DNA of 64,000 nt from an uncultured Alphaproteobacteria bacterium. GTDB lineage: Bacteria; Pseudomonadota; Alphaproteobacteria; Methylaequorales; Methylaequoraceae. A model generated the notes under the pieces. That model ran no database searches. It was given only the letters and a program-made list of their open reading frames with translations, and had not been told where the DNA came from. The position numbers and the translations under genes are program-made. How positions within the stretch are numbered: the first letter of the stretch is position 1; every line of letters starts with the position of its first letter. The stretch lies in NCBI GenBank assembly GCA_902595755.1, contig CACJRF010000007.1:1-64000 (forward strand), read 5' to 3'. Positions 1 to 64,000 of the stretch are shown here, piece by piece.

Positions 1-2
1 TT

Positions 3-53
3 AAAACTGAACTTAGAAAACCGGTTGTAGATGTAAATGTGAAAACTACATAA
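3..53 (+). CDS. Possible C-terminal tail of a protein starting left of the window
   Basis: An open frame of 16 codons runs from the window edge to a TAA at 51-53. Its end is rich in Lys, Val and Thr and ends in VKTT. It is followed directly by a hairpin, which would suit the end of a gene. The stretch is too short to identify, and chance reading frames of this length are common, so it is offered only as a possible partial gene on the same strand as the phosphorus island. Confidence 0.3.
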   Translation, partial: KTELRKPVVDVNVKTT

Positions 54-65
54 TTTACTTCAAAT

Positions 66-104
66 ATCATTCACTCTTTGAATTATTTTATAAGAGTGAA
101 TGAT
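66..104 (+). terminator. Hairpin, possible transcription terminator
   Basis: A perfect 13-bp inverted repeat (66-78 with 92-104, core CATTCACTCT / AGAGTGAATG) is separated by a 13-nt AT-rich loop. It lies between the possible upstream reading frame and the GAPDH gene. There is no clean run of T after it, so it may stabilise a 3' end or act in both directions instead of being a classical intrinsic terminator. Confidence 0.45.
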
Positions 105-146
105 TTACATTTCTAAAGGTAACAATTTTTTTTAGTATAGGATATA

Positions 147-164
147 CAGTCATAAAATAGTAAC
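147..164 (+). promoter_or_regulatory. Candidate Pho box (PhoB site), two repeats
   Basis: Two 7-bp units, CAGTCAT (147-153) and TAGTAAC (158-164), are separated by AAAA, giving the 11-bp period of PhoB direct repeats (consensus CTGTCAT or CTGTAAC). The site ends 22 bp before the GAPDH start codon, which leaves little room for a normal -10 and leader, so its use as an activating site is uncertain. The match is weaker than that of the pstS Pho box at 6057-6085. Confidence 0.4.
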
Positions 165-186
165 ATTACAAAAGTAAGGCTATTTT

Positions 187-1185
187 ATGGTGAATTATGC
201 TGTCAATGGAATGGGACGAATAGGAAAATTTGTTCTTAAATTCCTAATAGAGAGAAATGCAAACGTAGTATGTATAAATGACTCCGTTGGGGATATAGAA
301 CTTCATCGACATCTTTTAGAATTTGACAGCGTTCACGGAAGGTGGAACGCAGATTTTTCTTATAGTAACAACACTCTAACAATAAATAACAAAAAAATAA
401 TTTTTACTAAATTTAAAGAAATTGAAGACTTAAAATTAGATAACGTGGATATAGTTTTAGACTGTACAGGCAATTTTAAATCTCAAAAAAAGTTAAATCC
501 TTATTTTCAAAAGGGTATAAAAAAAGTAATTGTTTCTGCACCAATAAATGAAAAAGAAGTCGTAAATTTGGTATATGGGGTAAATCAAAGTATTTATAAA
601 CCTTCAATACATAATATTATTACCGCAGCAAGTTGCACAACAAATTGTCTTGCACCTGTAGTAAAAGTAATTCACGATAATCTTGGTATTTTACACGGAT
701 CCATCACTACTATTCATAATGTAACCAATACTCAGACGATAGTTGATAGACCTGGAAAGGATTACAGAAGATCAAGATCATCAATAAACTCTATGATTCC
801 TACAACAACCGGAAGCGCAACTGCAATATCTCTAATTTATCCTGATCTCAAAGGCAAATTAAATGGTCATGCTGTCAGAATCCCACTTTTAAATTCTTCC
901 CTTACCGACTGCGTCTTTGAACTAAAAATAGATACGTCAGAATCTGAGGTAAATAAACTCTTTAAGAATGCATCGGAAACTTACTTAAAAGGTATTTTAG
1001 GTTATGAAGAAACTCCTCTAGTTTCTGCTGATTTTGTTAATGATGATCGCTCAGCCATTATTGATGCGAAATCAACCATGGTTATAAATAATCGACAATT
1101 AAAAGTATATGCTTGGTATGACAATGAGATTGCTTATTCAAAGAGGATGGTTGATATTTGTGATTTCATAAGTTCTTCTTTATGA
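187..1185 (+). CDS. Glyceraldehyde-3-phosphate dehydrogenase, ArsJ-associated type
   Basis: This 332-residue protein is a full-length GAPDH. It has the N-terminal Rossmann motif NGMGRIG (residues 7-13), the catalytic Cys150 in the ASCTTN motif and the partner histidine at about 177. Its stop codon overlaps the start of an arsJ-type transporter by 4 bp. That pairing is the hallmark of the arsenate pathway in which GAPDH uses arsenate in place of phosphate to make unstable 1-arseno-3-phosphoglycerate, which ArsJ exports. A purely glycolytic or gluconeogenic role cannot be excluded from sequence, but the coupling to arsJ and the location at the head of a phosphate island favour arsenate resistance. 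A possible Pho box lies just upstream. Confidence 0.88.
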   Translation: MVNYAVNGMGRIGKFVLKFLIERNANVVCINDSVGDIELHRHLLEFDSVHGRWNADFSYSNNTLTINNKKIIFTKFKEIEDLKLDNVDIVLDCTGNFKSQKKLNPYFQKGIKKVIVSAPINEKEVVNLVYGVNQSIYKPSIHNIITAASCTTNCLAPVVKVIHDNLGILHGSITTIHNVTNTQTIVDRPGKDYRRSRSSINSMIPTTTGSATAISLIYPDLKGKLNGHAVRIPLLNSSLTDCVFELKIDTSESEVNKLFKNASETYLKGILGYEETPLVSADFVNDDRSAIIDAKSTMVINNRQLKVYAWYDNEIAYSKRMVDICDFISSSL

Positions 1186-2444
1186 TTTCTTTGTCACATA
1201 ATCAGTTTTCTTATTTAATCGTTACAGCTAGTTATTGGACTTTTATGCTTAGTGACGGGGCTTTAAGAATGTTAGTTCTTCTTCATTTTCACCAAAATGG
1301 TTTTTCTCCACTTCAACTAGCCTATTTATTTTTATTTTATGAGTTAGCAGGAATTTTTACAAACTTAACGGCTGGATGGTTAGCAACTAAATTTGGACTT
1401 AAATTTACCTTAACAACTGGCTTAACAATTCAAATACTCTCACTTTACTTACTATCTCAACTGAATGAAGATTGGAGTCATAACTTTTCAGTTTTATATG
1501 TCTTGATAGTTCAAGGCCTAAGTGGCGTTGCAAAAGATTTAACTAAGATGTCTTCAAAGTCTGCAGTAAAGTTGTTAGCTCCAGAAAATAATATGGGTTT
1601 GTTTAGATGGGTTGCTATTTTAACGGGCTCGAAAAATACGATTAAGGGTTTAGGTTTTTTAGTGGGGTCAGTATTGTTGGCGACTTTAGGGTTTTACAAG
1701 TCTCTACTTTGTATGTTGGTTATAGTATCTTTAATTTTGATTATGTCAGTCTTTTTGTTAAAAAATGATCTTTTTAGTACCAAAAAAAATATAAAATTTG
1801 CCGATATATTTTCCAAATCCAAGAATATAAATTTTCTATCAGTTGCTAGAGTATTTTTATTTGGAGCGCGTGATGTATGGTTTGTTGTTGGACTTCCTGT
1901 CTTTTTTTATAATATTTTTTCCGATGGTACAACAGAAGGCAAACAAAGTGCTTTTTACATAGTTGGCAGTATTATGGCATTGTGGGTAATTTTATACGGG
2001 TTGGTGCAGGCAATCTCGCCAAGGCTATTCCAAAATAAAGAAAATAAGGATCCTGATCTTATTCAAATCAGCAAAAAATGGGTTTTCTACCTTTTGGTTA
2101 ATATTATTTTTATAACATTATTATTTTTAATAATAAACGAAGTATTTTTTAAAAATCTAGTCTTATTTTTAGGCCTTTTTATTTTTTGTTTTATTTTTGC
2201 AGTTAATTCTTCAGTACATTCTTTCTTGATATTAAAGTTTTCAAAAAAGAAAGATGTAACGCTTGATGTTGGATTTTATTACATGGCTAACGCAACAGGA
2301 CGTTTACTTGGCACCTTTTTATCAGGTTATACTTTTCAAGTAGGTGGCCTCATGCTGAGCCTTACCGTTGCATCAGCAATGATAGGTTTATGCTTTTTCT
2401 TTACCTTTTTTATAGATGAGAATAATGAAATTTTAGAGAATTAA
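1182..2444 (+). CDS. arsJ: ArsJ-type organoarsenical efflux transporter (MFS)
   Basis: This is a 420-residue polytopic inner-membrane protein of the major facilitator superfamily with about 12 hydrophobic segments. The N-terminal stretch (SYLIVTASYWTFMLSDGALR, residues 10-29) and the later GARDVWFVVGLPVFF segment are typical of ArsJ. The start codon overlaps the GAPDH stop (ATGA), so the two are translationally coupled. ArsJ exports 1-arseno-3-phosphoglycerate, which then breaks down outside the cell, removing arsenate without reducing it. No arsC, arsB, ACR3 or arsR is seen nearby. Identification rests on recognised family sequence plus the diagnostic GAPDH partner. Confidence 0.85.
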   Translation: MISLSHNQFSYLIVTASYWTFMLSDGALRMLVLLHFHQNGFSPLQLAYLFLFYELAGIFTNLTAGWLATKFGLKFTLTTGLTIQILSLYLLSQLNEDWSHNFSVLYVLIVQGLSGVAKDLTKMSSKSAVKLLAPENNMGLFRWVAILTGSKNTIKGLGFLVGSVLLATLGFYKSLLCMLVIVSLILIMSVFLLKNDLFSTKKNIKFADIFSKSKNINFLSVARVFLFGARDVWFVVGLPVFFYNIFSDGTTEGKQSAFYIVGSIMALWVILYGLVQAISPRLFQNKENKDPDLIQISKKWVFYLLVNIIFITLLFLIINEVFFKNLVLFLGLFIFCFIFAVNSSVHSFLILKFSKKKDVTLDVGFYYMANATGRLLGTFLSGYTFQVGGLMLSLTVASAMIGLCFFFTFFIDENNEILEN

Positions 2445-2487
2445 AGTATATTAATTATTCAATAAAGATAATATTTGCTTTTGTGTT

Positions 2488-4608
2488 ATGAAAAAAAAAA
2501 TCAATGAAGAGATCTTTAATAAAAAAATTTTTAATAAGCCATTAAGATTTATTAATAGGGAATTATCTTGGTTAAAATTTAATGAAAGAGTTTTAAGTGA
2601 ATCTCAAAATTCTGACAATCCATTGATGGAAAAAATCAGATTCTTATCAATTTCCGGAAATAATTTAGATGAGTTTCATATGGTAAGAGTAGCTGGTTTG
2701 TGGCGCCAAATTAAAGAAAAAGTTTTTAATAGGACAGATGACGGGCTAACTACAAGACAACAATTTAATGAAGTTAGTAAGACTTTAAAACTTCTGTTAA
2801 AAACACAGCAATTATCATGGGATACTTTAAAGAAGGAACTGGGTTCTGTAAAAATTAATTTTTTAGAAACAATCAGAGGATTTAAAGAAAATAAAAAAGA
2901 AATTCAATTAATATTCAAAGAAAGAATTTTACCAACCTTAACGCTATTAGCCATTGACCCTGCTCATCCTTTTCCATTTTTACCAAATCAAAGTATTACA
3001 ATGGTGTGTTCTTTGAAAAATAAGAAAGGCAAAATATCATACTCCTTAATAATTTTTCCTCCCAAACTTCAAAGATTTTTTAAATTGCATGACAAAAATA
3101 GTTGGATCAGGTCAGAGGACATTATAAAACAAAATTTTGAGCTTATTTTTCAAGATTTTGAACTACAGTCTTTCACATTGGTTAGAGTTATTAGAGATAG
3201 TGACATTGAGTTTGAGGAAGAGGCCGAAGACTTACTTTTATCATTTGAATCGGCTTTAAAAAAAAGGAGAAGGGGGACCGTTGTAGGTTTATACATTCAA
3301 GGAAGAGTAGAGAAAAAACTTCTTTCCTTCATCAAAAAATCATTAAAAGTTGATGAAGAAAGAATTTTTAGAATATCATCATTAGTTGATATTAAATCAT
3401 TAGATGAAATTATCGAACAAGGAGAACAAAAATTTAAGTTTAAGAAATTTAAACCAAGATTTCCACAAAGAATAAATGATTTTAATGGCGATTGTTTTTC
3501 AGCTATAAGAAAAAAAGACTTGTTAGTTCATCATCCTTTTGAATCCTTCGATGTTGTAGTAAATTTTCTAGAACAAGCCGCCAATGATGAAAACGTAATT
3601 TCGATTAAACAAACGCTTTATAGAACAAGCGATAATTCACCGATTGTTAAAGCACTAATTAAAGCATCAAATCTAGGGAAATCAGTTACCGCGGTAGTTG
3701 AATTAAAAGCAAGATTTGATGAAGAAAAGAATATAAAATGGTCTAGAGATCTGGAAAAAGCTGGGGTAAATATTGTTTACGGATTTGTAAGATGGAAAAC
3801 CCACGCAAAGATTTCACTAATTACCAGAAAAGAAAAAAGTGATGTAAAATCATATGTGCATTTTGGAACCGGAAATTATCACCCCTTAACAGCAAAAGTC
3901 TACACAGATCTATCAATTTTTTCATGCAAGCCAAAAATTGTTGAGGATGCATTAAATTTATTCAATTTTATAACGGGATATACCAAACCAAAAAAGATGA
4001 ATTTGTTGTCATACTCGCCTATTTTGCTCAGACATAAATTAGTTTCTCTAATAGATAATGAGGTTGCAAATAAAAAGAAAGGCCTACCTGCTGAAATTTG
4101 GATTAAAGTAAATTCATTAATTGATAGTGACATCATTGATAAATTATATGATGCTTCTCAAAATGGTGTTAAGATTGAGCTAATAGTTAGAGGAATATGT
4201 GGTCTGAGACCTGGTATAGAGGGGTTTTCAGAAAATATAAGAGTAAAAAGTATCATTGGTAGATTCCTAGAGCATAGTAGAATTTTATGTTTTGCTAACG
4301 GTAAAGATATGCCATCATCAAAAAATAATGTTTTTATTTCATCGGCAGATCTTATGACAAGAAATCTTGATAGAAGAGTTGAAACCTTTGTTCCTATTAT
4401 TAACGAAACGGTCCATGAACAAATTATAAAACAAATTATGGTTACTTACTTAAAAGATAATATAAATAGCTGGCTTTTGAGATCAGATGGAACTTACGAA
4501 AAAATAGTTTCAAAGTCTAAACCTTTTTCTGCATTTCAATATTTATTAAAAGAACCTTCTTTATCTGGAAGAGGGTCAAAACAAAAAAATAATGACAAAA
4601 AAATCTGA
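2488..4608 (+). CDS. ppk: Polyphosphate kinase 1
   Basis: This 706-residue protein has the usual length and layout of PPK1. It has the N-terminal FINRELSWLKFNERVL motif (about residues 22-37), a middle domain, and the two phospholipase-D-like C-terminal domains. The histidine in KTHAK (near residue 439) corresponds to the autophosphorylated histidine, and HFGTGNYH follows about 20 residues later. It makes polyphosphate reversibly from ATP. The gene overlaps the downstream exopolyphosphatase by 17 bp, so synthesis and breakdown of polyphosphate are encoded as a coupled pair. It lies between the arsenate genes and pst, consistent with a phosphate storage role. Confidence 0.95.
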   Translation: MKKKINEEIFNKKIFNKPLRFINRELSWLKFNERVLSESQNSDNPLMEKIRFLSISGNNLDEFHMVRVAGLWRQIKEKVFNRTDDGLTTRQQFNEVSKTLKLLLKTQQLSWDTLKKELGSVKINFLETIRGFKENKKEIQLIFKERILPTLTLLAIDPAHPFPFLPNQSITMVCSLKNKKGKISYSLIIFPPKLQRFFKLHDKNSWIRSEDIIKQNFELIFQDFELQSFTLVRVIRDSDIEFEEEAEDLLLSFESALKKRRRGTVVGLYIQGRVEKKLLSFIKKSLKVDEERIFRISSLVDIKSLDEIIEQGEQKFKFKKFKPRFPQRINDFNGDCFSAIRKKDLLVHHPFESFDVVVNFLEQAANDENVISIKQTLYRTSDNSPIVKALIKASNLGKSVTAVVELKARFDEEKNIKWSRDLEKAGVNIVYGFVRWKTHAKISLITRKEKSDVKSYVHFGTGNYHPLTAKVYTDLSIFSCKPKIVEDALNLFNFITGYTKPKKMNLLSYSPILLRHKLVSLIDNEVANKKKGLPAEIWIKVNSLIDSDIIDKLYDASQNGVKIELIVRGICGLRPGIEGFSENIRVKSIIGRFLEHSRILCFANGKDMPSSKNNVFISSADLMTRNLDRRVETFVPIINETVHEQIIKQIMVTYLKDNINSWLLRSDGTYEKIVSKSKPFSAFQYLLKEPSLSGRGSKQKNNDKKI

Positions 4609-6046
4609 TTTAGTTGCTATAATTGATGTAGGGTCGTCCTCTATAAGACTCGTTATTTTTGATGAGCCGAGGTTTTCAGCAAATATTATCTTTAACGAAA
4701 AGGTTACCTTAGACTTGGGAACTGAAATATCTGAAAAGTTAATCAAAGATGATAAGATAAAAAGTTTGTTGGAGGTCCTAAGAAAATTTTTCAAAATTAG
4801 TAGAAGTGTCAAAAAAAATAACCTTCATATTTTTGCATCTGCTGCATTAAGAATTGCAAAAAATAGTAATCTGATTAGTGAGCTTGTAAGAACGGAATTT
4901 GATCATGAGATCAAAATCCTTACAGCTGAGGAGGAAGGGGTTTATTCAGCTATGGGCGTATTTTTTTCTCATAGCAAAGTCAATGGAATTGTTGGTGATT
5001 TTGGCGGTGGGAGTCTTGAAATTACTAGTGTTAATGAAAGTAAAAAAATCAGTTTTTTAGAATCTCTCACCATTGGTCATGTGGTTTTGAGAAAAATGGG
5101 AAACTTTAATGATAAGAAAGTTAGAAAATATATTTTTTCCTCAATACAAAAAATTAAAAAAGTTGATAGTAAAATTTTTTATGCAGTTGGGGGGTCATTT
5201 AGAGCACTTGCAAAACTTCATATACTCTTAAAAAAAGAAGACTTAAAAATAATTCAAGACTATGAAGTTGATGCTCAAGATTTTATTAGAGATTTAAAAG
5301 ATGCGTTTTTTAATGATTATAATGTAAATTTTAAGCTGATTAGTAAAGCCTCAAAATCAAGAATGTTCATTATCCCTTACGCTTTTTATGTTTTAGAAAA
5401 TTTAATACAAAAATTTAATATAAAACAAATATTTTTTACTAATACAGGTATCAGAGAAGGTTTTTTATACTCTTTAATAAATAAGAAACAAGCCGATCCA
5501 TTTCTCTCTCAAATAAAGAAAATAGCTAATAGAGCAATTAAAAAGAAAGATGTATTAAAACTATTTGATTGGATTGAACCAGTAAATTATCATCTAAAAA
5601 TTGACAAAAGGATCCTGTTATCCTCTTGTTGGTTAACAAATATCGCCAACTCTGTTCATCCAGAACATAGGAGAGTTTTTGCTCTTGAAAGTGTACTGTA
5701 TTATCCGTTTTATCATTTAAAACGCTACGATAGATATTTGCTTTCATTGATTCTTTATTTTAGATACTCAAAAAATTTAAAAGAGGAGCTAGCTATGTCA
5801 GTTTCAACAAGAATTTCTTATCACGAACTTTTAAAAGCTAAGATATGTGGACAACTTTTACGTATCGCACATCATATCACCGGAAGATTAGATTATAATA
5901 ACCTAAAAAGCATACAACTAAAATTGGACTCTAAAAATAATATTATTTTTCCAGAACCTCAAAAACATTACTTATTATTCGGGCAATCGTATGAAAGAGG
6001 AGTTAAAAACATAAAAGAAGCATTAAAAACATTACATAGTTATTAA
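4592..6046 (+). CDS. ppx: Exopolyphosphatase / pppGpp phosphatase family protein
   Basis: This 484-residue protein of the Ppx/GppA branch of the ASKHA fold has the phosphate-binding segments AIIDVGSSSIRLVIF (residues 9-23) and GDFGGGSLEI (about 136-145). The C-terminal part is the helical HD-like extension found in long Ppx proteins. It removes terminal phosphates from polyphosphate and may also act on pppGpp. It begins inside the end of ppk. A Pho box just after its stop belongs to pstS, so ppx probably ends the ppk transcript. The split between Ppx and GppA activity cannot be made from sequence alone; the ppk partner favours Ppx. Confidence 0.9.
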   Translation: MTKKSDLVAIIDVGSSSIRLVIFDEPRFSANIIFNEKVTLDLGTEISEKLIKDDKIKSLLEVLRKFFKISRSVKKNNLHIFASAALRIAKNSNLISELVRTEFDHEIKILTAEEEGVYSAMGVFFSHSKVNGIVGDFGGGSLEITSVNESKKISFLESLTIGHVVLRKMGNFNDKKVRKYIFSSIQKIKKVDSKIFYAVGGSFRALAKLHILLKKEDLKIIQDYEVDAQDFIRDLKDAFFNDYNVNFKLISKASKSRMFIIPYAFYVLENLIQKFNIKQIFFTNTGIREGFLYSLINKKQADPFLSQIKKIANRAIKKKDVLKLFDWIEPVNYHLKIDKRILLSSCWLTNIANSVHPEHRRVFALESVLYYPFYHLKRYDRYLLSLILYFRYSKNLKEELAMSVSTRISYHELLKAKICGQLLRIAHHITGRLDYNNLKSIQLKLDSKNNIIFPEPQKHYLLFGQSYERGVKNIKEALKTLHSY

Positions 6047-6056
6047 TCAAATTAGA

Positions 6057-6085
6057 ATGTAACAAAACTGTAACAAAACCGTAAT
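6057..6085 (+). promoter_or_regulatory. Pho box upstream of pstS, three direct repeats
   Basis: Three 7-bp units, ATGTAAC (6057-6063), CTGTAAC (6068-6074) and CCGTAAT (6079-6085), are spaced exactly 11 bp apart by AAAA linkers. This is the arrangement of head-to-tail PhoB dimer sites in alphaproteobacteria. A possible -10 element (TATATA, 6105-6110) and a GTGAGG ribosome site lie between it and the pstS start at 6142. It very probably makes pstSCAB-phoU-phoB inducible by phosphate starvation, with autoregulation of phoB. Confidence 0.85.
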
Positions 6086-6141
6086 AAATCTTATTAATCA
6101 ATTTTATATATACAAGTCTTAATCTTAACAAGTGAGGAAAT

Positions 6142-7194
6142 ATGAAAAAAATCTCTCTAATAGCAGCAACTGTTGCTCTTGGTTTTTCAGTAGAATCATT
6201 CGCTCGTGATCAAATCAAGATCGTTGGTTCATCTACTGTCTACCCATTTGCTACTGTTGTGGCTGAAAGGTTTGGTAAAACAAGTGGCTTTAAAACACCT
6301 GTAATCGAATCAACAGGCTCTGGCGGCGGTCTTAAACTCTTTTGCAAAGGACTAGGTACAGAACACCCTGATATCACTAATGCTTCTAGAAGAATTAAAA
6401 TGAAAGAAGTAAAAAAGTGTTCTAAAAATGGCGTTACTGATATAACTGAAATCAAAGTAGGATTTGACGGTATTGCGATGGCGAATGCTAAGGCTGGTCC
6501 TGCTCTAGAGCTAACACTTAAGGATATTTATCTTGCATTAGCAAAAGTTGTTCCAGCTGATCCAGAAGGTAATACTGTTAAACCAAATCCATATAAAATG
6601 TGGAATGAAGTTAATCCGAATCTTCCTGCTGCACCAATTGTTGTAGTTGGTCCTCCTCCTACTTCTGGAACAAGGGATGCATTCAATGAGTTAGCAATTG
6701 AAAGGGGATGTAAAAAGTTTCCTGGTCGTAAAGCTCTGAAAAAAAAGGATAAAAAACTTTACAAAAAAGAATGTAGAGGTGTCAGAGAAGACGGTCCATA
6801 TGTTGAGGCTGGCGAAAACGACAACCTAATCATTGAAAAACTGGTTGCTGATCCAGGTGCACTTGGAGTGTTTGGATACTCTTTCTTAGACCAAAATAGA
6901 GATAAAGTAAAAGCAGCTAAAGTTGATGGTGTCTTTCCTGAGTTTGAAGCAATTTCATCTGGGAAATACCCTGTTTCAAGATCTTTATTTTTCTATGTAA
7001 AAAATGCACACGCATCAGTGATTCCTGGCGTTAAGGAGTATGTAAAAGAATTTACTGCTTCGAAAGCTATTGGAAATAATGGATATTTAGTTCCAAAAGG
7101 GCTTATTCCATTACCAGAAAATGAAAGAGCAAAGTTTGAAAAAGATGGTAAAACTTTAGCAAAGTTCGATTCTAGTGTATTAAAAAAAAAATAG
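6142..7194 (+). CDS. pstS: Phosphate ABC transporter, periplasmic phosphate-binding protein
   Basis: This 350-residue protein begins with a signal peptide (MKKISLIAATVALGFSVESFA, cleavage near residue 21). The phosphate-binding fold follows, with the conserved VGSSTVYPF loop (about 28-36) and ESTGSGGG (about 55-62). A lysine-rich insertion with two cysteines lies near residues 189-215, as in other alphaproteobacterial PstS. It captures phosphate in the periplasm and passes it to PstCA. The gene starts a tight run of six co-directional genes and is preceded by a strong Pho box. Since PstS-type proteins can also admit some arsenate, the upstream ArsJ pair fits the context. Confidence 0.96.
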   Translation: MKKISLIAATVALGFSVESFARDQIKIVGSSTVYPFATVVAERFGKTSGFKTPVIESTGSGGGLKLFCKGLGTEHPDITNASRRIKMKEVKKCSKNGVTDITEIKVGFDGIAMANAKAGPALELTLKDIYLALAKVVPADPEGNTVKPNPYKMWNEVNPNLPAAPIVVVGPPPTSGTRDAFNELAIERGCKKFPGRKALKKKDKKLYKKECRGVREDGPYVEAGENDNLIIEKLVADPGALGVFGYSFLDQNRDKVKAAKVDGVFPEFEAISSGKYPVSRSLFFYVKNAHASVIPGVKEYVKEFTASKAIGNNGYLVPKGLIPLPENERAKFEKDGKTLAKFDSSVLKKK

Positions 7195-7210
7195 TACGTT
7201 AGTATGAACT

Positions 7211-8596
7211 ATGGGATTTTGGGCCTTTTTTATTATTTTTGCTTCAAGCGCATTTTTTTTGCATTGGTACGCAACTAATAAAGCGCTAAGATTTAATGCA
7301 GGCATTAAAGAAGGTTCAAAATTACCCTCGCTTCCGCAATACTACGGTCTCTATACACTACTATGGTTTATAATCCCAATACTTTCAACTTTTCTTATAT
7401 GGACTATATTCAAGCCCTTTTTAGTTGATTATTTAGTCATCCAAAAAATCCCCGCTAACTTATTAAATTCCTTTGGAGGAAATCCTTCACTTATCCTTTC
7501 TACAGTCAAAGCAATAAGTTTACAAAATATCTTTCCCGGTACCAAACAAGAGTTGATTGATTTAGCCAAATATATGAATGAATTAAAATATTCTACAAGC
7601 TCATCATTCTATATAGCGATTTTATTCTTAGGTTTAATTGGAAGTAGTTTCACACTTAAAAAGATTTCATCAAGGTTTAGAGCAAGACAATCTGTAGAAA
7701 GCGTAAATATCAAACTCCTAATATTTTGCTCAACTATTGCCATACTTACAACTATTGGCATTGTATTTTCATTAATTTTTGAAGCTATACGATTTTTTGA
7801 ACAAATTCCTTTTTTTGATTTTCTCTTTGGCCTGTCATGGAGCCCACAAACAGCGATAAGAGAAGACCAAGTTGCAAGTTCGGGTGCTTTCGGTGCTATC
7901 CCAATCTTTTCTGGAACACTATTAATTACAGTAATTGCCATGTCTGTTTCTATACCAGTTGGTTTGCTATCCGCAATTTATTTGTCTGAGTATGCTACTA
8001 ATAACCTAAGGGCCTTTTTAAAGCCAATTCTTGAAATTCTTGCGGGAGTGCCAACAGTAGTTTATGGTTTTTTTGCAGCTATTACAGTAGGACCCTTTCT
8101 CAAAGGTCTTGCTGATTCTTTTGGATTTAGTATAGCTTCAGAAAGTGCAATAGCAGCTGGTGGTGTAATGGGTATAATGATTATACCGTTCATTTCATCA
8201 TTATCTGACGATGTAATAAACTCCGTCCCTAATTCTTTACGTGATGGTTCTTTAGCAATGGGAGCTACGAAATCTGAGACAATAAAGAAAGTAATTTTGC
8301 CTGCTGCACTTCCAGGTATTGTAGGTGCAATATTACTTGCAGTCTCTAGAGCTATTGGAGAGACTATGATTGTTGTAATGGCTGCAGGAATTGCTGCTAA
8401 CCTGACGGCTAATCCTTTTGATTCTGTGACTACAGTAACTGTACAAATTGTCACATTATTAGTAGGAGATCAAGAATTTGACAGTCCTAAAACGCTTGCT
8501 GCGTTCGCATTAGGCATAACACTTTTTTTCGTTACTTTGGTGTTAAATTTATATGCTTTAAAAATAGTTAAAAAATATAGAGAAAAGTATGACTAA
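7211..8596 (+). CDS. pstC: Phosphate ABC transporter permease PstC
   Basis: This 461-residue inner-membrane permease has several N-terminal segments typical of the long alphaproteobacterial PstC. The ABC permease domain follows (about residues 230-450), with the EAA-like loop in DGSLAMGATKSETIKKVILPAALPGI, marked here by LAMGATKSE near residue 350 and ILPAALPGI near 362. It forms the phosphate channel with PstA. The gene follows pstS by 16 bp and overlaps pstA by 8 bp, which indicates one operon. Confidence 0.95.
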   Translation: MGFWAFFIIFASSAFFLHWYATNKALRFNAGIKEGSKLPSLPQYYGLYTLLWFIIPILSTFLIWTIFKPFLVDYLVIQKIPANLLNSFGGNPSLILSTVKAISLQNIFPGTKQELIDLAKYMNELKYSTSSSFYIAILFLGLIGSSFTLKKISSRFRARQSVESVNIKLLIFCSTIAILTTIGIVFSLIFEAIRFFEQIPFFDFLFGLSWSPQTAIREDQVASSGAFGAIPIFSGTLLITVIAMSVSIPVGLLSAIYLSEYATNNLRAFLKPILEILAGVPTVVYGFFAAITVGPFLKGLADSFGFSIASESAIAAGGVMGIMIIPFISSLSDDVINSVPNSLRDGSLAMGATKSETIKKVILPAALPGIVGAILLAVSRAIGETMIVVMAAGIAANLTANPFDSVTTVTVQIVTLLVGDQEFDSPKTLAAFALGITLFFVTLVLNLYALKIVKKYREKYD

Positions 8597-9866
8597 AAAT
8601 TTTGAAAAAATTAACGACTCACTAATTAAAAGGCAGAAATCTGAAAAAAATTTCAAACTGTTTGGATTAATCGGTATCATTTGTGCTATTTCATTTCTTA
8701 TAATAATTTTAACATCAATTATTATTGAAGGAAAAAAAGCATTTGTCAGCACATATATCAAACTTGACGTTTTTTTTGATTCAAAAATTATTGATCCAGA
8801 TAATACAAAAGAAGACTCTGTTATAAAATCTGCTAACTTCAATGAGATAATTACTAAGTCAATTTTGGAAAATTTCCCTGAAGTCACTGATAGAAAAGAA
8901 AAAATTAAATTATCTACTTTTATCTCTAGCTCTGCTGAGGATGAACTTATAAAACTAATAATATTAGATAAGGCTTTAATTGATCAAAAAAAAGAATTAT
9001 GGTTATTAGCATCTTCAACAATAGATGTTATTCATAAAAATCCAGATATGTTAAATTTTCCAGAAGATGAAAGGTTAATTGATGATAAAGAATTGAAATG
9101 GTTTCAATGGTTCTTGTCAGAGGAGAAAATCAAGTTTAGTGCAAATAAAAATTTTTTCTCCAATGCGGATTCAACTGAGCCCGAGCAAGCAGGTATTTGG
9201 GGGGCGTTCGTCGGTTCTTTTCTCACTCTTTTTGTAACCTTAATCCTTTCATTTCCAATAGCGGTTGCAGCTGGGGTTTTCTTAGAGGAGTTAGCTCCAA
9301 AAAATAAATTTACGGATTTCATAGAGGTCAATATAAATAACCTTGCTGCGGTACCCTCCATAATTTTTGGTTTGCTCGGTCTTGCTATTTTTTTGAATGT
9401 CATGCACCTACCAAGGTCCGCACCAATTGTAGGTGGAATGGTTTTAGCCTTAATGACTTTACCAACTATTATTATAGCAACTCGTGCTTCTTTGAGGGCT
9501 GTTCCGCCTTCTATTAGGGAGGCAGCTATTGGACTTGGAGCGACTAAGTTTCAAACAGTAACTCATCATGTACTTCCGTTATCAATGCCTGGAATATCAA
9601 CAGGAACAATTATAGGAATGTCACAAGCACTTGGTGAGTCTGCGCCATTATTAATGATTGGAATGGTTGCATTTATAGTGGATTCTCCTGGTTCTATTTT
9701 TGATTCAGCTACAGTGTTACCTGTACAAATTTATTTATGGAAAAGCACAGCAGCCAGAGGATTTGTAGAATTGACTGCAGCTGGGGTAATGGTTTTGTTA
9801 AGCTTTTTAGTTTTGATGAATGCTATAGCTGTATATGTTAGATATAAATTTGAAAAAAAGTGGTAG
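8589..9866 (+). CDS. pstA: Phosphate ABC transporter permease PstA
   Basis: This 425-residue permease has one N-terminal membrane segment (about residues 23-45) and then a roughly 150-residue hydrophilic periplasmic insertion, as in the long PstA form of alphaproteobacteria. The C-terminal permease domain holds the EAA-type loop IREAAIGLGATKFQTVTHHV (near residues 311-330). It partners PstC and the ATPase PstB. It overlaps pstC by 8 bp and lies 6 bp before pstB. Confidence 0.95.
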   Translation: MTKNFEKINDSLIKRQKSEKNFKLFGLIGIICAISFLIIILTSIIIEGKKAFVSTYIKLDVFFDSKIIDPDNTKEDSVIKSANFNEIITKSILENFPEVTDRKEKIKLSTFISSSAEDELIKLIILDKALIDQKKELWLLASSTIDVIHKNPDMLNFPEDERLIDDKELKWFQWFLSEEKIKFSANKNFFSNADSTEPEQAGIWGAFVGSFLTLFVTLILSFPIAVAAGVFLEELAPKNKFTDFIEVNINNLAAVPSIIFGLLGLAIFLNVMHLPRSAPIVGGMVLALMTLPTIIIATRASLRAVPPSIREAAIGLGATKFQTVTHHVLPLSMPGISTGTIIGMSQALGESAPLLMIGMVAFIVDSPGSIFDSATVLPVQIYLWKSTAARGFVELTAAGVMVLLSFLVLMNAIAVYVRYKFEKKW

Positions 9867-9872
9867 GTACTC

Positions 9873-10634
9873 ATGCAAAAAAATAAGATAGAAGCAAAAA
9901 AAGTTTCTGTATTTTATAACGATAAAAAAGCTTTAAACGAAATCACACTCAGTATACCTGAAAAAAAGGTTACTTCCTTAATAGGTCCAAGTGGTTGTGG
10001 CAAATCTACCTTTTTAAGATGTATTAATAGAATGAATGATACAATTGAGGGTTGTAGCATGACAGGGCGAATTTTGATTGACAATAAAGACATCAATGAA
10101 AAATCACTTGATCCAGTTTTGCTAAGAGCAAGAGTTGGTATGGTTTTTCAAAAGCCTAACCCATTTCCAAAATCTATTTTTGAGAATGTTGCATATGGAC
10201 CTAAAATCCATGGCTTAACGCAAAGTTCTGATGAATTGAATGAGCTAGTTGAAGAAAGCCTCAAGAAAGCTGGTTTATTTTCGGAGATAAAAGATAGAAT
10301 TCACGAACCAGGAACGTCCTTATCGGGAGGGCAACAACAAAGGCTTTGCATAGCCAGGGCTATATCTATAAGTCCAGAAATCATTCTAATGGACGAACCA
10401 TGTTCCGCGCTTGACCCTATAGCAACAGCAAAAATAGAGGAATTAATTGATGAGCTCGCCCATAACTTCACAATTGTAATTGTTACGCACTCCATGCAGC
10501 AAGCTGCAAGAGTTTCAAAACAGACAGCCTTTTTTCATATGGGAAATTTAATTGAAGTTGGAAAAACAGATTCAATATTTTCAAACCCCTCCGAAAAAAA
10601 AACTCAAGATTATATAACAGGAAAAATAGGATAA
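9873..10634 (+). CDS. pstB: Phosphate ABC transporter ATP-binding protein
   Basis: This 253-residue ABC ATPase has Walker [10 protein letters not shown] at residues 38-46, the signature SLSGGQQQR near 149-157, and Walker B ILMDEP near 171-176 followed by the PstB-typical CSALDPIAT. It powers phosphate import through PstCA and, with PhoU, takes part in signalling phosphate status to the PhoR/PhoB pathway. It sits between pstA and phoU with gaps of only a few bases. Confidence 0.97.
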
Positions 10635-10637
10635 AAA

Positions 10638-11294
10638 GTGAGAGAACAGCACATTGTAACAACTTACGACGAAGATTTAGATAAGATTAAGTCTGATCTA
10701 TTTAAAATGGCTTTAATTGTTGAGAAGCAGATCTATGATTCTATAAATTTAATAAAAATTTTAGACATAAAAAAAGCTAAAGAAATCATTAAGAGTGATG
10801 ATAAAATTGATAAAAAAGAGAAGGAAATTCGTAATTTAGCAACGAACATATTAACAAAAAGACAACCATTAGCCGATGACCTAAGAAAAATTTTAATAGC
10901 GTTAAAAATTTCAGGCACAATTGAAAGAATTGCTGACCATGCAGCAAACATTGCTGGGAGAATGAGTTATGTAAATAATATTCCAGACTCATACCTCACA
11001 GATTCAATCTTTCACCTAGGAAGCTTAGTTTTGGCTAATTATGCAAAAGCAATAAGCTCATATGATAAGGATTCCTCAAAAATTGCTAAAGTCGTTCCTA
11101 ACTTAGACAGAGAAATAAATTCAATATATGAAACTTGTTTTAGGGAACATCTTCATATCATGATGGAAGATCGAGAAACCATTGGTTTTTGCACACAAAT
11201 GCTTTTTATTGCAAAAGAACTTGAAAGGATTGGTGATCTTTCAAAGGTAATTTCTAAGGAGGTTTTATATAATGTTGAAGGAGTTCTTAAATAA
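10638..11294 (+). CDS. phoU: Phosphate signalling complex protein PhoU
   Basis: This 218-residue all-helical protein is made of two PhoU repeats. Conserved blocks include ELERIGDLSK near the C-terminus and the related ERIADHAANIA in the first half. PhoU links Pst transport activity to the sensor kinase and restrains PhoB activation and phosphate uptake when phosphate is plentiful. The start is a GTG 3 bp after pstB, and the protein begins REQHIVTTYDEDL as in family members. It is followed after 2 bp by phoB. Confidence 0.95.
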   Translation: MREQHIVTTYDEDLDKIKSDLFKMALIVEKQIYDSINLIKILDIKKAKEIIKSDDKIDKKEKEIRNLATNILTKRQPLADDLRKILIALKISGTIERIADHAANIAGRMSYVNNIPDSYLTDSIFHLGSLVLANYAKAISSYDKDSSKIAKVVPNLDREINSIYETCFREHLHIMMEDRETIGFCTQMLFIAKELERIGDLSKVISKEVLYNVEGVLK

Positions 11295-11296
11295 TT

Positions 11297-11986
11297 ATGA
11301 GTGCTACAAAAAGAATATTGGTAGTTGAGGATGACAAAGCACTAATGCCAATAATATCGTATAACCTACAAAAAAGTGGCTTTGTAGTTAGAGAGGCAAT
11401 CAATGGTGATGAGGCTCTGTTATTAATTAAAGAAGAATTGCCTGACTTAGCCATATTAGATTGGATGGTACCATCTCCTTCTGGCCTTGAGATTTGTAAA
11501 ATATTAAGAAGAAAAAAAGAGACAAGCTCAATCCCAATAATTCTCCTTACTGCCAAAGGGGAAGAGGAGGATAGAATTAGAGGACTTAATTCTGGTGCAG
11601 ATGATTATGTGACAAAACCATTTAGCCCCGCTGAATTAGTGGCAAGAATAAATGCGCTTTTGAGAAGAGTTAATCATAGTCATTCCAATACAATTGAGTT
11701 CGAAGACATTAGCATAGATGTTAATAAGCACAAAGTTTTTAGGGGAGGGAAGAAAATTCACCTCGGTCCAACTGAATATAAATTACTTAAGCATCTTATG
11801 GAAAATCCAGGCCGTGTTTTTTCAAGAGACAATCTGTTAGACAAAGTATGGGGGCATGGGATTTACGTAGAGTCAAGAACGGTTGATACCCATATTAGAA
11901 GACTTAGAAAAGCTATAAATATAGACGGAACTAAAAATTATATTAGAACTGTAAGATCTGCTGGTTACTCAATTGATAATGAGTGA
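11297..11986 (+). CDS. phoB: Phosphate regulon response regulator PhoB
   Basis: This 229-residue OmpR/PhoB-class regulator has a complete receiver domain: acidic pair EDD at 11-13, phosphoacceptor Asp55 in LAILDWMVP, and Lys107 in TKPF. The C-terminal winged helix ends GTKNYIRTVRSAGYSI. Phosphorylated PhoB would bind the Pho boxes upstream of pstS and perhaps of the GAPDH-arsJ pair. The partner kinase gene phoR, often adjacent in other genomes, is not present anywhere in the window and must lie elsewhere or be replaced by another kinase. Confidence 0.93.
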   Translation: MSATKRILVVEDDKALMPIISYNLQKSGFVVREAINGDEALLLIKEELPDLAILDWMVPSPSGLEICKILRRKKETSSIPIILLTAKGEEEDRIRGLNSGADDYVTKPFSPAELVARINALLRRVNHSHSNTIEFEDISIDVNKHKVFRGGKKIHLGPTEYKLLKHLMENPGRVFSRDNLLDKVWGHGIYVESRTVDTHIRRLRKAINIDGTKNYIRTVRSAGYSIDNE

Positions 11987-12037
11987 AAAATATAAATAAA
12001 GTATTGTTCATTCAATCCTTAACCCTATTATGAAATT

Positions 12038-13921
12038 ATGAAATTTAATGATGGCGTTTCAATAATTGTTACAGTCTTCAATAAAGAAAAATATATTGAG
12101 AATACTCTTTCATCAATTGTAAAACAGATGAATCGTTCGTCTGAGCTAATAATAGTAAATGACGGTTCCACAGACACATCACTGCAAAAAATAAATGCTT
12201 TTTTTAAAAAAAGAAAAATAAGTCATAAGTTAATTAATCAAACTAATACAGGGCCAAGTATAGCCATAAACAATGCTTTGAAAAAAGTAAAATTTTCTTT
12301 CGTTAAATTAGTTGATGGTGATGATATTCTTGCGCCCTATGCAATTAATTTCATGTTCAAGACAATGGTAAACTCGAAGCTAGATTTACTTTACGGTGAC
12401 TGGAAATGGGTTGAAAATCCCGAAAAATATAGTTTTAAAAAGAGTCAAAATAATCAAACAAAAATAATGAGTGATGCGATAACAAAACTTTTAGCTAAAG
12501 GTTGGGGTGGGTCTAGCAATTTAATGATTAAAACAGAATCATTTAAAAAAGTTGGTGGTTGTGATGAAAATATATTTGTCCAGGATTACTCGATACCATT
12601 AAGAATCGCTGGCAATCATTTAAAATCCAAATCCGGCAAACATTACAAAGTTGCAGTTACTAGCAAGCTAATATGTGTATGCCCAAAATTTATAACTAAT
12701 AGAATTATGGATAATAACGGTCAAACCCTTTATGATTTATCAATCGCAAGTTTAAACTTTCTGGATGATCATAGCCTCCTGAAACAAAAAGTAAAAGATG
12801 CAGTTCTTAAAAAAATTATATCTAGATGCTGGAAATGGGCACTAAGAAAAAACGGTAAAAGTTATTTTAGTAAAGAATTTAGAATTTACCTAAAGAGTAA
12901 ATTTGGTTTAAAATATTCACCGAAATTTGTTAGATACTTTGTCTACCAAACATGGCGTCAGGAAGAACGGATAAAAAAGTTAAATTATACGCCTAAGAAA
13001 AAAGTAAAAATCTTAATTTATGTTGGGCTAGATTTATTAGGTGATGCTTTACTTAAATTACCTTTTTTAAGGACTCTTAAAAAAGTTTTCCCACATTCTG
13101 AAGTTACCTGGCTGGCAGGAAAAGGTGATAGTATACTAAACAAATCACTTAAACCTTTAACTCACGGTCTTCTGGATAAGATTGAGGACAAAATAAAGAT
13201 TGGTTCTAAATTATCGGATATCTCAAAAGCGAAAAACTTCTCAAATTTTGATATAGTTATAGATACACAAAAAAGAGTTTTAACCACACTTATACTGAAA
13301 AAAATAAATTGCGATATTTTCATATCTCAGAGTGCCAATTTCTTTTTTTCCGATTTAAAGCCAGACACAAAAAACGAGGTTAATCTTTCAAAACAACTCA
13401 TAAATTTAGCAGAAATTTTCAATTATAAAAAAATAGATGACTCATTCTCTATTAAAACTAACAAATCAAAAAAAGTTGTTATATGTCCGGGCGCATCTGC
13501 TGAATGGAAAAGTTGGAATCTTGAGAACTTTATGGAATTTGCTAAATATCTTATACAAAAAAAATTCCTCCCTATTTTTGTTCTTGGTCCAAAAGAAAAA
13601 AATTTGGAACGCAAGATATTAAATGCATTTGGTAAGTCTAGGGTCTTCATAAGTAACGATCCTATAAAGACAATAAAATTTTCTACTAATGCAAAAATTG
13701 GAATTTCTAATGACACAGGTTGTGGCCACTTAATTGCAAACTCAGGAATTCCTTTAATAACTATTTTTGGGCCCACTAATTCAGAAAAGTTTAGGCCGAT
13801 TGGTAACCCCTATAATAAAGTCATTTCCTCTATCAAAGAATATGGCTCAAACGATATAAATACAATAAGGCCTGAATTATTAATTGAAAAATTTAACAAG
13901 CTAATCAAAGAGATTAGATAG
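12038..13921 (+). CDS. Bifunctional glycosyltransferase, GT2 fused to GT9 (heptosyltransferase-like)
   Basis: This 627-residue protein joins two enzymes. Residues about 6-230 are a GT2 A-fold with VSIIVTVFN at 8-16, the nucleotide-binding IIVNDGSTD, and a DXD-like LVDGDD near 90-96. Residues about 321-625 are a GT9 domain with GDALLKLPFLRTL near 330, the donor-site VICPGASAEWKSW, and the typical C-terminal NDTGCGHLIA and IFGPT blocks. There is no signal peptide or membrane segment, so it is probably cytoplasmic and builds lipopolysaccharide core or a surface polysaccharide. The two halves are continuous in one frame with no internal stop. It follows phoB by 51 bp, and whether it belongs to the Pho transcript is unknown. 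Confidence 0.85.
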   Translation: MKFNDGVSIIVTVFNKEKYIENTLSSIVKQMNRSSELIIVNDGSTDTSLQKINAFFKKRKISHKLINQTNTGPSIAINNALKKVKFSFVKLVDGDDILAPYAINFMFKTMVNSKLDLLYGDWKWVENPEKYSFKKSQNNQTKIMSDAITKLLAKGWGGSSNLMIKTESFKKVGGCDENIFVQDYSIPLRIAGNHLKSKSGKHYKVAVTSKLICVCPKFITNRIMDNNGQTLYDLSIASLNFLDDHSLLKQKVKDAVLKKIISRCWKWALRKNGKSYFSKEFRIYLKSKFGLKYSPKFVRYFVYQTWRQEERIKKLNYTPKKKVKILIYVGLDLLGDALLKLPFLRTLKKVFPHSEVTWLAGKGDSILNKSLKPLTHGLLDKIEDKIKIGSKLSDISKAKNFSNFDIVIDTQKRVLTTLILKKINCDIFISQSANFFFSDLKPDTKNEVNLSKQLINLAEIFNYKKIDDSFSIKTNKSKKVVICPGASAEWKSWNLENFMEFAKYLIQKKFLPIFVLGPKEKNLERKILNAFGKSRVFISNDPIKTIKFSTNAKIGISNDTGCGHLIANSGIPLITIFGPTNSEKFRPIGNPYNKVISSIKEYGSNDINTIRPELLIEKFNKLIKEIR

Positions 13922-13971
13922 TAGATTAAAGAAACTTTTTTTTATGATTGTAATTATGATATATAAAACAA

Positions 13972-14193
13972 ATGAAAATATCAGACAAACTTAAATGGGT
14001 CGGTACTCTCCTTGTTTTAACGGGAATAGCTTTAACTAATGTAAATTATTATCCTCTTAATATTTTTATTCATGGTGCAGGGGTGATTTTTTGGACCATT
14101 AGTGGATATTTATCAAAAGATAAAGCCATACTTACTAATTTTGGTTTCCAAATACCAATATTTATTTTTGGTATATTAAACTATTTTATTTAA
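13972..14193 (+). CDS. Small hydrophobic membrane protein of unknown function
   Basis: This 73-residue protein has three predicted membrane segments (about residues 9-25, 28-48 and 57-73) and a short charged loop SKDKA between the second and third. It has an ATG start and is separate from the glycosyltransferase upstream. Its last 18 bp overlap the end of the convergent PfkB-kinase gene. I do not recognise the family and assign no role. Confidence 0.6.
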   Translation: MKISDKLKWVGTLLVLTGIALTNVNYYPLNIFIHGAGVIFWTISGYLSKDKAILTNFGFQIPIFIFGILNYFI

Positions 14194-15144
14194 CATCTCA
14201 CTATCTGCTCTAGCTCCAAACTTTTGAATAATTAACGAAGCTAATTTATTAGCAAATTCTACGGATTCTTTTGGATCGTATCCATTAATATACTTGAATA
14301 TAAATCCAGCTGCAAACATATCTCCTGCTCCAGTTGTATCTATTACACTATCAACTTTAGTGCCCTTAACTTCTGTTAATTCATTTTGTCTTATAAAGTC
14401 AGCACCCTCTGAACCTTTTGTAATGACTGCAATATCAAGATTAAGGTTTTCAGTTATCTTAGTTTTCTGAATATTGAAATCTAACAATGACTCAAACTCA
14501 TCTTCATTTCCAATTAGTACATCAACATCTTCGTTGATAAATCTTAAAAAGTCACGCTTCAAAGATTTAACTAGATTTGGATCTGATAATGAAAATATAA
14601 TTTTTACATTGAATTGTTTACAAAAATTTACAGCTTTAGTAATTGCCTCTCTGGCAGTTTCAGAACTCCATAGATAACCTTCTATTAAGAGATAGTCTTG
14701 GTCCTTAAAATATTCCTCTGTAATATCAGAAGCACTTAGTGTAGTGCTCGCACCGAGAAATGTTTGCATGGTTCTTTCTCCATCCGGTGTTACAAAAACT
14801 ATACACCTAGCAGTTGGTAAGCCAGAGTTAGATTTATCACATAAAAAGTTCGTTCCAGATTCTGTCATTTTATTTTCAAAATCATTACCCAACTCATCAT
14901 TCATAACCTTCCCACAAAAGCTTGCGTCCAACCCAAGTAGCGAGATTGTTGATATAGTGTTAGCTACTGACCCTCCTGAATCTGTTTTAATCATTTCAAT
15001 TTTCTCAAGAATTTTTTGTGACTCATCCTTACTAACGATAGCCATTGTCCCTTTAGAAAGATTATTCTCATCAATGAAATTATTCTCAACTTTTGTAAGG
15101 ATATCTAAAACTGCGTTTCCCATTCCTATTATCTTTTTAGTCAT
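14176..15144 (-). CDS. PfkB-family carbohydrate or nucleoside kinase (adenosine kinase-like)
   Basis: This 322-residue ribokinase-fold enzyme has the N-terminal GMGNAVLDIL motif, the substrate-binding GGSVANTISTISLLG (about 57-71) and the ATP-site DTTGAGDMFAAGF near residue 266-278 with the catalytic Asp in GAGD. Adenosine-kinase-like members with this sequence style are common in alphaproteobacteria next to DNA repair genes. The substrate (adenosine, another nucleoside, or a sugar) cannot be set from sequence. The gene start overlaps the end of nth by 8 bp, so the two are likely co-transcribed. Confidence 0.85.
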   Translation of the reverse strand: MTKKIIGMGNAVLDILTKVENNFIDENNLSKGTMAIVSKDESQKILEKIEMIKTDSGGSVANTISTISLLGLDASFCGKVMNDELGNDFENKMTESGTNFLCDKSNSGLPTARCIVFVTPDGERTMQTFLGASTTLSASDITEEYFKDQDYLLIEGYLWSSETAREAITKAVNFCKQFNVKIIFSLSDPNLVKSLKRDFLRFINEDVDVLIGNEDEFESLLDFNIQKTKITENLNLDIAVITKGSEGADFIRQNELTEVKGTKVDSVIDTTGAGDMFAAGFIFKYINGYDPKESVEFANKLASLIIQKFGARADSEMLNKIV

Positions 15145-15781
15145 AAATTTTTTCCTTTAAATAAAATTCGCAGTATTTTGTAATCTTACAATGATCACAA
15201 TCAGGATTCTTTGCTTTACAAGTATATCTTCCGTGAAGAATAAGCCAGTGATGAGCATTTTTCAATGCCCATTTTGGAATTGTTTCCATGTAGCAATTCT
15301 CAACTTCAAGTGGTGCTTTTCCTTTAGCAAAACCTATTCTATTTCCTAATCTAAATAAATGCGTATCAACTGCGATATATGGCTTACCAAAAAATGTATT
15401 TAAAACTACATTTGCGGTTTTTCTTCCTACACCAGGAAGTTTAACTAAAGCATCTCTTTCAGATGGAACTTTTCCTTCATGCTCATTAATTAGCATATTA
15501 CTTAAAAGAAACAAATTCTTAGCTTTTGAGTTATAAAGACCGATATTTTTTATAGTTTCCCTAATTTTTTTCTCACCTAGCTTGACCATATCGGATGGTT
15601 TTTTTGCTAAGTTGAATAATTTTGTAGTAACCTTGTTTACTCCTTTATCAGTGGATTGTGCAGATAAAACTACTGCCACCAGTAATGTAAATTCATCTGA
15701 ATAATTTAACTCTGTTGTTGGATTTTTTATAGTTTCACTCAATACTTTAAAAATCTTATTTACATAACGCTTACTTTTCAT
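15137..15781 (-). CDS. nth: Endonuclease III (base-excision repair)
   Basis: This 214-residue protein contains the helix-hairpin-helix motif LPGVGRKTANVV with the catalytic Lys, followed by the catalytic Asp in AVDTHLFR. The C-terminal cysteines have the spacing C-x6-C-x2-C-x5-C expected for the 4Fe-4S cluster. It removes oxidised pyrimidines from DNA and cuts abasic sites. It is first in a two-gene minus-strand unit with the PfkB kinase and faces the DUF2244 gene, with a 50-bp shared upstream region. Confidence 0.96.
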   Translation of the reverse strand: MKSKRYVNKIFKVLSETIKNPTTELNYSDEFTLLVAVVLSAQSTDKGVNKVTTKLFNLAKKPSDMVKLGEKKIRETIKNIGLYNSKAKNLFLLSNMLINEHEGKVPSERDALVKLPGVGRKTANVVLNTFFGKPYIAVDTHLFRLGNRIGFAKGKAPLEVENCYMETIPKWALKNAHHWLILHGRYTCKAKNPDCDHCKITKYCEFYLKEKIYD

Positions 15782-15831
15782 GATATGAATTATACCTTTA
15801 AAATTTTAAAAATTAACTTTATATAATTATT

Positions 15832-16305
15832 ATGGAAAAAGTTTATCTTGATTTAACTATCCTCCCTTACAGAAGCTTATCAAAAAAAGATTTTCGGAAC
15901 TTAATGTTTTGTGTTGCTTTTATTTTTTTCTCAATAGGGGGTTATTTTTGGTATTTGGGTGCCTGGCCTGTATTTGGTTTTATAGGCTTGGATGTTGCTT
16001 TACTATATTATGCTTTCAAGATTAATTACAAATCTGGTGAAATATTTGAGACTCTAAAAATTGAAAAGGAAACCTTTCTTATAACACGTAACTTCCCTTC
16101 TGGGAAACAGCAAAGCTGGAATCTAGAACCTTATTGGGCAAGTGTAGAACTGAACTCTCAAAAAAGAAATGAAGAAAATCTGATTTTAAAGTCCAAAGAT
16201 AAAGTGGTTTTAGTCGGCTCATTTTTAAATTATAATGATAAAAGAAAACTATTTGATAGAATCCAAGAAGCAATAAATCGATATAAAAAAAAATTAAACG
16301 AGTAA
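15832..16305 (+). CDS. DUF2244 family membrane protein
   Basis: This 157-residue protein has two adjacent membrane segments (about residues 25-43 and 46-64), followed by a cytoplasmic domain with the family-typical pattern of a tryptophan-containing LEPYWASVEL stretch. DUF2244 genes often lie beside nth in alphaproteobacteria, as here. The family may be linked to respiratory membrane proteins, but the function is not established. It is divergent from nth. Confidence 0.8.
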   Translation: MEKVYLDLTILPYRSLSKKDFRNLMFCVAFIFFSIGGYFWYLGAWPVFGFIGLDVALLYYAFKINYKSGEIFETLKIEKETFLITRNFPSGKQQSWNLEPYWASVELNSQKRNEENLILKSKDKVVLVGSFLNYNDKRKLFDRIQEAINRYKKKLNE

Positions 16306-16308
16306 AAA

Positions 16309-17223
16309 CTGTCCTTTAAAACCTCAAAAACCTCAAATTATTTTCTATTGATTCTTTTATCTGCAATCTGGGGAAGCTCCTTTATTTTTATTAAACTTAG
16401 TGTTGAAACTATAGATTCTAAATTACTTACGTTTTATAGATTAACTATTGCTTCATTAGCCTTAGTGGTTTTTTGTAATAGAAAAAATATCATTAATTGT
16501 TTAAAAAAAAATAAACTTCAAATTTTTATTATTGCCTTTCTCGGCAATGTGATTCCATTTAACCTTATAAGCTACAGCGAAATTTTCGTTGATAGTGTAA
16601 TTGCTTCAACTTTAATAGGCACTATGCCTATATTTACTTTTTTATTTTCCATTTATATTTTTAAAAAGATTGAATTCACGTACTTGAGGTTTATTGGTCT
16701 TCTGATTGGTTTTTTAGGAATGGCTATATTTATAGGGCCCTCAAATTTACAATTAGGTCAGGATAAAATAATTTTTTATTTTTTAATTATCCTTTCATCT
16801 ATTTGTTATGCTTTTTCTGCAAATGTTGTAAAAAGGGTAAGAGACTCTTCTCCAAGCGACGTTGCAATCACATCAACGGTTCTAGCGGCAATAATCTGCC
16901 TTGCGCATGTCTTACTTGAATGCATCGTATTAGAAAGTTATGACATTAATAATCTTTTATTAATCTCAGTCAAAAGTTTTGTATCTGCAACTATATTAGG
17001 TTTAGTTTGTACTGCCTTCGCTATTTTTATATTTTTCTCACTAATAAATAAGGAGTCGGCTGTCTTTGCTAGTCAAAGTAATTATTTAATCCCATGTTTT
17101 GGGTCCCTATGGGGAATATTGTTCCTCAATGAAATAGTAACATCTAACATGTTCATCGGGTTGTTATTTATTGTTTTTTCAGGATGGTTGATTAACAAAA
17201 AAGACTTAAAATTTTTACTTTAG
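16309..17223 (+). CDS. EamA/DMT-family transporter, start uncertain
   Basis: This inner-membrane protein has about ten hydrophobic segments in two EamA repeats. The first repeat begins with AIWGSSFIFIK, the second with a phase change near residue 150, and FFSLINKESAVFA is typical near the end. No ATG is available. A TTG at 16348 would give 291 residues but cuts the first membrane helix short. The frame is open back to 16306, and the residues SNYFLL immediately upstream extend that helix, so a CTG at 16309 directly after the DUF2244 stop is a plausible start and is used here. Substrate is unknown: family members export amino acids or metabolites. Its 3' end overlaps the convergent lipoprotein gene by 9 bp. 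Confidence 0.8.
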   Translation: MSFKTSKTSNYFLLILLSAIWGSSFIFIKLSVETIDSKLLTFYRLTIASLALVVFCNRKNIINCLKKNKLQIFIIAFLGNVIPFNLISYSEIFVDSVIASTLIGTMPIFTFLFSIYIFKKIEFTYLRFIGLLIGFLGMAIFIGPSNLQLGQDKIIFYFLIILSSICYAFSANVVKRVRDSSPSDVAITSTVLAAIICLAHVLLECIVLESYDINNLLLISVKSFVSATILGLVCTAFAIFIFFSLINKESAVFASQSNYLIPCFGSLWGILFLNEIVTSNMFIGLLFIVFSGWLINKKDLKFLL

Positions 17224-17763
17224 TTTATCTTTTGCATCAGGAACATCACCAACATCATACTCTTCATACTGCATCTCAGGTTTTATTTCTTGATTATCAT
17301 CTACCGCATAGATTGTTTTAACAGCTTTTTGAAAATTAACTCTTGCTTTTTCTAGGTTCATTTCAGCATAAGTCACAGAACCTCCAAGCCAAGCATTATC
17401 TTCTAATGCATTTGTTGCCGCGATTAAGAGTTCAGATGTCTCTATTAAAGAATTATGTATTTGTCTTAATTTATTTGAATTTGGTATTTTTAATTTTCTA
17501 AGTGATTCAGGTTCACCAAAAGATGAAATATGATTTTTCACAAGCTCCTCTGCCTCTTTAAAATGATCTTCATCCGACCTATCATTACTTAAATTAAATG
17601 CATCAAGCAACCTCCCCTGGATAATTATTGCGTTTCCTAAATGTCCAAGCCTAACATCCATCGTCTTTTTATATTCTTGTATATCCTTTTCTGAAATCTC
17701 TTGTTCACATGAAACAAGACTTGTTAAGGAAATTAGAACTATTGATAAAACCTTTAAAATCAT
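17215..17763 (-). CDS. Putative lipoprotein of unknown function
   Basis: With the ATG at 17763 the protein is 182 residues. It starts with a lipoprotein signal (MILKVLSIVLISLTSLVSC) whose lipobox LVSC places the lipidated cysteine at residue 19. A longer frame exists upstream but it would run into dapB and move the signal inside the protein, so the shorter start is preferred. The mature part is helical, rich in Glu, Lys and Asn, with an acidic C-terminus. I do not recognise the family. It begins 2 bp after dapB, suggesting co-transcription. Confidence 0.65.
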   Translation of the reverse strand: MILKVLSIVLISLTSLVSCEQEISEKDIQEYKKTMDVRLGHLGNAIIIQGRLLDAFNLSNDRSDEDHFKEAEELVKNHISSFGEPESLRKLKIPNSNKLRQIHNSLIETSELLIAATNALEDNAWLGGSVTYAEMNLEKARVNFQKAVKTIYAVDDNQEIKPEMQYEEYDVGDVPDAKDKLK

Positions 17764-17765
17764 AA

Positions 17766-18548
17766 CTATATTTTTAACATATCCGTCGTGGAATAAAAAC
17801 CAATCTTTTGCTTTGTAATCCATACCGCAGCTCTTAGAGCCCCCTCAGAAAAAACTTTTCTATCACTAGCTATATGTGTTAACTTTATTGTTTCTCCATC
17901 CATAAAAAAATAGACAGTATGTTCTCCCACAACATTACCACCCCTTATTGATGAAAAACCGATTTCATTTTTTATCCTTACTCTATCATTATTTTGTTCT
18001 CTAAATGTAAATTTTTTAGATTTTTCATTACCCTCTTTTATTGATTCCCCAAGCGTAATTGCTGTTCCTGAAGGAATGTCTTTTTTTCTATTATGATGAA
18101 TCTCTACAATTTCAATATCAGCTAAATCAACTAAATTTTTTGAACAGGTTTTTACAATACTTTTCATCAGATTAACCCCTAAGCTCATATTAAACGATCT
18201 CAATACTTTTAGTCCTTTTATTGACTCTAAAAATTTCTTATCCTCAACCCTTGAAAAACCTGTAGTTCCAGAGATAATAGCTGGTTTATATGAAGACTTT
18301 CTAATTGTATTTAGCAGAAGAAGTGTACCTTTTGAATTAGTGAAATCAATAATTACATCAGAGCAACTAATAAGCTCTTTCACATTATTACTAACAACTA
18401 AATTTTCTTTTTTTTTACCTATGGCTTTATGACCAGAGTGTTCACATAAAAAAGCTATTTCTGTTTCTTTAAATTTTTGAGCTCTTGAAACAATATCTTT
18501 GCCCATTCTACCCTCAGAACCATAAATACCGATATTTATTTTTTTCAT
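17766..18548 (-). CDS. dapB: 4-hydroxy-tetrahydrodipicolinate reductase
   Basis: This 260-residue enzyme has the N-terminal nucleotide-binding motif IYGSEGRMGKDIV and the active-site block VEIHHNRKKDIPSGTA, which holds the catalytic His and Lys. The length is normal. It makes tetrahydrodipicolinate for lysine and for the diaminopimelate of peptidoglycan. It lies directly downstream of dnaJ (10-bp gap) at the end of the heat-shock cluster; dnaJ-dapB adjacency is seen in other alphaproteobacteria. Confidence 0.95.
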   Translation of the reverse strand: MKKINIGIYGSEGRMGKDIVSRAQKFKETEIAFLCEHSGHKAIGKKKENLVVSNNVKELISCSDVIIDFTNSKGTLLLLNTIRKSSYKPAIISGTTGFSRVEDKKFLESIKGLKVLRSFNMSLGVNLMKSIVKTCSKNLVDLADIEIVEIHHNRKKDIPSGTAITLGESIKEGNEKSKKFTFREQNNDRVRIKNEIGFSSIRGGNVVGEHTVYFFMDGETIKLTHIASDRKVFSEGALRAAVWITKQKIGFYSTTDMLKI

Positions 18549-18558
18549 AAAATTTATT

Positions 18559-19689
18559 TTAAGTTAGGCCATCCCAAAAGTCTTTAACCTTTGAAAAAAA
18601 ACCTGAACTTTCTGGACTATTATTTTGATCTAACTCTTCATTAAATTCTTTAAGTAATTTCTTCTGGTTCTCCGACAGATTCTTTGGTATCTCAACAACT
18701 ATCGTTATAATCATATCACCAAAAGAAGTTGATCTCAGGGTTGGCATTCCTTTACCATTAAGCCTAAATTGATCTCCGTTTTGAGATCCAGGGGGTACTT
18801 TTACTTTTACTCTTCCACCTGAAACTGTTGGTACTTCAACAGATCCTCCAAGTGCTGCATCAACAATTGATATTGGTACTTTACAAAAAATTTCTGTGCC
18901 ATCTCTCTCGAAAATTGAGTGATCCAACATTGTGACAAATAAATACAAGTCACCATTTGAGCCACCATTTTGGCCTACAGCTCCCTCACCAGCTAGCCTG
19001 ATTCTACTTCCGCTTTCAACACCAGCAGGTATACTAACCTCAATTTTTCTATTTCTTCTTCTTCTTCCTTCTCCATTACATGATGAGCATGGATCAGTTA
19101 TGACTTGACCAGCCCCACCACATGCAGAACAAGTTCGTTCTACTGTAAAAAATCCTTGAGAAGCTCTTGTTCTTCCAGAACCACCGCATGCACCGCAATT
19201 TTTAAGCCCATTACCTTTCTCTGAACCTAGTCCGCCACAAGGATCGCATTTAACAAGAGTGTCGAAGGATATTTCTTTTTTTATTCCTGTATAAGCCTCT
19301 CTTAAATCGATATCTACTTCATACTTGAGGTCTTGTCCTCTTTGATCTCGTTGTCTAGAAGTTCCACCTCCCCCCATATCACCAAAAAAATCTTCGAATA
19401 TATCAGAGAAACTTCCAAACCCCTCGAATCCTCCACCGAAGCCAGAGCCTCCACCACCTTGTTGCTCGAAGGCAGCATGGCCATAACTATCATATGCTTG
19501 ACGTTTTTCATTGTTAGATAAAACCTCGTAAGCCTCGGAAGCCTCTTTGAAGTTCTTTTCAGCCTCAGTGTCCCCTGGGTTTCTATCAGGATGATACTTC
19601 ATGGCCATTTTTCTGTAAGCACCTTTTATTGTTGACGAATCTGAATCCTTTGAAACTCCAAGCACATCGTAGTAATCTCTTTTAGACAT
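18559..19689 (-). CDS. dnaJ: Chaperone DnaJ
   Basis: This 376-residue full-length DnaJ has an N-terminal J domain with HPD in KYHPDRNPGD (near 32-41), a Gly/Phe-rich linker (about 76-110), and four zinc-binding repeats (CDPCGGLG, CGACGGSG, CSACGGAG, CSSCNGEG). The C-terminal substrate-binding domains follow. It delivers unfolded proteins to DnaK and stimulates its ATPase. It lies 17 bp downstream of dnaK and is probably co-transcribed with it. Confidence 0.98.
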   Translation of the reverse strand: MSKRDYYDVLGVSKDSDSSTIKGAYRKMAMKYHPDRNPGDTEAEKNFKEASEAYEVLSNNEKRQAYDSYGHAAFEQQGGGGSGFGGGFEGFGSFSDIFEDFFGDMGGGGTSRQRDQRGQDLKYEVDIDLREAYTGIKKEISFDTLVKCDPCGGLGSEKGNGLKNCGACGGSGRTRASQGFFTVERTCSACGGAGQVITDPCSSCNGEGRRRRNRKIEVSIPAGVESGSRIRLAGEGAVGQNGGSNGDLYLFVTMLDHSIFERDGTEIFCKVPISIVDAALGGSVEVPTVSGGRVKVKVPPGSQNGDQFRLNGKGMPTLRSTSFGDMIITIVVEIPKNLSENQKKLLKEFNEELDQNNSPESSGFFSKVKDFWDGLT

Positions 19690-19706
19690 TTTCTACTCTT
19701 TAATAT

Positions 19707-21686
19707 TTAGGCAGATTTTTCATTATCTTTGTCGGAACCTTTCTTTTCGGTGACATCTTCAAAATCAGCATCAACAACCTTCTCATCTTTTTGCTTAGAA
19801 GATTTACTGGCCTTTTTGTCGGATTTTCCCTTAGCTCCTGGCTTCTCATTTTTAGCTTTTTCTTTTTCTGCTTTTTCTTGAGCTTCTTTATACATAATCT
19901 CACCCAACTTCATGGAGTCCTGCATAAGAGCTTCTGTTTTCTCTTTAAGAACTGAAGTTTCTGATTTTTCATCTTTAAGAACTTCTTTTAGACCTTCTAA
20001 GGACTTTTCAATCTTCTCTTTATCTTCTTTAGGTATTTTAGTGCCATGCTCTTTTAGACTTTTTTCAGTGCTATGAACTATAGAGTCTGCGTTATTCCTT
20101 GCTTCAATTGCCTCTAGTTTCTTTTTATCAGAGTCGGCATTAGCTTCGGCATCTTTTACCATTTTTTCAATATCTTCATCGGATAACCCCCCAGAAGCTT
20201 TGATTTGGATTTGATGCTCTTTACCCGTTGCCTTATCTTTAGCAGACACTTTAACAATGCCGTTTGCATCAATATCAAATGTCACCTCAATTTGTGGGGT
20301 ACCTTTTGGTGCAGGAGGAATTCCTACGAGATCAAACTGACCAAGTAATTTATTATCCGCTGCTATTTGTCTTTCTCCTTGAAACACCCTAATAGTAACC
20401 GCAGATTGATTATCATCTGCAGTTGAGAAAGTTTGACTTTTATTAGTAGGAATTGTTGTATTTTTCTCTATCAGTTTAGTAAAAACTCCACCAAGTGTTT
20501 CGATTCCTAATGATAAAGGTGTAACATCAAGTAAGAGTACATCTTTAACATCCCCAGATAAAACGCCACCCTGGACAGCTGCACCAAGAGCTACAACTTC
20601 GTCTGGATTAACGCTTCTATTGGGGTCTTTACCAAAAAAGTTTTTAACAGCTTCTATAACCTTTGGCATTCTTGTCATACCTCCAACCAGTATGACGTCA
20701 TTTATCTCCCCAGCACTTAGGCCAGCATCTGTTAGGGCTTGCTTACATGGTTCGATCGTTTTTTCTACTAGCTCGCCAACAAGTGTTTCAAACTTTGACC
20801 TAGAAAGTTTAATATTCAAATGTTTGGGTCCTGATGCATCTGCTGTAATGAAAGGTAAATTTACTTCCGTTTGAGGTGCTGTAGATAACTCAATTTTTGC
20901 TTTTTCAGCTCCTTCTTTGAGTCTTTGTAAAGCTAGTTTATCATTTTTCAAATCTATCGATTGTTCTTTTTTAAATTCAGAAACGAAATAATCAATTAAT
21001 ACATTATCAAAGTCTTCACCACCTAATTTTGTGTCACCATTAGTGGCCTTGACCTCAAATACACCGTCACCAATTTCTAAAATTGAAATATCAAATGTAC
21101 CTCCTCCAAGGTCATAGACTGCAACCGTTCCTGTTTTCTTTTTATCTAAACCATAGGCTAATGCTGCGGCTGTTGGCTCATTAATTATCCTTTTTACATC
21201 CAAGCCAGCAATTTTGCCGGCATCTTTAGTTGCTTGCCTTTGCGCATCATTAAAATATGCCGGAACTGTTATAACCGCCTCTGTAACTTTTTTACCAAGA
21301 AACTTCTCAGCAGTTTCTTTCATTTTTTGAAGAATTTTTGCACTAATTTGACTAGGGGAATATTTCTTTTGGTCAATTTGAACCCAAGCATCCTGGTTAT
21401 CACCAGCAGCTATTTTGTATGGTAAAATTTGACTATCCTTTTTGACTGATGGGTCATCCATTCTCCTTCCTATAAGCCTTTTAATTGCAAATAGAGTTTT
21501 TTCAGGATTTGTTACAGCTTGTCTTTTAGCTGCTTGCCCCACTAATGTTTCTTCACCCTCAGTGAAAGCTACCATTGATGGCGTTGTTCTTGTTCCTTCA
21601 ACATTTTCAATTACTTTTGGGGCTTTGCCATCCATGATGGCTACGCACGAATTTGTCGTGCCAAGGTCAATACCTATAACTGTCAT
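19707..21686 (-). CDS. dnaK: Chaperone DnaK (Hsp70)
   Basis: This 659-residue Hsp70 starts with [12 protein letters not shown] and contains the phosphate-2 loop [14 protein letters not shown] and the [11 protein letters not shown] block. Its C-terminus carries the conserved DADFEDV ahead of a lysine- and serine-rich tail slightly longer than usual. It folds newly made and heat-damaged proteins with DnaJ and GrpE. The 144-bp gap to grpE contains a strong hairpin in what would be the dnaK leader. I see no CIRCE element there, so control is more likely through the heat-shock sigma factor than through HrcA. Confidence 0.98.
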
Positions 21687-21723
21687 AATACGCTCCTTTT
21701 CTTCCGTGTTGGACAGATACCTT

Positions 21724-21747
21724 CAGTGACCCTTTAAGGCGTCACCG
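21724..21747 (-). other. Hairpin in the dnaK leader
   Basis: On the minus strand, CGGTGAC (21747-21741) pairs with GTCACTG (21730-21724), with one G-T pair and an inner CCTT/AAGG extension separated by a single bulged G. The structure lies about 38 nt before the dnaK start codon, so it would be in the messenger leader if transcription starts in the upstream AT-rich region. It could be an RNA thermometer element, a processing site, or a weak attenuator. There is no T-run after it, so it is not a classical terminator. Confidence 0.5.
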
Positions 21748-21830
21748 AGATTATTAATAAAGCTAGTTTGTTATAATATATTTTCAATAAAAAAATCAAG
21801 TGAAAAAAACTCAATTTTTAAACTAATTCG

Positions 21831-22433
21831 TTATTGTTCACTTGAATTATCTTTTTTTTCTTCAGGACCTTTTGAAACAGTTACCATTGCTGGTCTCAAT
21901 AACCTGTTCGCAATCTTATATCCTTTTTGCATTTCCTCTATGATAGCACCTGATTTCTTATCACTATTCTTATACGAAACGGCCTGGTGGAGCTCTGGAT
22001 CAAAAACCTCATTCATTGACTCAAACGGTTTTACACCATTTCTCTCAAATACAACATGCATTTCCTTCTCAACAGATTCAAGACCTACAACTAAATTTTT
22101 CAGTACTGTAGATTTTTCAAGGTCATTTTTAGGAATCGAATGAATTGCCCTTTGAAAGTTATCAGAGACTGTTAAGATATCTAATGAAAAGTTTTTAATT
22201 GCAAACTTATGGCTATCGCTTAACTCTTGCTCATGCCTCTTTCTCAAATTATCATTTTCAGCAAGTTCTCTTAATAACTTATCTTCAACATTTTTAAGTT
22301 TTGTTTTTAGTTCTTCAATTACTTTTTTATCTTGATTCTTTTGTATTTTTTTATCTGATACTTTGATCTGAGAATCCTTTTTTTCTGTTTTATTTTTTTG
22401 TTCTGCTTGTTTTGTGTCTTTCATTTCACTCAT
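21831..22433 (-). CDS. grpE: Nucleotide exchange factor GrpE
   Basis: This 200-residue protein begins with a charged Lys/Glu/Gln tail and long coiled coil (about residues 35-85), followed by the GrpE core. Conserved features are ENDNLRKRHEQE and the C-terminal GYKIANRLLRPAMVTVSKG. It releases ADP from DnaK. It lies 9 bp downstream of hrcA and is the second gene of the minus-strand heat-shock run. Confidence 0.95.
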   Translation of the reverse strand: MSEMKDTKQAEQKNKTEKKDSQIKVSDKKIQKNQDKKVIEELKTKLKNVEDKLLRELAENDNLRKRHEQELSDSHKFAIKNFSLDILTVSDNFQRAIHSIPKNDLEKSTVLKNLVVGLESVEKEMHVVFERNGVKPFESMNEVFDPELHQAVSYKNSDKKSGAIIEEMQKGYKIANRLLRPAMVTVSKGPEEKKDNSSEQ

Positions 22434-22442
22434 AAAAACTCC

Positions 22443-23543
22443 TTATTTTATTTCAAGTTTTTCGCTTATTAATTTTGCTGTATAATCCACGACGGGAATA
22501 ATCTTTGCGTAATTAATTCTCATAGGTCCTATGACTCCAATTGCACCAATGATCTCTTTATCCTGATTTTTAAAAGGACTTATAATCGTAGAACAATCAG
22601 TTAAACCAAAGAGATTGTTTTCTGAACCAATATAGATCTGAAGACCCTCTGCTGTTTGTGTTTCTTCAATAATACCCATCAAGTTCTTTTTATTTTCTAG
22701 CTCCTCAATTAAAACTCTCACATCCTCTAGCTGCTCTAAAGCCTTAACATCTTCTAAAAGTTTAGAAGTACCTGTAACTATTAATTTACTTTTTTTAGTA
22801 GCATCATCCCAACAAGCAAAACCTTCGTCAATTAACTTCCTCGAAGCTTTATCAATTCTTATTTTATCACTTTTTATCTGCTCTTTGATTAACTTCTTGC
22901 TTTCAAGAAGACTCTTTCCTTTGGTGATAGAGTTTAAGTAATTTGTTATTTCAATCAAAAGTGAACTCGGAAGGCCTTTAGGAATTTTTATTATTCTATT
23001 TTCTATCATCCCATTCTCAGTAACAAGAATTACTAGGGCTTTATCATTACTAACAGGAACAAATTCAATATGTTTTAATCTTCCACCTATTTTTGGAGCA
23101 ACCACTATACCAGCACAATCTGATAACCCTGAAAGTAATTCACTTGCATTATTACATAAATCCTCGATATTTTTTTGATCGTTATTTATTGTCTTTTTTA
23201 TTTCTTCACATTCATTATTTTTTATTCTACCAACTTGAAGTAGTCCATCGACAAAAAACCTTAAACCCAAATCAGTTGGAACTCTCCCAGCAGATGTGTG
23301 GTTTGATTTTAATAATCCAGATTCTTGTAAATCAAACATAACATTTCGTATCGAAGCTGGAGAAAGTTGTTCATCCATTTTAAAAGATAATTTTCTGGAA
23401 CCAACGGGATTTCCAGTTTTTAAAAAATCATCGACAATAAGTGAAAAAATTTCTTTAGATCTAGCATTTAGGTCTTGTAAATGCGATGGCAAAGATTTGT
23501 TAAAATTATTTTTTACTATCTTTAGATTGTTTGTTAGTTTCAT
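22443..23543 (-). CDS. hrcA: Heat-inducible transcription repressor HrcA
   Basis: With the ATG at 23543 the protein is 366 residues and begins MKLTNNLKIVK; an upstream ATG adds eight mostly isoleucine residues (MSCIIIII) and is less likely. The N-terminal winged helix includes LNARSKEIFSLIVDDFLKTG and PVGSRKLS, followed by SPASIRNVMFDLQE and HTSAGRVPTDLG, all diagnostic of HrcA. HrcA normally represses chaperonin genes through CIRCE inverted repeats. I see no such repeat beside this cluster, so its targets (probably groESL) should lie elsewhere. Confidence 0.93.
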   Translation of the reverse strand: MKLTNNLKIVKNNFNKSLPSHLQDLNARSKEIFSLIVDDFLKTGNPVGSRKLSFKMDEQLSPASIRNVMFDLQESGLLKSNHTSAGRVPTDLGLRFFVDGLLQVGRIKNNECEEIKKTINNDQKNIEDLCNNASELLSGLSDCAGIVVAPKIGGRLKHIEFVPVSNDKALVILVTENGMIENRIIKIPKGLPSSLLIEITNYLNSITKGKSLLESKKLIKEQIKSDKIRIDKASRKLIDEGFACWDDATKKSKLIVTGTSKLLEDVKALEQLEDVRVLIEELENKKNLMGIIEETQTAEGLQIYIGSENNLFGLTDCSTIISPFKNQDKEIIGAIGVIGPMRINYAKIIPVVDYTAKLISEKLEIK

Positions 23544-23582
23544 AATAATAATTATTATACATGACAATAACTAGAATATGAA

Positions 23583-24296
23583 ATGAGAAAATTCAATAGA
23601 AAAAATTTTGAGACACGAGAAATATCAATTCAAAAAAATTTTGTTGAGAATTCAGATGGTTCTTGTTTAATTTGTTTTGGCAAAACAAAGGTAATTTGTA
23701 CTGCTATGATAGACAATGATGTTCCTAGCTGGCTAAAAGGGAAAGGAACAGGGTGGGTTACTGCTGAATATGGAATGCTTCCTGGTTCCACCTCTTCAAG
23801 AAATAGAAGAGAATCAAAAGTAGGTAAACAAACTGGTCGGACAACAGAAATACAGCGACTTATTGGTAGATCACTTCGATCTGTTATTGATTTATATTCC
23901 TTAGGTGAAAAATCAATTGTAGTTGATTGTGATGTTATTCAAGCAGATGGGGGAACAAGAACTGCAAGTATCACAGGAGGCTTTGTCGCTTTAAGTTTAG
24001 CAACAAAGAAATATATGACTTCAAATAAATCTATTCACAATCCAATAAAGGATTATGTTGCTGCTATTTCATGTGGCATTGTAAAAAATCAAGTCCTAGT
24101 TGATCTTGATTACTCGGAGGATTCAATTGCTGAAGTAGATGCAAATTTTGTTATAACTCAAAAATCTGGTTTCTCAGAGGTACAAGCTACTGGAGAGGAG
24201 AATACCTTTAATAAAAATGAACTTTTAGAAATGATGGAAAAGGTTGAATTAGTCTCAGAAAAGATCTTTAAAATCCAAAAAGATGCGCTTGAGTAA
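23583..24296 (+). CDS. rph: Ribonuclease PH
   Basis: This 237-residue exoribonuclease trims tRNA 3' ends using phosphate. It has the family's WVTAEYGMLPGST block (near residues 58-70), the arginine-rich R-x-TEIQRLIGRSLR (about 86-100), and VDCDVIQADGGTRTASITGG (about 115-134). The gene is divergent from hrcA with about 39 bp between starts and overlaps rdgB by 14 bp. The hrcA-rph divergent pair followed by rdgB is a familiar alphaproteobacterial arrangement. Confidence 0.96.
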   Translation: MRKFNRKNFETREISIQKNFVENSDGSCLICFGKTKVICTAMIDNDVPSWLKGKGTGWVTAEYGMLPGSTSSRNRRESKVGKQTGRTTEIQRLIGRSLRSVIDLYSLGEKSIVVDCDVIQADGGTRTASITGGFVALSLATKKYMTSNKSIHNPIKDYVAAISCGIVKNQVLVDLDYSEDSIAEVDANFVITQKSGFSEVQATGEENTFNKNELLEMMEKVELVSEKIFKIQKDALE

Positions 24297-24894
24297 TTAT
24301 CTTATCAAAGAAAAAAAAATAGTTGTAGCAACTCACAATAAGGGAAAGATCGAGGAGTTCAGGGTTCTATTTTCAAAATATAAAATTCAGATAATTACAT
24401 CCGAAGACTTAAATATAAATGATGTAGAAGAGACCGGAAAAACCTTCGAAGAAAATTCAATCATAAAGGTCAAAACAATCCCGAATGATTACCTAGCAAT
24501 TGCAGATGACTCCGGCTTATGTGTAAAGATTTTAAATCAGGAGCCCGGAATATTTTCTGCGCGCTATGCAAAAAAATGTGGTGGGTGGAATGAAGCAATG
24601 AAAAAAATTTACTCAAGAGTAGAAACGAAACAAAATCCTGATTTTTCTGCTAAATTTGTTAGTTGTTTGTCATTAAAATTTCATGATGGAAAAATATTTA
24701 CTTACAACGGTGAAATACAAGGGAAAATTACGTGGCCACCAAAAGGTGATAACGGCTTTGGCTATGATCCGTTTTTCATTCCAACTGATAAAAATCAAAC
24801 ATATGGTGAGGTTGAATATAGCAAAAAAGTCCTTACAGACCATAGAAGTGTGGCATTCAAAAAACTTGCTAAAATTCATTTAAAGAACAACTAG
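24283..24894 (+). CDS. rdgB: Non-canonical purine NTP pyrophosphatase (RdgB/HAM1)
   Basis: This 203-residue protein has the N-terminal VATHNKGKIEEF motif, the metal-site LAIADDSGLCV, EPGIFSARYA, and the C-terminal GDNGFGYDPFF. It hydrolyses ITP, dITP and XTP to keep them out of RNA and DNA. It overlaps rph at its start. Its last 26 bp overlap the end of the convergent LpoA-like gene, so both genes share sequence at their 3' ends. Confidence 0.95.
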   Translation: MRLSNYLIKEKKIVVATHNKGKIEEFRVLFSKYKIQIITSEDLNINDVEETGKTFEENSIIKVKTIPNDYLAIADDSGLCVKILNQEPGIFSARYAKKCGGWNEAMKKIYSRVETKQNPDFSAKFVSCLSLKFHDGKIFTYNGEIQGKITWPPKGDNGFGYDPFFIPTDKNQTYGEVEYSKKVLTDHRSVAFKKLAKIHLKNN

Positions 24895-26680
24895 AAATGT
24901 TTATAACTTCATTATTTTTTAAAACTTTTTTTAGATATGTTTCTCTTTTAAGTAAACCGGAACTAATTTTACTATTACTGAATTCTCCTGCATAAACCTT
25001 ATTACTTTCTTCAACGTCTTGATATTGATTTACTAGATCAATCAGATCGTATATATAGAAGTTAAAGGATAATGGGTCTTTGGAAAAAATTTCGTTAAAA
25101 TCTGTTTTAAAATTCTCTGGTTTATTTTTTAGGCTAGTTACATAAAAGCTACCTTCAAAAACTTTATCAATCTTATTGGTGTCCTCCCAAAGACTTGTTC
25201 CGTATATAAATGTATTTTGAGAATTGATATCGTAAAAGGCTAAATGAGATAATACTTCCACAAGTTTATCACCTTGTGAAGCCACGACTACTGCGTCATA
25301 TGGAACATCTAAAGTAAGTTGCTTCTCAAGGTTTTTTAGTTGAAAATCTTTTTCTTTTTTATTAATTGAATTATCGTTTTTTACTCTTTTAATTTCCTCA
25401 TCTAATCTAATCCTTCTACTTTCATATCTGCTTAAAATTTTAATTTCATTGTTTAAATCCACAGAATCTGTTAATTCAAAATATTCAAATTTTATTTGAT
25501 TTTCTTGATCATTTTGAAATTTTCTAAAGCCATCTTGAATAACTTGACCATATTTATTTCTTGGGAAGACTAAAAGCACCTTTTCAAGGTCATTTTCTAT
25601 TAAATTCTGCCTTATACATGCAATCTGATCATCGGGATTTTCACCCGAAACTATAACATTATCTGAAACATTCGAAAAATCTGGGGAAAGACTGAAGAAT
25701 TTTGCATCCTCATTAGAAAAAAAACTATTAAGTTCTTTAGTTTCATCCGAGAATATTGGTCCAATAAATAATTTTATTCCCTCATCTAGACCTTCCTTTG
25801 CCGCCTTAACAGCTCCTGAAGGCTCACCTTTAGTATCATAAATCTTAAAAATTAGATTATTTGGCTTGGTACTCATGCTGTATCTCAAGGAATTCATAAC
25901 CAAGTCCCCTGCTGCCTTTTTATCTCCTGTTAAAGGAAGAAGCATCCCAACTTTCAAAAACTTTGCTTTTGAGATATCTTCTTTTTCTCTCTCATCTTCT
26001 TTTTTTCTATAAAAAGCTAAATCTTCTTCTTCATTTTTATTTACATTAGATATGATATTTATCTTGGAAGAAACTTCTCTTTCTGTAATATCGTCTTTTG
26101 CATTGGTATTTGAAATTTTTTTCTGGTTCTCTCTTGACCGGTCACTTTCCTCCATTTTATCTTTTGGTTTTTCTGAAAGATCATTTTTTATTATTTTAGT
26201 CTGCTTAAAAACTGGTTTTATTTTGTCTTTTTTTTCTTTTAAATTTTCTTTTGAAACTTTTTGTTCAGGTTTTATTTTTAACTGTTCTTTGTTAAGCGGA
26301 TCGACTTCATCTGAGTCGTCATCAAACAAATCAAAGAAAAAACTAATTATATCGCTTTTTTCTTTTCTTGCCTCACCGATAACACTAATATCAGATAGAT
26401 TTAAATTACCACTTTTTTTTGCCTTTTTATTTTTATCGACTTTGACATTTAAATCATTTTTAAATGAACTTTCCTCTTTTTTAGAATCCAAAACTTCTTT
26501 ATCTTTAACTACTTTTTCTGGAATCTCTTGACTTGAAAAAATATTAAAATTTTTGCTTGATTCACAACTTAAAATATTAAATAGCATTAATAGAGGAAAA
26601 ATCCTTAATAATACGATAAACTTAAAGTAGTTAAAATTTATTAAATATATGCTCAAAAAAGTCCTTATATTTTGTTTCAT
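24869..26680 (-). CDS. LpoA-like lipoprotein with a periplasmic-binding fold (penicillin-binding protein activator)
   Basis: With the ATG at 26680 the protein is 603 residues. It has an N-terminal hydrophobic segment ending in the lipobox ILSC and then about 200 residues of highly charged Lys/Glu/Asp/Ser-rich linker. A type-1 periplasmic-binding domain (about residues 240-600) begins LKVGMLLPLTGDKKAAG. This matches the alphaproteobacterial penicillin-binding protein activators, outer-membrane lipoproteins that stimulate peptidoglycan synthases. The start is uncertain: even the chosen one overlaps the start of divergent lolA by 32 bp, and a further upstream ATG would overlap more. Confidence 0.75.
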   Translation of the reverse strand: MKQNIRTFLSIYLINFNYFKFIVLLRIFPLLMLFNILSCESSKNFNIFSSQEIPEKVVKDKEVLDSKKEESSFKNDLNVKVDKNKKAKKSGNLNLSDISVIGEARKEKSDIISFFFDLFDDDSDEVDPLNKEQLKIKPEQKVSKENLKEKKDKIKPVFKQTKIIKNDLSEKPKDKMEESDRSRENQKKISNTNAKDDITEREVSSKINIISNVNKNEEEDLAFYRKKEDEREKEDISKAKFLKVGMLLPLTGDKKAAGDLVMNSLRYSMSTKPNNLIFKIYDTKGEPSGAVKAAKEGLDEGIKLFIGPIFSDETKELNSFFSNEDAKFFSLSPDFSNVSDNVIVSGENPDDQIACIRQNLIENDLEKVLLVFPRNKYGQVIQDGFRKFQNDQENQIKFEYFELTDSVDLNNEIKILSRYESRRIRLDEEIKRVKNDNSINKKEKDFQLKNLEKQLTLDVPYDAVVVASQGDKLVEVLSHLAFYDINSQNTFIYGTSLWEDTNKIDKVFEGSFYVTSLKNKPENFKTDFNEIFSKDPLSFNFYIYDLIDLVNQYQDVEESNKVYAGEFSNSKISSGLLKRETYLKKVLKNNEVINISSCSLNEF

Positions 26681-27242
26681 TATATTTCTATATAATAAAA
26701 GTTTTAGTGATGTAAATACAGATAAAATTATCAATTATCTAAGTAGCTTTGACACATTAAAGTCAAATTTCATTCAAGTAAATAGTAATGGCGATATTCT
26801 TACTGGTAAAGTGGCACTAATTCGTCCTGGAAAATTTAGAGTTGAGTATAACGAAATATCTGTGTTGATCATTTCCGATGGTAGAAAAGTTGCGGTAATA
26901 AATAGAGATATAAAAAACATAAGCTTTTATAGTCTAAAAGATTTACCTGCAAGTATGATTCTATTTAAAGATATTTCACTTAATAATATACATTTACTTA
27001 AAAGTAAAAACTTAGAGAACAGAATTGAAATTACATTTAGTACAAATAAAAAGAAAGATGATGAAAAAATTCATATTACTTTCGAAAAACAACCTCTTAT
27101 AATGAAAAAATGGGAAATCGATCGGCTAGACAATAATAAAACTGAGATAATGTTTAATAATCTTTTACTGGATAATGAAATTGACTTAAAATTGTTTGAT
27201 ATTGAAAGAGAAGATCCAAGAATTATCCCCTGGAAAAACTAG
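26649..27242 (+). CDS. lolA: Outer-membrane lipoprotein carrier protein LolA
   Basis: This 197-residue periplasmic protein has a clear signal peptide (MLKKVLIFCFIIFLYNKSFS). The LolA fold follows, with FIQVNSNGDILTGKVALIRPGKFRVEY (split in the family as the two conserved strands around residues 42-68) and ISDGRKVAVINRD. It ferries lipoproteins from LolCDE to the outer membrane, fitting its lipoprotein-encoding neighbour. No other in-frame ATG is near, so the start is firm. It overlaps the divergent LpoA-like gene at its start and the convergent regulator gene by 4 bp at its end. Confidence 0.9.
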   Translation: MLKKVLIFCFIIFLYNKSFSDVNTDKIINYLSSFDTLKSNFIQVNSNGDILTGKVALIRPGKFRVEYNEISVLIISDGRKVAVINRDIKNISFYSLKDLPASMILFKDISLNNIHLLKSKNLENRIEITFSTNKKKDDEKIHITFEKQPLIMKKWEIDRLDNNKTEIMFNNLLLDNEIDLKLFDIEREDPRIIPWKN

Positions 27243-27886
27243 CTTTTTAAAATATATTTGTTTCCTATCTGGATTAGAATTTTAGGAAAATTTGGATCTG
27301 ACTCTAACTTTCTTCTTAATCTATACACCAAAGACTCAAGCGTATGTGTTTCTACTCTTGAATTATAACCCCATACATAGGTTAACAATTCTTTTTTTGT
27401 GTAGCCTTTTTTACTTTCGTATAAAAAATTTAAAAACTTACTTTCAAGAGAGGTAAGTTTTATTTTTTCTCCTTTTTTGTGACTAATAAGTTCTGATGAT
27501 GTAAAAGTGAATTCTCCAAATCTTTTTCTTTTTCTGATTCTTTCTATACTATTAAAAATTTTTTCTACCTGTTCAACAAAGTCTAAAGGTTTAATAGGAG
27601 TTTTGATAAAATGAACGTTTCCAAAAAGATTAGTCTTAACATTACTGACCCTAATGATAAAAATTACATAATGAGAATAATTTTTTAAGATTTTTTCAAA
27701 CTTTAACATCTCTTTTTTTGTAGTTATATCAATAATTAGTAAACTTGTTTGCTCGGTTTTTTCCACAAAATCTTCGATATTGTTTGAGGGGAAGAATTTC
27801 ATGCCCTTCTTTTCAATTAATAAAGAAATTTCATTTAGGATGCATTTACTTTTAAAAAAACCTATTATTGAATTATTTGTTTTCAT
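27239..27886 (-). CDS. OmpR-class DNA-binding protein with a degenerate receiver domain
   Basis: The protein is 215 residues. The C-terminal half (about 120-215) is an OmpR/PhoB-type winged helix with LTSLESKFLNFLYESKKGYTKKELL (about 143-167) and VETHTLESLVYRLRRKLE. The N-terminal half resembles a receiver: Asp53 in LLIID and Lys99-Pro100 are kept, but the acidic pair near residue 10 that binds magnesium is replaced by FFKSKC. It is probably either a phosphorylation-independent regulator or one with altered control. No kinase gene is adjacent. Its start lies only 11 bp from the divergent L,D-transpeptidase gene, which is a plausible target. Confidence 0.75.
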   Translation of the reverse strand: MKTNNSIIGFFKSKCILNEISLLIEKKGMKFFPSNNIEDFVEKTEQTSLLIIDITTKKEMLKFEKILKNYSHYVIFIIRVSNVKTNLFGNVHFIKTPIKPLDFVEQVEKIFNSIERIRKRKRFGEFTFTSSELISHKKGEKIKLTSLESKFLNFLYESKKGYTKKELLTYVWGYNSRVETHTLESLVYRLRRKLESDPNFPKILIQIGNKYILKS

Positions 27887-27897
27887 TTGTGATTTGT

Positions 27898-28410
27898 ATG
27901 AAATTTATTCGCCTACTGAAAAATTATAGTAATGATTCATCCTACCTTCTATTAGATAAAAAAAAAGTTAATTGTAAAATTGGTGCAAATGGGATTGGTA
28001 TAAAAACCAGAGAAGGTGACTTGGTTACGCCCAAAGGAATTTTCTTGTTGGAAAAAGTTTTTTTTAGAGCAGATAGAGTAAAAAAGCCAAAAACATCTCT
28101 TAAAATAAAAACAATACAAAGATCCGACTTTTGGTGCTCTGACCCAGGAACAGTAAATTATAATAAACTTTTAATTAAAAAGATGAATTATCGATGTGAG
28201 CAATTGTATAGGAATGATTCTTTATATGATATCGTATTACAAACGTCTTTTAACAGTGATCCAGTAAAAAAATATAAAGGGAGTGCAATTTTTATTCATT
28301 GTTCTGAAAAAAGTAAAAACTTTACTGAGGGTTGCATTGCTTTAGAAAAAAAAGAACTTCTAGACCTTCTAGGTAAAATAACTAGATCAACTAAACTAAT
28401 TATTGATTAG
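27898..28410 (+). CDS. L,D-transpeptidase (YkuD domain) family protein
   Basis: Starting at the ATG at 27898 gives 170 residues; an upstream ATG (27868) would run into the divergent gene and is less likely. The catalytic region reads IFIHCSE followed by FTEGCIAL, giving the His and Cys of the YkuD fold in the variant (T-x-G-C-V/I-A-L) common in alphaproteobacteria. These enzymes make 3-3 peptidoglycan cross-links or attach proteins to the wall. There is no obvious signal peptide, so export is unclear. Its end overlaps yggS by 4 bp. Confidence 0.82.
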   Translation: MKFIRLLKNYSNDSSYLLLDKKKVNCKIGANGIGIKTREGDLVTPKGIFLLEKVFFRADRVKKPKTSLKIKTIQRSDFWCSDPGTVNYNKLLIKKMNYRCEQLYRNDSLYDIVLQTSFNSDPVKKYKGSAIFIHCSEKSKNFTEGCIALEKKELLDLLGKITRSTKLIID

Positions 28411-29072
28411 GTTCTTTGGCCAAAAATAGCTGAGCCAACCCTAACAAAAGTAGATCCATTTTGTATGGCAACCTCGAAATCGTTAGACATACCCATACTC
28501 AAATGTTGTAAATTACATTCCTCTTTTTTTTTTTTAAGTAATTTAAAGTGTTCTACAGGGTTATCATTTACAGGGGGGATACACATCAATCCCGTGATAT
28601 TTAATTTCTTGTCATTTTTTGCCCATCCAACAAAATTTTTAACTTCAGAAATATCTAATCCAGACTTTTGAGCCTCATTACCTGTATTTACTTGTACAAA
28701 AAATTCGTGTGAATTTTTTCTAATATTCTGAATTTTTGAGGAAATTTTATTTACCAGCTTTTCTCTATCAATAGTTTCTATTACATCAAAAACCTCTAGT
28801 GCTATATTAATTTTATTGGACTGAAGAGGTCCTATTAAATGCAGCCGTACTTTTTTATATTTTTTTTTTAAAGGTAACCACTTATTTAAAGCTTCTTGCA
28901 CTTTGTTTTCTCCAAAAATAAAGTGTCCGTGAATAATTAAAGGCTCTATACTTTCGGGTGGGAATGTTTTCGAAACTGCAATAAGATTAGTTTTTACGTT
29001 GTTTTTTTTTTTTTGCACATTAATTTTTTCTGTTATGTGTTTATAATTTAGTAAGATGTCTTGAATATTCAT
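28407..29072 (-). CDS. yggS: YggS family pyridoxal phosphate homeostasis protein
   Basis: This 221-residue PLP-binding barrel has LIAVSKTFPPESI with the PLP lysine (near residue 35), HFIFGENKVQEA, HLIGPLQSNKI, and the C-terminal LSMGMSNDFEVAIQNGSTFVRVGSAIFG. It helps balance intracellular pyridoxal phosphate. The start codon abuts the start codon of the divergent ThiE-like gene, the two forming CATATG at 29070-29075. Confidence 0.94.
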   Translation of the reverse strand: MNIQDILLNYKHITEKINVQKKKNNVKTNLIAVSKTFPPESIEPLIIHGHFIFGENKVQEALNKWLPLKKKYKKVRLHLIGPLQSNKINIALEVFDVIETIDREKLVNKISSKIQNIRKNSHEFFVQVNTGNEAQKSGLDISEVKNFVGWAKNDKKLNITGLMCIPPVNDNPVEHFKLLKKKKEECNLQHLSMGMSNDFEVAIQNGSTFVRVGSAIFGQRT

Positions 29073-29660
29073 ATGCTTAATAAATTGAATTATAAAAAAA
29101 AGTCAATCCCAAAAAAATGGTTTTTCTTTAATTTAGCTATTAAAGATAATCGTAATATTTTGTTCTCATTAGATAAAAAAGTTGGCGTTGTTTTTTTTTG
29201 TAAAAATAATAAAAATGAAAATTCTTTATTTGAAAAAATGGGCCCGCTTGTAAGTTTTTGTAAAAAAAAAGGAATCGATTTTGTGATACCTTTTTCTTCT
29301 TATTGGGCTAGAAAATATGGGGCTTTTGGAGTATTAATTGAAGAAAATGATATGATAGCAAATAATAAAAAAGTTTTGAAAGTTCTAAAAAAAAGATTTA
29401 AAATTATCTGTAAGGTACATGATAAAATCGAGGCAATACAAAAAAAAGAAATTGCGGATATGTTCTTTATAAGCCCCGTTTACCCCTCAAACTCTCACCC
29501 CGGTCAAGCTCCATTAAAAAATTACATTTTTCTTTGTCTATGCCATTTGCTAAAAAGAAAGGATATTTATGCTCTTGGAGGTATGAATGATAAAAATTTC
29601 AAACTTAAAAATTCCCCACCTATCCTAGGTTATGGAGGTATAAGTGGTTTTAGGAAGTGA
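29073..29660 (+). CDS. Thiamine-phosphate-synthase-like (ThiE/TenI fold) protein, active site degenerate
   Basis: From the ATG at 29073 the protein is 195 residues; a longer version would need a TTG inside yggS. The C-terminal half matches the TMP-synthase fold: [31 protein letters not shown] and [10 protein letters not shown]. The N-terminal half lacks the usual catalytic motifs. The Asn-Asp-Arg loop is replaced near IPFSS, and the His-Leu-Gly-Gln motif reads GVLIEE. It may therefore have lost TMP synthase activity or have another role. It overlaps no other frame seriously and lies 1 bp before leuS. Confidence 0.7.
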
Positions 29661-29661
29661 T

Positions 29662-32193
29662 ATGACTGAATATAATCCAAAAAAAATTGAAAAAAAATGG
29701 CAACGGATATGGGAGAAGAATAAGTCGTTTGAATCAAAATCTGATAAAGAGAAAAAAAAATTCTATGTTTTAGAAATGTTTCCATACCCATCAGGTAACA
29801 TACATATGGGTCATCTTAGGAACTATACTATTGGAGACGTTATTGCTAGATTCTATAAAACAAATAAATATAACGTTTTACACCCTATGGGTTGGGACAG
29901 CTTTGGTATGCCTGCAGAAAATGCTGCAATTGAAAATAAAACAAATCCAAAATTATGGACAGAAGAAAATATAAAAAATATGAGGGCTCAGTTACAATCT
30001 ATTGGTTTGTCTATTGACTGGAATAGAGAAATCTCAACTTGCTCAAAAGAATATTACAAACATCAACAAAAAATCTTTATTGATCTTTATAAAAAAAATT
30101 TGATTTATAAAAAAGATAGCTACGTTAACTGGGACCCCGTTGATAATACTGTTTTAGCAAATGAGCAAGTTATTGATGGTAAAGGTTGGAGGTCTGGTGC
30201 AATTGTTGAAAAGCGTAAACTTTCCCAATGGTTTTTAAAAATCACAGCATTTGCTCAAGAATTATTAGAGGATCTAGAGGTTCTTCATGGTTGGCCTGAT
30301 AAAGTAAAGTTAATGCAGAAAAACTGGATTGGGCTATCTAACGGGGTTGAGATTAAATTTAAAGTAAGAGATATTGATGAATCTATAAGTGTGTTTACAA
30401 CTAGACCTGAAACATTGTTCGGTGCAGCCTTTTTAGGTTTATCTGTAGAACATCAGTTAAGTGATAGATTAGATAATTTAGAAGAGTTTAAGAAATTCAA
30501 AAATAGATGTCTACAAACAACCGATAGAAATATTGATGATGAGAAAATTGGTTTTTTCTCTGGTCTTTTTGCAGAACATCCCTTAGATGAGAATATAAAA
30601 ATTCCTATCTACTTTACAAATTATGTTTTAATTAACTACGGTACAGGTGCCATATTTGGATGCCCTGCACACGATGAAAGGGATTATGAGTTTGCTCAAA
30701 ACATAGGAATTGATTTTTCTTCTGTTTTTAAAAATAAAGATAGTCTCCCTTATGTAGAAAAAAATGAGAATGATATAATGCAAAATTCAGAATTTCTTGA
30801 TGGACTATCCCTAAAAGAAGCAAAAAAATTAGTTGTTAGTAAAATTATAGAACAAAAAAAAGGAAGTGAAAAAAAAACTTATCGTTTAAGAGACTGGGGT
30901 ATATCAAGGCAAAGATATTGGGGCTGTCCTATACCTATCATCTATTCAGAAGATGGAGAGATATCGACAATTGAAGAATCAGAACTTCCTGTAACCTTAC
31001 CTGAGGATATAGATCTATCACAAAACGGGAATCCCCTTGATAATCACCCAACCTGGAAGTTTGTTAAATGTAAAAAAACAAATAAACAAGCCATCAGAGA
31101 AACTGACACTCTAGATACTTTTTTTGATTCGTCATGGTACTTTTTGAGATTTTGTTCACCACAGAATGATGATAAGCCTTTTGATGAGATAGAAACTAAA
31201 TACTGGATGTCTGTTGATCACTATATTGGGGGGGTAGAGCATGCAATACTTCATCTACTTTATTCAAGATTCTTCTCAAGAGCACTAAAAAAATGTGGGT
31301 ATGATACTCCTAAAGAACCTTTTAAAAAACTTGTTACACAAGGCATGGTTTGTCATGAAACATTTAAAACAAAAGAGGAAAATCCAAAATGGGTTAATCC
31401 AAATAATGTATTAACCGAAGCTGGTAAATTTTATACAAATGATAATGGAAAAAAAATCGATGTGTTGAAAGGAAGATCAGAAAAAATGAGTAAGTCCAAA
31501 AAAAATGTTGTTGATCCTGACTCAATTATTTTAAAATATGGAGCTGATACAGCAAGATTATTTATGATTTCAGACTCTCCTCCAGAAAGAGATCTTGAAT
31601 GGTCTATAGATGGGATAAAGGCAACACACAAGTATTTAAATAAGATCTATAATTTTCTTACTTCAAATAAGTTTAATTTCACAACACAATTTGATTTAAA
31701 TAAAAATAAACTGAACAATGATGAATCAATACTTTATGATTTTTTAAATTCTGTAATTACTAATTATACAGATGACATTAAAAATTATAGATTTAACAAT
31801 GCAGTAGCTAAAATCAGAGAGTTATCTAATAAACTAGTTAAACAAAAAATTACAAAAACACTTTTTGATTATTGTTGGTCCATTTATCTAAGGTTATTTG
31901 CGATTATTACTCCACATTTCTCATCAGAACTGGCAGAAACTGCTGGCCTTAAAAACAACCTTGAAGATATTTTTTGGCCAGAAGCTGAAAAAACAAGTAA
32001 GATAAATGATAAAATACTCATTATTCTTCAGGTCAACGGTAAAAAAAGAGGGAGTTTAACCGTTGAGAAAGAAATGAGTAAAGACGATATTTTAAAAATT
32101 TTATCAAACTCAGAAAAATACTCGGGTATAATTGATAATGAAATAAAAAAGATAATTTATGTTCCGAATAAAATAGTAAATTTTGTAAAATGA
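29662..32193 (+). CDS. leuS: Leucine--tRNA ligase
   Basis: From the ATG at 29662 the protein is 843 residues and begins [14 protein letters not shown], as usual for the family; a GTG six codons upstream overlaps the previous gene and is less likely. It has the class I HIGH-type motif in [17 protein letters not shown], the editing-domain [11 protein letters not shown], and KMSKS in [15 protein letters not shown]. It charges tRNA-Leu. It heads leuS-lptE-holA, a conserved alphaproteobacterial string, with 4-bp overlaps between each pair. Confidence 0.98.
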
Positions 32194-32687
32194 AGAAGAT
32201 CTGTAAATTAGTTATTTTAGTTGTTCTATTTTTTCAAGCATCTTGTTCGTACAAGCCTCTTTATACAAAAAAAAGCTTTAATCCCTATAAACTCGATGTG
32301 ATTATTAAGCAAAAGGGGAAGTATAGTAATAATGTTGTTTTAATGAAGAATATTCTCGAAAAAAGACTCAATAGTCCAAGGTCCAAACCATCAAATCTCA
32401 AACTAATAATATCGTTGAATATAAAGGTTAATAATTTAGGTATAAATAAAGACCTCAATACTTTTGGTAAAAGAGTTACAATTATAGTGAATTATATTAT
32501 GTATGACAGAAAGGGAACCTTAACTAAAGGTAACTTAGAAAACAGTTCTACATTTAATTTTTCACCAAACGATTACGGAAACCTTACATCTCTGGAAGAC
32601 TCCTATTCCAAACTTGTTAAAGATACATCCTATGATATTGCTAATTTAATTTTAGCTGAAAATTTCAATCGAAGAATAGTTCCATGA
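32190..32687 (+). CDS. lptE: LPS assembly lipoprotein LptE
   Basis: This 165-residue lipoprotein has signal [19 protein letters not shown], with the lipidated Cys at residue 19, followed by SYKPLY, the common start of mature alphaproteobacterial LptE. It plugs the LptD barrel that inserts lipopolysaccharide into the outer membrane. Sequence conservation in this family is low. The call rests on the lipobox, the length and the position between leuS and holA. Confidence 0.85.
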
Positions 32688-33706
32688 ATATCAAGTTTAA
32701 CAATTTATTTACAGAAATTCATGAATACATAAACAAAAAAGCAATGGTTTTCTATGGACCAAATATTGGGAAAATTGATGATTGTATAATGTCAGTTATA
32801 ACCTTTAAAAAAAAAAAAGATAAAAAAATAGATATTCTCTATAAATATTCTGATGATCTTAAATCTGGTGAAATTAAAAATATAATCAATAAAAACAGTT
32901 CACTAGATTTATTTGGAAACATGACTTTAATCATTCTACGTTTATTTAATGAAAAATTATCAAAGGAAATTATTGATTCGCTCAAAGATATAAAAAATAA
33001 TGAGCTAAAAATCATAATTAGGGTAGAAAAATTAGGGGTTAAGTCTTTATTAAGAAAACATTTTGAAAAAACTGACGATTTAGTTATTGTGCCTTGTTAT
33101 GAAGAAAGTGCATATGAAAAACAAAAATTAATAAAGGATTTTTTCAAAAAGGAAAATATTCCAGTTACAGAATCATTTATAACTAACCTTTCAGAACATC
33201 TAAGTAATGACAGAATTGAAATCAGAGAAGAATTGAATAAAATTCAATTTTTATCTAAAGGAGAAGATAAAAACGTAAGAGAAATAAATATCTTTTATGA
33301 CTCTGTTTATACTGATGAATTAGAATTTATTAACTCTTTAGTTTCTGGAAAAGTTGACGCATTCTTAAGCAAAAAATTTGATAGCTTGAGTCTAATTAGA
33401 AGTGAACAGGTCAGATGTGCTTCAATTCTTCTAGAACATTTTTACAAGCTTTTAAAAGTTAAATTTCTTATAAATAGTGGAGTCTCAATTTACGAGGCAC
33501 AATCATCACTTAGACCGCCAATATTTTTTAAGTATAAAAATGATTTCGAAGAACAATTGTCAATCTGGAGTCTAAGAAACATAGAAGTAATCATAAAAAG
33601 ATTAATTCTGAGTAAAAAAAAATTTTTTAACGGCGATACCACAGCTACTTCTTATTTTTTCGGATGTCTCTTAAAAATTTTGAAGATAAGGACTAAGTTC
33701 TCTTAA
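32684..33706 (+). CDS. holA: DNA polymerase III subunit delta
   Basis: This 340-residue clamp-loader subunit has conserved patterns MVFYGPNIGKIDDCI (near residues 20-34), SLDLFGNMTLIILR, and IEIREELNKIQFL in the AAA+-like region. It opens the sliding clamp at the replication fork. It overlaps lptE by 4 bp and its end overlaps the convergent coaE by 14 bp. In most alphaproteobacteria holA adjoins parB. Here it adjoins coaE instead, which suggests a rearrangement. Confidence 0.9.
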   Translation: MNIKFNNLFTEIHEYINKKAMVFYGPNIGKIDDCIMSVITFKKKKDKKIDILYKYSDDLKSGEIKNIINKNSSLDLFGNMTLIILRLFNEKLSKEIIDSLKDIKNNELKIIIRVEKLGVKSLLRKHFEKTDDLVIVPCYEESAYEKQKLIKDFFKKENIPVTESFITNLSEHLSNDRIEIREELNKIQFLSKGEDKNVREINIFYDSVYTDELEFINSLVSGKVDAFLSKKFDSLSLIRSEQVRCASILLEHFYKLLKVKFLINSGVSIYEAQSSLRPPIFFKYKNDFEEQLSIWSLRNIEVIIKRLILSKKKFFNGDTTATSYFFGCLLKILKIRTKFS

Positions 33707-34286
33707 TTTCTTTTATAAAGCTCAAAAGATTTTTTTTTACTACCGCTCTCTTGTTATTTGTATCTAATAAAAGTGAAATTTTTTTTGATTTACTTAAATT
33801 TTTTTGATTCTTTAATATTTTTTTCAATTTAAATTCATTCATATTCTTTCTTTTTAAAACTCTCTTTTTTTGATTTTCTTTATTTAAAACTAAGTAAATT
33901 ATATAGTTATAGTCATCTTCTTGTTTTTTTTCAAAAAGAAGGGGAATATCAAAAAAAATAAATCCTTTTTTTTTGTTTTTTTTCAGAAATTTTTTTTTTG
34001 TAATTTCTAAATAAGAATAAACTATTTTTTCTAACTTTCTCAAGCTAGCAGGTGATGAAAACACATAATCCGAAAGTGATTTTTTATTAATTTTTCCATT
34101 TTTAAAAAATAAGTTGTCTACTTTATTATTGAAAGCTGTTTTTATTTCCTTTTTGAGATCACTGCATAAATACAGTTTACTTATTTCCTTATCACATTGA
34201 AAAACTTCATAACCTTCTTGTAATAGTATATTGGATATAGTTGTTTTTCCTGAACCTATGTTTCCTGTTATTGCTATCTTTTTCAT
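33693..34286 (-). CDS. coaE: Dephospho-CoA kinase
   Basis: This 197-residue P-loop kinase starts with IAITGNIGSGKTTISNIL. It keeps the CoaE pattern of a substrate Asp in FQCDKEIS and FFDIPLLFEKK in the lid region. It catalyses the last step of coenzyme A synthesis. The gene is unusually rich in lysine codons made of A runs. It follows aroE with an 11-bp gap and forms the minus-strand run maf-aroE-coaE leading away from the candidate origin. Confidence 0.92.
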   Translation of the reverse strand: MKKIAITGNIGSGKTTISNILLQEGYEVFQCDKEISKLYLCSDLKKEIKTAFNNKVDNLFFKNGKINKKSLSDYVFSSPASLRKLEKIVYSYLEITKKKFLKKNKKKGFIFFDIPLLFEKKQEDDYNYIIYLVLNKENQKKRVLKRKNMNEFKLKKILKNQKNLSKSKKISLLLDTNNKRAVVKKNLLSFIKEIKRT

Positions 34287-34297
34287 AGAAGCTTATC

Positions 34298-35158
34298 CTA
34301 GTCTCGCAATAAATTTACTGCTTCGTCTATATCATTTTTATTAAGATTGATGTTAAACCATTTTTTAAAGGATTCTGCTGCTTGTCTAATTAACATATAT
34401 TTGCCATTTACGTTTTTTTGAGGATCAATTCCACTATTATCCGCCATTTGATTAAATATTGTAAATTCTTGATTGTAATTTATATCATAAACGAAACCTT
34501 GCCTTGACATTAAGTGCAAGAATTCGTTATCTATTTTATGATCTACTTTCATGCCAAGATAACTTGTATTGATGAAGAGTCCAATGCATGAATGAACACC
34601 CTCAGATAGATTATGAATGTTCCAATTTGTTTTTTTCGAAATCCCTGATATTTTAAAGTTATCCACCAACTTTTTTGCATTAGAGATTGTCCTATTCCAT
34701 ATTTCTATACTATATGGCTCGTACTTAATCAATTCAGATAAAATACCGAAAGCCGCGCCGCCTGACCCTAATATTCCAATGGTCGAAGGGACAACAAAGT
34801 TAAAGTCTTCCTTTAGAGAAGTACAAAACCCTATTCCATCTGTATTAGTCCCAATTATTTTTTTACCCTCTTTATAAATTGTATTTATAGCCTTTGCTAA
34901 TTTTGCTGATTCATCAATTTCATCAAGGGCATCTATAAATTTTGTTTTAAATGGAACTGTAATATTTATTCCTTTAATTTCGCCTTCTCTTATTTTCTTA
35001 ATTAAATCATGTTTTTGTTCGACAAAAATTTTATCGTCCAAACTTAATTTTAGTTTCTCGTACTGATAGTCTTGATTATATTTTTTTAACCAATGGTTAT
35101 GTATTTCTGGTGATTTTGAATGTTCAACTGGATTACCTACAACGTATAACTTTTTCAT
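34298..35158 (-). CDS. aroE: Shikimate dehydrogenase
   Basis: This 286-residue enzyme has the shikimate-binding NPVEHSKSPEIHNHWL at the N-terminus, the catalytic Lys in INITVPFKTKF, the NTDGIGF motif with the catalytic Asp, and the nucleotide-binding GILGSGGAAFGIL. It reduces 3-dehydroshikimate in aromatic amino acid synthesis. Its start overlaps the maf end by 26 bp. Confidence 0.95.
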   Translation of the reverse strand: MKKLYVVGNPVEHSKSPEIHNHWLKKYNQDYQYEKLKLSLDDKIFVEQKHDLIKKIREGEIKGINITVPFKTKFIDALDEIDESAKLAKAINTIYKEGKKIIGTNTDGIGFCTSLKEDFNFVVPSTIGILGSGGAAFGILSELIKYEPYSIEIWNRTISNAKKLVDNFKISGISKKTNWNIHNLSEGVHSCIGLFINTSYLGMKVDHKIDNEFLHLMSRQGFVYDINYNQEFTIFNQMADNSGIDPQKNVNGKYMLIRQAAESFKKWFNINLNKNDIDEAVNLLRD

Positions 35159-35723
35159 TTTCTAATTCTCTCAATAAATTATTTACTGGAAAGCCTATTA
35201 TGGTCTCCATATCTCCTTGAATTACTTCTAAAAAATTATATTTTTTATTTTCTTCTATCTTATATGATCCAACGCAGCTTAAAGCTGTTTGTCTGTTTTT
35301 AGATAAATATTCATCTATATCAACTTCACTTATGTTTTTCATTTTTAACGTAGCATTTTTTGTTTCTCTAAAAATAATGGCTTCATTATATATTACAGCA
35401 ACAGAACTAATAAGCTTATGTTCTTTGTCTTTTAGAAAAAGTAAATTATTTTTAGCCTCGCTAACTGTCTCTGGCTTGTCTATTAATCTATCTTCACATA
35501 TTAATATTTGGTCCGATCCTATTATGATTTCATTTTCTCTTTCTACAACTGAACGAGCCTTAGCCTCTGCCAGCTCTTCCACAATTTTTATGTATGTTAT
35601 TTTCTTTTTTTTTATAATTCTTTCATCAATTTTGTGTGGGCGTACTTCAAAGTTTATTTTTTCACGTTTCAAGTATTCGATTCTCGATTTACTTGATGAA
35701 GCTAGTATAATTTGTTGACTCAT
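35133..35723 (-). CDS. maf: Maf family nucleoside triphosphate pyrophosphatase
   Basis: From the ATG at 35723 the protein is 196 residues, starting MSQQIILASSSKSRIEYL, the normal Maf N-terminus; an ATG 15 bp upstream is also possible. The catalytic Asp lies in IIIGSDQIL. Maf proteins hydrolyse abnormal or modified nucleotides. It is the first minus-strand gene left of the candidate origin, the position it holds in many alphaproteobacteria. Confidence 0.92.
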   Translation of the reverse strand: MSQQIILASSSKSRIEYLKREKINFEVRPHKIDERIIKKKKITYIKIVEELAEAKARSVVERENEIIIGSDQILICEDRLIDKPETVSEAKNNLLFLKDKEHKLISSVAVIYNEAIIFRETKNATLKMKNISEVDIDEYLSKNRQTALSCVGSYKIEENKKYNFLEVIQGDMETIIGFPVNNLLRELENEKVIRCR

Positions 35724-36004
35724 TGTTGATAAATCCATGTTTAGAATCGTTTCTTTGTTTTTACTCTACTTTACTAACTTTTAGTTCACATTATAACTTT
35801 GTTGATACTTTTGTTCACAATTTTTTTCTACTTCCCCACAATTACTTCTTAACCTTCATCTACTTTACTTTTATTTAATATTCCACATTGTACTCACAAC
35901 TTTATTTTGCTTTCTTCTGTTGGTATATTGTTATTAACTTTTATTAACATTATTATCTTCTCAACAACAACAACAACCTATATATATATAGATGTAGTAA
36001 GTCT
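35724..36004. other. Candidate chromosomal replication origin (oriC)
   Basis: This non-coding strand switch separates leftward maf-aroE-coaE from rightward hemE-hemH-hemJ-rho; an origin beside hemE is established for Caulobacter and Rickettsia. The plus strand is strikingly T/C-rich. DnaA-box-like sites against TTATCCACA are: TTATCAACA on the minus strand at 35724-35732 (8 of 9), GTATCAACA on the minus strand at 35800-35808 (7 of 9), TTGTTCACA 35811-35819, TTCCCCACA 35832-35840, TATTCCACA 35879-35887 (7 of 9 each) and TTATTAACA 35941-35949 (7 of 9). A direct repeat TTATTAAC also occurs, at 35931-35938 and 35941-35948. A TA-only stretch near 35980-35990 could be the unwinding element. No perfect box is present. 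Confidence 0.65.
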
Positions 36005-36994
36005 ATGGATAAAAAAACTAAAATATGGTTAATGAGACAAGCTGGTCGGTATTTACCTGAATATCAAGAAATACGAAAAAAAGAAAAAAATTTTATGAAT
36101 TTGTGTTTTAATCCTAAATTAGCTTGCGACATTTCTTTACAACCCATAGAAAGATTTGATTTCGATTTTATTATTTTGTTCTCGGACATCTTAGTTATCC
36201 CTTACGCACTCGGGCAAGAGGTAAAATTTAAAGAAAGCATTGGTCCAATCTTAGGAAATATAAATTACGAACAGTTAGAAGTAAATCTTTCTCAAAACTT
36301 AGAAAGATTAGCTCCAGTATTTGAAACAATAAAACTAATAAAACAAAAGAAAAAAGAGAAGGATCTAATTGGATTCTGTGGAGGTCCATTTACTGTTTTA
36401 AACTATATGGTAGAACAAGGTACATCAAAAACTCACGAAAAGATAAAAAAATTTATAAAAAGTAACAATGTGCTGTCAGAAAAAATAATAAAAATCATAA
36501 CCGATATTTCTATTGAATATTTAAAAAAACAGATAGACAGCGGGGTAGACGTTATCAAAGTTTTTGATTCGTGGGCAGGCTTATTGGATGGAGATTTATA
36601 CAAGAAATATATAATAGAGCCGAATAAAGAGATCGCAAAAGAAATAAAAAACTATTCACCTGGAACAAAACAGATATTTTTTCCAAGAGGATCAAAAGAA
36701 AACTATTTTAATTTTATAAAAGAAGTCCAACCAGATGTAATTTCACTTGATGAAGAGTTTCCAGATAATGTTTTCTCATATGCAAAAAAGAATGACATAA
36801 TACTCCAAGGAAATTTAAAACCAACAGCTTTAATAGAGGGAGGAAGAAAATTAAAAAAAGGGATAAAAAATATATTGAATAAATTTAAAGAAAATAAACA
36901 TATATTTAATCTATCTCATGGAGTTTTACCTCAAACACCAGTGGAAAATGTAGAAATATTGGTAGACACAATAAGGAATTACAATGAAACCTAA
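36005..36994 (+). CDS. hemE: Uroporphyrinogen decarboxylase
   Basis: This 329-residue enzyme begins with the family motif WLMRQAGRYLPEYQEIR, which carries the substrate-binding arginines. It continues with FDFIILFSDILVIPYALGQ containing the catalytic Asp region, then GFCGGPFTVL and VIKVFDSWAG. It decarboxylates uroporphyrinogen III in haem synthesis. It is the first gene right of the candidate origin and overlaps hemH by 11 bp. Its plus strand is visibly purine-rich, in contrast to the pyrimidine-rich gap before it. Confidence 0.96.
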   Translation: MDKKTKIWLMRQAGRYLPEYQEIRKKEKNFMNLCFNPKLACDISLQPIERFDFDFIILFSDILVIPYALGQEVKFKESIGPILGNINYEQLEVNLSQNLERLAPVFETIKLIKQKKKEKDLIGFCGGPFTVLNYMVEQGTSKTHEKIKKFIKSNNVLSEKIIKIITDISIEYLKKQIDSGVDVIKVFDSWAGLLDGDLYKKYIIEPNKEIAKEIKNYSPGTKQIFFPRGSKENYFNFIKEVQPDVISLDEEFPDNVFSYAKKNDIILQGNLKPTALIEGGRKLKKGIKNILNKFKENKHIFNLSHGVLPQTPVENVEILVDTIRNYNET

Positions 36995-37991
36995 AGAGCA
37001 TATAAAAATTCCAAATCCCAAAATAGGGGTGATACTTGTTAACTTAGGAACTCCAGAAGCAACAAACTATACTTCTATGTGGAAATACTTGAGAGAGTTT
37101 TTAAGCGACAAAAGAGTCATAGAATTACCAAGAATACTATGGTTTCCAATTTTGTATTTCATAATTTTAATAGTGAGGCCTAAAAAATCAGGAAAATTAT
37201 ATGAAAAAATATGGAATAAGAAAAAAGGAATTTCTCCATTAAAAGAAATAACAGCTAAAGTAACAGAGAAATTAAGAGCAAAGATTAAAATAAGCAAGGT
37301 TCAAATAGATTATGCTATGAACTATGGGAACCCTAGCATTTCAAAAATAATGATGAGTCAATTCAATCAAGGGTGTAATAAAATACTAATAGTCCCAATG
37401 TATCCGCAATATTCTGCAACGACAACAGCATCTGTAGTAGATAATGTAAACAGAGTTTTAAAAAATATGAGATGGCAGCCAACTATAAGATTTTGCCCAC
37501 CATATTTTGATGATGAAATTTATATAAAAGCTCTTAGTAGTCAGATTGAAAAAAAAATAAAAAAAGCAAAACCAGATAAAGTCTTAGCATCGTTTCATGG
37601 GATCCCAAAAAAATACTTTATGAAAGGAGATCCGTATCATTGCCAGTGTGCAAAAACAGTAAGACTGTTAAATGAAAAGTTAAAAAGAACAAGAACAGAA
37701 GTAGAATTGTCATTTCAATCAAGATTTGGACCACAAGAATGGTTAAGACCTTATATGAACGAGAAATTCAAGGAGTTAATAGGAAAGGGGCAAAAAAACA
37801 TAGTAATGGTAGCACCAGGATTTTCTGTAGATTGTCTAGAAACATTAGAGGAGATAAAAATGGAAGGACGAGAAGAGTTTAAGGAAATGGGAGGAGAAAA
37901 ATTTGAGTACATGAGTTGTTTAAACGATTCTAAAGAGTCAATAATAATGTTAGAAAAAATAGTGAAAAGAGAACTATCTGGATGGATATAG
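36984..37991 (+). CDS. hemH: Ferrochelatase
   Basis: This 335-residue enzyme has IGVILVNLGTPEA at its N-terminus, YPQYSATTTASV, and the active-site ASFHGIPKKYFMKGDPYHCQC with the metal-site His. The C-terminal PGFSVDCLETLEEI holds the second conserved acidic block. It inserts iron into protoporphyrin IX. It overlaps hemE and hemJ at its ends (11 and 10 bp), forming a haem operon. Confidence 0.96.
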   Translation: MKPKEHIKIPNPKIGVILVNLGTPEATNYTSMWKYLREFLSDKRVIELPRILWFPILYFIILIVRPKKSGKLYEKIWNKKKGISPLKEITAKVTEKLRAKIKISKVQIDYAMNYGNPSISKIMMSQFNQGCNKILIVPMYPQYSATTTASVVDNVNRVLKNMRWQPTIRFCPPYFDDEIYIKALSSQIEKKIKKAKPDKVLASFHGIPKKYFMKGDPYHCQCAKTVRLLNEKLKRTRTEVELSFQSRFGPQEWLRPYMNEKFKELIGKGQKNIVMVAPGFSVDCLETLEEIKMEGREEFKEMGGEKFEYMSCLNDSKESIIMLEKIVKRELSGWI

Positions 37992-38413
37992 ACATTTATA
38001 AAACAGCTAAAGCACTGCATATAATTTTTTTTACCACATGGATGGCAGGGTTGTTTTATTTACCAAGACTATTTGTATATCACTGCCAAGTTAAGGCAAA
38101 AACGCAGGAATACAAAAGGTTTGTAATAATGGAAAAGAAGTTACTAAAGTATATCATGAACCCATCCTTCATATTAACTTGGATAATAGGCACGATACTT
38201 GTTATAAATATCGAGCCAGCTCTATGGTTAAACATAAAAATTATCTGTATTGTTTTGATGAGTGCTTTTCACATGTATTGTGCAAAAATAAGAAGGATAT
38301 TTGAGAACAATAACAATAAAAAGAGTGAAAACTTTTACAGGTATATAAACGAAGTACCTACAATTCTTTTTATATTAATAATATTTCTCGCAATTTTTAA
38401 ACCAGGTATTTGA
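37982..38413 (+). CDS. hemJ: Protoporphyrinogen oxidase HemJ
   Basis: This 143-residue protein has four membrane segments and the HemJ signature KALHIIFFTTWMAGLFYLPR near the N-terminus (about residues 10-29) with the conserved haem-ligand His. It oxidises protoporphyrinogen IX, the step before ferrochelatase. It overlaps hemH, so the last three steps after coproporphyrin are nearly contiguous. A 47-bp gap separates it from rho. Confidence 0.93.
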   Translation: MDIDIYKTAKALHIIFFTTWMAGLFYLPRLFVYHCQVKAKTQEYKRFVIMEKKLLKYIMNPSFILTWIIGTILVINIEPALWLNIKIICIVLMSAFHMYCAKIRRIFENNNNKKSENFYRYINEVPTILFILIIFLAIFKPGI

Positions 38414-38460
38414 CAAACCTCAAAAATTAAATTAATAATAATATTTTCCCCGAAATTATC

Positions 38461-39717
38461 ATGCATCTAAAAGATTTGAAATCTAAAAACCCTCAAGAAC
38501 TTCTGAAAATTGCAGAAGACTTAGAAATAGAGAACGCAGGAACACTAAGAAAACAAGACATGATATTTGCCATTTTAAAGCAAATGGCTATGAATAACGA
38601 TGCGATATATGGTGAAGGTGTTTTAGAAATATTACAAGATGGGTTTGGGTTCCTAAGATCTCCAGATGCAAACTATTTACCTGGACCAGATGATATTTAT
38701 GTTTCTCCAGGCCAGATAAAAAAGAACAGTCTGAGAACAGGTGATACAGTAGAAGGCGAGATGAGATCACCAAGAGAGTCCGAAAGATATTTTGCCATTA
38801 CCAAAATTGATAAAATTAATTTTGAGGAAGCCGAGAAAACAAAGCAAAGAATAAACTTTGATAATTTGACTCCACTGTACCCTGAAGAAAAATTGAATAT
38901 GGAAATTGATGATCCAACGGTCAAAGATTCAACAAATAGAGTGATGGACTTAATTGCACCCTTAGGCAAAGGACAACGAGCGCTGATTGTCGCTCCACCT
39001 CGAACTGGTAAAACTGTAATGTTACAAAATATTGCTCATTCAATAACATCAAATCATCCTGAGGTTTACTTAATTGTACTTTTAATTGATGAAAGGCCGG
39101 AGGAAGTTACAGACATGATTCGTTCGGTAAAGGGTGAAGTTGTCTCATCAACATTTGATGAGCCTGCTGTAAGACACGTTGCTGTATCTGAAATGGTAAT
39201 TTCAAAAGCAAAAAGATTAGTGGAACATAAAAGAGATGTAGTTATTCTACTCGATTCTATAACTAGATTAGCAAGGGCTTATAACACCCAGGTTCCGAGT
39301 TCTGGAAAGGTTTTAACTGGAGGTGTTGATGCTAATGCACTTCAAAGGCCAAAAAGATTTTTTGGAGCGGCAAGAAATATAGAGGAGGGGGGCTCTCTCA
39401 CGATTATAGGGACAGCACTGGTAGATACAGGTTCGCGTATGGATGAAGTTATTTTTGAGGAATTTAAAGGAACTGGGAATTCCGAAATCATATTAGATAG
39501 AAAGCTTTCTGACAAAAGGGTTTTCCCTTCAATTGATGTTACAAAATCTGGAACTAGAAAGGAAGAGCTACTTGTATCAAAAGAAGATCTTTCAAAGATG
39601 TGGATTCTTCGAAAGATTCTTATGCCAATGGGAGCAAATGACTCAATGGAGTTTTTACTAGAAAAAATCAAAAACTCAAAAAATAATGGTGATTTCTTTG
39701 AATCAATGAACTCCTAG
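38461..39717 (+). CDS. rho: Transcription termination factor Rho
   Basis: This 418-residue full-length Rho has an N-terminal RNA-binding domain with [16 protein letters not shown]. The ATPase domain has Walker [13 protein letters not shown] (about residues 178-189) and the C-terminal [21 protein letters not shown]. It terminates untranslated transcripts and limits antisense transcription, which matters in a genome with so many overlapping gene ends. Its stop abuts the xthA start. Confidence 0.98.
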
Positions 39718-40494
39718 ATGAAAATAGTAAGCTGGAATGTTAATTCCGTAAATGTTCGTAAACCACTTTTAAAAAAACTAATAGAAGAATTCTCACCTGA
39801 AGTTATTTGTCTTCAAGAAACAAAAACGGACAACAATTCATTTCCAACTAATTTTTTTGAAACAAAAAATTATAAATGTTGTCTTAATGGAATGAGATCC
39901 TACAACGGTGTAGCTATAATATCAAAGGAACAGCCTAAGGAGTTTTTTTGTCATGATTATTGCGAAAAAAACGATGCACGACATATTGAAGTTGAAATTG
40001 GCGGATATAAAATACATTCGGTTTATGTACCTGCTGGAGGCGATGAGCCCAATGCGGCTACAAATAAAAAATTTCAGCATAAGTTAGATTTTCTAGATCG
40101 CCTTTCAGAGTTTGTTGCAGATAGAAAAAAAGATAAAATGGTGCTATGTGGTGACTTAAACGTTGCACCGCACGAAGATGATGTTTGGTCACATAAACAA
40201 TTAAAAAATGTTGTAAGTCACACTGATATTGAGAGAAAAAAATTGTTAAAAATAATGAAAAATGGAAACATGCATGACATGATAAGAAAATTTATAAATC
40301 CGCCAAATAATATTTATACTTGGTGGAGCTATAGGTCACCAAACTTTAAGATAAATAATAGAGGAAGAAGACTAGACCACATTTGGTGCTCAGAACTCGC
40401 ATCGAGCAATGTTATAAATGCAAAAATACTAGATAAATTTCGTTCTGATGAACGGCCATCAGATCATGTACCAATTTTAATCCATATAAATTGA
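39718..40494 (+). CDS. xthA: Exodeoxyribonuclease III
   Basis: This 258-residue endonuclease/exonuclease/phosphatase-fold enzyme has SWNVNSVNVRKP, ICLQETKTDN with the metal-binding Glu, LCGDLNVAPHEDDVW, RRLDHIWCS and the C-terminal SDHVPILI with the catalytic His. It repairs abasic sites. It begins immediately after the rho stop codon. In many alphaproteobacteria mnmE follows rho, but here mnmE lies 23 kb further on. Confidence 0.94.
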   Translation: MKIVSWNVNSVNVRKPLLKKLIEEFSPEVICLQETKTDNNSFPTNFFETKNYKCCLNGMRSYNGVAIISKEQPKEFFCHDYCEKNDARHIEVEIGGYKIHSVYVPAGGDEPNAATNKKFQHKLDFLDRLSEFVADRKKDKMVLCGDLNVAPHEDDVWSHKQLKNVVSHTDIERKKLLKIMKNGNMHDMIRKFINPPNNIYTWWSYRSPNFKINNRGRRLDHIWCSELASSNVINAKILDKFRSDERPSDHVPILIHIN

Positions 40495-40499
40495 TATTT

Positions 40500-40853
40500 T
40501 TATAAAATACTTTTTCCACAAAGAAGATGAAAATGAAAATGAGGAACCTCTTGCCCACCATCTCTGCCAATGTTGGTAGTCAATCTGTAACCATTATCTA
40601 GTTTTAGCTTTTTCGCGATCTCTTTTATTGATTTGTAAAAATTTGCTTGCTCAGTTGAGCTAGCATTTTCTGAAAAGTCAGTAAAGCTACAATAATTTGC
40701 CTTGGGAATTATTAAAACATGTGTTTTGGCTTGCGGATTAATATCATTGAATGCATAAACATGGTCATTTTCATAAACTTTTTCTGATGGAATTTCATTT
40801 CTTAGAATTTTAGCAAAAATATTTTGATTATTATAATTTTTAATGTCAATCAT
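40500..40853 (-). CDS. hinT: HIT family hydrolase (HinT-like)
   Basis: This 117-residue protein has NIFAKILRNEIPSEKVYEND near the start and the histidine triad VPHFHFHLLCG at the C-terminus. HinT-type proteins hydrolyse adenosine phosphoramidates. It overlaps the end of hisE by 8 bp and closes the histidine operon, an arrangement seen in other alphaproteobacteria. Confidence 0.92.
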   Translation of the reverse strand: MIDIKNYNNQNIFAKILRNEIPSEKVYENDHVYAFNDINPQAKTHVLIIPKANYCSFTDFSENASSTEQANFYKSIKEIAKKLKLDNGYRLTTNIGRDGGQEVPHFHFHLLCGKSIL

Positions 40854-41136
40854 TTTCTTTTCTTTTTTTTAGAACATCTAGGACTTCATCTAGCGATATA
40901 TCGCTATATTCGAGTAGTATCATAAAATGAAATAAAAGGTCAGCAGACTCCTCAGTAATTTCCTTTTTCCCTTCGCCCAGAAAAGCCGAAACAGTTTCAA
41001 AAGCCTCCTCACCAAATTTATTAGCTATTTTTATTTTTCCTTTTTCAAAAAGACCTGACACGTATGAATCCTTTGAAGGATTCTCTTTTCTATCTTTTAT
41101 AATAAGAGAAAGTTCCTTTAAAATATTATTTCCCAT
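40846..41136 (-). CDS. hisE: Phosphoribosyl-ATP pyrophosphatase
   Basis: This 96-residue helical protein has the metal-binding EEAFETVSAFLGEGKKEITEE region (about residues 38-57) and ESADLLFHFMILLE. The length is normal for stand-alone HisE. It performs the second step of histidine synthesis. It lies 11 bp after hisF in the his operon. Confidence 0.94.
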   Translation of the reverse strand: MGNNILKELSLIIKDRKENPSKDSYVSGLFEKGKIKIANKFGEEAFETVSAFLGEGKKEITEESADLLFHFMILLEYSDISLDEVLDVLKKRKEND

Positions 41137-41147
41137 AATTAGCCTAA

Positions 41148-41903
41148 TTATATTCTTACATTAACTCCATTAGAATTTAAATATCTTTTTACGTCTTCAA
41201 TTGAAAATTTTTTATAATGAAAAACAGAAGCCGCAAGTAACGCGGATGCTTTTCCAATATTAACACCATCTAAGAAATCTTGTAATTTCCCAACTCCTCC
41301 GGACGCAACCACTGGAACTGAGACAGAGGATGCTATCTTTTCAGTTAGTTTAAGATCATATCCATCTTTTGTTCCATCTCTATCCATTGAGGTTAGTAAA
41401 ATCTCACCAGCACCCAAAGATACTGCTTTTTGGGCCCATGCAATAGCATCCATTTTTGTGTCAATACGACCACCATTAATAAAAACATTCCATTTTTTAC
41501 CTACTAGTTTTGCGTCTATTGCAACAACAATGCATTGATTTCCAAATCTTTTTGCACCATGTGAAATCAACTCTGGATTTTTAATCGCAGCACTGTTGAG
41601 TGAGACTTTATCGGCCCCAACATCTAAAAAGCTCTTCATGTCCTCAACACTTGAGACTCCTCCACCAACGGTAAGCGGAACGAAAATATTTTCAGCAGTT
41701 TTTTCTATAACATCAATTATCGGCTTCCTTTTTTGATGTGTTGCGGTTATGTCAAGAAAAGTTATTTCGTCAGCACCTTCGTTACTATAAATTTTTGCTT
41801 GTTCGACCGGATCTCCTGCATCTTTTAATGAAACGAAGTTTATCCCTTTTACAACTCTTCCATTATTGACATCTAAGCAAGGTATAATTCTAGTATTAAC
41901 CAT
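41148..41903 (-). CDS. hisF: Imidazole glycerol phosphate synthase, cyclase subunit
   Basis: This 251-residue TIM barrel has the N-terminal [16 protein letters not shown] with catalytic Asp near residue 11 and the second catalytic Asp in [15 protein letters not shown]. It uses ammonia from HisH to make imidazole glycerol phosphate. It lies 2 bp downstream of hisA. Confidence 0.97.
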
Positions 41904-41905
41904 CT

Positions 41906-42631
41906 TTAACTCTCCAATATTTCAACAGCCTTATTTACAGAGAACTTATTTTCATAGATTGCTTTTCCTGAAATCACACCGATTAAGTTTTTTTTTTTAA
42001 GCGACTTAATTTTTTTTAAATCATCTAATGAAGATACTCCTCCAGATGCAATTACGTTTAACTTAGTGTTTTTAAGTAAATTCTTAAGTTGATTTAAACT
42101 TACACCCTCCATCAATCCATCTTTTTCGATATCTGTAAAAATGACACAAGAAACCCCAATATTTTCATACAATTTTGATAACTTACCAACTTCAATGGTA
42201 CTTGTTTTTGACCAACCTTCTGTTGCAACCATCCCTTTTTTGGCGTCAATTCCAACGGCAATCCGTCCCGGGTAATTTTCACAAAGTTGCTCAATAATTT
42301 TTGGGTTCTCCAAAGCAATTGTTCCCAAAACAACTCTATCTATCCCATTATTTAAATAAAAACTAGCAGATTCTTGAGTTCTTATTCCTCCACCAACTTG
42401 AATTTTAGTTTTAGAATTTTTTTTAATATCTAAAATTACTTTCTGGTTAATACTTTTTCCTTTAAATGCACCATCGATATCAACAACATGAATCCATTTA
42501 GCACCAGCTCTTGAAAATTTCTTTGCAATTTCAACAGGATTATCTCCGTATACTGTTACTTCATCAAGACGCCCTTGCTTCAACCGAATAAACTTTCCAT
42601 CCTTTATATCAATCGCAGGGTAAAAATTCAT
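41906..42631 (-). CDS. hisA: Phosphoribosylformimino-AICAR phosphate isomerase
   Basis: This 241-residue barrel is related to HisF, with [14 protein letters not shown] (catalytic Asp near residue 8), VGGGIRT and [13 protein letters not shown] (second catalytic Asp). It performs the Amadori isomerisation in histidine synthesis. It abuts hisH with no gap. Confidence 0.96.
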
Positions 42632-43282
42632 TTAGTTTATCTCAATAAATGTTTCGAGAAACTTTAAACCAAATAAGTGGCTTTTTTCAGGATGAAACTG
42701 GGTTCCTATAATATTTTCTTTCTTTACCATTGCGGTGATTTCTCCTCCATATTCAGTTGATAAAATTAGATTATTTTTATCTTCTAATATTAATTCGTAA
42801 CTATGAACAAAGTAAGCACTAAAATTTTTCTTCAAATCTAATTTTTCTCCAATATTTTTTATAAAATTATCTCGTCTTTTAACTATTAGTTTATTCCAAC
42901 CCATGTGTGGTATTTTTATTGATTCGTTAATTTGTGGTATTCTAGTAACTTTACCTGGAATCCAGTTTAGCCCAGAATGACAACCGTCTTCGAAACCTTT
43001 TGTTGATAACATTTGCATTCCCACGCAAATTCCAAGAAAAGGTTCACAGCTTTTAAAAACCTTTTCTTCAAGAACATTAAGAATTTTTTTTTGTTTTAAA
43101 CCTTCAATACAGGTATTAAACGAACCCACACCTGGGAGTATTATATGAGAGGCCTCCTTTATTTTTTCCTTTTTAGAACTTACTACTATTGAGTTTTTAG
43201 TTCCCACTAAAATCATTCTAAGAGCATTATATACTGACTTTATATTTCCAGAGTCATAATCAATAACACAAATCTTCTTCAT
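42632..43282 (-). CDS. hisH: Imidazole glycerol phosphate synthase, glutamine amidotransferase subunit
   Basis: This 216-residue class I amidotransferase has HIILPGVGSF, the nucleophile Cys in FLGICVGMQML, and the His-Glu of FHPEKSH near the C-terminus. It supplies ammonia to HisF. It sits between the DUF2628 gene and hisA. Confidence 0.96.
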   Translation of the reverse strand: MKKICVIDYDSGNIKSVYNALRMILVGTKNSIVVSSKKEKIKEASHIILPGVGSFNTCIEGLKQKKILNVLEEKVFKSCEPFLGICVGMQMLSTKGFEDGCHSGLNWIPGKVTRIPQINESIKIPHMGWNKLIVKRRDNFIKNIGEKLDLKKNFSAYFVHSYELILEDKNNLILSTEYGGEITAMVKKENIIGTQFHPEKSHLFGLKFLETFIEIN

Positions 43283-43286
43283 TATA

Positions 43287-43631
43287 TTATTTTGCCAAGA
43301 ATTTTATTAGCGCTTTTACTCTTGAGCTTGCGCCAATAATCTTTACTGGGTGAAATTTATTAGACAAAAACTTCTGAATTAGCAAATCCCTTCCCAAAAA
43401 GCCCCAACAAAAGTTTGAAAATAAGACAACTAGAAAATAAAACTTCCCTATATTTAGATAATATAAAATTGCTATGAATGACATAGTTGTCAAAAGACCA
43501 AAAAATAACGGAAGCCACAATAAATTAAAGGCTGCCCACAACGGTCCATAAATGAAAGCTAAATAGGAAAAACCTGTTTCTAGAACTTCGTAATTATCTT
43601 CATCTTTTTTTAAAATAATATAATCATTCAT
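43287..43631 (-). CDS. DUF2628 family membrane protein
   Basis: From the ATG at 43631 the protein is 114 residues, which avoids overlap with hisB; the open frame continues further into hisB but that extension is not supported. It has two or three membrane segments (about residues 24-75) around YGPLWAAFNLLWLPLFFG. DUF2628 proteins commonly sit between hisB and hisH in alphaproteobacteria, as here, but their function is unknown. Confidence 0.8.
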   Translation of the reverse strand: MNDYIILKKDEDNYEVLETGFSYLAFIYGPLWAAFNLLWLPLFFGLLTTMSFIAILYYLNIGKFYFLVVLFSNFCWGFLGRDLLIQKFLSNKFHPVKIIGASSRVKALIKFLAK

Positions 43632-43638
43632 AAAAAAT

Positions 43639-44226
43639 TTAAAGTTTCCCTTTAGTCGAAGGAATTTCATGGGACCTGTCTTTATCAATAGCTAATGACT
43701 CTCGTAAAGCCCTTGCCAATCCTTTATAGCAAGATTCAATTATGTGATGGTTATTTTCGCCATATAATGTTTCAATATGCAAAGTTATCCCAGCATTTTG
43801 GGCAAATGCCTGGAACCATTCTTTAAAAAGTTCTGTATCCATTTCTCCTAGTTTTGGTTTTGTCATTTTTACTTTCCAAATGAGGTACGGACGGTTAGAA
43901 CAATCTACTACCACTCTGGATAGTGTTTCATCCATAGCGGAAAGTGCTTGACCAAAACGCGTTATCCCAACTCTATCTCCTAATGCTTTATTTAGAGCTT
44001 CACCTATTGCCAAGGCACTATCTTCAGTTGTGTGATGATAATCAATATGTAAATCACCTTCGGCATGGACTTTAAGGTCTATTAAGCTGTGTTTTGAAAG
44101 TTGATCAAGCATATGATCCAAAAATCCAATGCCCGTATTTATTTCACTTTTACCAGTTCCATCAATATTTACCTCAACATTAATGTTGGTTTCTTTTGTT
44201 TTTCTATTTAGAGAGTAACGTCGCAT
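43639..44226 (-). CDS. hisB: Imidazoleglycerol-phosphate dehydratase
   Basis: This 195-residue stand-alone dehydratase has the metal-binding blocks [35 protein letters not shown], and a matching C-terminal [20 protein letters not shown]. It is the first gene of the minus-strand his run hisB-DUF2628-hisH-hisA-hisF-hisE-hinT. It is divergent from hslV across 70 bp. Confidence 0.97.
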
Positions 44227-44296
44227 AAATAAATTGTTGGATATTATTTTTAAAATATATAGATTAATATTAATTTATCAATGAGACTATAATTTT

Positions 44297-44845
44297 ATGA
44301 AAAACGACAAAGTGTTTGATAGCTGGCATGGGACTACTGTAGTTTCTGTGAGAAAAAACAAAGAAGTTGTTATCGCTGCAGACGGTCAAGTTACTTTGGG
44401 TGACACGGTAATAAAGGCAAATGCTAAAAAGGTTAGGCCACTTGCGAATGGCAAGGTTATTACCGGGTTTGCAGGTGCTACAGCTGATGCTTTTTCATTA
44501 TTTGAACGGTTGGAATCAAAATTAGACAAATATTCTAATAACTTGATGAGGGCTTGTGTTGAGCTGGCAAAAGATTGGAGAACAGATAGATATTTGAGAA
44601 GACTTGAGGCCATGATGCTTGTTGCAGATAATGAAACTAGTTTGATACTCAGTGGGACTGGAGATGTTTTGGAGCCAAAAGATGGTCTGATGGCTATTGG
44701 TTCTGGAGGTAATTTTGCTTTAGCTGCGGCCAGAGCATTAAGGAATTCTAAGCTTTCTGCAGAAGAGATAGCAAAGCAAAGTCTTGAGATAGCTGCTGAT
44801 TTGTGCATTTATACCAATAATAATATTATTCTAGAAAAAATTTGA
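44297..44845 (+). CDS. hslV: ATP-dependent protease subunit HslV
   Basis: This 182-residue threonine peptidase has a 12-residue propeptide (ending DSWHG) whose removal would expose Thr13 of TTVVSVRKN as the nucleophile. The [14 protein letters not shown] and [16 protein letters not shown] blocks are typical. It forms the two-ring proteolytic chamber that works with HslU. It overlaps hslU by 4 bp. Confidence 0.97.
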
Positions 44846-46155
44846 TGACATCATTTACACCACGTGAAATAGTTTCTGAATTAGATAGATTTATTGTTGG
44901 CCAAGACTCTGCTAAAAAAGCTGTTGCGATTGCTTTGAGAAATAGGTGGCGAAGACAACAAGTTAAAGGATCCCTTAAAGACGAAATTCTTCCGAAAAAT
45001 ATTCTTATGATAGGACCTACTGGAGTTGGAAAAACAGAAATTGCCCGTAGATTAGCTAAAATAGCCGATGCGCCCTTTATTAAAGTTGAAGCAACTAAAT
45101 TTACAGAAGTAGGATATGTAGGTCGAGATGTAGAGCAGATTATCCGTGATTTATTGGAAATTTCTATCAATATAAATAAAGATAACCAGAAAAAGGAAGT
45201 AAATGCTAAAGCTGAACTTAACGCTGAGAAAAGAGTAATCGAGGCTTTAGTAGGCTCATCTGCAACAAATCAGACCAGGGAGAAATTTAAAAAGATGTTA
45301 AGAAATGGTGAGCTTGATAATCAAGATATAGAAATTGAGATATCGCCAAAATCTCAGTCACCTCTAAAGTCGATGGATATTCCTGGAATGCCTGGCGGTA
45401 TGATGGGTATGATTAATCTAGGAGATCTTCTTGGTAAAGGCTTCGGGAAACCAAAAGAGAAAAGAAAACTATCCGTAAAGGAGTCATACGAAATTTTGTT
45501 AGATGAAGAGTCTGAAAAGCTTATTGATAACGACAGTTTAATCAAAAGGGCAATCAAAAATGTAGAGGATGATGGAATTGTTTTTATTGACGAAATAGAT
45601 AAAATTTGTGGAAAAAACTCAGGGTCTTCTGCTGAAGTAAGTAGAGAGGGTGTTCAAAGAGACTTATTACCTTTAATAGAAGGTTCAACTGTCTCAACAA
45701 AATATGGATCTCTGAAAACTGATCATATTTTATTTATTGCATCTGGTGCATTCCATTTAGCAAAGCCATCTGATCTTCTTCCAGAACTCCAAGGCAGACT
45801 TCCAAATAGAGTCGAACTTTCTCCTTTAATTAGAGATGACTTTATAAGGATTCTAAAAGAACCTGAAAATAATTTATTGAAGCAGTATATTGAGCTTATA
45901 TCAAGCGAAGGTGTAAAATTAGTTTTTAAAGAAGACGCAATTGCAGAAATTGCTGAGATTGCTGCAAAAGTTAATGAAGAAATTGAAAATATTGGAGCTA
46001 GACGGCTTCATACAATTTTAGAAAAGATTCTTGAGGAAATCAGTTTTTCTGCATCAGATAAAAAAATTAAAGAGATATCGATTGATAAAATTTATGTAAA
46101 AAAACAAATTGGAGATGTCTATAAAGATATAGACTTAACTAAGTTTATTCTTTAA
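44842..46155 (+). CDS. hslU: HslU ATPase subunit of the HslUV protease
   Basis: This 437-residue AAA+ unfoldase has Walker [18 protein letters not shown] (near residues 56-72), Walker [12 protein letters not shown], and a Met/Gly-rich segment ([11 protein letters not shown]) in the intermediate domain. It unfolds substrates for HslV. Its last 21 bp overlap the end of the convergent smr gene. Confidence 0.97.
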
Positions 46156-46650
46156 TTTTTTTAAATAAACAATATAAGCACCTTTTCCTCCTTGGTCAGG
46201 CCTAGCATAGTCAAACCAAAGAACTTTATTAAATAATGCTTTTGAATTAAGCCAATCAGGTATTTTTTTATTTAGGATACCTGTTCCTTGCCACCCCTGG
46301 GTAACACCTAATCTTTTCCCTTTTCCACAGATAATCAATAGGAGTCTATTTTGTGTCTCAAAATTATTGGTTATAAATTTGAAAACCGCCATCTTACTTT
46401 CCTCTACAGTTCTTCCATGCAAATCGAGTTTATTTGAGATTTTAATTTGATTTTTTAAAATCCTTTTATGAGTATTCTTTTCTAAGTTTCCCCATTCACT
46501 AGATAGCACAGTTTCTAAGTCAGCAGTACTTTTAGTGGTTTGATTAGAAGTTGTTCTCGGGGTAATTTTTTTTATAATAGGTTTGGCCGTCCCTTCCTTT
46601 CTAATAGGCTTTACGGACTCTTTAAAAACATCCCATTCTTTATCACTCAT
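46135..46650 (-). CDS. Smr-domain protein
   Basis: This 171-residue protein has an unstructured Thr/Lys-rich N-terminal part and a C-terminal Smr domain (about residues 95-170) with [19 protein letters not shown] and the [11 protein letters not shown] motif. Smr domains cut or bind nucleic acids. Its molecular role here is not known. It lies directly downstream of mltA, as in many alphaproteobacteria. Confidence 0.9.
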
Positions 46651-47667
46651 TTAATTACTATATGGAATTAAAGCGTACAGATAAATTTGTTTTTTTAATC
46701 TTCCTGCAATTTTTTCAGAATCTGAATTGTTTCCCGTGAAAAGATCCGCCCTATTGGCCCCTTTAATTGCACTTCCTGTATCAAGTGAAATAGCAAGTTT
46801 ATGTTTTCCTTCTTTCAAGTATTCTATAATAAAAGGAATCCCAATAGGATAATTATCTTTATCAATAGCTATACTGAAATTTGGTTTGAGTTCTAATCCT
46901 AAGGCTCCCTTGGGATGAATAGATTTTCTCGTTTCTTCGATCTTAAAAAATATGTATCTCTTATTTTGCTCCATAATGGAGTATGCCTCTTCTCGATTAT
47001 TCCTCAACCAAGATTTAATTGTAAATAAGTCTATTTGTTTAGGATTAATTTTATTTTGCTTAATCAATATCTTACCAATAGATTTATATGGAAGATTATT
47101 ATTTCCCTCATAGGCTACTTTTACTTTTTTACCATCTTCAAAAATACCTATACCCGATCCTTGAATTTGAAGAAAGAATAGGTTTATGTAGTCATCTGTC
47201 CATAAAATCACATCTTCTACATTATAATTTTTGTCAATAAAAGATCGTGACTTGAGATTATACATCTTGTTTTTCTTAAGTATTGGGTGTTTATATTTTT
47301 GGTTTTTTATAAAAGAGACTTTAATGGTTGGTTCATAGTATCCAGTAATAAGACCAGCTGGAGCGTTGTTTTTATATACCTTAATATTTTTATTCATTAA
47401 GTCTTTAAAATTATTTTGAGTTTTTTTTAATTTCAAACAAAATTTTTTCCAATCTTCAGTTGAGCCAAATTTTGGGTATTGTTTATTTTTTTTAATATTT
47501 ATCAAAAACTGTTTAGATTGGCAGTTCTGATTCATCGTGGAAGCAAGAATATTGATCTCTTGATTACTAAAATATTTAAAATGGTCGAAAGCGTATATGC
47601 CTTGACTTAAAATACTTGATAGTAGGATTAAAAAAAAAGAAAATTGAAAATTAACTATTTTCTTCAA
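46651..47667 (-). CDS. mltA: Membrane-bound lytic murein transglycosylase A
   Basis: This 338-residue protein has a signal peptide (MKKIVNFQFSFFLILLSSIL) and the MltA domain with LITGYYEPTIK and the C-terminal 3D-type segment ISLDTGSAIKGANRADLFTG, which contains the catalytic Asp. It cleaves peptidoglycan strands. It overlaps the TIM44-like gene by 17 bp and abuts smr. Confidence 0.93.
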   Translation of the reverse strand: MKKIVNFQFSFFLILLSSILSQGIYAFDHFKYFSNQEINILASTMNQNCQSKQFLINIKKNKQYPKFGSTEDWKKFCLKLKKTQNNFKDLMNKNIKVYKNNAPAGLITGYYEPTIKVSFIKNQKYKHPILKKNKMYNLKSRSFIDKNYNVEDVILWTDDYINLFFLQIQGSGIGIFEDGKKVKVAYEGNNNLPYKSIGKILIKQNKINPKQIDLFTIKSWLRNNREEAYSIMEQNKRYIFFKIEETRKSIHPKGALGLELKPNFSIAIDKDNYPIGIPFIIEYLKEGKHKLAISLDTGSAIKGANRADLFTGNNSDSEKIAGRLKKQIYLYALIPYSN

Positions 47668-48334
47668 TCTCTTCCAATACCCAGTTCGGATTTTTATTTT
47701 TGATTTCCTTGGAAAAAGTCCACAACTCTTTGATATTTAAGATTAAATTATCGTTTCCGTCAATAATTTTGTTTTTACTATCCCTAGTTGTTTGAACCTG
47801 TTGCGATTTAAATTCGACTTTGATGAAACACAATTTATTTTTGTCTATGTTTATATCAACTATTTCTGGGTCATCAATTTTTAATATTGTGATCCCTAAC
47901 TGATGTTTTTTATTTTGTCTTTGTTTAATTTGATCTGAAAAATTGTTGAATATCTCAGTTGCAAGTAAAGGTTTCAACGATTTCATATCATCTTCGGAAT
48001 ATCTTACCAAAATATACTCAAATGCTTTTTTTGCACCATCAACAAAGCTTTCGACCGTAAAGTCAGAATCAAGTTTTACAATGTTATTCAACTTTTCATT
48101 AATTGAGCTATTTTCATGAAGTATAGTCTTTTTAGGTTCTCTAAATTGTTTTTTACTTTTCTCAATTTCTTTGTCTGGGTTAGATTCCGAAAACTTAGAC
48201 GACTTTTGACTGAATTTTTGAGCTATGTCTGATTCGTTACCTGTTTTTTTACCTAAGGAGTTCCTTAGTCTGTTAATGATGAAAACGGCTATCATTGCCA
48301 AAATAAATATGTCTATATATGGAAAATTATTCAT
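47651..48334 (-). CDS. TIM44-like domain protein
   Basis: This 227-residue protein has one N-terminal membrane segment (about residues 6-22), a charged linker, and a C-terminal TIM44/ribosomal L45-like domain (about 85-225) ending in the typical ELWTFSKEIKNKNPNWVLEE (about 203-222). Bacterial members sit at the inner membrane, and their role in protein handling is not settled. It heads the tim44-mltA-smr run and is divergent from secB across 75 bp. Confidence 0.9.
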   Translation of the reverse strand: MNNFPYIDIFILAMIAVFIINRLRNSLGKKTGNESDIAQKFSQKSSKFSESNPDKEIEKSKKQFREPKKTILHENSSINEKLNNIVKLDSDFTVESFVDGAKKAFEYILVRYSEDDMKSLKPLLATEIFNNFSDQIKQRQNKKHQLGITILKIDDPEIVDINIDKNKLCFIKVEFKSQQVQTTRDSKNKIIDGNDNLILNIKELWTFSKEIKNKNPNWVLEEIEENS

Positions 48335-48409
48335 AATTCAAAAATATTAATAGTAAGATACATCATTTTTATGTATTATAATACATTCTCTTGAGATTCA
48401 TATCATAAT

Positions 48410-48904
48410 ATGGCTACAAACAAAAATAAATCAAACGGCAATAATGAGATTCATAATAAAAAACCTGATTCTGGAAATTTAAAATTTCTTATTAATGCTC
48501 AATATTTAAAAGACTTATCATTTGAAAATCCAAAAGCACCTAACTCTCTCAGACAAATTTCTAATGAGAATGCACCTAAGTTTCAAATAGATGCTAATGT
48601 TACAAGTCGCCCATTAAATGACCATGGAAAGAATATATATGAAGTTGAATTATCAATTAAAAGTGAGACGAAGACAGGTGATTCTACACTTTTCATAGTT
48701 GAAGGGATATATTCTGGGATTTTTACTATAGAAAATGCTACTGAAGATGTTTTAGATAAAATATTACTTATCGAATGCCCAAAGTTTTTGTTTCCTTTTT
48801 TAAGATCCATAATTGCAAATTGCACTAGAGAGGCTGGGTTCCCTCCTTTAATGATAGCACCACTTGATTTTGTTGGCATGTATGAAAAGAAAAATAAGAA
48901 ATAA
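48410..48904 (+). CDS. secB: Protein-export chaperone SecB
   Basis: This 164-residue protein has the SecB core with LKFLINAQYLKDLSFENP, EGIYSGIF, LLIECPKFLFPFLRSIIANCTREAGFPPLMI and the terminal PLDFVGMY, here marked by residues PKFLFPFLR near 124 and GFPPLMIAPLDF near 145. It keeps secreted proteins unfolded for SecA. A TATAAT at 48377-48382 could be its -10 element. It ends 1 bp before the convergent unknown gene. Confidence 0.95.
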   Translation: MATNKNKSNGNNEIHNKKPDSGNLKFLINAQYLKDLSFENPKAPNSLRQISNENAPKFQIDANVTSRPLNDHGKNIYEVELSIKSETKTGDSTLFIVEGIYSGIFTIENATEDVLDKILLIECPKFLFPFLRSIIANCTREAGFPPLMIAPLDFVGMYEKKNKK

Positions 48905-48905
48905 T

Positions 48906-49550
48906 CTAAATTTTCAACTTTTTTCTTCCTACTTTTCTAACACTTCTTTTACTCTTATAAATGTTAACAATTTCTAGGGTTGACTTTCCTTCGCTCCATA
49001 ATTTTAGAAATTTTCTAATATTCTCTTTAGAGAAGTTTATTTTTTCATTTTTAAGACTTGTCTTTAATTTTCTATTTGCTGGAATATTCTTTCTTACCAA
49101 ACTTTTAATTTCATCAATCTCAGATATTTCTTTTTCTTTAACAAAGTTTTCAATAATAAACTGAAGTCTCTTATTTTCATTCTCTAATCTATGGTTTTCT
49201 GCTTTTAGTTCGTCTAAATGATCTTGAAATATTTCTATATCTGAATCCTTGAAAATTGAAAGATCTTTATTAAAATTCTTTAACTTATCTTCTAAATTCT
49301 CTAAAATGATCCCTTTTAGCAGATTAATATCATTTTCAGTATACTGATAATGACTTTTGTTACTTAGTTTTTCTAATGAATCAAATGCCTCAAATACTTT
49401 CTTTATTCTCTTTCTTGATAAAACTATAAAGTTACAGATTTTAAAGAAAGTTCGTTCATCTTTCGACCAATCTTTTCTTTGTTTATATCGAAATTTATTC
49501 AAAAAATTTAATGCTTCAGAGAATGAAATATTTTTATTGGATATAGGCAT
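48906..49550 (-). CDS. Unrecognised coiled-coil protein with a possible helix-turn-helix C-terminus
   Basis: This 214-residue, very basic and mostly helical protein has a clear coiled coil at about residues 108-150 (ELKAENHRLENENKRLQFII). No signal peptide or membrane segment is seen. The last 45 residues contain KLWSEGKSTLEIVNIYKSK followed by RSVRKVGRKKL, which in spacing resembles the helix-turn-helix of GcrA-type regulators (LW-x-EG-x-S-x-x-I-A followed by an R-x-x-V-x-GK-x-x-RL-like segment). That resemblance is by eye only. In other alphaproteobacteria dnaQ usually occupies this place after secB. Confidence 0.6.
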   Translation of the reverse strand: MPISNKNISFSEALNFLNKFRYKQRKDWSKDERTFFKICNFIVLSRKRIKKVFEAFDSLEKLSNKSHYQYTENDINLLKGIILENLEDKLKNFNKDLSIFKDSDIEIFQDHLDELKAENHRLENENKRLQFIIENFVKEKEISEIDEIKSLVRKNIPANRKLKTSLKNEKINFSKENIRKFLKLWSEGKSTLEIVNIYKSKRSVRKVGRKKLKI

Positions 49551-49683
49551 GCATACTTATACTATATTTTGGATAGAATAGATACTCTTATAAATAGTAT
49601 TTACTTAAATACGATATAGATACTTTTTCAAACAAAATGTTGCCAATAGCTAGGGTTTCAATATTTTTTGCACTGTTAATTTA

Positions 49684-49758
49684 TGGAGCGGGAAACGAGA
49701 TTCGAACTCGCGACCCTCACGTTGGCAACGTGATGCTCTACCACTGAGCTATTCCCGC
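49684..49758 (-). tRNA. tRNA-Gly (GCC)
   Basis: The minus strand folds as a standard tRNA. The acceptor stem GCGGGAA pairs with TTCCCGC, the D-arm is TAGCTCAGTGGTAGAGC, the anticodon stem is CACGT with loop TGCCAAC (anticodon GCC), and the T-arm contains GTTCGAATC. The discriminator base is T and the CCA end is encoded (49684-49686). It occupies most of the only gap over 300 bp in the window (49551-49864). The rest of that gap is AT-rich and shows no gene. Confidence 0.97.
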
Positions 49759-49864
49759 ATGATAATGCTGAAGGTTACACTTTATTTTTACAAATTTAAA
49801 TAGTAAAAATCAATTTTTTTAATTATTACTTTTAATTATAATATAAATAAATCATATATTAATT

Positions 49865-50539
49865 ATGTTGTATTGTTTTGATAATAAATTTGAAGAGTTG
49901 CCCGAGTCGATACCTTTGTTCCCATTGAATAAGGTTTTGTTACTTCCAAGGGCAAAGCTACCTCTTAATCTATTTGAAAACAGATATTTGCATATGTTTG
50001 ACTATGCATTAAAAAATGATAGGTACATTGGTATGATTCAACCTAGCGAATTATCAGGAAGCATTAGTGGTAACGAAAAATCCCCATCTCTTTATAATAT
50101 AGGTTGTGCAGGCTTTGTTACAGCGTTCTCTCAGACCAATGATAAAAGGTATGAAATTATACTTGAAGGAGTTTGCAGGTTCAAAATTAAGAAAGAGTTA
50201 GAAATTAAGAATGGATTCAGAAGAGCTAATGTTCAATGGAGTAAATTTAAATCAGACTTTAAGACTGAGAAACTTAATCATAAAGAAAAAAGAGAGGACT
50301 TCTTAAAAATATTGAGACCATTTTTTGAAAAAATGTCAATGAACGTTGATTGGGAAATGATTGAGGGAACCAATGATGAAGATTTAATAAATACAATTAG
50401 TATGTGCTCTCCATTTGATGTTAACGAAAAACAGGCTTTGTTAGAAGCCATTTCGTTGGAAGATAGAAGAGAAGTGCTCACATCATTAATACATATGAAC
50501 GTAAATAAGAATAATATGGGCTCAAGATATGTTTCATGA
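49865..50539 (+). CDS. LON N-terminal (substrate-binding) domain protein
   Basis: This 224-residue protein matches the N-domain of Lon protease alone, with no ATPase or protease part. Conserved pieces are IPLFPLNKVLLLPRAKLPLNLFENRYLHM (about residues 18-46, with the core PLNLFENRY) and IGMIQPS. Such short LON-domain proteins are common in alphaproteobacteria and are thought to bind proteins, but their function is not established. The gene is single on the plus strand. Confidence 0.88.
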   Translation: MLYCFDNKFEELPESIPLFPLNKVLLLPRAKLPLNLFENRYLHMFDYALKNDRYIGMIQPSELSGSISGNEKSPSLYNIGCAGFVTAFSQTNDKRYEIILEGVCRFKIKKELEIKNGFRRANVQWSKFKSDFKTEKLNHKEKREDFLKILRPFFEKMSMNVDWEMIEGTNDEDLINTISMCSPFDVNEKQALLEAISLEDRREVLTSLIHMNVNKNNMGSRYVS

Positions 50540-50659
50540 CTAGATTTTCTTTAATTTTAATGAGAAGATACTAAAACGTTATGGTAAAAAGTTAGATATT
50601 TGCAACATAATAATTAACTAAAACGGTAATAAAACATATTTCTTTTAGCCTTTTAAATT

Positions 50660-50953
50660 ATGACACCAAAAAAAATCAAAATAGGACCATCAAGATTGGA
50701 TTTGCAAATAAAGTATGAGAATGGCATAAATCTAGTTATTCCTTCAACTTTTTTGCGTAAATTTAGTCCTTCAGCTGAAAATAAAAACAATCTCAATTCA
50801 GAAAACCTCAAAAAATTTAATGGTATTTCAATTTCTAAATTAGAAGCTGTTGGTAACTATGCCATAAGGGTTCATTTTAGTGATGGCCATAATACTGGGA
50901 TTTTCAGCTGGGAGTATTTATTTTCCCTAGGAGAAAAACTTAAAACTCAGTAA
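50660..50953 (+). CDS. DUF971 domain protein
   Basis: This 97-residue protein has the DUF971 pattern: VGNYAIRVHFSDGHNTGIFSWEYL near the C-terminus (core DGHNTGIFSWEYL, about residues 75-87). The domain is also found fused to gamma-butyrobetaine hydroxylase, and stand-alone members are linked to iron-sulfur or metal proteins without proof. The 120 bp upstream show no gene. Its end overlaps the convergent hydroxylase gene by 14 bp. Confidence 0.87.
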   Translation: MTPKKIKIGPSRLDLQIKYENGINLVIPSTFLRKFSPSAENKNNLNSENLKKFNGISISKLEAVGNYAIRVHFSDGHNTGIFSWEYLFSLGEKLKTQ

Positions 50954-52115
50954 TGCCCATAGCAAATAACATACTCTTTTTTTTTAGAAAATCAGAACGA
51001 TTAAATAATCTAAGACCTACACTTCTGACTTTAGATATTATCCTACCTTTAAATCCGAAGAATTTATTTAGATTATGTGTTGAGCTCACTAAAAGGCTTT
51101 TATCGTAAAACCTTTTTCTAGAGTATTCCTGTAAGATGAGATTACTATTTAGCTTTTGTCCAAGGTTCTTTGCTTTCCTTAACGATTTCGATAAAGACAA
51201 GCAATCTCTTAATCCAAGGTTAAATCCCTGTCCAGCTATTGGATGAAGAGCTTGGCAAGCATCTCCTACTAGAACAATATTATTTTTATGGTATCTTAGA
51301 CAAGAATATACATCTAAAGGAAAAATTGTTACTTTAGAGAATCTAATAATTTTTCCAAAAAAATCTCTATATCTTTCTTTGAAGAATTTTTTAAAGGAGT
51401 TTCTACTTTTAAACTTTATATCATCATCAACTGTGAAAACTACTGAAGATTGGTTTCCTTTTTTTGTCTTCATTGGAAGAAGTGCAAGTGGACCAGTTGG
51501 AAAAAATCTCTCTAGAGCCATACCATTATGAGGGGTCTCATGTACAATATTAAAAACATAGGCATTTTGATTGTAATTTTTATAAAGATATTTAAAAAGA
51601 CCCATCTTTCTAGTATTTGATTTTCTACCGTCGGCTCCAATCAGAAGGTCACATTTAGTTATCCCTTTTTGTGTTTTTAATTCAAGAGTTTTATTTTCCA
51701 AATTTTTTATACTTTTAACTAGATTGTTACTATACATTTTAATAATTTTTGATTTTAGAACTTTTTCTAATAAAAATTTTTTAATAAATTTATTTTCAAC
51801 TATGTAACCCATAACACCTTCTTCTGTCATTTCATGATTAAATGTTAATCCATTTACCTCAGATCCCTCGGTCACTTTAATTTTATAAATTGGTTGTGAA
51901 TATTTGACTAAGTCCTTCCATATACCAATTTGATTGTAAATTCTTGCTGAACCTTGTGAAATTGCAGTAGTTCGCTTGTCACTAGTACTTTTGAGTAAAT
52001 TTATTGATGACTTGTCAATAATTACCGATTCCAAACCATATTTTTCCATAAGTAAGGCTGTGGAGAGCCCAATTAATCCCGAACCTAAGATTACTATCTC
52101 ACTATGTTTTTGCAT
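50940..52115 (-). CDS. FAD-dependent ubiquinone-biosynthesis hydroxylase (UbiH/UbiF family)
   Basis: This 391-residue flavoprotein monooxygenase has the FAD-binding IVILGSGLIGLSTALLMEK, the middle LLIGADGRKS (DG motif), and the C-terminal VLVGDACQALHPIAGQGFNLG (GD motif, about residues 277-296). It hydroxylates the ring of a ubiquinone precursor. Which ring position is used cannot be read from sequence, as alphaproteobacterial members differ from the E. coli set. It is divergent from ftsK across 38 bp. Confidence 0.92.
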   Translation of the reverse strand: MQKHSEIVILGSGLIGLSTALLMEKYGLESVIIDKSSINLLKSTSDKRTTAISQGSARIYNQIGIWKDLVKYSQPIYKIKVTEGSEVNGLTFNHEMTEEGVMGYIVENKFIKKFLLEKVLKSKIIKMYSNNLVKSIKNLENKTLELKTQKGITKCDLLIGADGRKSNTRKMGLFKYLYKNYNQNAYVFNIVHETPHNGMALERFFPTGPLALLPMKTKKGNQSSVVFTVDDDIKFKSRNSFKKFFKERYRDFFGKIIRFSKVTIFPLDVYSCLRYHKNNIVLVGDACQALHPIAGQGFNLGLRDCLSLSKSLRKAKNLGQKLNSNLILQEYSRKRFYDKSLLVSSTHNLNKFFGFKGRIISKVRSVGLRLFNRSDFLKKKSMLFAMGITEF

Positions 52116-52153
52116 ATTCTTTTAATATAATATAATTTTATTAAAGATATCTA

Positions 52154-54337
52154 ATGTTGAAAAAACTTAAAGAAAATTTAAAAAAATATTTTCAATTTTT
52201 GACCTTAATTATTCTAGGTTTAACTATTCTGTTTTCATTGTTTTCATTTAGTTCTCAAGATAATGCAGTATATAAATTTGATTCAACCCAAACAGACTAC
52301 AACAATTTATTGGGTTATTTTGGTTCATTAATATCAGATATTTTGTTGAGAGCGTTTGGACATACATCATATTTTATACCTTTTTTTCTATTATTTATGG
52401 GTTTTAGGGTGGTGACTGGAAGGTCAATCGAATGGTACTCACTTGCATACTTCCCTTTTTTTTTAATGTCGATATGCTTTTTCTCAGTGGTTGCAGTTGA
52501 TGAGTCAAGTTTCATCTCACTAGATGGAGGTTTTTTAGGAGAAGCCTTATTTTATTATTTTCAAACTTCCTTTAGTTCCACCTCTTATTATTATTATTAT
52601 CTAACAGGATTAGGTCTAATAGCTATTCTAGGCCTAGCAATTACATTTAATATAGGCTTTAAAAATATTTTTAAATTATTTCAGATTTTAAAGATCTTTA
52701 TATTTTTCATTTTTAAAATGATTTCTAAAGGAAAAATTAAGATTAATCTTTCAAATAATTTTAAAATTGCAAGGAATTCAAATCCAATTATCTCAAAAAA
52801 AACCACGTTAACATCTAATAAAAAAAGAGCTGTTAAAACCTCTAAATTTATTTTTCCTTCAATAAGATTATTAGAAGAGCCGAAAATGATAGAGGGCTTA
52901 GAGAATGAGAATAGAAAGAATGCTGAGATTAATAAAGCATTATTAAGTAATGTGCTTGCAGATTTTAAAATAAGTGGTCAAATTACGGATGTTAAGCAAG
53001 GACCAATTGTAACTCTGTTTGAATTAAAACCTGCTCCAGGAACCTTAACATCAAGTGTTATAAGTAGAACAGAAGATATTGCAAGATCAATGAGTGCAAT
53101 CTCTGCTAGAATTTCAACAATACCCGGTAAAGATGCTTTAGGTATTGAGATTCCAAATAAAAGAAGGGAGACAGTTTACTTAAGAGAGCTGTTGAGTAGT
53201 AATTTAAATGAAAATGAAGATATCAAACTTCCACTTGCACTTGGCAAAGATATTTTTGGTAATCCAGTAATTGTTGATTTAGCAAGAATGCCTCACCTTC
53301 TTGTAGCGGGAACGACAGGTTCGGGTAAATCAGTAGGAATTAATGCAATGCTTCTGTCATTATTATTTACACTTACCCCGGAGGAATGTCGATTGATTTT
53401 AATTGACCCAAAGATGCTTGAATTATCTATATACCAAGATATACCCCACTTGTTAACAGAAGTTGTTACAGATCCTAAAAAGGCTGTTTCAGCTCTGAAA
53501 TGGTCTGTTAAAGAGATGGAGATGAGATATCAAATGATGAGTCATCTTGGTGTTAGAGAAATTGATGATTATAATAATAAGGTCAGAAAAATATTAGAAA
53601 AAGGTGAAGTAATTTTCAAAGAAACTCAGGTTGGATATGACTCAGAAACTGGGAAGCCAGTCATGGAAAAAAAAGCATTAGACTTAAATATTTTTCCTAA
53701 AATAGTTGTGGTTGTTGATGAATTGGCGGACTTGATGCTCACGTCAGGCAAAGAAATCGAAGGTGCTATTCAAAGATTATCTCAGATGGCAAGAGCATCA
53801 GGCATTCATTTAATTGTGGCAACTCAAAGACCTTCAGTAGATGTCATTACAGGGACTATAAAATCGAATTTTCCAACTAGAATTAGTTATAAAGTAGTTA
53901 ATAAGGTTAATAGCAGAACTATTATTGAGGAACAAGGAGCAGAACAACTTTTAGGTCAAGGTGATTTATTGATAACAATGTTGGGTGAACGATTAAAAAG
54001 AGTTCATGGTCCATTCGTACAAACAGACGAAGTACAAGCAGTTGTAGAGCACTTAAGAAAGCAGGGTGAACCAGAATACCTTCATTCTGTTACCACTGAG
54101 GAAGATGAAGCAGATAACTTCAACCTAGGTTTAACCGAGAGTGGAGACGAATTATATGATAAAGCTGTATACATTGTTTGTAGAGAGAAGAAAGCATCAA
54201 CAAGTTTTATTCAAAGACATCTACAGATCGGGTATAATCGTGCTGCAAGGATTATTGAAAGAATGGAGTCGGAGGGTGTTGTCAGTCCAGCGAACCATGT
54301 TGGTAGGAGAGAGGTCTTAGTTGGTAAAGGTAATTAG
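52154..54337 (+). CDS. ftsK: DNA translocase FtsK
   Basis: This 727-residue protein has about four N-terminal membrane segments within residues 15-185 and a short linker. The motor domain has Walker A VAGTTGSGKSVGINAML (about residues 387-403), and the C-terminal gamma winged helix (about 660-725) includes QRHLQIGYNRAARIIERME. It clears chromosome ends from the division site and activates dimer resolution. The linker is short compared with E. coli FtsK, as in many streamlined bacteria. It overlaps the BON-domain gene by 17 bp. Confidence 0.97.
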   Translation: MLKKLKENLKKYFQFLTLIILGLTILFSLFSFSSQDNAVYKFDSTQTDYNNLLGYFGSLISDILLRAFGHTSYFIPFFLLFMGFRVVTGRSIEWYSLAYFPFFLMSICFFSVVAVDESSFISLDGGFLGEALFYYFQTSFSSTSYYYYYLTGLGLIAILGLAITFNIGFKNIFKLFQILKIFIFFIFKMISKGKIKINLSNNFKIARNSNPIISKKTTLTSNKKRAVKTSKFIFPSIRLLEEPKMIEGLENENRKNAEINKALLSNVLADFKISGQITDVKQGPIVTLFELKPAPGTLTSSVISRTEDIARSMSAISARISTIPGKDALGIEIPNKRRETVYLRELLSSNLNENEDIKLPLALGKDIFGNPVIVDLARMPHLLVAGTTGSGKSVGINAMLLSLLFTLTPEECRLILIDPKMLELSIYQDIPHLLTEVVTDPKKAVSALKWSVKEMEMRYQMMSHLGVREIDDYNNKVRKILEKGEVIFKETQVGYDSETGKPVMEKKALDLNIFPKIVVVVDELADLMLTSGKEIEGAIQRLSQMARASGIHLIVATQRPSVDVITGTIKSNFPTRISYKVVNKVNSRTIIEEQGAEQLLGQGDLLITMLGERLKRVHGPFVQTDEVQAVVEHLRKQGEPEYLHSVTTEEDEADNFNLGLTESGDELYDKAVYIVCREKKASTSFIQRHLQIGYNRAARIIERMESEGVVSPANHVGRREVLVGKGN

Positions 54338-54899
54338 CCTTATGGTGGTTATTTTATCTCTAAATTCTTGTTCATCGGCAGTCTCTGTTGGTGCATTCAT
54401 TGGTAATGCTGGAACATCTAGTAAAGGTATCAAAAAAAGTTTTAGTGACACATATTTAAAAACTAAGGTTATAGCAAAGATTTCATTGTTAGATATTAAG
54501 AACATTGCAAATATTTCTGTTAACGTATCGCGTGGTACTATTTTATACACTGGATATGTTATTAGCGCAGAAAAAAGATTATTAATTGTTAAAAAAACTT
54601 GGGAAGTTGAGGGGGTAAAAAAAATAATAAATGAACTTAAGATTGATGATGATGTTCCCCTATTGCAAAGGACTAATGATTTTATTCTCAGATCAAAAAT
54701 CAATACAAGATTACTATTTAAATCTGGTATAAATAGTAATAATTTCTCTGTAGATGTAGTAGATGGAGAAGTCTATATTATAGGACTTGCAGATAATATT
54801 AATGAAAAAACTGAAGTTGAAAGATTTCTATCAGGGATGACTGATATAAAAAAACTCATTACAATTATTGAAATTCCAAAGCATTTAGAAGATGAGTAG
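54321..54899 (+). CDS. BON-domain lipoprotein
   Basis: This 192-residue protein starts at a TTG inside the ftsK end, giving the lipoprotein signal MVKVISLMVVILSLNSC with the lipidated Cys at residue 17; an ATG at 54342 leaves too short a signal. Two BON domains follow, seen in TYLKTKVIAKISLLDIKNIAN and in RTNDFILRSKINTRLL with VEVVDGEVYIIG-like strands (VDVVDGEVYIIGLA). BON lipoproteins bind phospholipid and help maintain the outer membrane. It overlaps gshB by 8 bp. Confidence 0.85.
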   Translation: MVKVISLMVVILSLNSCSSAVSVGAFIGNAGTSSKGIKKSFSDTYLKTKVIAKISLLDIKNIANISVNVSRGTILYTGYVISAEKRLLIVKKTWEVEGVKKIINELKIDDDVPLLQRTNDFILRSKINTRLLFKSGINSNNFSVDVVDGEVYIIGLADNINEKTEVERFLSGMTDIKKLITIIEIPKHLEDE

Positions 54900-55836
54900 A
54901 ATAAAAAATAAAGTTCTTTTTCAGATGGACCCCTTTAATAAACTTAACATTAAAACGGACTCAACTATTTCAATTATAAAAGAGGCATTAATTCTCGGGC
55001 TCAGAGTTTATGTAAGCAACCCAAATGATTTAACTTTAATGCAAAATAATGCGTTTATTAATTTTAAAGAAGTAACCTTGATAAACTCTAAGTTTTCTTT
55101 TAGTAAGCAAAAAAACTCTAGCATTAATAAGTTTGATTATTTTTTTATCAGGCAAGACCCACCATTTGATTTAAAATACTTAACTAACTGTTACTTATTA
55201 GAATTACACCAAAAATTTAATAAAAAACCAAGATTCATAAATGATCCAGGTGGAATTAAAAACTTCACGGAGAAAATCTGTCCAATTTACTTTGGTAGTT
55301 TGATGCCAAAAACTATGGTTACCTCTGACGAAAAGACTTTTAAGGAAAGATTGTTGAAGAAAAAAATATTAATATTAAAAACCTTATACAATAAGGGAGG
55401 CGAAGGTGTCATCAAAGTAGAAAAAAATGATAAAAACTCATTGAGTAAATTTAAAGAATTAATAGGTAAGTACAAAGTCCCAGTTGTTATTCAAGACTTT
55501 GTGAGTAAAGTTTCTAAGGGTGATAAAAGGGTGATTTTAATTGAGGGACAGCCAGTAGGTTTGGTAAATAGAGTTCCTCAACGGGGCCAATATAAGGCAA
55601 ATTTAAATCTAGGAGGCAAAGCTGAGATTTCTGAACTTTCTAAAAAAGAGTCAGAAATCTGCAGAAAAATTAAACCTTTCCTTTTAAAAAATAAACTATT
55701 TTTTGTTGGGATAGATTTAATTGACGAAAAACTTACCGAAATCAACGTTACATCTCCAACTGGAATAGTTCAAATTCAGCAATTGACCGGCGTGAATATT
55801 GCAAAAAAATTGTGGGATAAGTTACTAAAAAGTTAA
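54892..55836 (+). CDS. gshB: Glutathione synthase
   Basis: This 314-residue ATP-grasp ligase has the N-terminal VLFQMDPFNKLNIKTDSTI (about 9-27), IRQDPPFDLKY, the ATP-binding ILKTLYNKGGEGVIKV, and the C-terminal FVGIDLIDEKLTEINVTSPTG (core TEINVTSPTG). It joins gamma-glutamylcysteine with glycine. It is last in ftsK-BON-gshB and ends 19 bp before the convergent tpsA. Confidence 0.96.
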   Translation: MSRIKNKVLFQMDPFNKLNIKTDSTISIIKEALILGLRVYVSNPNDLTLMQNNAFINFKEVTLINSKFSFSKQKNSSINKFDYFFIRQDPPFDLKYLTNCYLLELHQKFNKKPRFINDPGGIKNFTEKICPIYFGSLMPKTMVTSDEKTFKERLLKKKILILKTLYNKGGEGVIKVEKNDKNSLSKFKELIGKYKVPVVIQDFVSKVSKGDKRVILIEGQPVGLVNRVPQRGQYKANLNLGGKAEISELSKKESEICRKIKPFLLKNKLFFVGIDLIDEKLTEINVTSPTGIVQIQQLTGVNIAKKLWDKLLKS

Positions 55837-55855
55837 ACTTTCCACTCAAAAATCT

Positions 55856-58800
55856 TTAATCACAATATCCACCTTGCATTACGCAAGGGTTAACTGTTAA
55901 ACTTTCGTCTGGGGTTGAAACTGATGTGGTTTCAATCATTATTGGTACCGACTTGTAAATTGTAGTGGTTGGCAATAACTCAACATTTCTTCCATTTACT
56001 GATGCAGCCTCTAAGGCAGTCTCAATTTGGCTTAGTGAACTGTTATCGCTTTCAGTCGACGTCTGAGCCGTAATAGTAAGTGTGTGAGTGCCTCCTGTTA
56101 ACGTATAGTTAGATGCTGTTCCAGTTCCATCACTTAATGCCAAGCTTCCAACAGTAATAGTCTTACTAGTTCCTACATCAGCAGAAGTAACAGTGCCAGA
56201 TCCAGATAAGGTTAAAGTCTCACTGTTCTGTAGACCACTTAATGTCTGATCAGCCGCAGCAGCGGTAGTAGTTGCATCGTAAGTACGCGAACCCGAAGAA
56301 GATAAAACAGCTTGAGTTATATCTAAAGTATGCGTTCCTCCAGTAATAGTATAGTTAGATGCTGTTCCAGTTCCATTACTTAATGCCAAGCTTCCAACAG
56401 TAATAGTCTTACTAGTTCCTACATCAGCAGAAGTAACAGTGCCAGATCCAGATAAGGTTAAAGTCTCACTGTTCTGTAGACCACTTAATGTCTGATCAGC
56501 CGCAGCAGCGGTAGTAGTTGCATCGTAAGTACGCGAACCCGAAGAAGATAAAACAGCTTTTGATATACGAGCGTTACTAATGGATTGAGTTCCTCCGGTT
56601 AAGCCATATACAGTTCCATGCGTGCTATGTGTTGCTGAGGAAATCGTATATGCACTTGAAGCAGTTACAGTTTTACTATTATCATTAAAATCTGCATCAT
56701 CATAGGTTAAGGTTGGGCTTGATAATGTTAAACTTATATTTGAAGATAGCCCATTTGCTGATGTTGTTGTTGCTGTACCAAATGTTGCTGTATCGGTTGA
56801 TGTTGTTGAGTCATATGTTTTATTAACAGTGTAAGACTCGCCAGAAATATTTGCATATGATTTGGTAATATCACCAGGATCATATCCAGTGAGAATTCCG
56901 TTTCCCGTTCCTAAAACAGAGTCACCGTCAGAATAGCCGTATTGTATAAAACCAGCTGACGGAATATTACTGAAATCATCATCTGTGTCTGATCTTAATC
57001 TGTAAATTTTCCAATTACCATTAGAAGCTGTGAGAGAGGTGATCGTTCCAACATCATATGCTTCAATACTGATTGCGCTAGTATCACTCTTTGAAGCTGT
57101 TAAGCTACCAGCACTAAGAGTGCCTGTTGTTGGTGTTCCGTGTGTTGTAACAACTATGTCGTCTGCTGAGCTGACAGTTCCCATAACAATATCGCCTTGC
57201 TCAGTATTTGTGAGACCAACACCATCATCCATATCAAAGGTTAAACTTCCCGAGCCTACATCTATTGTTGCATTATTTGTGATACTTGCCGCCCCAGAGT
57301 CTCTTTGAGCGTCAATTGTTCCTAAAGCTGAATCCGTATTGGCTCTTAAAGCTAAATTACCATTGTTAGTTGTAATATTTTGATTTAGAGTGATGCTTCT
57401 ACCTGCTAATAATGTTAAAGTAGAGCTATTTGATGTTGGAACTGAAATTGCACCATTTAGAGTGATATCAGTGTTAGCTTGTAGAGTTATATCTGTTCCC
57501 TCGGCAAGCATTGCCTCAATTATATTGTTATCCAAATCAGTCGTACTTGATGAATTGTATGACCCTAACGCGGAACTAGTTATTTCAGATCCAGTGAAAC
57601 TCGATAAATCAGTACTAGCTGATGAAAACTCATCACCTGCACTAAAATACCACCCCGATCCGTCATCTGAATAAGACCCACTTGGTCTTTGAAAGTTTAC
57701 CGTTATTTGGTCTCCACCTGCATTTTCACCAAAATAAATTAAAATAGGGTTATATTCATAACTCGAAAAAGTTTTTGTTCCTGTTTTTGATGTTGGTCCA
57801 TGTATACCACTATTGTCAACAACTTCATTGCTACTACTTCTATAGGAGATAAGGTCAGTTACACTCCCAATCGATCCATCCAAAGGTTCTGTCCATAGCC
57901 AACTTGAGTCATCACTTGTTGTTTGAAAACCGTAAGATCCAGCCGTTCTTGATAGAAAAAACCCTCGCCATTGAACACTGTAAGTGTCGTCAAAGTTTGT
58001 TCCTGGTGTTGTAGTGTTTATAGACGTAAAAAAAACAGAATCAAATTTTGCATCACTTTCTGTTGACGTGAAATTATCAAAGTTATCAGCAAAGTATCCT
58101 GAATATTTTTGTGCAACAAGACCGTCAGAAGTATTCGAACTGATTGTGATATTTTTAGGATCAAGTAGCAAATGACCACCTTTTACATATGTGTTAGTTA
58201 AATCAACCGTTCTTAAATTTTCTTTGGATGATATTTCTACAAACCCTCCGTTTTTGAATTTTTGCTCATCCTTGCTGAAATGTCCGTTAGCTTGAATCGA
58301 ACCATGATAATCCGTGACTTCTTCGGACCAAATCACTGCTGTACCGGCAGATCCGTTTTTACTTGAAATATCAATCGTTGAATATTTATCTACGTAGGTT
58401 TTTTGAGCAGTTGAAATTTTTGGAAGTTTACCAAAACGGTTAACGAATCCAAAATGTTCATTATCTGAGGTATAGTCTTGTCTTTTACCACCTTGAAACT
58501 CTCCGCCAACTCTTATCTTGCCGCCCATAGTTTTACCTTTAGCGCTGAGTTTTGCATTTAATAAAGCTATATTTTTCCCTTCAACATCAATCAAACCTCC
58601 ATTGCCCAACTCAGAATCAACATCGAATGAGCCAGAGGTTAAATTCACTAATTTTCCCTTATATTTTATACTCCCTCCTGTATGATCACCCTTAGCAATC
58701 AATTTTGATTTTCCTGGAGAAAAAAGAGTATCTTCAGACATAACAATAATCTCACCTCCCTTTTCAAATCCGTTTGCTTCAATCGTACTGTTATTAATCA

Positions 58801-59818
58801 AAAGTTTTTTTGAAAGAAGTTCAACCTTTCCCCCATTAAATCCATTTGCTTTTATTATCCCTTTACTATGGATATTATCACCTTTGATCGATACAAATCC
58901 AGCGGGCATATTTGAATTTTCACTTGAAACATCTATTTTTCCACCATGATATTGACTACCGTTTTGAGAATTTAAAGTTATTTTGCCACTTTTCTTGTCA
59001 TAGCTCATTGCTGTAATTGAGGCTTTATCACCGTTACTTATTGTTCCCATTCTTAAATGTTTTGCCACTTTAGCAGAAAGCTCTATTATACCGCCCTGAG
59101 CCTTCAGCTCCCCGTTGTTAGATATTAAATATTTAAGTGTTCGTCCGTATATGTCCGTAACCTTATCCAGATTTTGAGATGGGACAATGATATTCATCAT
59201 TCTGTTATTCTTAAAATTTAATGTTACGGAGTCACCCGCACCTAAAGCTATTTTTCCAAGTTTTGCTTTAACTATCCCGGAATTTTTAACATGCCTTCCA
59301 AGTAAAGCTGCATTTCCCCCAGAATTTACAATTATTGAACCTTTATTTTCAACACCCTTAGACAGAGGCTTTGCATTAAATTTGTAAATATTACTCAAAA
59401 AATCCTCATTACTTAAATCTAGAGACGATGCAGTAAATGTATTTGTATTAACAACCCCAGATTTAGATATGATGACGCCATTAGGATTAATTAAAAAAAC
59501 ATTACCGTTCGAATTTAATTTCCCTGATATTGTTGATGGTGTTGATCCTACAACTCTATTTAGTGATGATGATGATGATGATGGCATATTGAAGTCAACC
59601 CGTCCCTTCTCATGAATGGAAAAACTATTCCAATTTATGACAGACTTGTTTGTTTTTTGATTAATCTTCAAATGATTTGTTTCGCTTGAATCAATAATGA
59701 TATTGCCGCTTTGTACTTGTGGTCCAGATGGCATGTCATTTCCAAAAAGGGTGGAGCTAAAAAGTACAAAAAAACCCGACGGCAATTTTTTTAATAAGCA
59801 AATTATTTCTTTTTTCAC
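55856..59818 (-). CDS. Two-partner secretion exoprotein (TpsA) with PA14/GLEYA-like and YDG domains
   Basis: This 1320-residue secreted protein has a signal region (about residues 1-27) and the TPS secretion domain (about 30-270) with NPNGVIISKSG near 111-121. A beta-helix-forming repeat region follows, then the LLLDPKNITIS motif typical of TpsA. Residues about 569-726 (QWRGFFLSRTAGSYGFQTTS) look like a PA14/GLEYA ligand-binding domain. Near the C-terminus are one divergent YDG repeat (about 997-1085) and two near-identical ones (1088-1251), then a terminal pair CVMQGGYC. It is probably a surface adhesin. It follows its TpsB exporter by 20 bp. Confidence 0.88.
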   Translation of the reverse strand: MKKEIICLLKKLPSGFFVLFSSTLFGNDMPSGPQVQSGNIIIDSSETNHLKINQKTNKSVINWNSFSIHEKGRVDFNMPSSSSSSLNRVVGSTPSTISGKLNSNGNVFLINPNGVIISKSGVVNTNTFTASSLDLSNEDFLSNIYKFNAKPLSKGVENKGSIIVNSGGNAALLGRHVKNSGIVKAKLGKIALGAGDSVTLNFKNNRMMNIIVPSQNLDKVTDIYGRTLKYLISNNGELKAQGGIIELSAKVAKHLRMGTISNGDKASITAMSYDKKSGKITLNSQNGSQYHGGKIDVSSENSNMPAGFVSIKGDNIHSKGIIKANGFNGGKVELLSKKLLINNSTIEANGFEKGGEIIVMSEDTLFSPGKSKLIAKGDHTGGSIKYKGKLVNLTSGSFDVDSELGNGGLIDVEGKNIALLNAKLSAKGKTMGGKIRVGGEFQGGKRQDYTSDNEHFGFVNRFGKLPKISTAQKTYVDKYSTIDISSKNGSAGTAVIWSEEVTDYHGSIQANGHFSKDEQKFKNGGFVEISSKENLRTVDLTNTYVKGGHLLLDPKNITISSNTSDGLVAQKYSGYFADNFDNFTSTESDAKFDSVFFTSINTTTPGTNFDDTYSVQWRGFFLSRTAGSYGFQTTSDDSSWLWTEPLDGSIGSVTDLISYRSSSNEVVDNSGIHGPTSKTGTKTFSSYEYNPILIYFGENAGGDQITVNFQRPSGSYSDDGSGWYFSAGDEFSSASTDLSSFTGSEITSSALGSYNSSSTTDLDNNIIEAMLAEGTDITLQANTDITLNGAISVPTSNSSTLTLLAGRSITLNQNITTNNGNLALRANTDSALGTIDAQRDSGAASITNNATIDVGSGSLTFDMDDGVGLTNTEQGDIVMGTVSSADDIVVTTHGTPTTGTLSAGSLTASKSDTSAISIEAYDVGTITSLTASNGNWKIYRLRSDTDDDFSNIPSAGFIQYGYSDGDSVLGTGNGILTGYDPGDITKSYANISGESYTVNKTYDSTTSTDTATFGTATTTSANGLSSNISLTLSSPTLTYDDADFNDNSKTVTASSAYTISSATHSTHGTVYGLTGGTQSISNARISKAVLSSSGSRTYDATTTAAAADQTLSGLQNSETLTLSGSGTVTSADVGTSKTITVGSLALSNGTGTASNYTITGGTHTLDITQAVLSSSGSRTYDATTTAAAADQTLSGLQNSETLTLSGSGTVTSADVGTSKTITVGSLALSDGTGTASNYTLTGGTHTLTITAQTSTESDNSSLSQIETALEAASVNGRNVELLPTTTIYKSVPIMIETTSVSTPDESLTVNPCVMQGGYCD
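56066..56557 (-). repeat. Two near-identical 246-bp tandem repeats encoding YDG domains of TpsA
   Basis: Within tpsA two copies of an 82-codon unit lie head to tail. From 56104-56313 and 56350-56559 the DNA matches with one difference seen by eye (CATCAC versus CATTAC), offset exactly 246 bp. Each encodes SRTYDATTTAAAADQTLSGL and the rest of a YDG-type domain. DNA identity this high between copies suggests recent duplication or gene conversion and would allow copy number to change by recombination. Confidence 0.9.
59565..59582 (-). repeat. GAT trinucleotide microsatellite in tpsA
   Basis: Six tandem GAT units on the plus strand encode most of a run of six serines (residues about 79-84) in the TPS domain. 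Because the unit is three bases, copy-number change would lengthen or shorten the serine run without shifting the frame. Confidence 0.8.
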
Positions 59819-59838
59819 AGTATATAATCTTTATTTCG

Positions 59839-61641
59839 TTAAAAATTCATCGCGAGCTTTACTGCTATCTGATTATTATTCAATCTAATGTCTGAAAGCT
59901 TCTCAATTTTTTTTGAAGCCCATGTCTTTGAATACTCTGCTTTTCCATAAATATTTTTACCAAATACCGTTTTGTCAAATGCTTTAAATTCAACACCTAG
60001 CCCAATAGATTTCGCAGCTGTAGTTTTTTGTTCAGTTGCAGTTGGTTTCTTTATATACGCAACACCCATTGCAGAATAAATATATGGGGAAACAACTAAT
60101 TCATTGGATAAATTGACATTTCTAATAACCTGCATTCGAGTATACCAGTTTTTATCTCCAGTAATTGCACCTGATGTAAGGCTACTAATTTTGTTTTCAC
60201 CAATCACAGAGGCCTGCTCAGAGTTTAATAAACTGTCGCCGGTATATTGGCCCCCTCCATTTAAATTTACTATGTAATTGTCCAAAAAGTTTCTTGAATA
60301 CGATAAATTGGCATTTAAATGTGTATAAGTAGAGGTGGCAGATGCTCGTGACAATGGGGTAGATGTTGCTTCGCTTGCCGATCTTGAAAAAAGTTCTAAT
60401 CCTCTTGATAAATCTGCATTAAAACTTGTGCAACCGATGTCACAATTAGTTATGCTTGTGCCCAGCCTTACGTTTGTTAATCTATCGTGACTAATAAACT
60501 CTTTTTTTCCAGTCATATTTGTAAATTGTATTTCATCAGTCCAGTTAATTGTCCCCCTGAGAAACCATGTTTTACTTGGCTGATAAACTAAAGGGTGTGA
60601 TAAAGTTAATGAACCAGATTTCATATTTGCTTCAAGTAGAAGTGACTCAAGCTCGCCACCTGGTCGCGTCATGCTTTCTAAATAAGATAAACCTATAAAA
60701 GTACCGTTTTTACCAATAGGAGCGGATAATGATATTCCTCCTGCCCTAATAGGAACACTTCTTCCAGTTCCTTTAACTCCCTTTTCTGTTGGCCTTGCTA
60801 ATCCAAACATGGATAAAGTTTCACCTAATCCCAAAGGAGAGTTAATTCTAAGACTCATCTGACCCTGTTGTCTAGATAACGATTTACTTTGAAAATTATT
60901 AAACTCCATCGATCCGGAAACATATTTATGAGATGCCTCTATTATTAATTTTGTTAAATTATCTGGTCCCGGAAGAAAACCTGAGTTTAAAGTAACACCA
61001 GAAATGCTCCCAGCAAGGATAAGTCTTCGATTAATTTCTTTTTGAGTAAGAGTTTTTTTATTTAGAAGAGGTTTTAAATAAGAATATATTAAGGCAGCTT
61101 GATTAGCAGGTACGTTTCTTAAGTCTAATTTATCGATTGTACCGTCTAATACTTTAAAAAATATTGTTGCATTATCGGAATCTAACTCCTGCGATGGAAC
61201 TATCACTTGTACAAGGGGATATCCCTTCTTATAAAATTCATCAGTTAATTGATCAGCAACAATATTAAGCTGCTCAATCGTTTTCTCTTGATTTATTAAC
61301 TCTTTTTTGTACTTGTTGAAGTTAATTATTTTTTGTAATGGTTCTGGTGCTAAAATTATAATTGTTTTTGGGCGTATGAATATATCTGAGTTTTCGATTG
61401 TTTTTATTTGATTTAATTTTTTTGGAATTTCGGGAATCGATTTTTGTTTGTCGTTTAAATCAAAAAAGTCAGGCTGGCTATATTTTTTAAAAAAATCAGG
61501 TAAAGCTTGACTTGGTGTCTGAGGATTAGCGTTAGCAATATTATTGTGGAGACACAAAGATGCAAATACTAACAAAAATTTTAGATACCAAATTAGCTTG
61601 TAATAAGGCACACAGAACACCGTAGGGTTCACCTTTAACAT
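59839..61641 (-). CDS. Two-partner secretion outer-membrane transporter (TpsB, FhaC/ShlB family)
   Basis: This 600-residue protein has a signal peptide (KFLLVFASLCLHNNIANA, cleavage near residue 38). A POTRA-type region (about 85-235) includes FYKKGYPLVQVIVPSQELD and SGVTLNSGFLPGPDNLTKL (about 204-222). A C-terminal beta-barrel of about 350 residues ends IAVKLAMNF with the terminal aromatic residue expected for BAM-inserted proteins. It exports the TpsA protein encoded directly downstream. Its upstream 252-bp gap holds a perfect DnaA-box sequence at 61667-61675. Confidence 0.9.
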   Translation of the reverse strand: MLKVNPTVFCVPYYKLIWYLKFLLVFASLCLHNNIANANPQTPSQALPDFFKKYSQPDFFDLNDKQKSIPEIPKKLNQIKTIENSDIFIRPKTIIILAPEPLQKIINFNKYKKELINQEKTIEQLNIVADQLTDEFYKKGYPLVQVIVPSQELDSDNATIFFKVLDGTIDKLDLRNVPANQAALIYSYLKPLLNKKTLTQKEINRRLILAGSISGVTLNSGFLPGPDNLTKLIIEASHKYVSGSMEFNNFQSKSLSRQQGQMSLRINSPLGLGETLSMFGLARPTEKGVKGTGRSVPIRAGGISLSAPIGKNGTFIGLSYLESMTRPGGELESLLLEANMKSGSLTLSHPLVYQPSKTWFLRGTINWTDEIQFTNMTGKKEFISHDRLTNVRLGTSITNCDIGCTSFNADLSRGLELFSRSASEATSTPLSRASATSTYTHLNANLSYSRNFLDNYIVNLNGGGQYTGDSLLNSEQASVIGENKISSLTSGAITGDKNWYTRMQVIRNVNLSNELVVSPYIYSAMGVAYIKKPTATEQKTTAAKSIGLGVEFKAFDKTVFGKNIYGKAEYSKTWASKKIEKLSDIRLNNNQIAVKLAMNF

Positions 61642-61666
61642 TTTACTACCTATTTAAATTTCCTTA

Positions 61667-61675
61667 TGTGGATAA
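61667..61675 (-). promoter_or_regulatory. Perfect DnaA-box 9-mer upstream of tpsB
   Basis: The minus strand reads TTATCCACA, an exact match to the DnaA-box consensus, in the gap upstream of tpsB. A second near match (TTATCAACA, plus strand, 61735-61743, 8 of 9) lies 60 bp away. Roughly one perfect match is expected by chance in an AT-rich window of this size, so function is unproven. The rest of the 61642-61893 gap shows no gene. Confidence 0.35.
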
Positions 61676-61893
61676 TATCGCGAAACCCAGGAAATCTCAA
61701 TGATTTTGAAAATTAAATAGTTCTCATCCTAATGTTATCAACAGTTTTCTAATAAGTACCAGTTATCTTAATTTTTTTAGTTTTCTACAAACACTTTAAT
61801 TTTTGAAAGTTAGTAAAAGAGCAATTAGTGTGATTTGTTTTTAATTTCTGGCTCCAGTGAAAGCATTTTTGTTCTATTTTTTTTCAAATAGTT

Positions 61894-63171
61894 TTAAATA
61901 TTGTAACCACTTTCACCATGAGATGTGGTATCAAGTCCAGTTGTCTCCTCATCTTCGCTTACTCTAAGAGGTGTAACGCTTGATATTATTTTAAGAATTA
62001 TATAAGTAAAAACTGCAGTCCAAATGAGTGTGATAAAAACAGAATATATTTGGATTTTAATATGGTCGAAAGCGGACATACCTTCATCAAAACCAACCCC
62101 TCCAAAATTAACACTCATCAGGAATCCACAAAGTATTGTGCCCAACATACCTCCAATACCATGCACAGCAAAAACGTCTAAACTATCATCAATCTTTAAT
62201 CTAATTCTTATCAGCTCTACCCCGATATAACATATTATGCCCCCAAGTATTCCAAGAATTAAAGCACCTTGCACACCAACAAATCCTGATGCAGGTGTTA
62301 TAGTGGCTAATCCAGCAACCATTCCAGTGACCATACCAACCAAAGATGGCTTTCCAAATCTAAACCATTCAATTAAAATCCAAGAGAACGCACCAAGCGA
62401 CGCAGCTATGTGTGTAACCAGTATAGCTTTGGAAGCTGTAAGGTCAGCTGCTAGAGCTGATCCTCCGTTGAAACCAAACCACCCAACCCAGAGCATTGAA
62501 GCTCCAATCATTGTTAATACTGGGTTATGTGGAGGTGTAAGATTATTTTTACTAAATGAATTTCTTTTACCTAAAACTATTGCAATGACCAACGCACCTA
62601 CCCCAGCAGTTGTATGTACAACAATCCCGCCTGCAAAATCTTTTACGCCCATTTGACCTAGGAATCCACCTCCCCATACCCAATATGCTACAGGGCAGTA
62701 CACAACTAATAACCATAATGACGAAAATATTAATACTACACTAAACTTTATTCTTTCGACATACGCCCCAATAATCAAAGCTGGGGTTATTATTGCGAAT
62801 GTCATTTGAAACATTGCAAAAAGCACCTCAGGTATACCCCCAATATTAGACTCGTCAGATATATCTAAGAATAATTTTGAAAACCCCCCGAATAACCCTG
62901 AACCATCACCGGAAAATGCTAATGAATAACCCATAATTACCCACAATATTGACATTAAGCAAGCAATTCCAAAATGTTGAGACAAAACAGAAAGAACATT
63001 TCTAGAACAAACCAAGCCTGCATAAAATAAAGCGAGGCCAGGTAGTGTCATGAATAAAACTAAACTTGAAGAGGTAAGTATCCAAGCCGTATCGCCTGTA
63101 TTTGTTTGCGCATGAACATTACTACTAGATAAAATGAAACTAATAAGTAAAATGGTTTTAAGAACTTGCAC
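61894..63171 (-). CDS. amtB: Ammonium transporter
   Basis: This 425-residue protein has a cleavable signal (MQVLKTILLISFILSSSNVHA) and eleven membrane segments. It keeps the pore histidines in GGIVVHTTAGVGALV and FAVHGIGGMLGT, the aromatic entrance in GLALFYAGLV, and the C-terminal regulatory tail with GLDTTSHGESGYNI, the region that a GlnK trimer would block. The glnK gene is not adjacent on either side. It is divergent from mnmE across 102 bp. Confidence 0.96.
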   Translation of the reverse strand: MQVLKTILLISFILSSSNVHAQTNTGDTAWILTSSSLVLFMTLPGLALFYAGLVCSRNVLSVLSQHFGIACLMSILWVIMGYSLAFSGDGSGLFGGFSKLFLDISDESNIGGIPEVLFAMFQMTFAIITPALIIGAYVERIKFSVVLIFSSLWLLVVYCPVAYWVWGGGFLGQMGVKDFAGGIVVHTTAGVGALVIAIVLGKRNSFSKNNLTPPHNPVLTMIGASMLWVGWFGFNGGSALAADLTASKAILVTHIAASLGAFSWILIEWFRFGKPSLVGMVTGMVAGLATITPASGFVGVQGALILGILGGIICYIGVELIRIRLKIDDSLDVFAVHGIGGMLGTILCGFLMSVNFGGVGFDEGMSAFDHIKIQIYSVFITLIWTAVFTYIILKIISSVTPLRVSEDEETTGLDTTSHGESGYNI

Positions 63172-63273
63172 GAGAGGAAGATTAAAAAACGTTCATATAA
63201 AAAATTAGCCCAACATTTATACATTACTATAATTGTTTGTTAATTTAAAGAGATTAATTAATTATAAGTATTT

Positions 63274-64000
63274 ATGAATAACAAAACTATTTATGCCCTA
63301 TCCACTTTTTATGGACAATCATCAGTTGCCATTGTAAGAATTTCAGGGCCTGAAAGCTTGATAGTTGCAAAAAAGCTTTGTAACTTGAAAAATATTAAGC
63401 CAAGATACGCAAATTTCTGTAAACTTATTGACAGAAAAGGAAAAGTATTTGATGAAGGGCTTGCTATATATTTCAAAAAACCAAATTCTTTTACTGGCGA
63501 GGATGTCTTAGAAATACAAATACATGGTGGCATAGTTGTAATTAACAAACTAATCGAAGAACTCTCCAAACTAAAAAATTTGGTACCAGCAAAGCCTGGC
63601 GAGTTTTCCCAAAGAAGTTTTTTAAATAGCAAGCAAAATCTAATGTATTTTGAGGGAGTTAACAATCTAATTGCTGCCGAATCTGAAAATCAGCTTCTCA
63701 TTGCAAATAGACAAGCTTTTGGATTTAAAAAAAATCCAACACTAAAATGGAAAAAAAAAATACTGGAAATAAAAGCAGTTATTAACGCTGAGATAGAGTT
63801 CTCTGATGATTTAGATGATAAAACTACTATTTCTAACTTGAAAAAAGACATTAAAAAATTGAGAACTGAAATATTAAAAGTGATTTCACTTTCAAAAAGT
63901 ATTGATAAAATTAAATATGGGCATAAAGTCATATTTCTGGGCCCTGTTAACACAGGAAAGTCTTCCTTATTAAATTTTCTTTTTCAGGAAAATAAGTCGA
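63274..64000 (+). CDS. mnmE: tRNA modification GTPase MnmE, N-terminal part (cut by window end)
   Basis: The frame is open from the ATG at 63274 to the window edge (242 codons; the family has about 450). It begins MNNKTIYALSTFYGQSSVAIVRISGP, as seen in the motif VAIVRISGP, and continues with FTGEDVLEIQIHGG and a C-terminal G1 loop GPVNTGKSSLLNFL. With MnmG it modifies the wobble uridine of several tRNAs. Elsewhere in alphaproteobacteria it usually follows rho. Confidence 0.95.
   Translation, partial: MNNKTIYALSTFYGQSSVAIVRISGPESLIVAKKLCNLKNIKPRYANFCKLIDRKGKVFDEGLAIYFKKPNSFTGEDVLEIQIHGGIVVINKLIEELSKLKNLVPAKPGEFSQRSFLNSKQNLMYFEGVNNLIAAESENQLLIANRQAFGFKKNPTLKWKKKILEIKAVINAEIEFSDDLDDKTTISNLKKDIKKLRTEILKVISLSKSIDKIKYGHKVIFLGPVNTGKSSLLNFLFQENKS

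Follow-up and report, generated by a model that had tools for sequence, protein, structure and literature searches.

The basal unwinding system (BUS), which is composed of DnaA-boxes and DnaA-trios, is known from Bacillus subtilis and predicted in most bacteria, and it has been proposed to be the ancestral system by which bacteria open their origins. In this system, the spacing from box to trios peaks at 10-13 bp (PMC8287927). The published B. subtilis trio is 3'-GAT-5', the middle adenine of which can be replaced well by C and not by G or T, and of the three bases in a triplet, DnaA captures just the first two (PMC10721633). The residues of B. subtilis DnaA responsible for base capture are E183, N187, I190, I193, R202 and E228, and N187 reads the middle adenine. 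The DnaA complexes of Escherichia coli bind TTGT/TTATT motifs, and Thermotoga maritima employs TAG repeats similarly (PMC10316083). Among alphaproteobacteria, the gap on the side of hemE is the experimentally known origin of Caulobacter and the predicted origin of Rickettsia (PMC1914354). No paper on DnaA-trios in alphaproteobacteria was found in the literature that we searched.

The window analyzed here is a stretch of 64 kb that forms part of contig C7 in a genome of 1.30 Mb (36 contigs, 87.5% complete). Among its relatives that bear a name, the closest is a MAG entered under Pelagibacteraceae bacterium TMED13. Within the window, an intergenic gap of 266 bp (35739-36004, 74% AT) is, as far as sequence reaches, almost certainly the origin of replication, oriC. 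To its left lies maf (35133-35738, minus strand, starting at 35738; Pfam Maf, 2.6e-41), and to its right lies hemE (36005-36994, plus strand; URO-D, 5.4e-99), the classic neighbor of alphaproteobacterial origins (PMC1914354). These genes diverge from the gap, as a preliminary description of this DNA had claimed. That description took 35724-36004 as the origin interval; the gap itself is real, but the first 15 bp, together with the best box at 35724-35732, are maf coding sequence. The gap must also accommodate the promoters of both maf and hemE.

Origin-side synteny is kept by aroE (34298-35158) and coaE (33693-34286) on the minus strand and, across 36984-39717 on the plus strand, by hemH (36984-37991), hemJ/UPF0093 (37982-38413) and rho (38461-39717). 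The order coaE-aroE-maf, gap, hemE-hemH-hemJ(-rho) is common to the family and is partly retained in more distant loci. Both flanks are present in 29 distinct family members; the equivalent gap measures 266-321 bp in every one of them, and maf adjoins it directly in the window and in each of these 29 complete members. The predicted origin of Rickettsia prowazekii and the Cori of Caulobacter crescentus are likewise adjacent to hemE and contain DnaA boxes and an AT-rich stretch; however, their other neighbor is COG1806 (RP001), where maf is found here, and they are quoted at >400 bp, compared with 266 bp here (PMC1914354). Boundary genes vary among known origins, with COG1253 used in Wolbachia, Ehrlichia and Anaplasma (PMC1914354); thus, the presence of maf in place of COG1806 is not disqualifying. 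A search of 35701-36050 for CtrA sites (TTAA-N7-TTAA) found none, as is also the case in some Wolbachia origins (PMC1914354).

Scanning 35724-36004 for 9-mers with no more than two mismatches to the DnaA box TTATCCACA revealed seven DnaA-like boxes, one with a single mismatch and six with two, and no perfect box. The box with one mismatch, TTATCAACA (35724-35732, minus strand), is situated within the first maf codons. Those with two mismatches include GTATCAACA (35800-35808, minus strand), at a column of the family alignment where an inverted box of the TGTT/TGTG type is frequent; TTGTTCACA (35811-35819, plus strand), whose ACA core column is also frequent in the family; TTCCCCACA (35832-35840, plus strand); TATTCCACA (35879-35887, plus strand); and the left anchor box TTATTAACA (35941-35949, plus strand), at the same place as which relative L027 has a perfect TTATCCACA. 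An eighth box, the right anchor TTATCCATA (36004-36012, minus strand, one mismatch), overlaps the hemE start codon. The preliminary description, which had counted at least six degenerate boxes in 280 bp and no perfect one, was correct on both points, and the absence of perfect boxes would fit initiation through low-affinity sites.

The gap with its short flanks contains 8 boxes, compared with 1.66 in dinucleotide shuffles, and none of 200 shuffles reached 8. No other 290-bp stretch of the window is as rich in boxes (8 boxes; window mean 1.15), and the gap has the highest box density among the 8 intergenic regions of the window longer than 90 bp. The origin gap is also the densest cluster in two relatives (G010 and G026) and is tied for densest in a third (G015). 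Loss of the cluster in relatives had been put forward as a test of the origin reading; instead, the cluster is retained, with 198 boxes in 29 relatives together against 49.7 ± 6.5 expected, although relatives are non-independent samples and counts over them overstate the evidence. The dnaA gene locus was considered as an alternative origin and rejected, as no 290 bp of it contain more than 3 boxes. Perfect boxes are not enriched across the genome, which has 12 of them and 11 matches to the reversed pattern. Just to the right of the window, dnaQ and a gene for an outer-membrane ShlB-like protein are separated by a region with two perfect boxes that face opposite ways at a distance of 60 bp (C7:69757-69825; L278:5757-5825), and this pair could be a regulatory or titration site. 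The only perfect box of the window (61667, minus strand) is in the gap between a ShlB-like gene and an ammonium transporter gene (61642-61893). A two-partner secretion pair, consisting of a 1320-aa TPS-domain protein with YDG domains and the ShlB-like transporter, occupies 55856-61641 and is unusual for a small marine genome.

Strand composition was evaluated in 2-kb bins. The GC and AT skews are -0.216 and -0.212 at 34-36 kb and +0.169 and +0.237 at 36-38 kb. The flip in strand bias described earlier is thus present at 36 kb, but it is not unique to the gap: local skew changes sign several times within the window, tracking gene orientation, and for this reason the flip alone is weak evidence. 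Our own genome being in 36 contigs, cumulative GC skew, which had been suggested as a test, was taken from stretches of relatives, which makes this an indirect test. A turn at or near hemE was found in G010, where the absolute minimum of a 364-kb contig is 7 bp from the hemE start, and in the closed alphaproteobacterial genome G182, but the minimum is 8 kb from the hemE start in G026 and 29 kb from it in G015. The local skew contrast at hemE falls within the top 2-9% of positions on G010 and is unremarkable on G015 and G026. In G182, with hemE at 37.0 kb, the sampled skew switches between 20-36.5 kb and 38-58 kb (-0.069 just left of hemE, +0.034 just right), remains positive to about 2 Mb and then becomes negative, reverting at about 2.1 Mb of 3.94 Mb. 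A second closed genome, G303, in which the cut falls at its own hemE gap, follows the same trend with exceptions. The closed genomes G223 and G303 (loci L113 and L179) are linearized within or beside the hemE-side origin gap.

Near-consensus parS sites occur only twice in the 1.3 Mb of our own genome, at C7:64664 and C7:66586, one being perfect and the other having one mismatch. Both are beside parB (region C7:64664-69042, L278), about 30 kb from the gap. Inside the window there is no near-consensus parS, and there are 5 weak sites with 3 mismatches (0.43 expected). Taken together, synteny, the box cluster in 29 relatives, the turning points of the skew and the proximity of parS and parB support the identification of oriC made in the preliminary description, and no observation weighs heavily against it.

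In the family alignment, the best-conserved stretch is the hemE side of the gap and not the boxes. The left anchor box is followed by a spacer of 12 bp (35950-35961) and by a (CAA)5 array (35962-35976, plus strand; 3'-(GTT)5-5' on the bottom strand), which we propose to be an alphaproteobacterial form of the DnaA-trios. Next come the AT-only stretch TATATATATATA (35979-35990, 12 bp), a putative duplex unwinding element (DUE), and the array TAGATGTAGTAA (35989-36000, plus strand), which presents trios of the 3'-GAT-5' type on the top strand, facing left, and which in most relatives is TAGTAG or TAGTAGTAG. The preliminary description had located the origin correctly and had noted the TA-only stretch on the hemE side, but it missed the CAA and TAG triplet arrays; no other part of the gap is as well conserved or as informative.

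The CAA array is retained in all 29 complete family members, and its rare substitutions, CTA or CCA for CAA, preserve the 3-bp period. Of 32 genomes of the order, 24 carry the combined CAA, AT and TAG pattern at hemE and 3 more match off-site only, compared with 2 matches in all for the reversed control. The window contains (CAA)5 a single time, as do 364 and 320 kb of sequence from two relatives, and each of these copies is at the origin gap. The same layout of (CAA)5, AT tract and TAGTAG at hemE was also seen in a genome of another family (L147 in G060, family f23, with 16% GC around the locus). A plus-strand box with at most two mismatches is situated exactly 12 bp before the CAA array in 14 of the 29 relatives. 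In about 21 of them, a minus-strand box with at most two mismatches overlaps or follows the hemE start and points at the TAG array; these boxes use different codons and spellings among relatives (TTATCCATA, TAATCCACA, TTATTAACA and TTATCAACA). The register of the CAA array relative to the TAG array takes offsets of 0, 1 and 2. A continuous filament over both arrays would require a shared 3-bp register, and this register is not conserved; thus, one filament spanning the two arrays is unlikely.

This arrangement resembles the BUS in its box, spacer of about 12 bp, array with a 3-bp period and AT-rich tract, in the same order and polarity. A box no more than 16 bp from the triplets and AT-rich DNA beyond them, the layout by which a BUS is recognized, are found here with the 12-bp spacer. 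In contrast, the middle adenine opposite the box (3'-NAN-5') is missing from the left array, which is 3'-(GTT)5-5', whereas the right array, on the hemE side, is of the 3'-GAT-5' type. This is at odds with the published BUS, because 3'-GTT-5' does not contain the middle adenine, an important base in B. subtilis, for which T and G are worse than A and C (PMC10721633). The origin of T. maritima (eTrio, three TAG repeats) is also similar in having tandem trinucleotides beside an AT-rich DUE as the proposed single-strand site of DnaA; however, it is a CAA array that lies 12 bp from the left box here, and TAG lies on the far side in the opposite orientation.

To view this pattern across the class, we read the region upstream of hemE in 87 alphaproteobacterial loci, as a rule one from each family. 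When C-N-A runs were used to seed a position model, it converged on tandem boxes (AATCCCC...CACAGG), followed by C-N-A repeats and then T/A-rich DNA, and this model scored above threshold in 73 of the 87 loci; since the seeds were runs of this kind, the statistic for C.A runs is in part a product of selection. The middle base of the triplets in runs is T in 81, A in 73, C in 47 and G in 2 (n=203), and these counts, like the genome-wide uniqueness of (CAA)5, are independent of the seeding; the scarcity of G may reflect only that this strand is poor in G overall. Opposite the box, the strand thus reads 3'-GNT-5' in the class (3'-G[A/T/G]T-5') and 3'-GTT-5' in our order, where it is nearly without A or C in the array; the B. 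subtilis trio, in contrast, is 3'-GAT-5', A being favored in the middle. Outside our order, the class shows no enrichment of the right-hand TAG array (observed/shuffled 0.91), which was dropped as a class-wide feature.

These loci also bear on the proposal that the gap is merely a divergent maf/hemE promoter region, in which the AT tract and the repeats would serve transcription or hemE translation, for example as an unstructured CAA leader. The divergence of the two genes and the position of the arrays immediately upstream of hemE in our order agree with this proposal. However, in the class the C-N-A array is found at about 64-249 bases from the hemE match and yet remains close to an AT tract and to boxes of the DnaA type, and a promoter function leaves the box enrichment, the skew and parS unexplained. 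We therefore regard this proposal as highly improbable.

The DnaA protein of our own genome could be aligned over most of its length to the B. subtilis DnaA of structure 8btg. Among the base-capture residues, E183, I190 and E228 are kept, whereas R202 is replaced by K, I193 by L and N187 by Y. Across 30 readable alphaproteobacterial DnaA sequences, E183 and E228 are invariant, position 190 is I or V, and position 202 is K. Position 187 is Y in 26, F in 3 and H in 1 of these sequences; it is never aromatic in 26 other Pseudomonadota, which have N, A, T or Q there. DnaA of T. maritima, which uses TAG, has Asn at the position that aligns to 187 in our alignment. Tyr, Phe or His at this position, where B. 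subtilis has Asn, would fit an altered rule for the middle base, as a correlation between one class and the others; Asn187 is also absent from many other Pseudomonadota, and the arrays read here are alphaproteobacterial.

Considering these findings, we propose the following explanation, to which we assign a probability of roughly 0.65 as a whole: the gap is oriC, its boxes would guide DnaA onto the C-N-A/CAA array, the AT tract would be opened, and a second module may take part. DnaA would occupy the run of degenerate boxes over the gap, which mostly differ from the consensus at two positions, and the box at 35941-35949 would steer it onto the triplet array 12 bp to the right. There, a DnaA filament could extend with one protomer per three bases and separate the strands, after which the adjacent TATATATATATA tract would open for helicase loading. 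The triplets engaged in alphaproteobacteria would be C-N-A on the box strand (3'-GNT-5' opposite) with a free middle base, and CAA in our order. A BUS-like role of the CAA array is likely. Under the published reading of the BUS, the orientation of the box means that the engaged strand would be 3'-GTT-5', and we consider the bottom strand more likely than the top to be the one bound by DnaA.

The array could instead be read on the top strand of the same oriC. In that register it is 3'-CAN-5' with A in the middle, in line with the published amine rule, and DnaA would proceed from the hemE-side box through the GAT triplets and the AT tract onto CAN along one strand. The middle base is almost always A in that register and just the third base varies, B. 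subtilis DnaA captures only the first two bases, and the TAG array places 3'-GAT-5' on the same strand, all of which this reading would accommodate. Nevertheless, it appears improbable, given that the box with the conserved 12-bp spacing sits on the opposite side and points the other way, that the hemE-side TAG array is not enriched outside our order, and that all three relative registers of CAA and TAG among the relatives run contrary to one continuous filament.

We give equally little credence to an opening of oriC by recruitment of the E. coli ssDUE type, in which the melted bottom strand GGTTGTTGTTGTTGTTG, a TTGT-type run, would be held by DnaA assembled on the boxes rather than serve as a filament template from the adjacent box. 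TTGT/TTATT motifs bind E. coli DnaA complexes, T. maritima TAG repeats act alike (PMC10316083), and TTGT units are repeated on the bottom strand of the array here too. What differs from the E. coli motifs is that the array is regular and at a fixed distance from the box, and its strict 3-bp period, the freedom mainly of its middle base and the fixed 12-bp spacing suit a trio filament better.

Returning to the box-guided filament on the CAA array, a second, opposed module may be present on the hemE side, where the box TTATCCATA and minus-strand triplets of the CTA type (3'-GAT-5' on the plus strand) might open the AT tract from the opposite side; that this module works is somewhat doubtful. A broader scenario can be formulated that joins these points. 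In this scenario, alphaproteobacteria would use a relaxed 3'-GNT-5' trio code, enabled by the aromatic residue that replaces the adenine-reading Asn187; in the SAR11-like order, this code would have collapsed to an essentially adenine-free (GTT)5, and a convergent GAT module would have been added beyond the DUE, with the duplex opening from both ends as a result. This combination is tentative and, in its entirety, rather unlikely.

The origin itself is ordinary, and the altered triplet code proposed here is what is new. If the C-N-A array is the alphaproteobacterial trio, the code is looser than has been thought, and many unwinding sites would be overlooked or wrongly placed by searches in which a middle adenine is required. 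The co-variation of Asn187 with GAT and of Tyr187 with GNT, if true, lends itself to a direct swap experiment. In addition, the array would provide a simple sequence mark for finding the origins of uncultured marine alphaproteobacteria that are known only from fragments.
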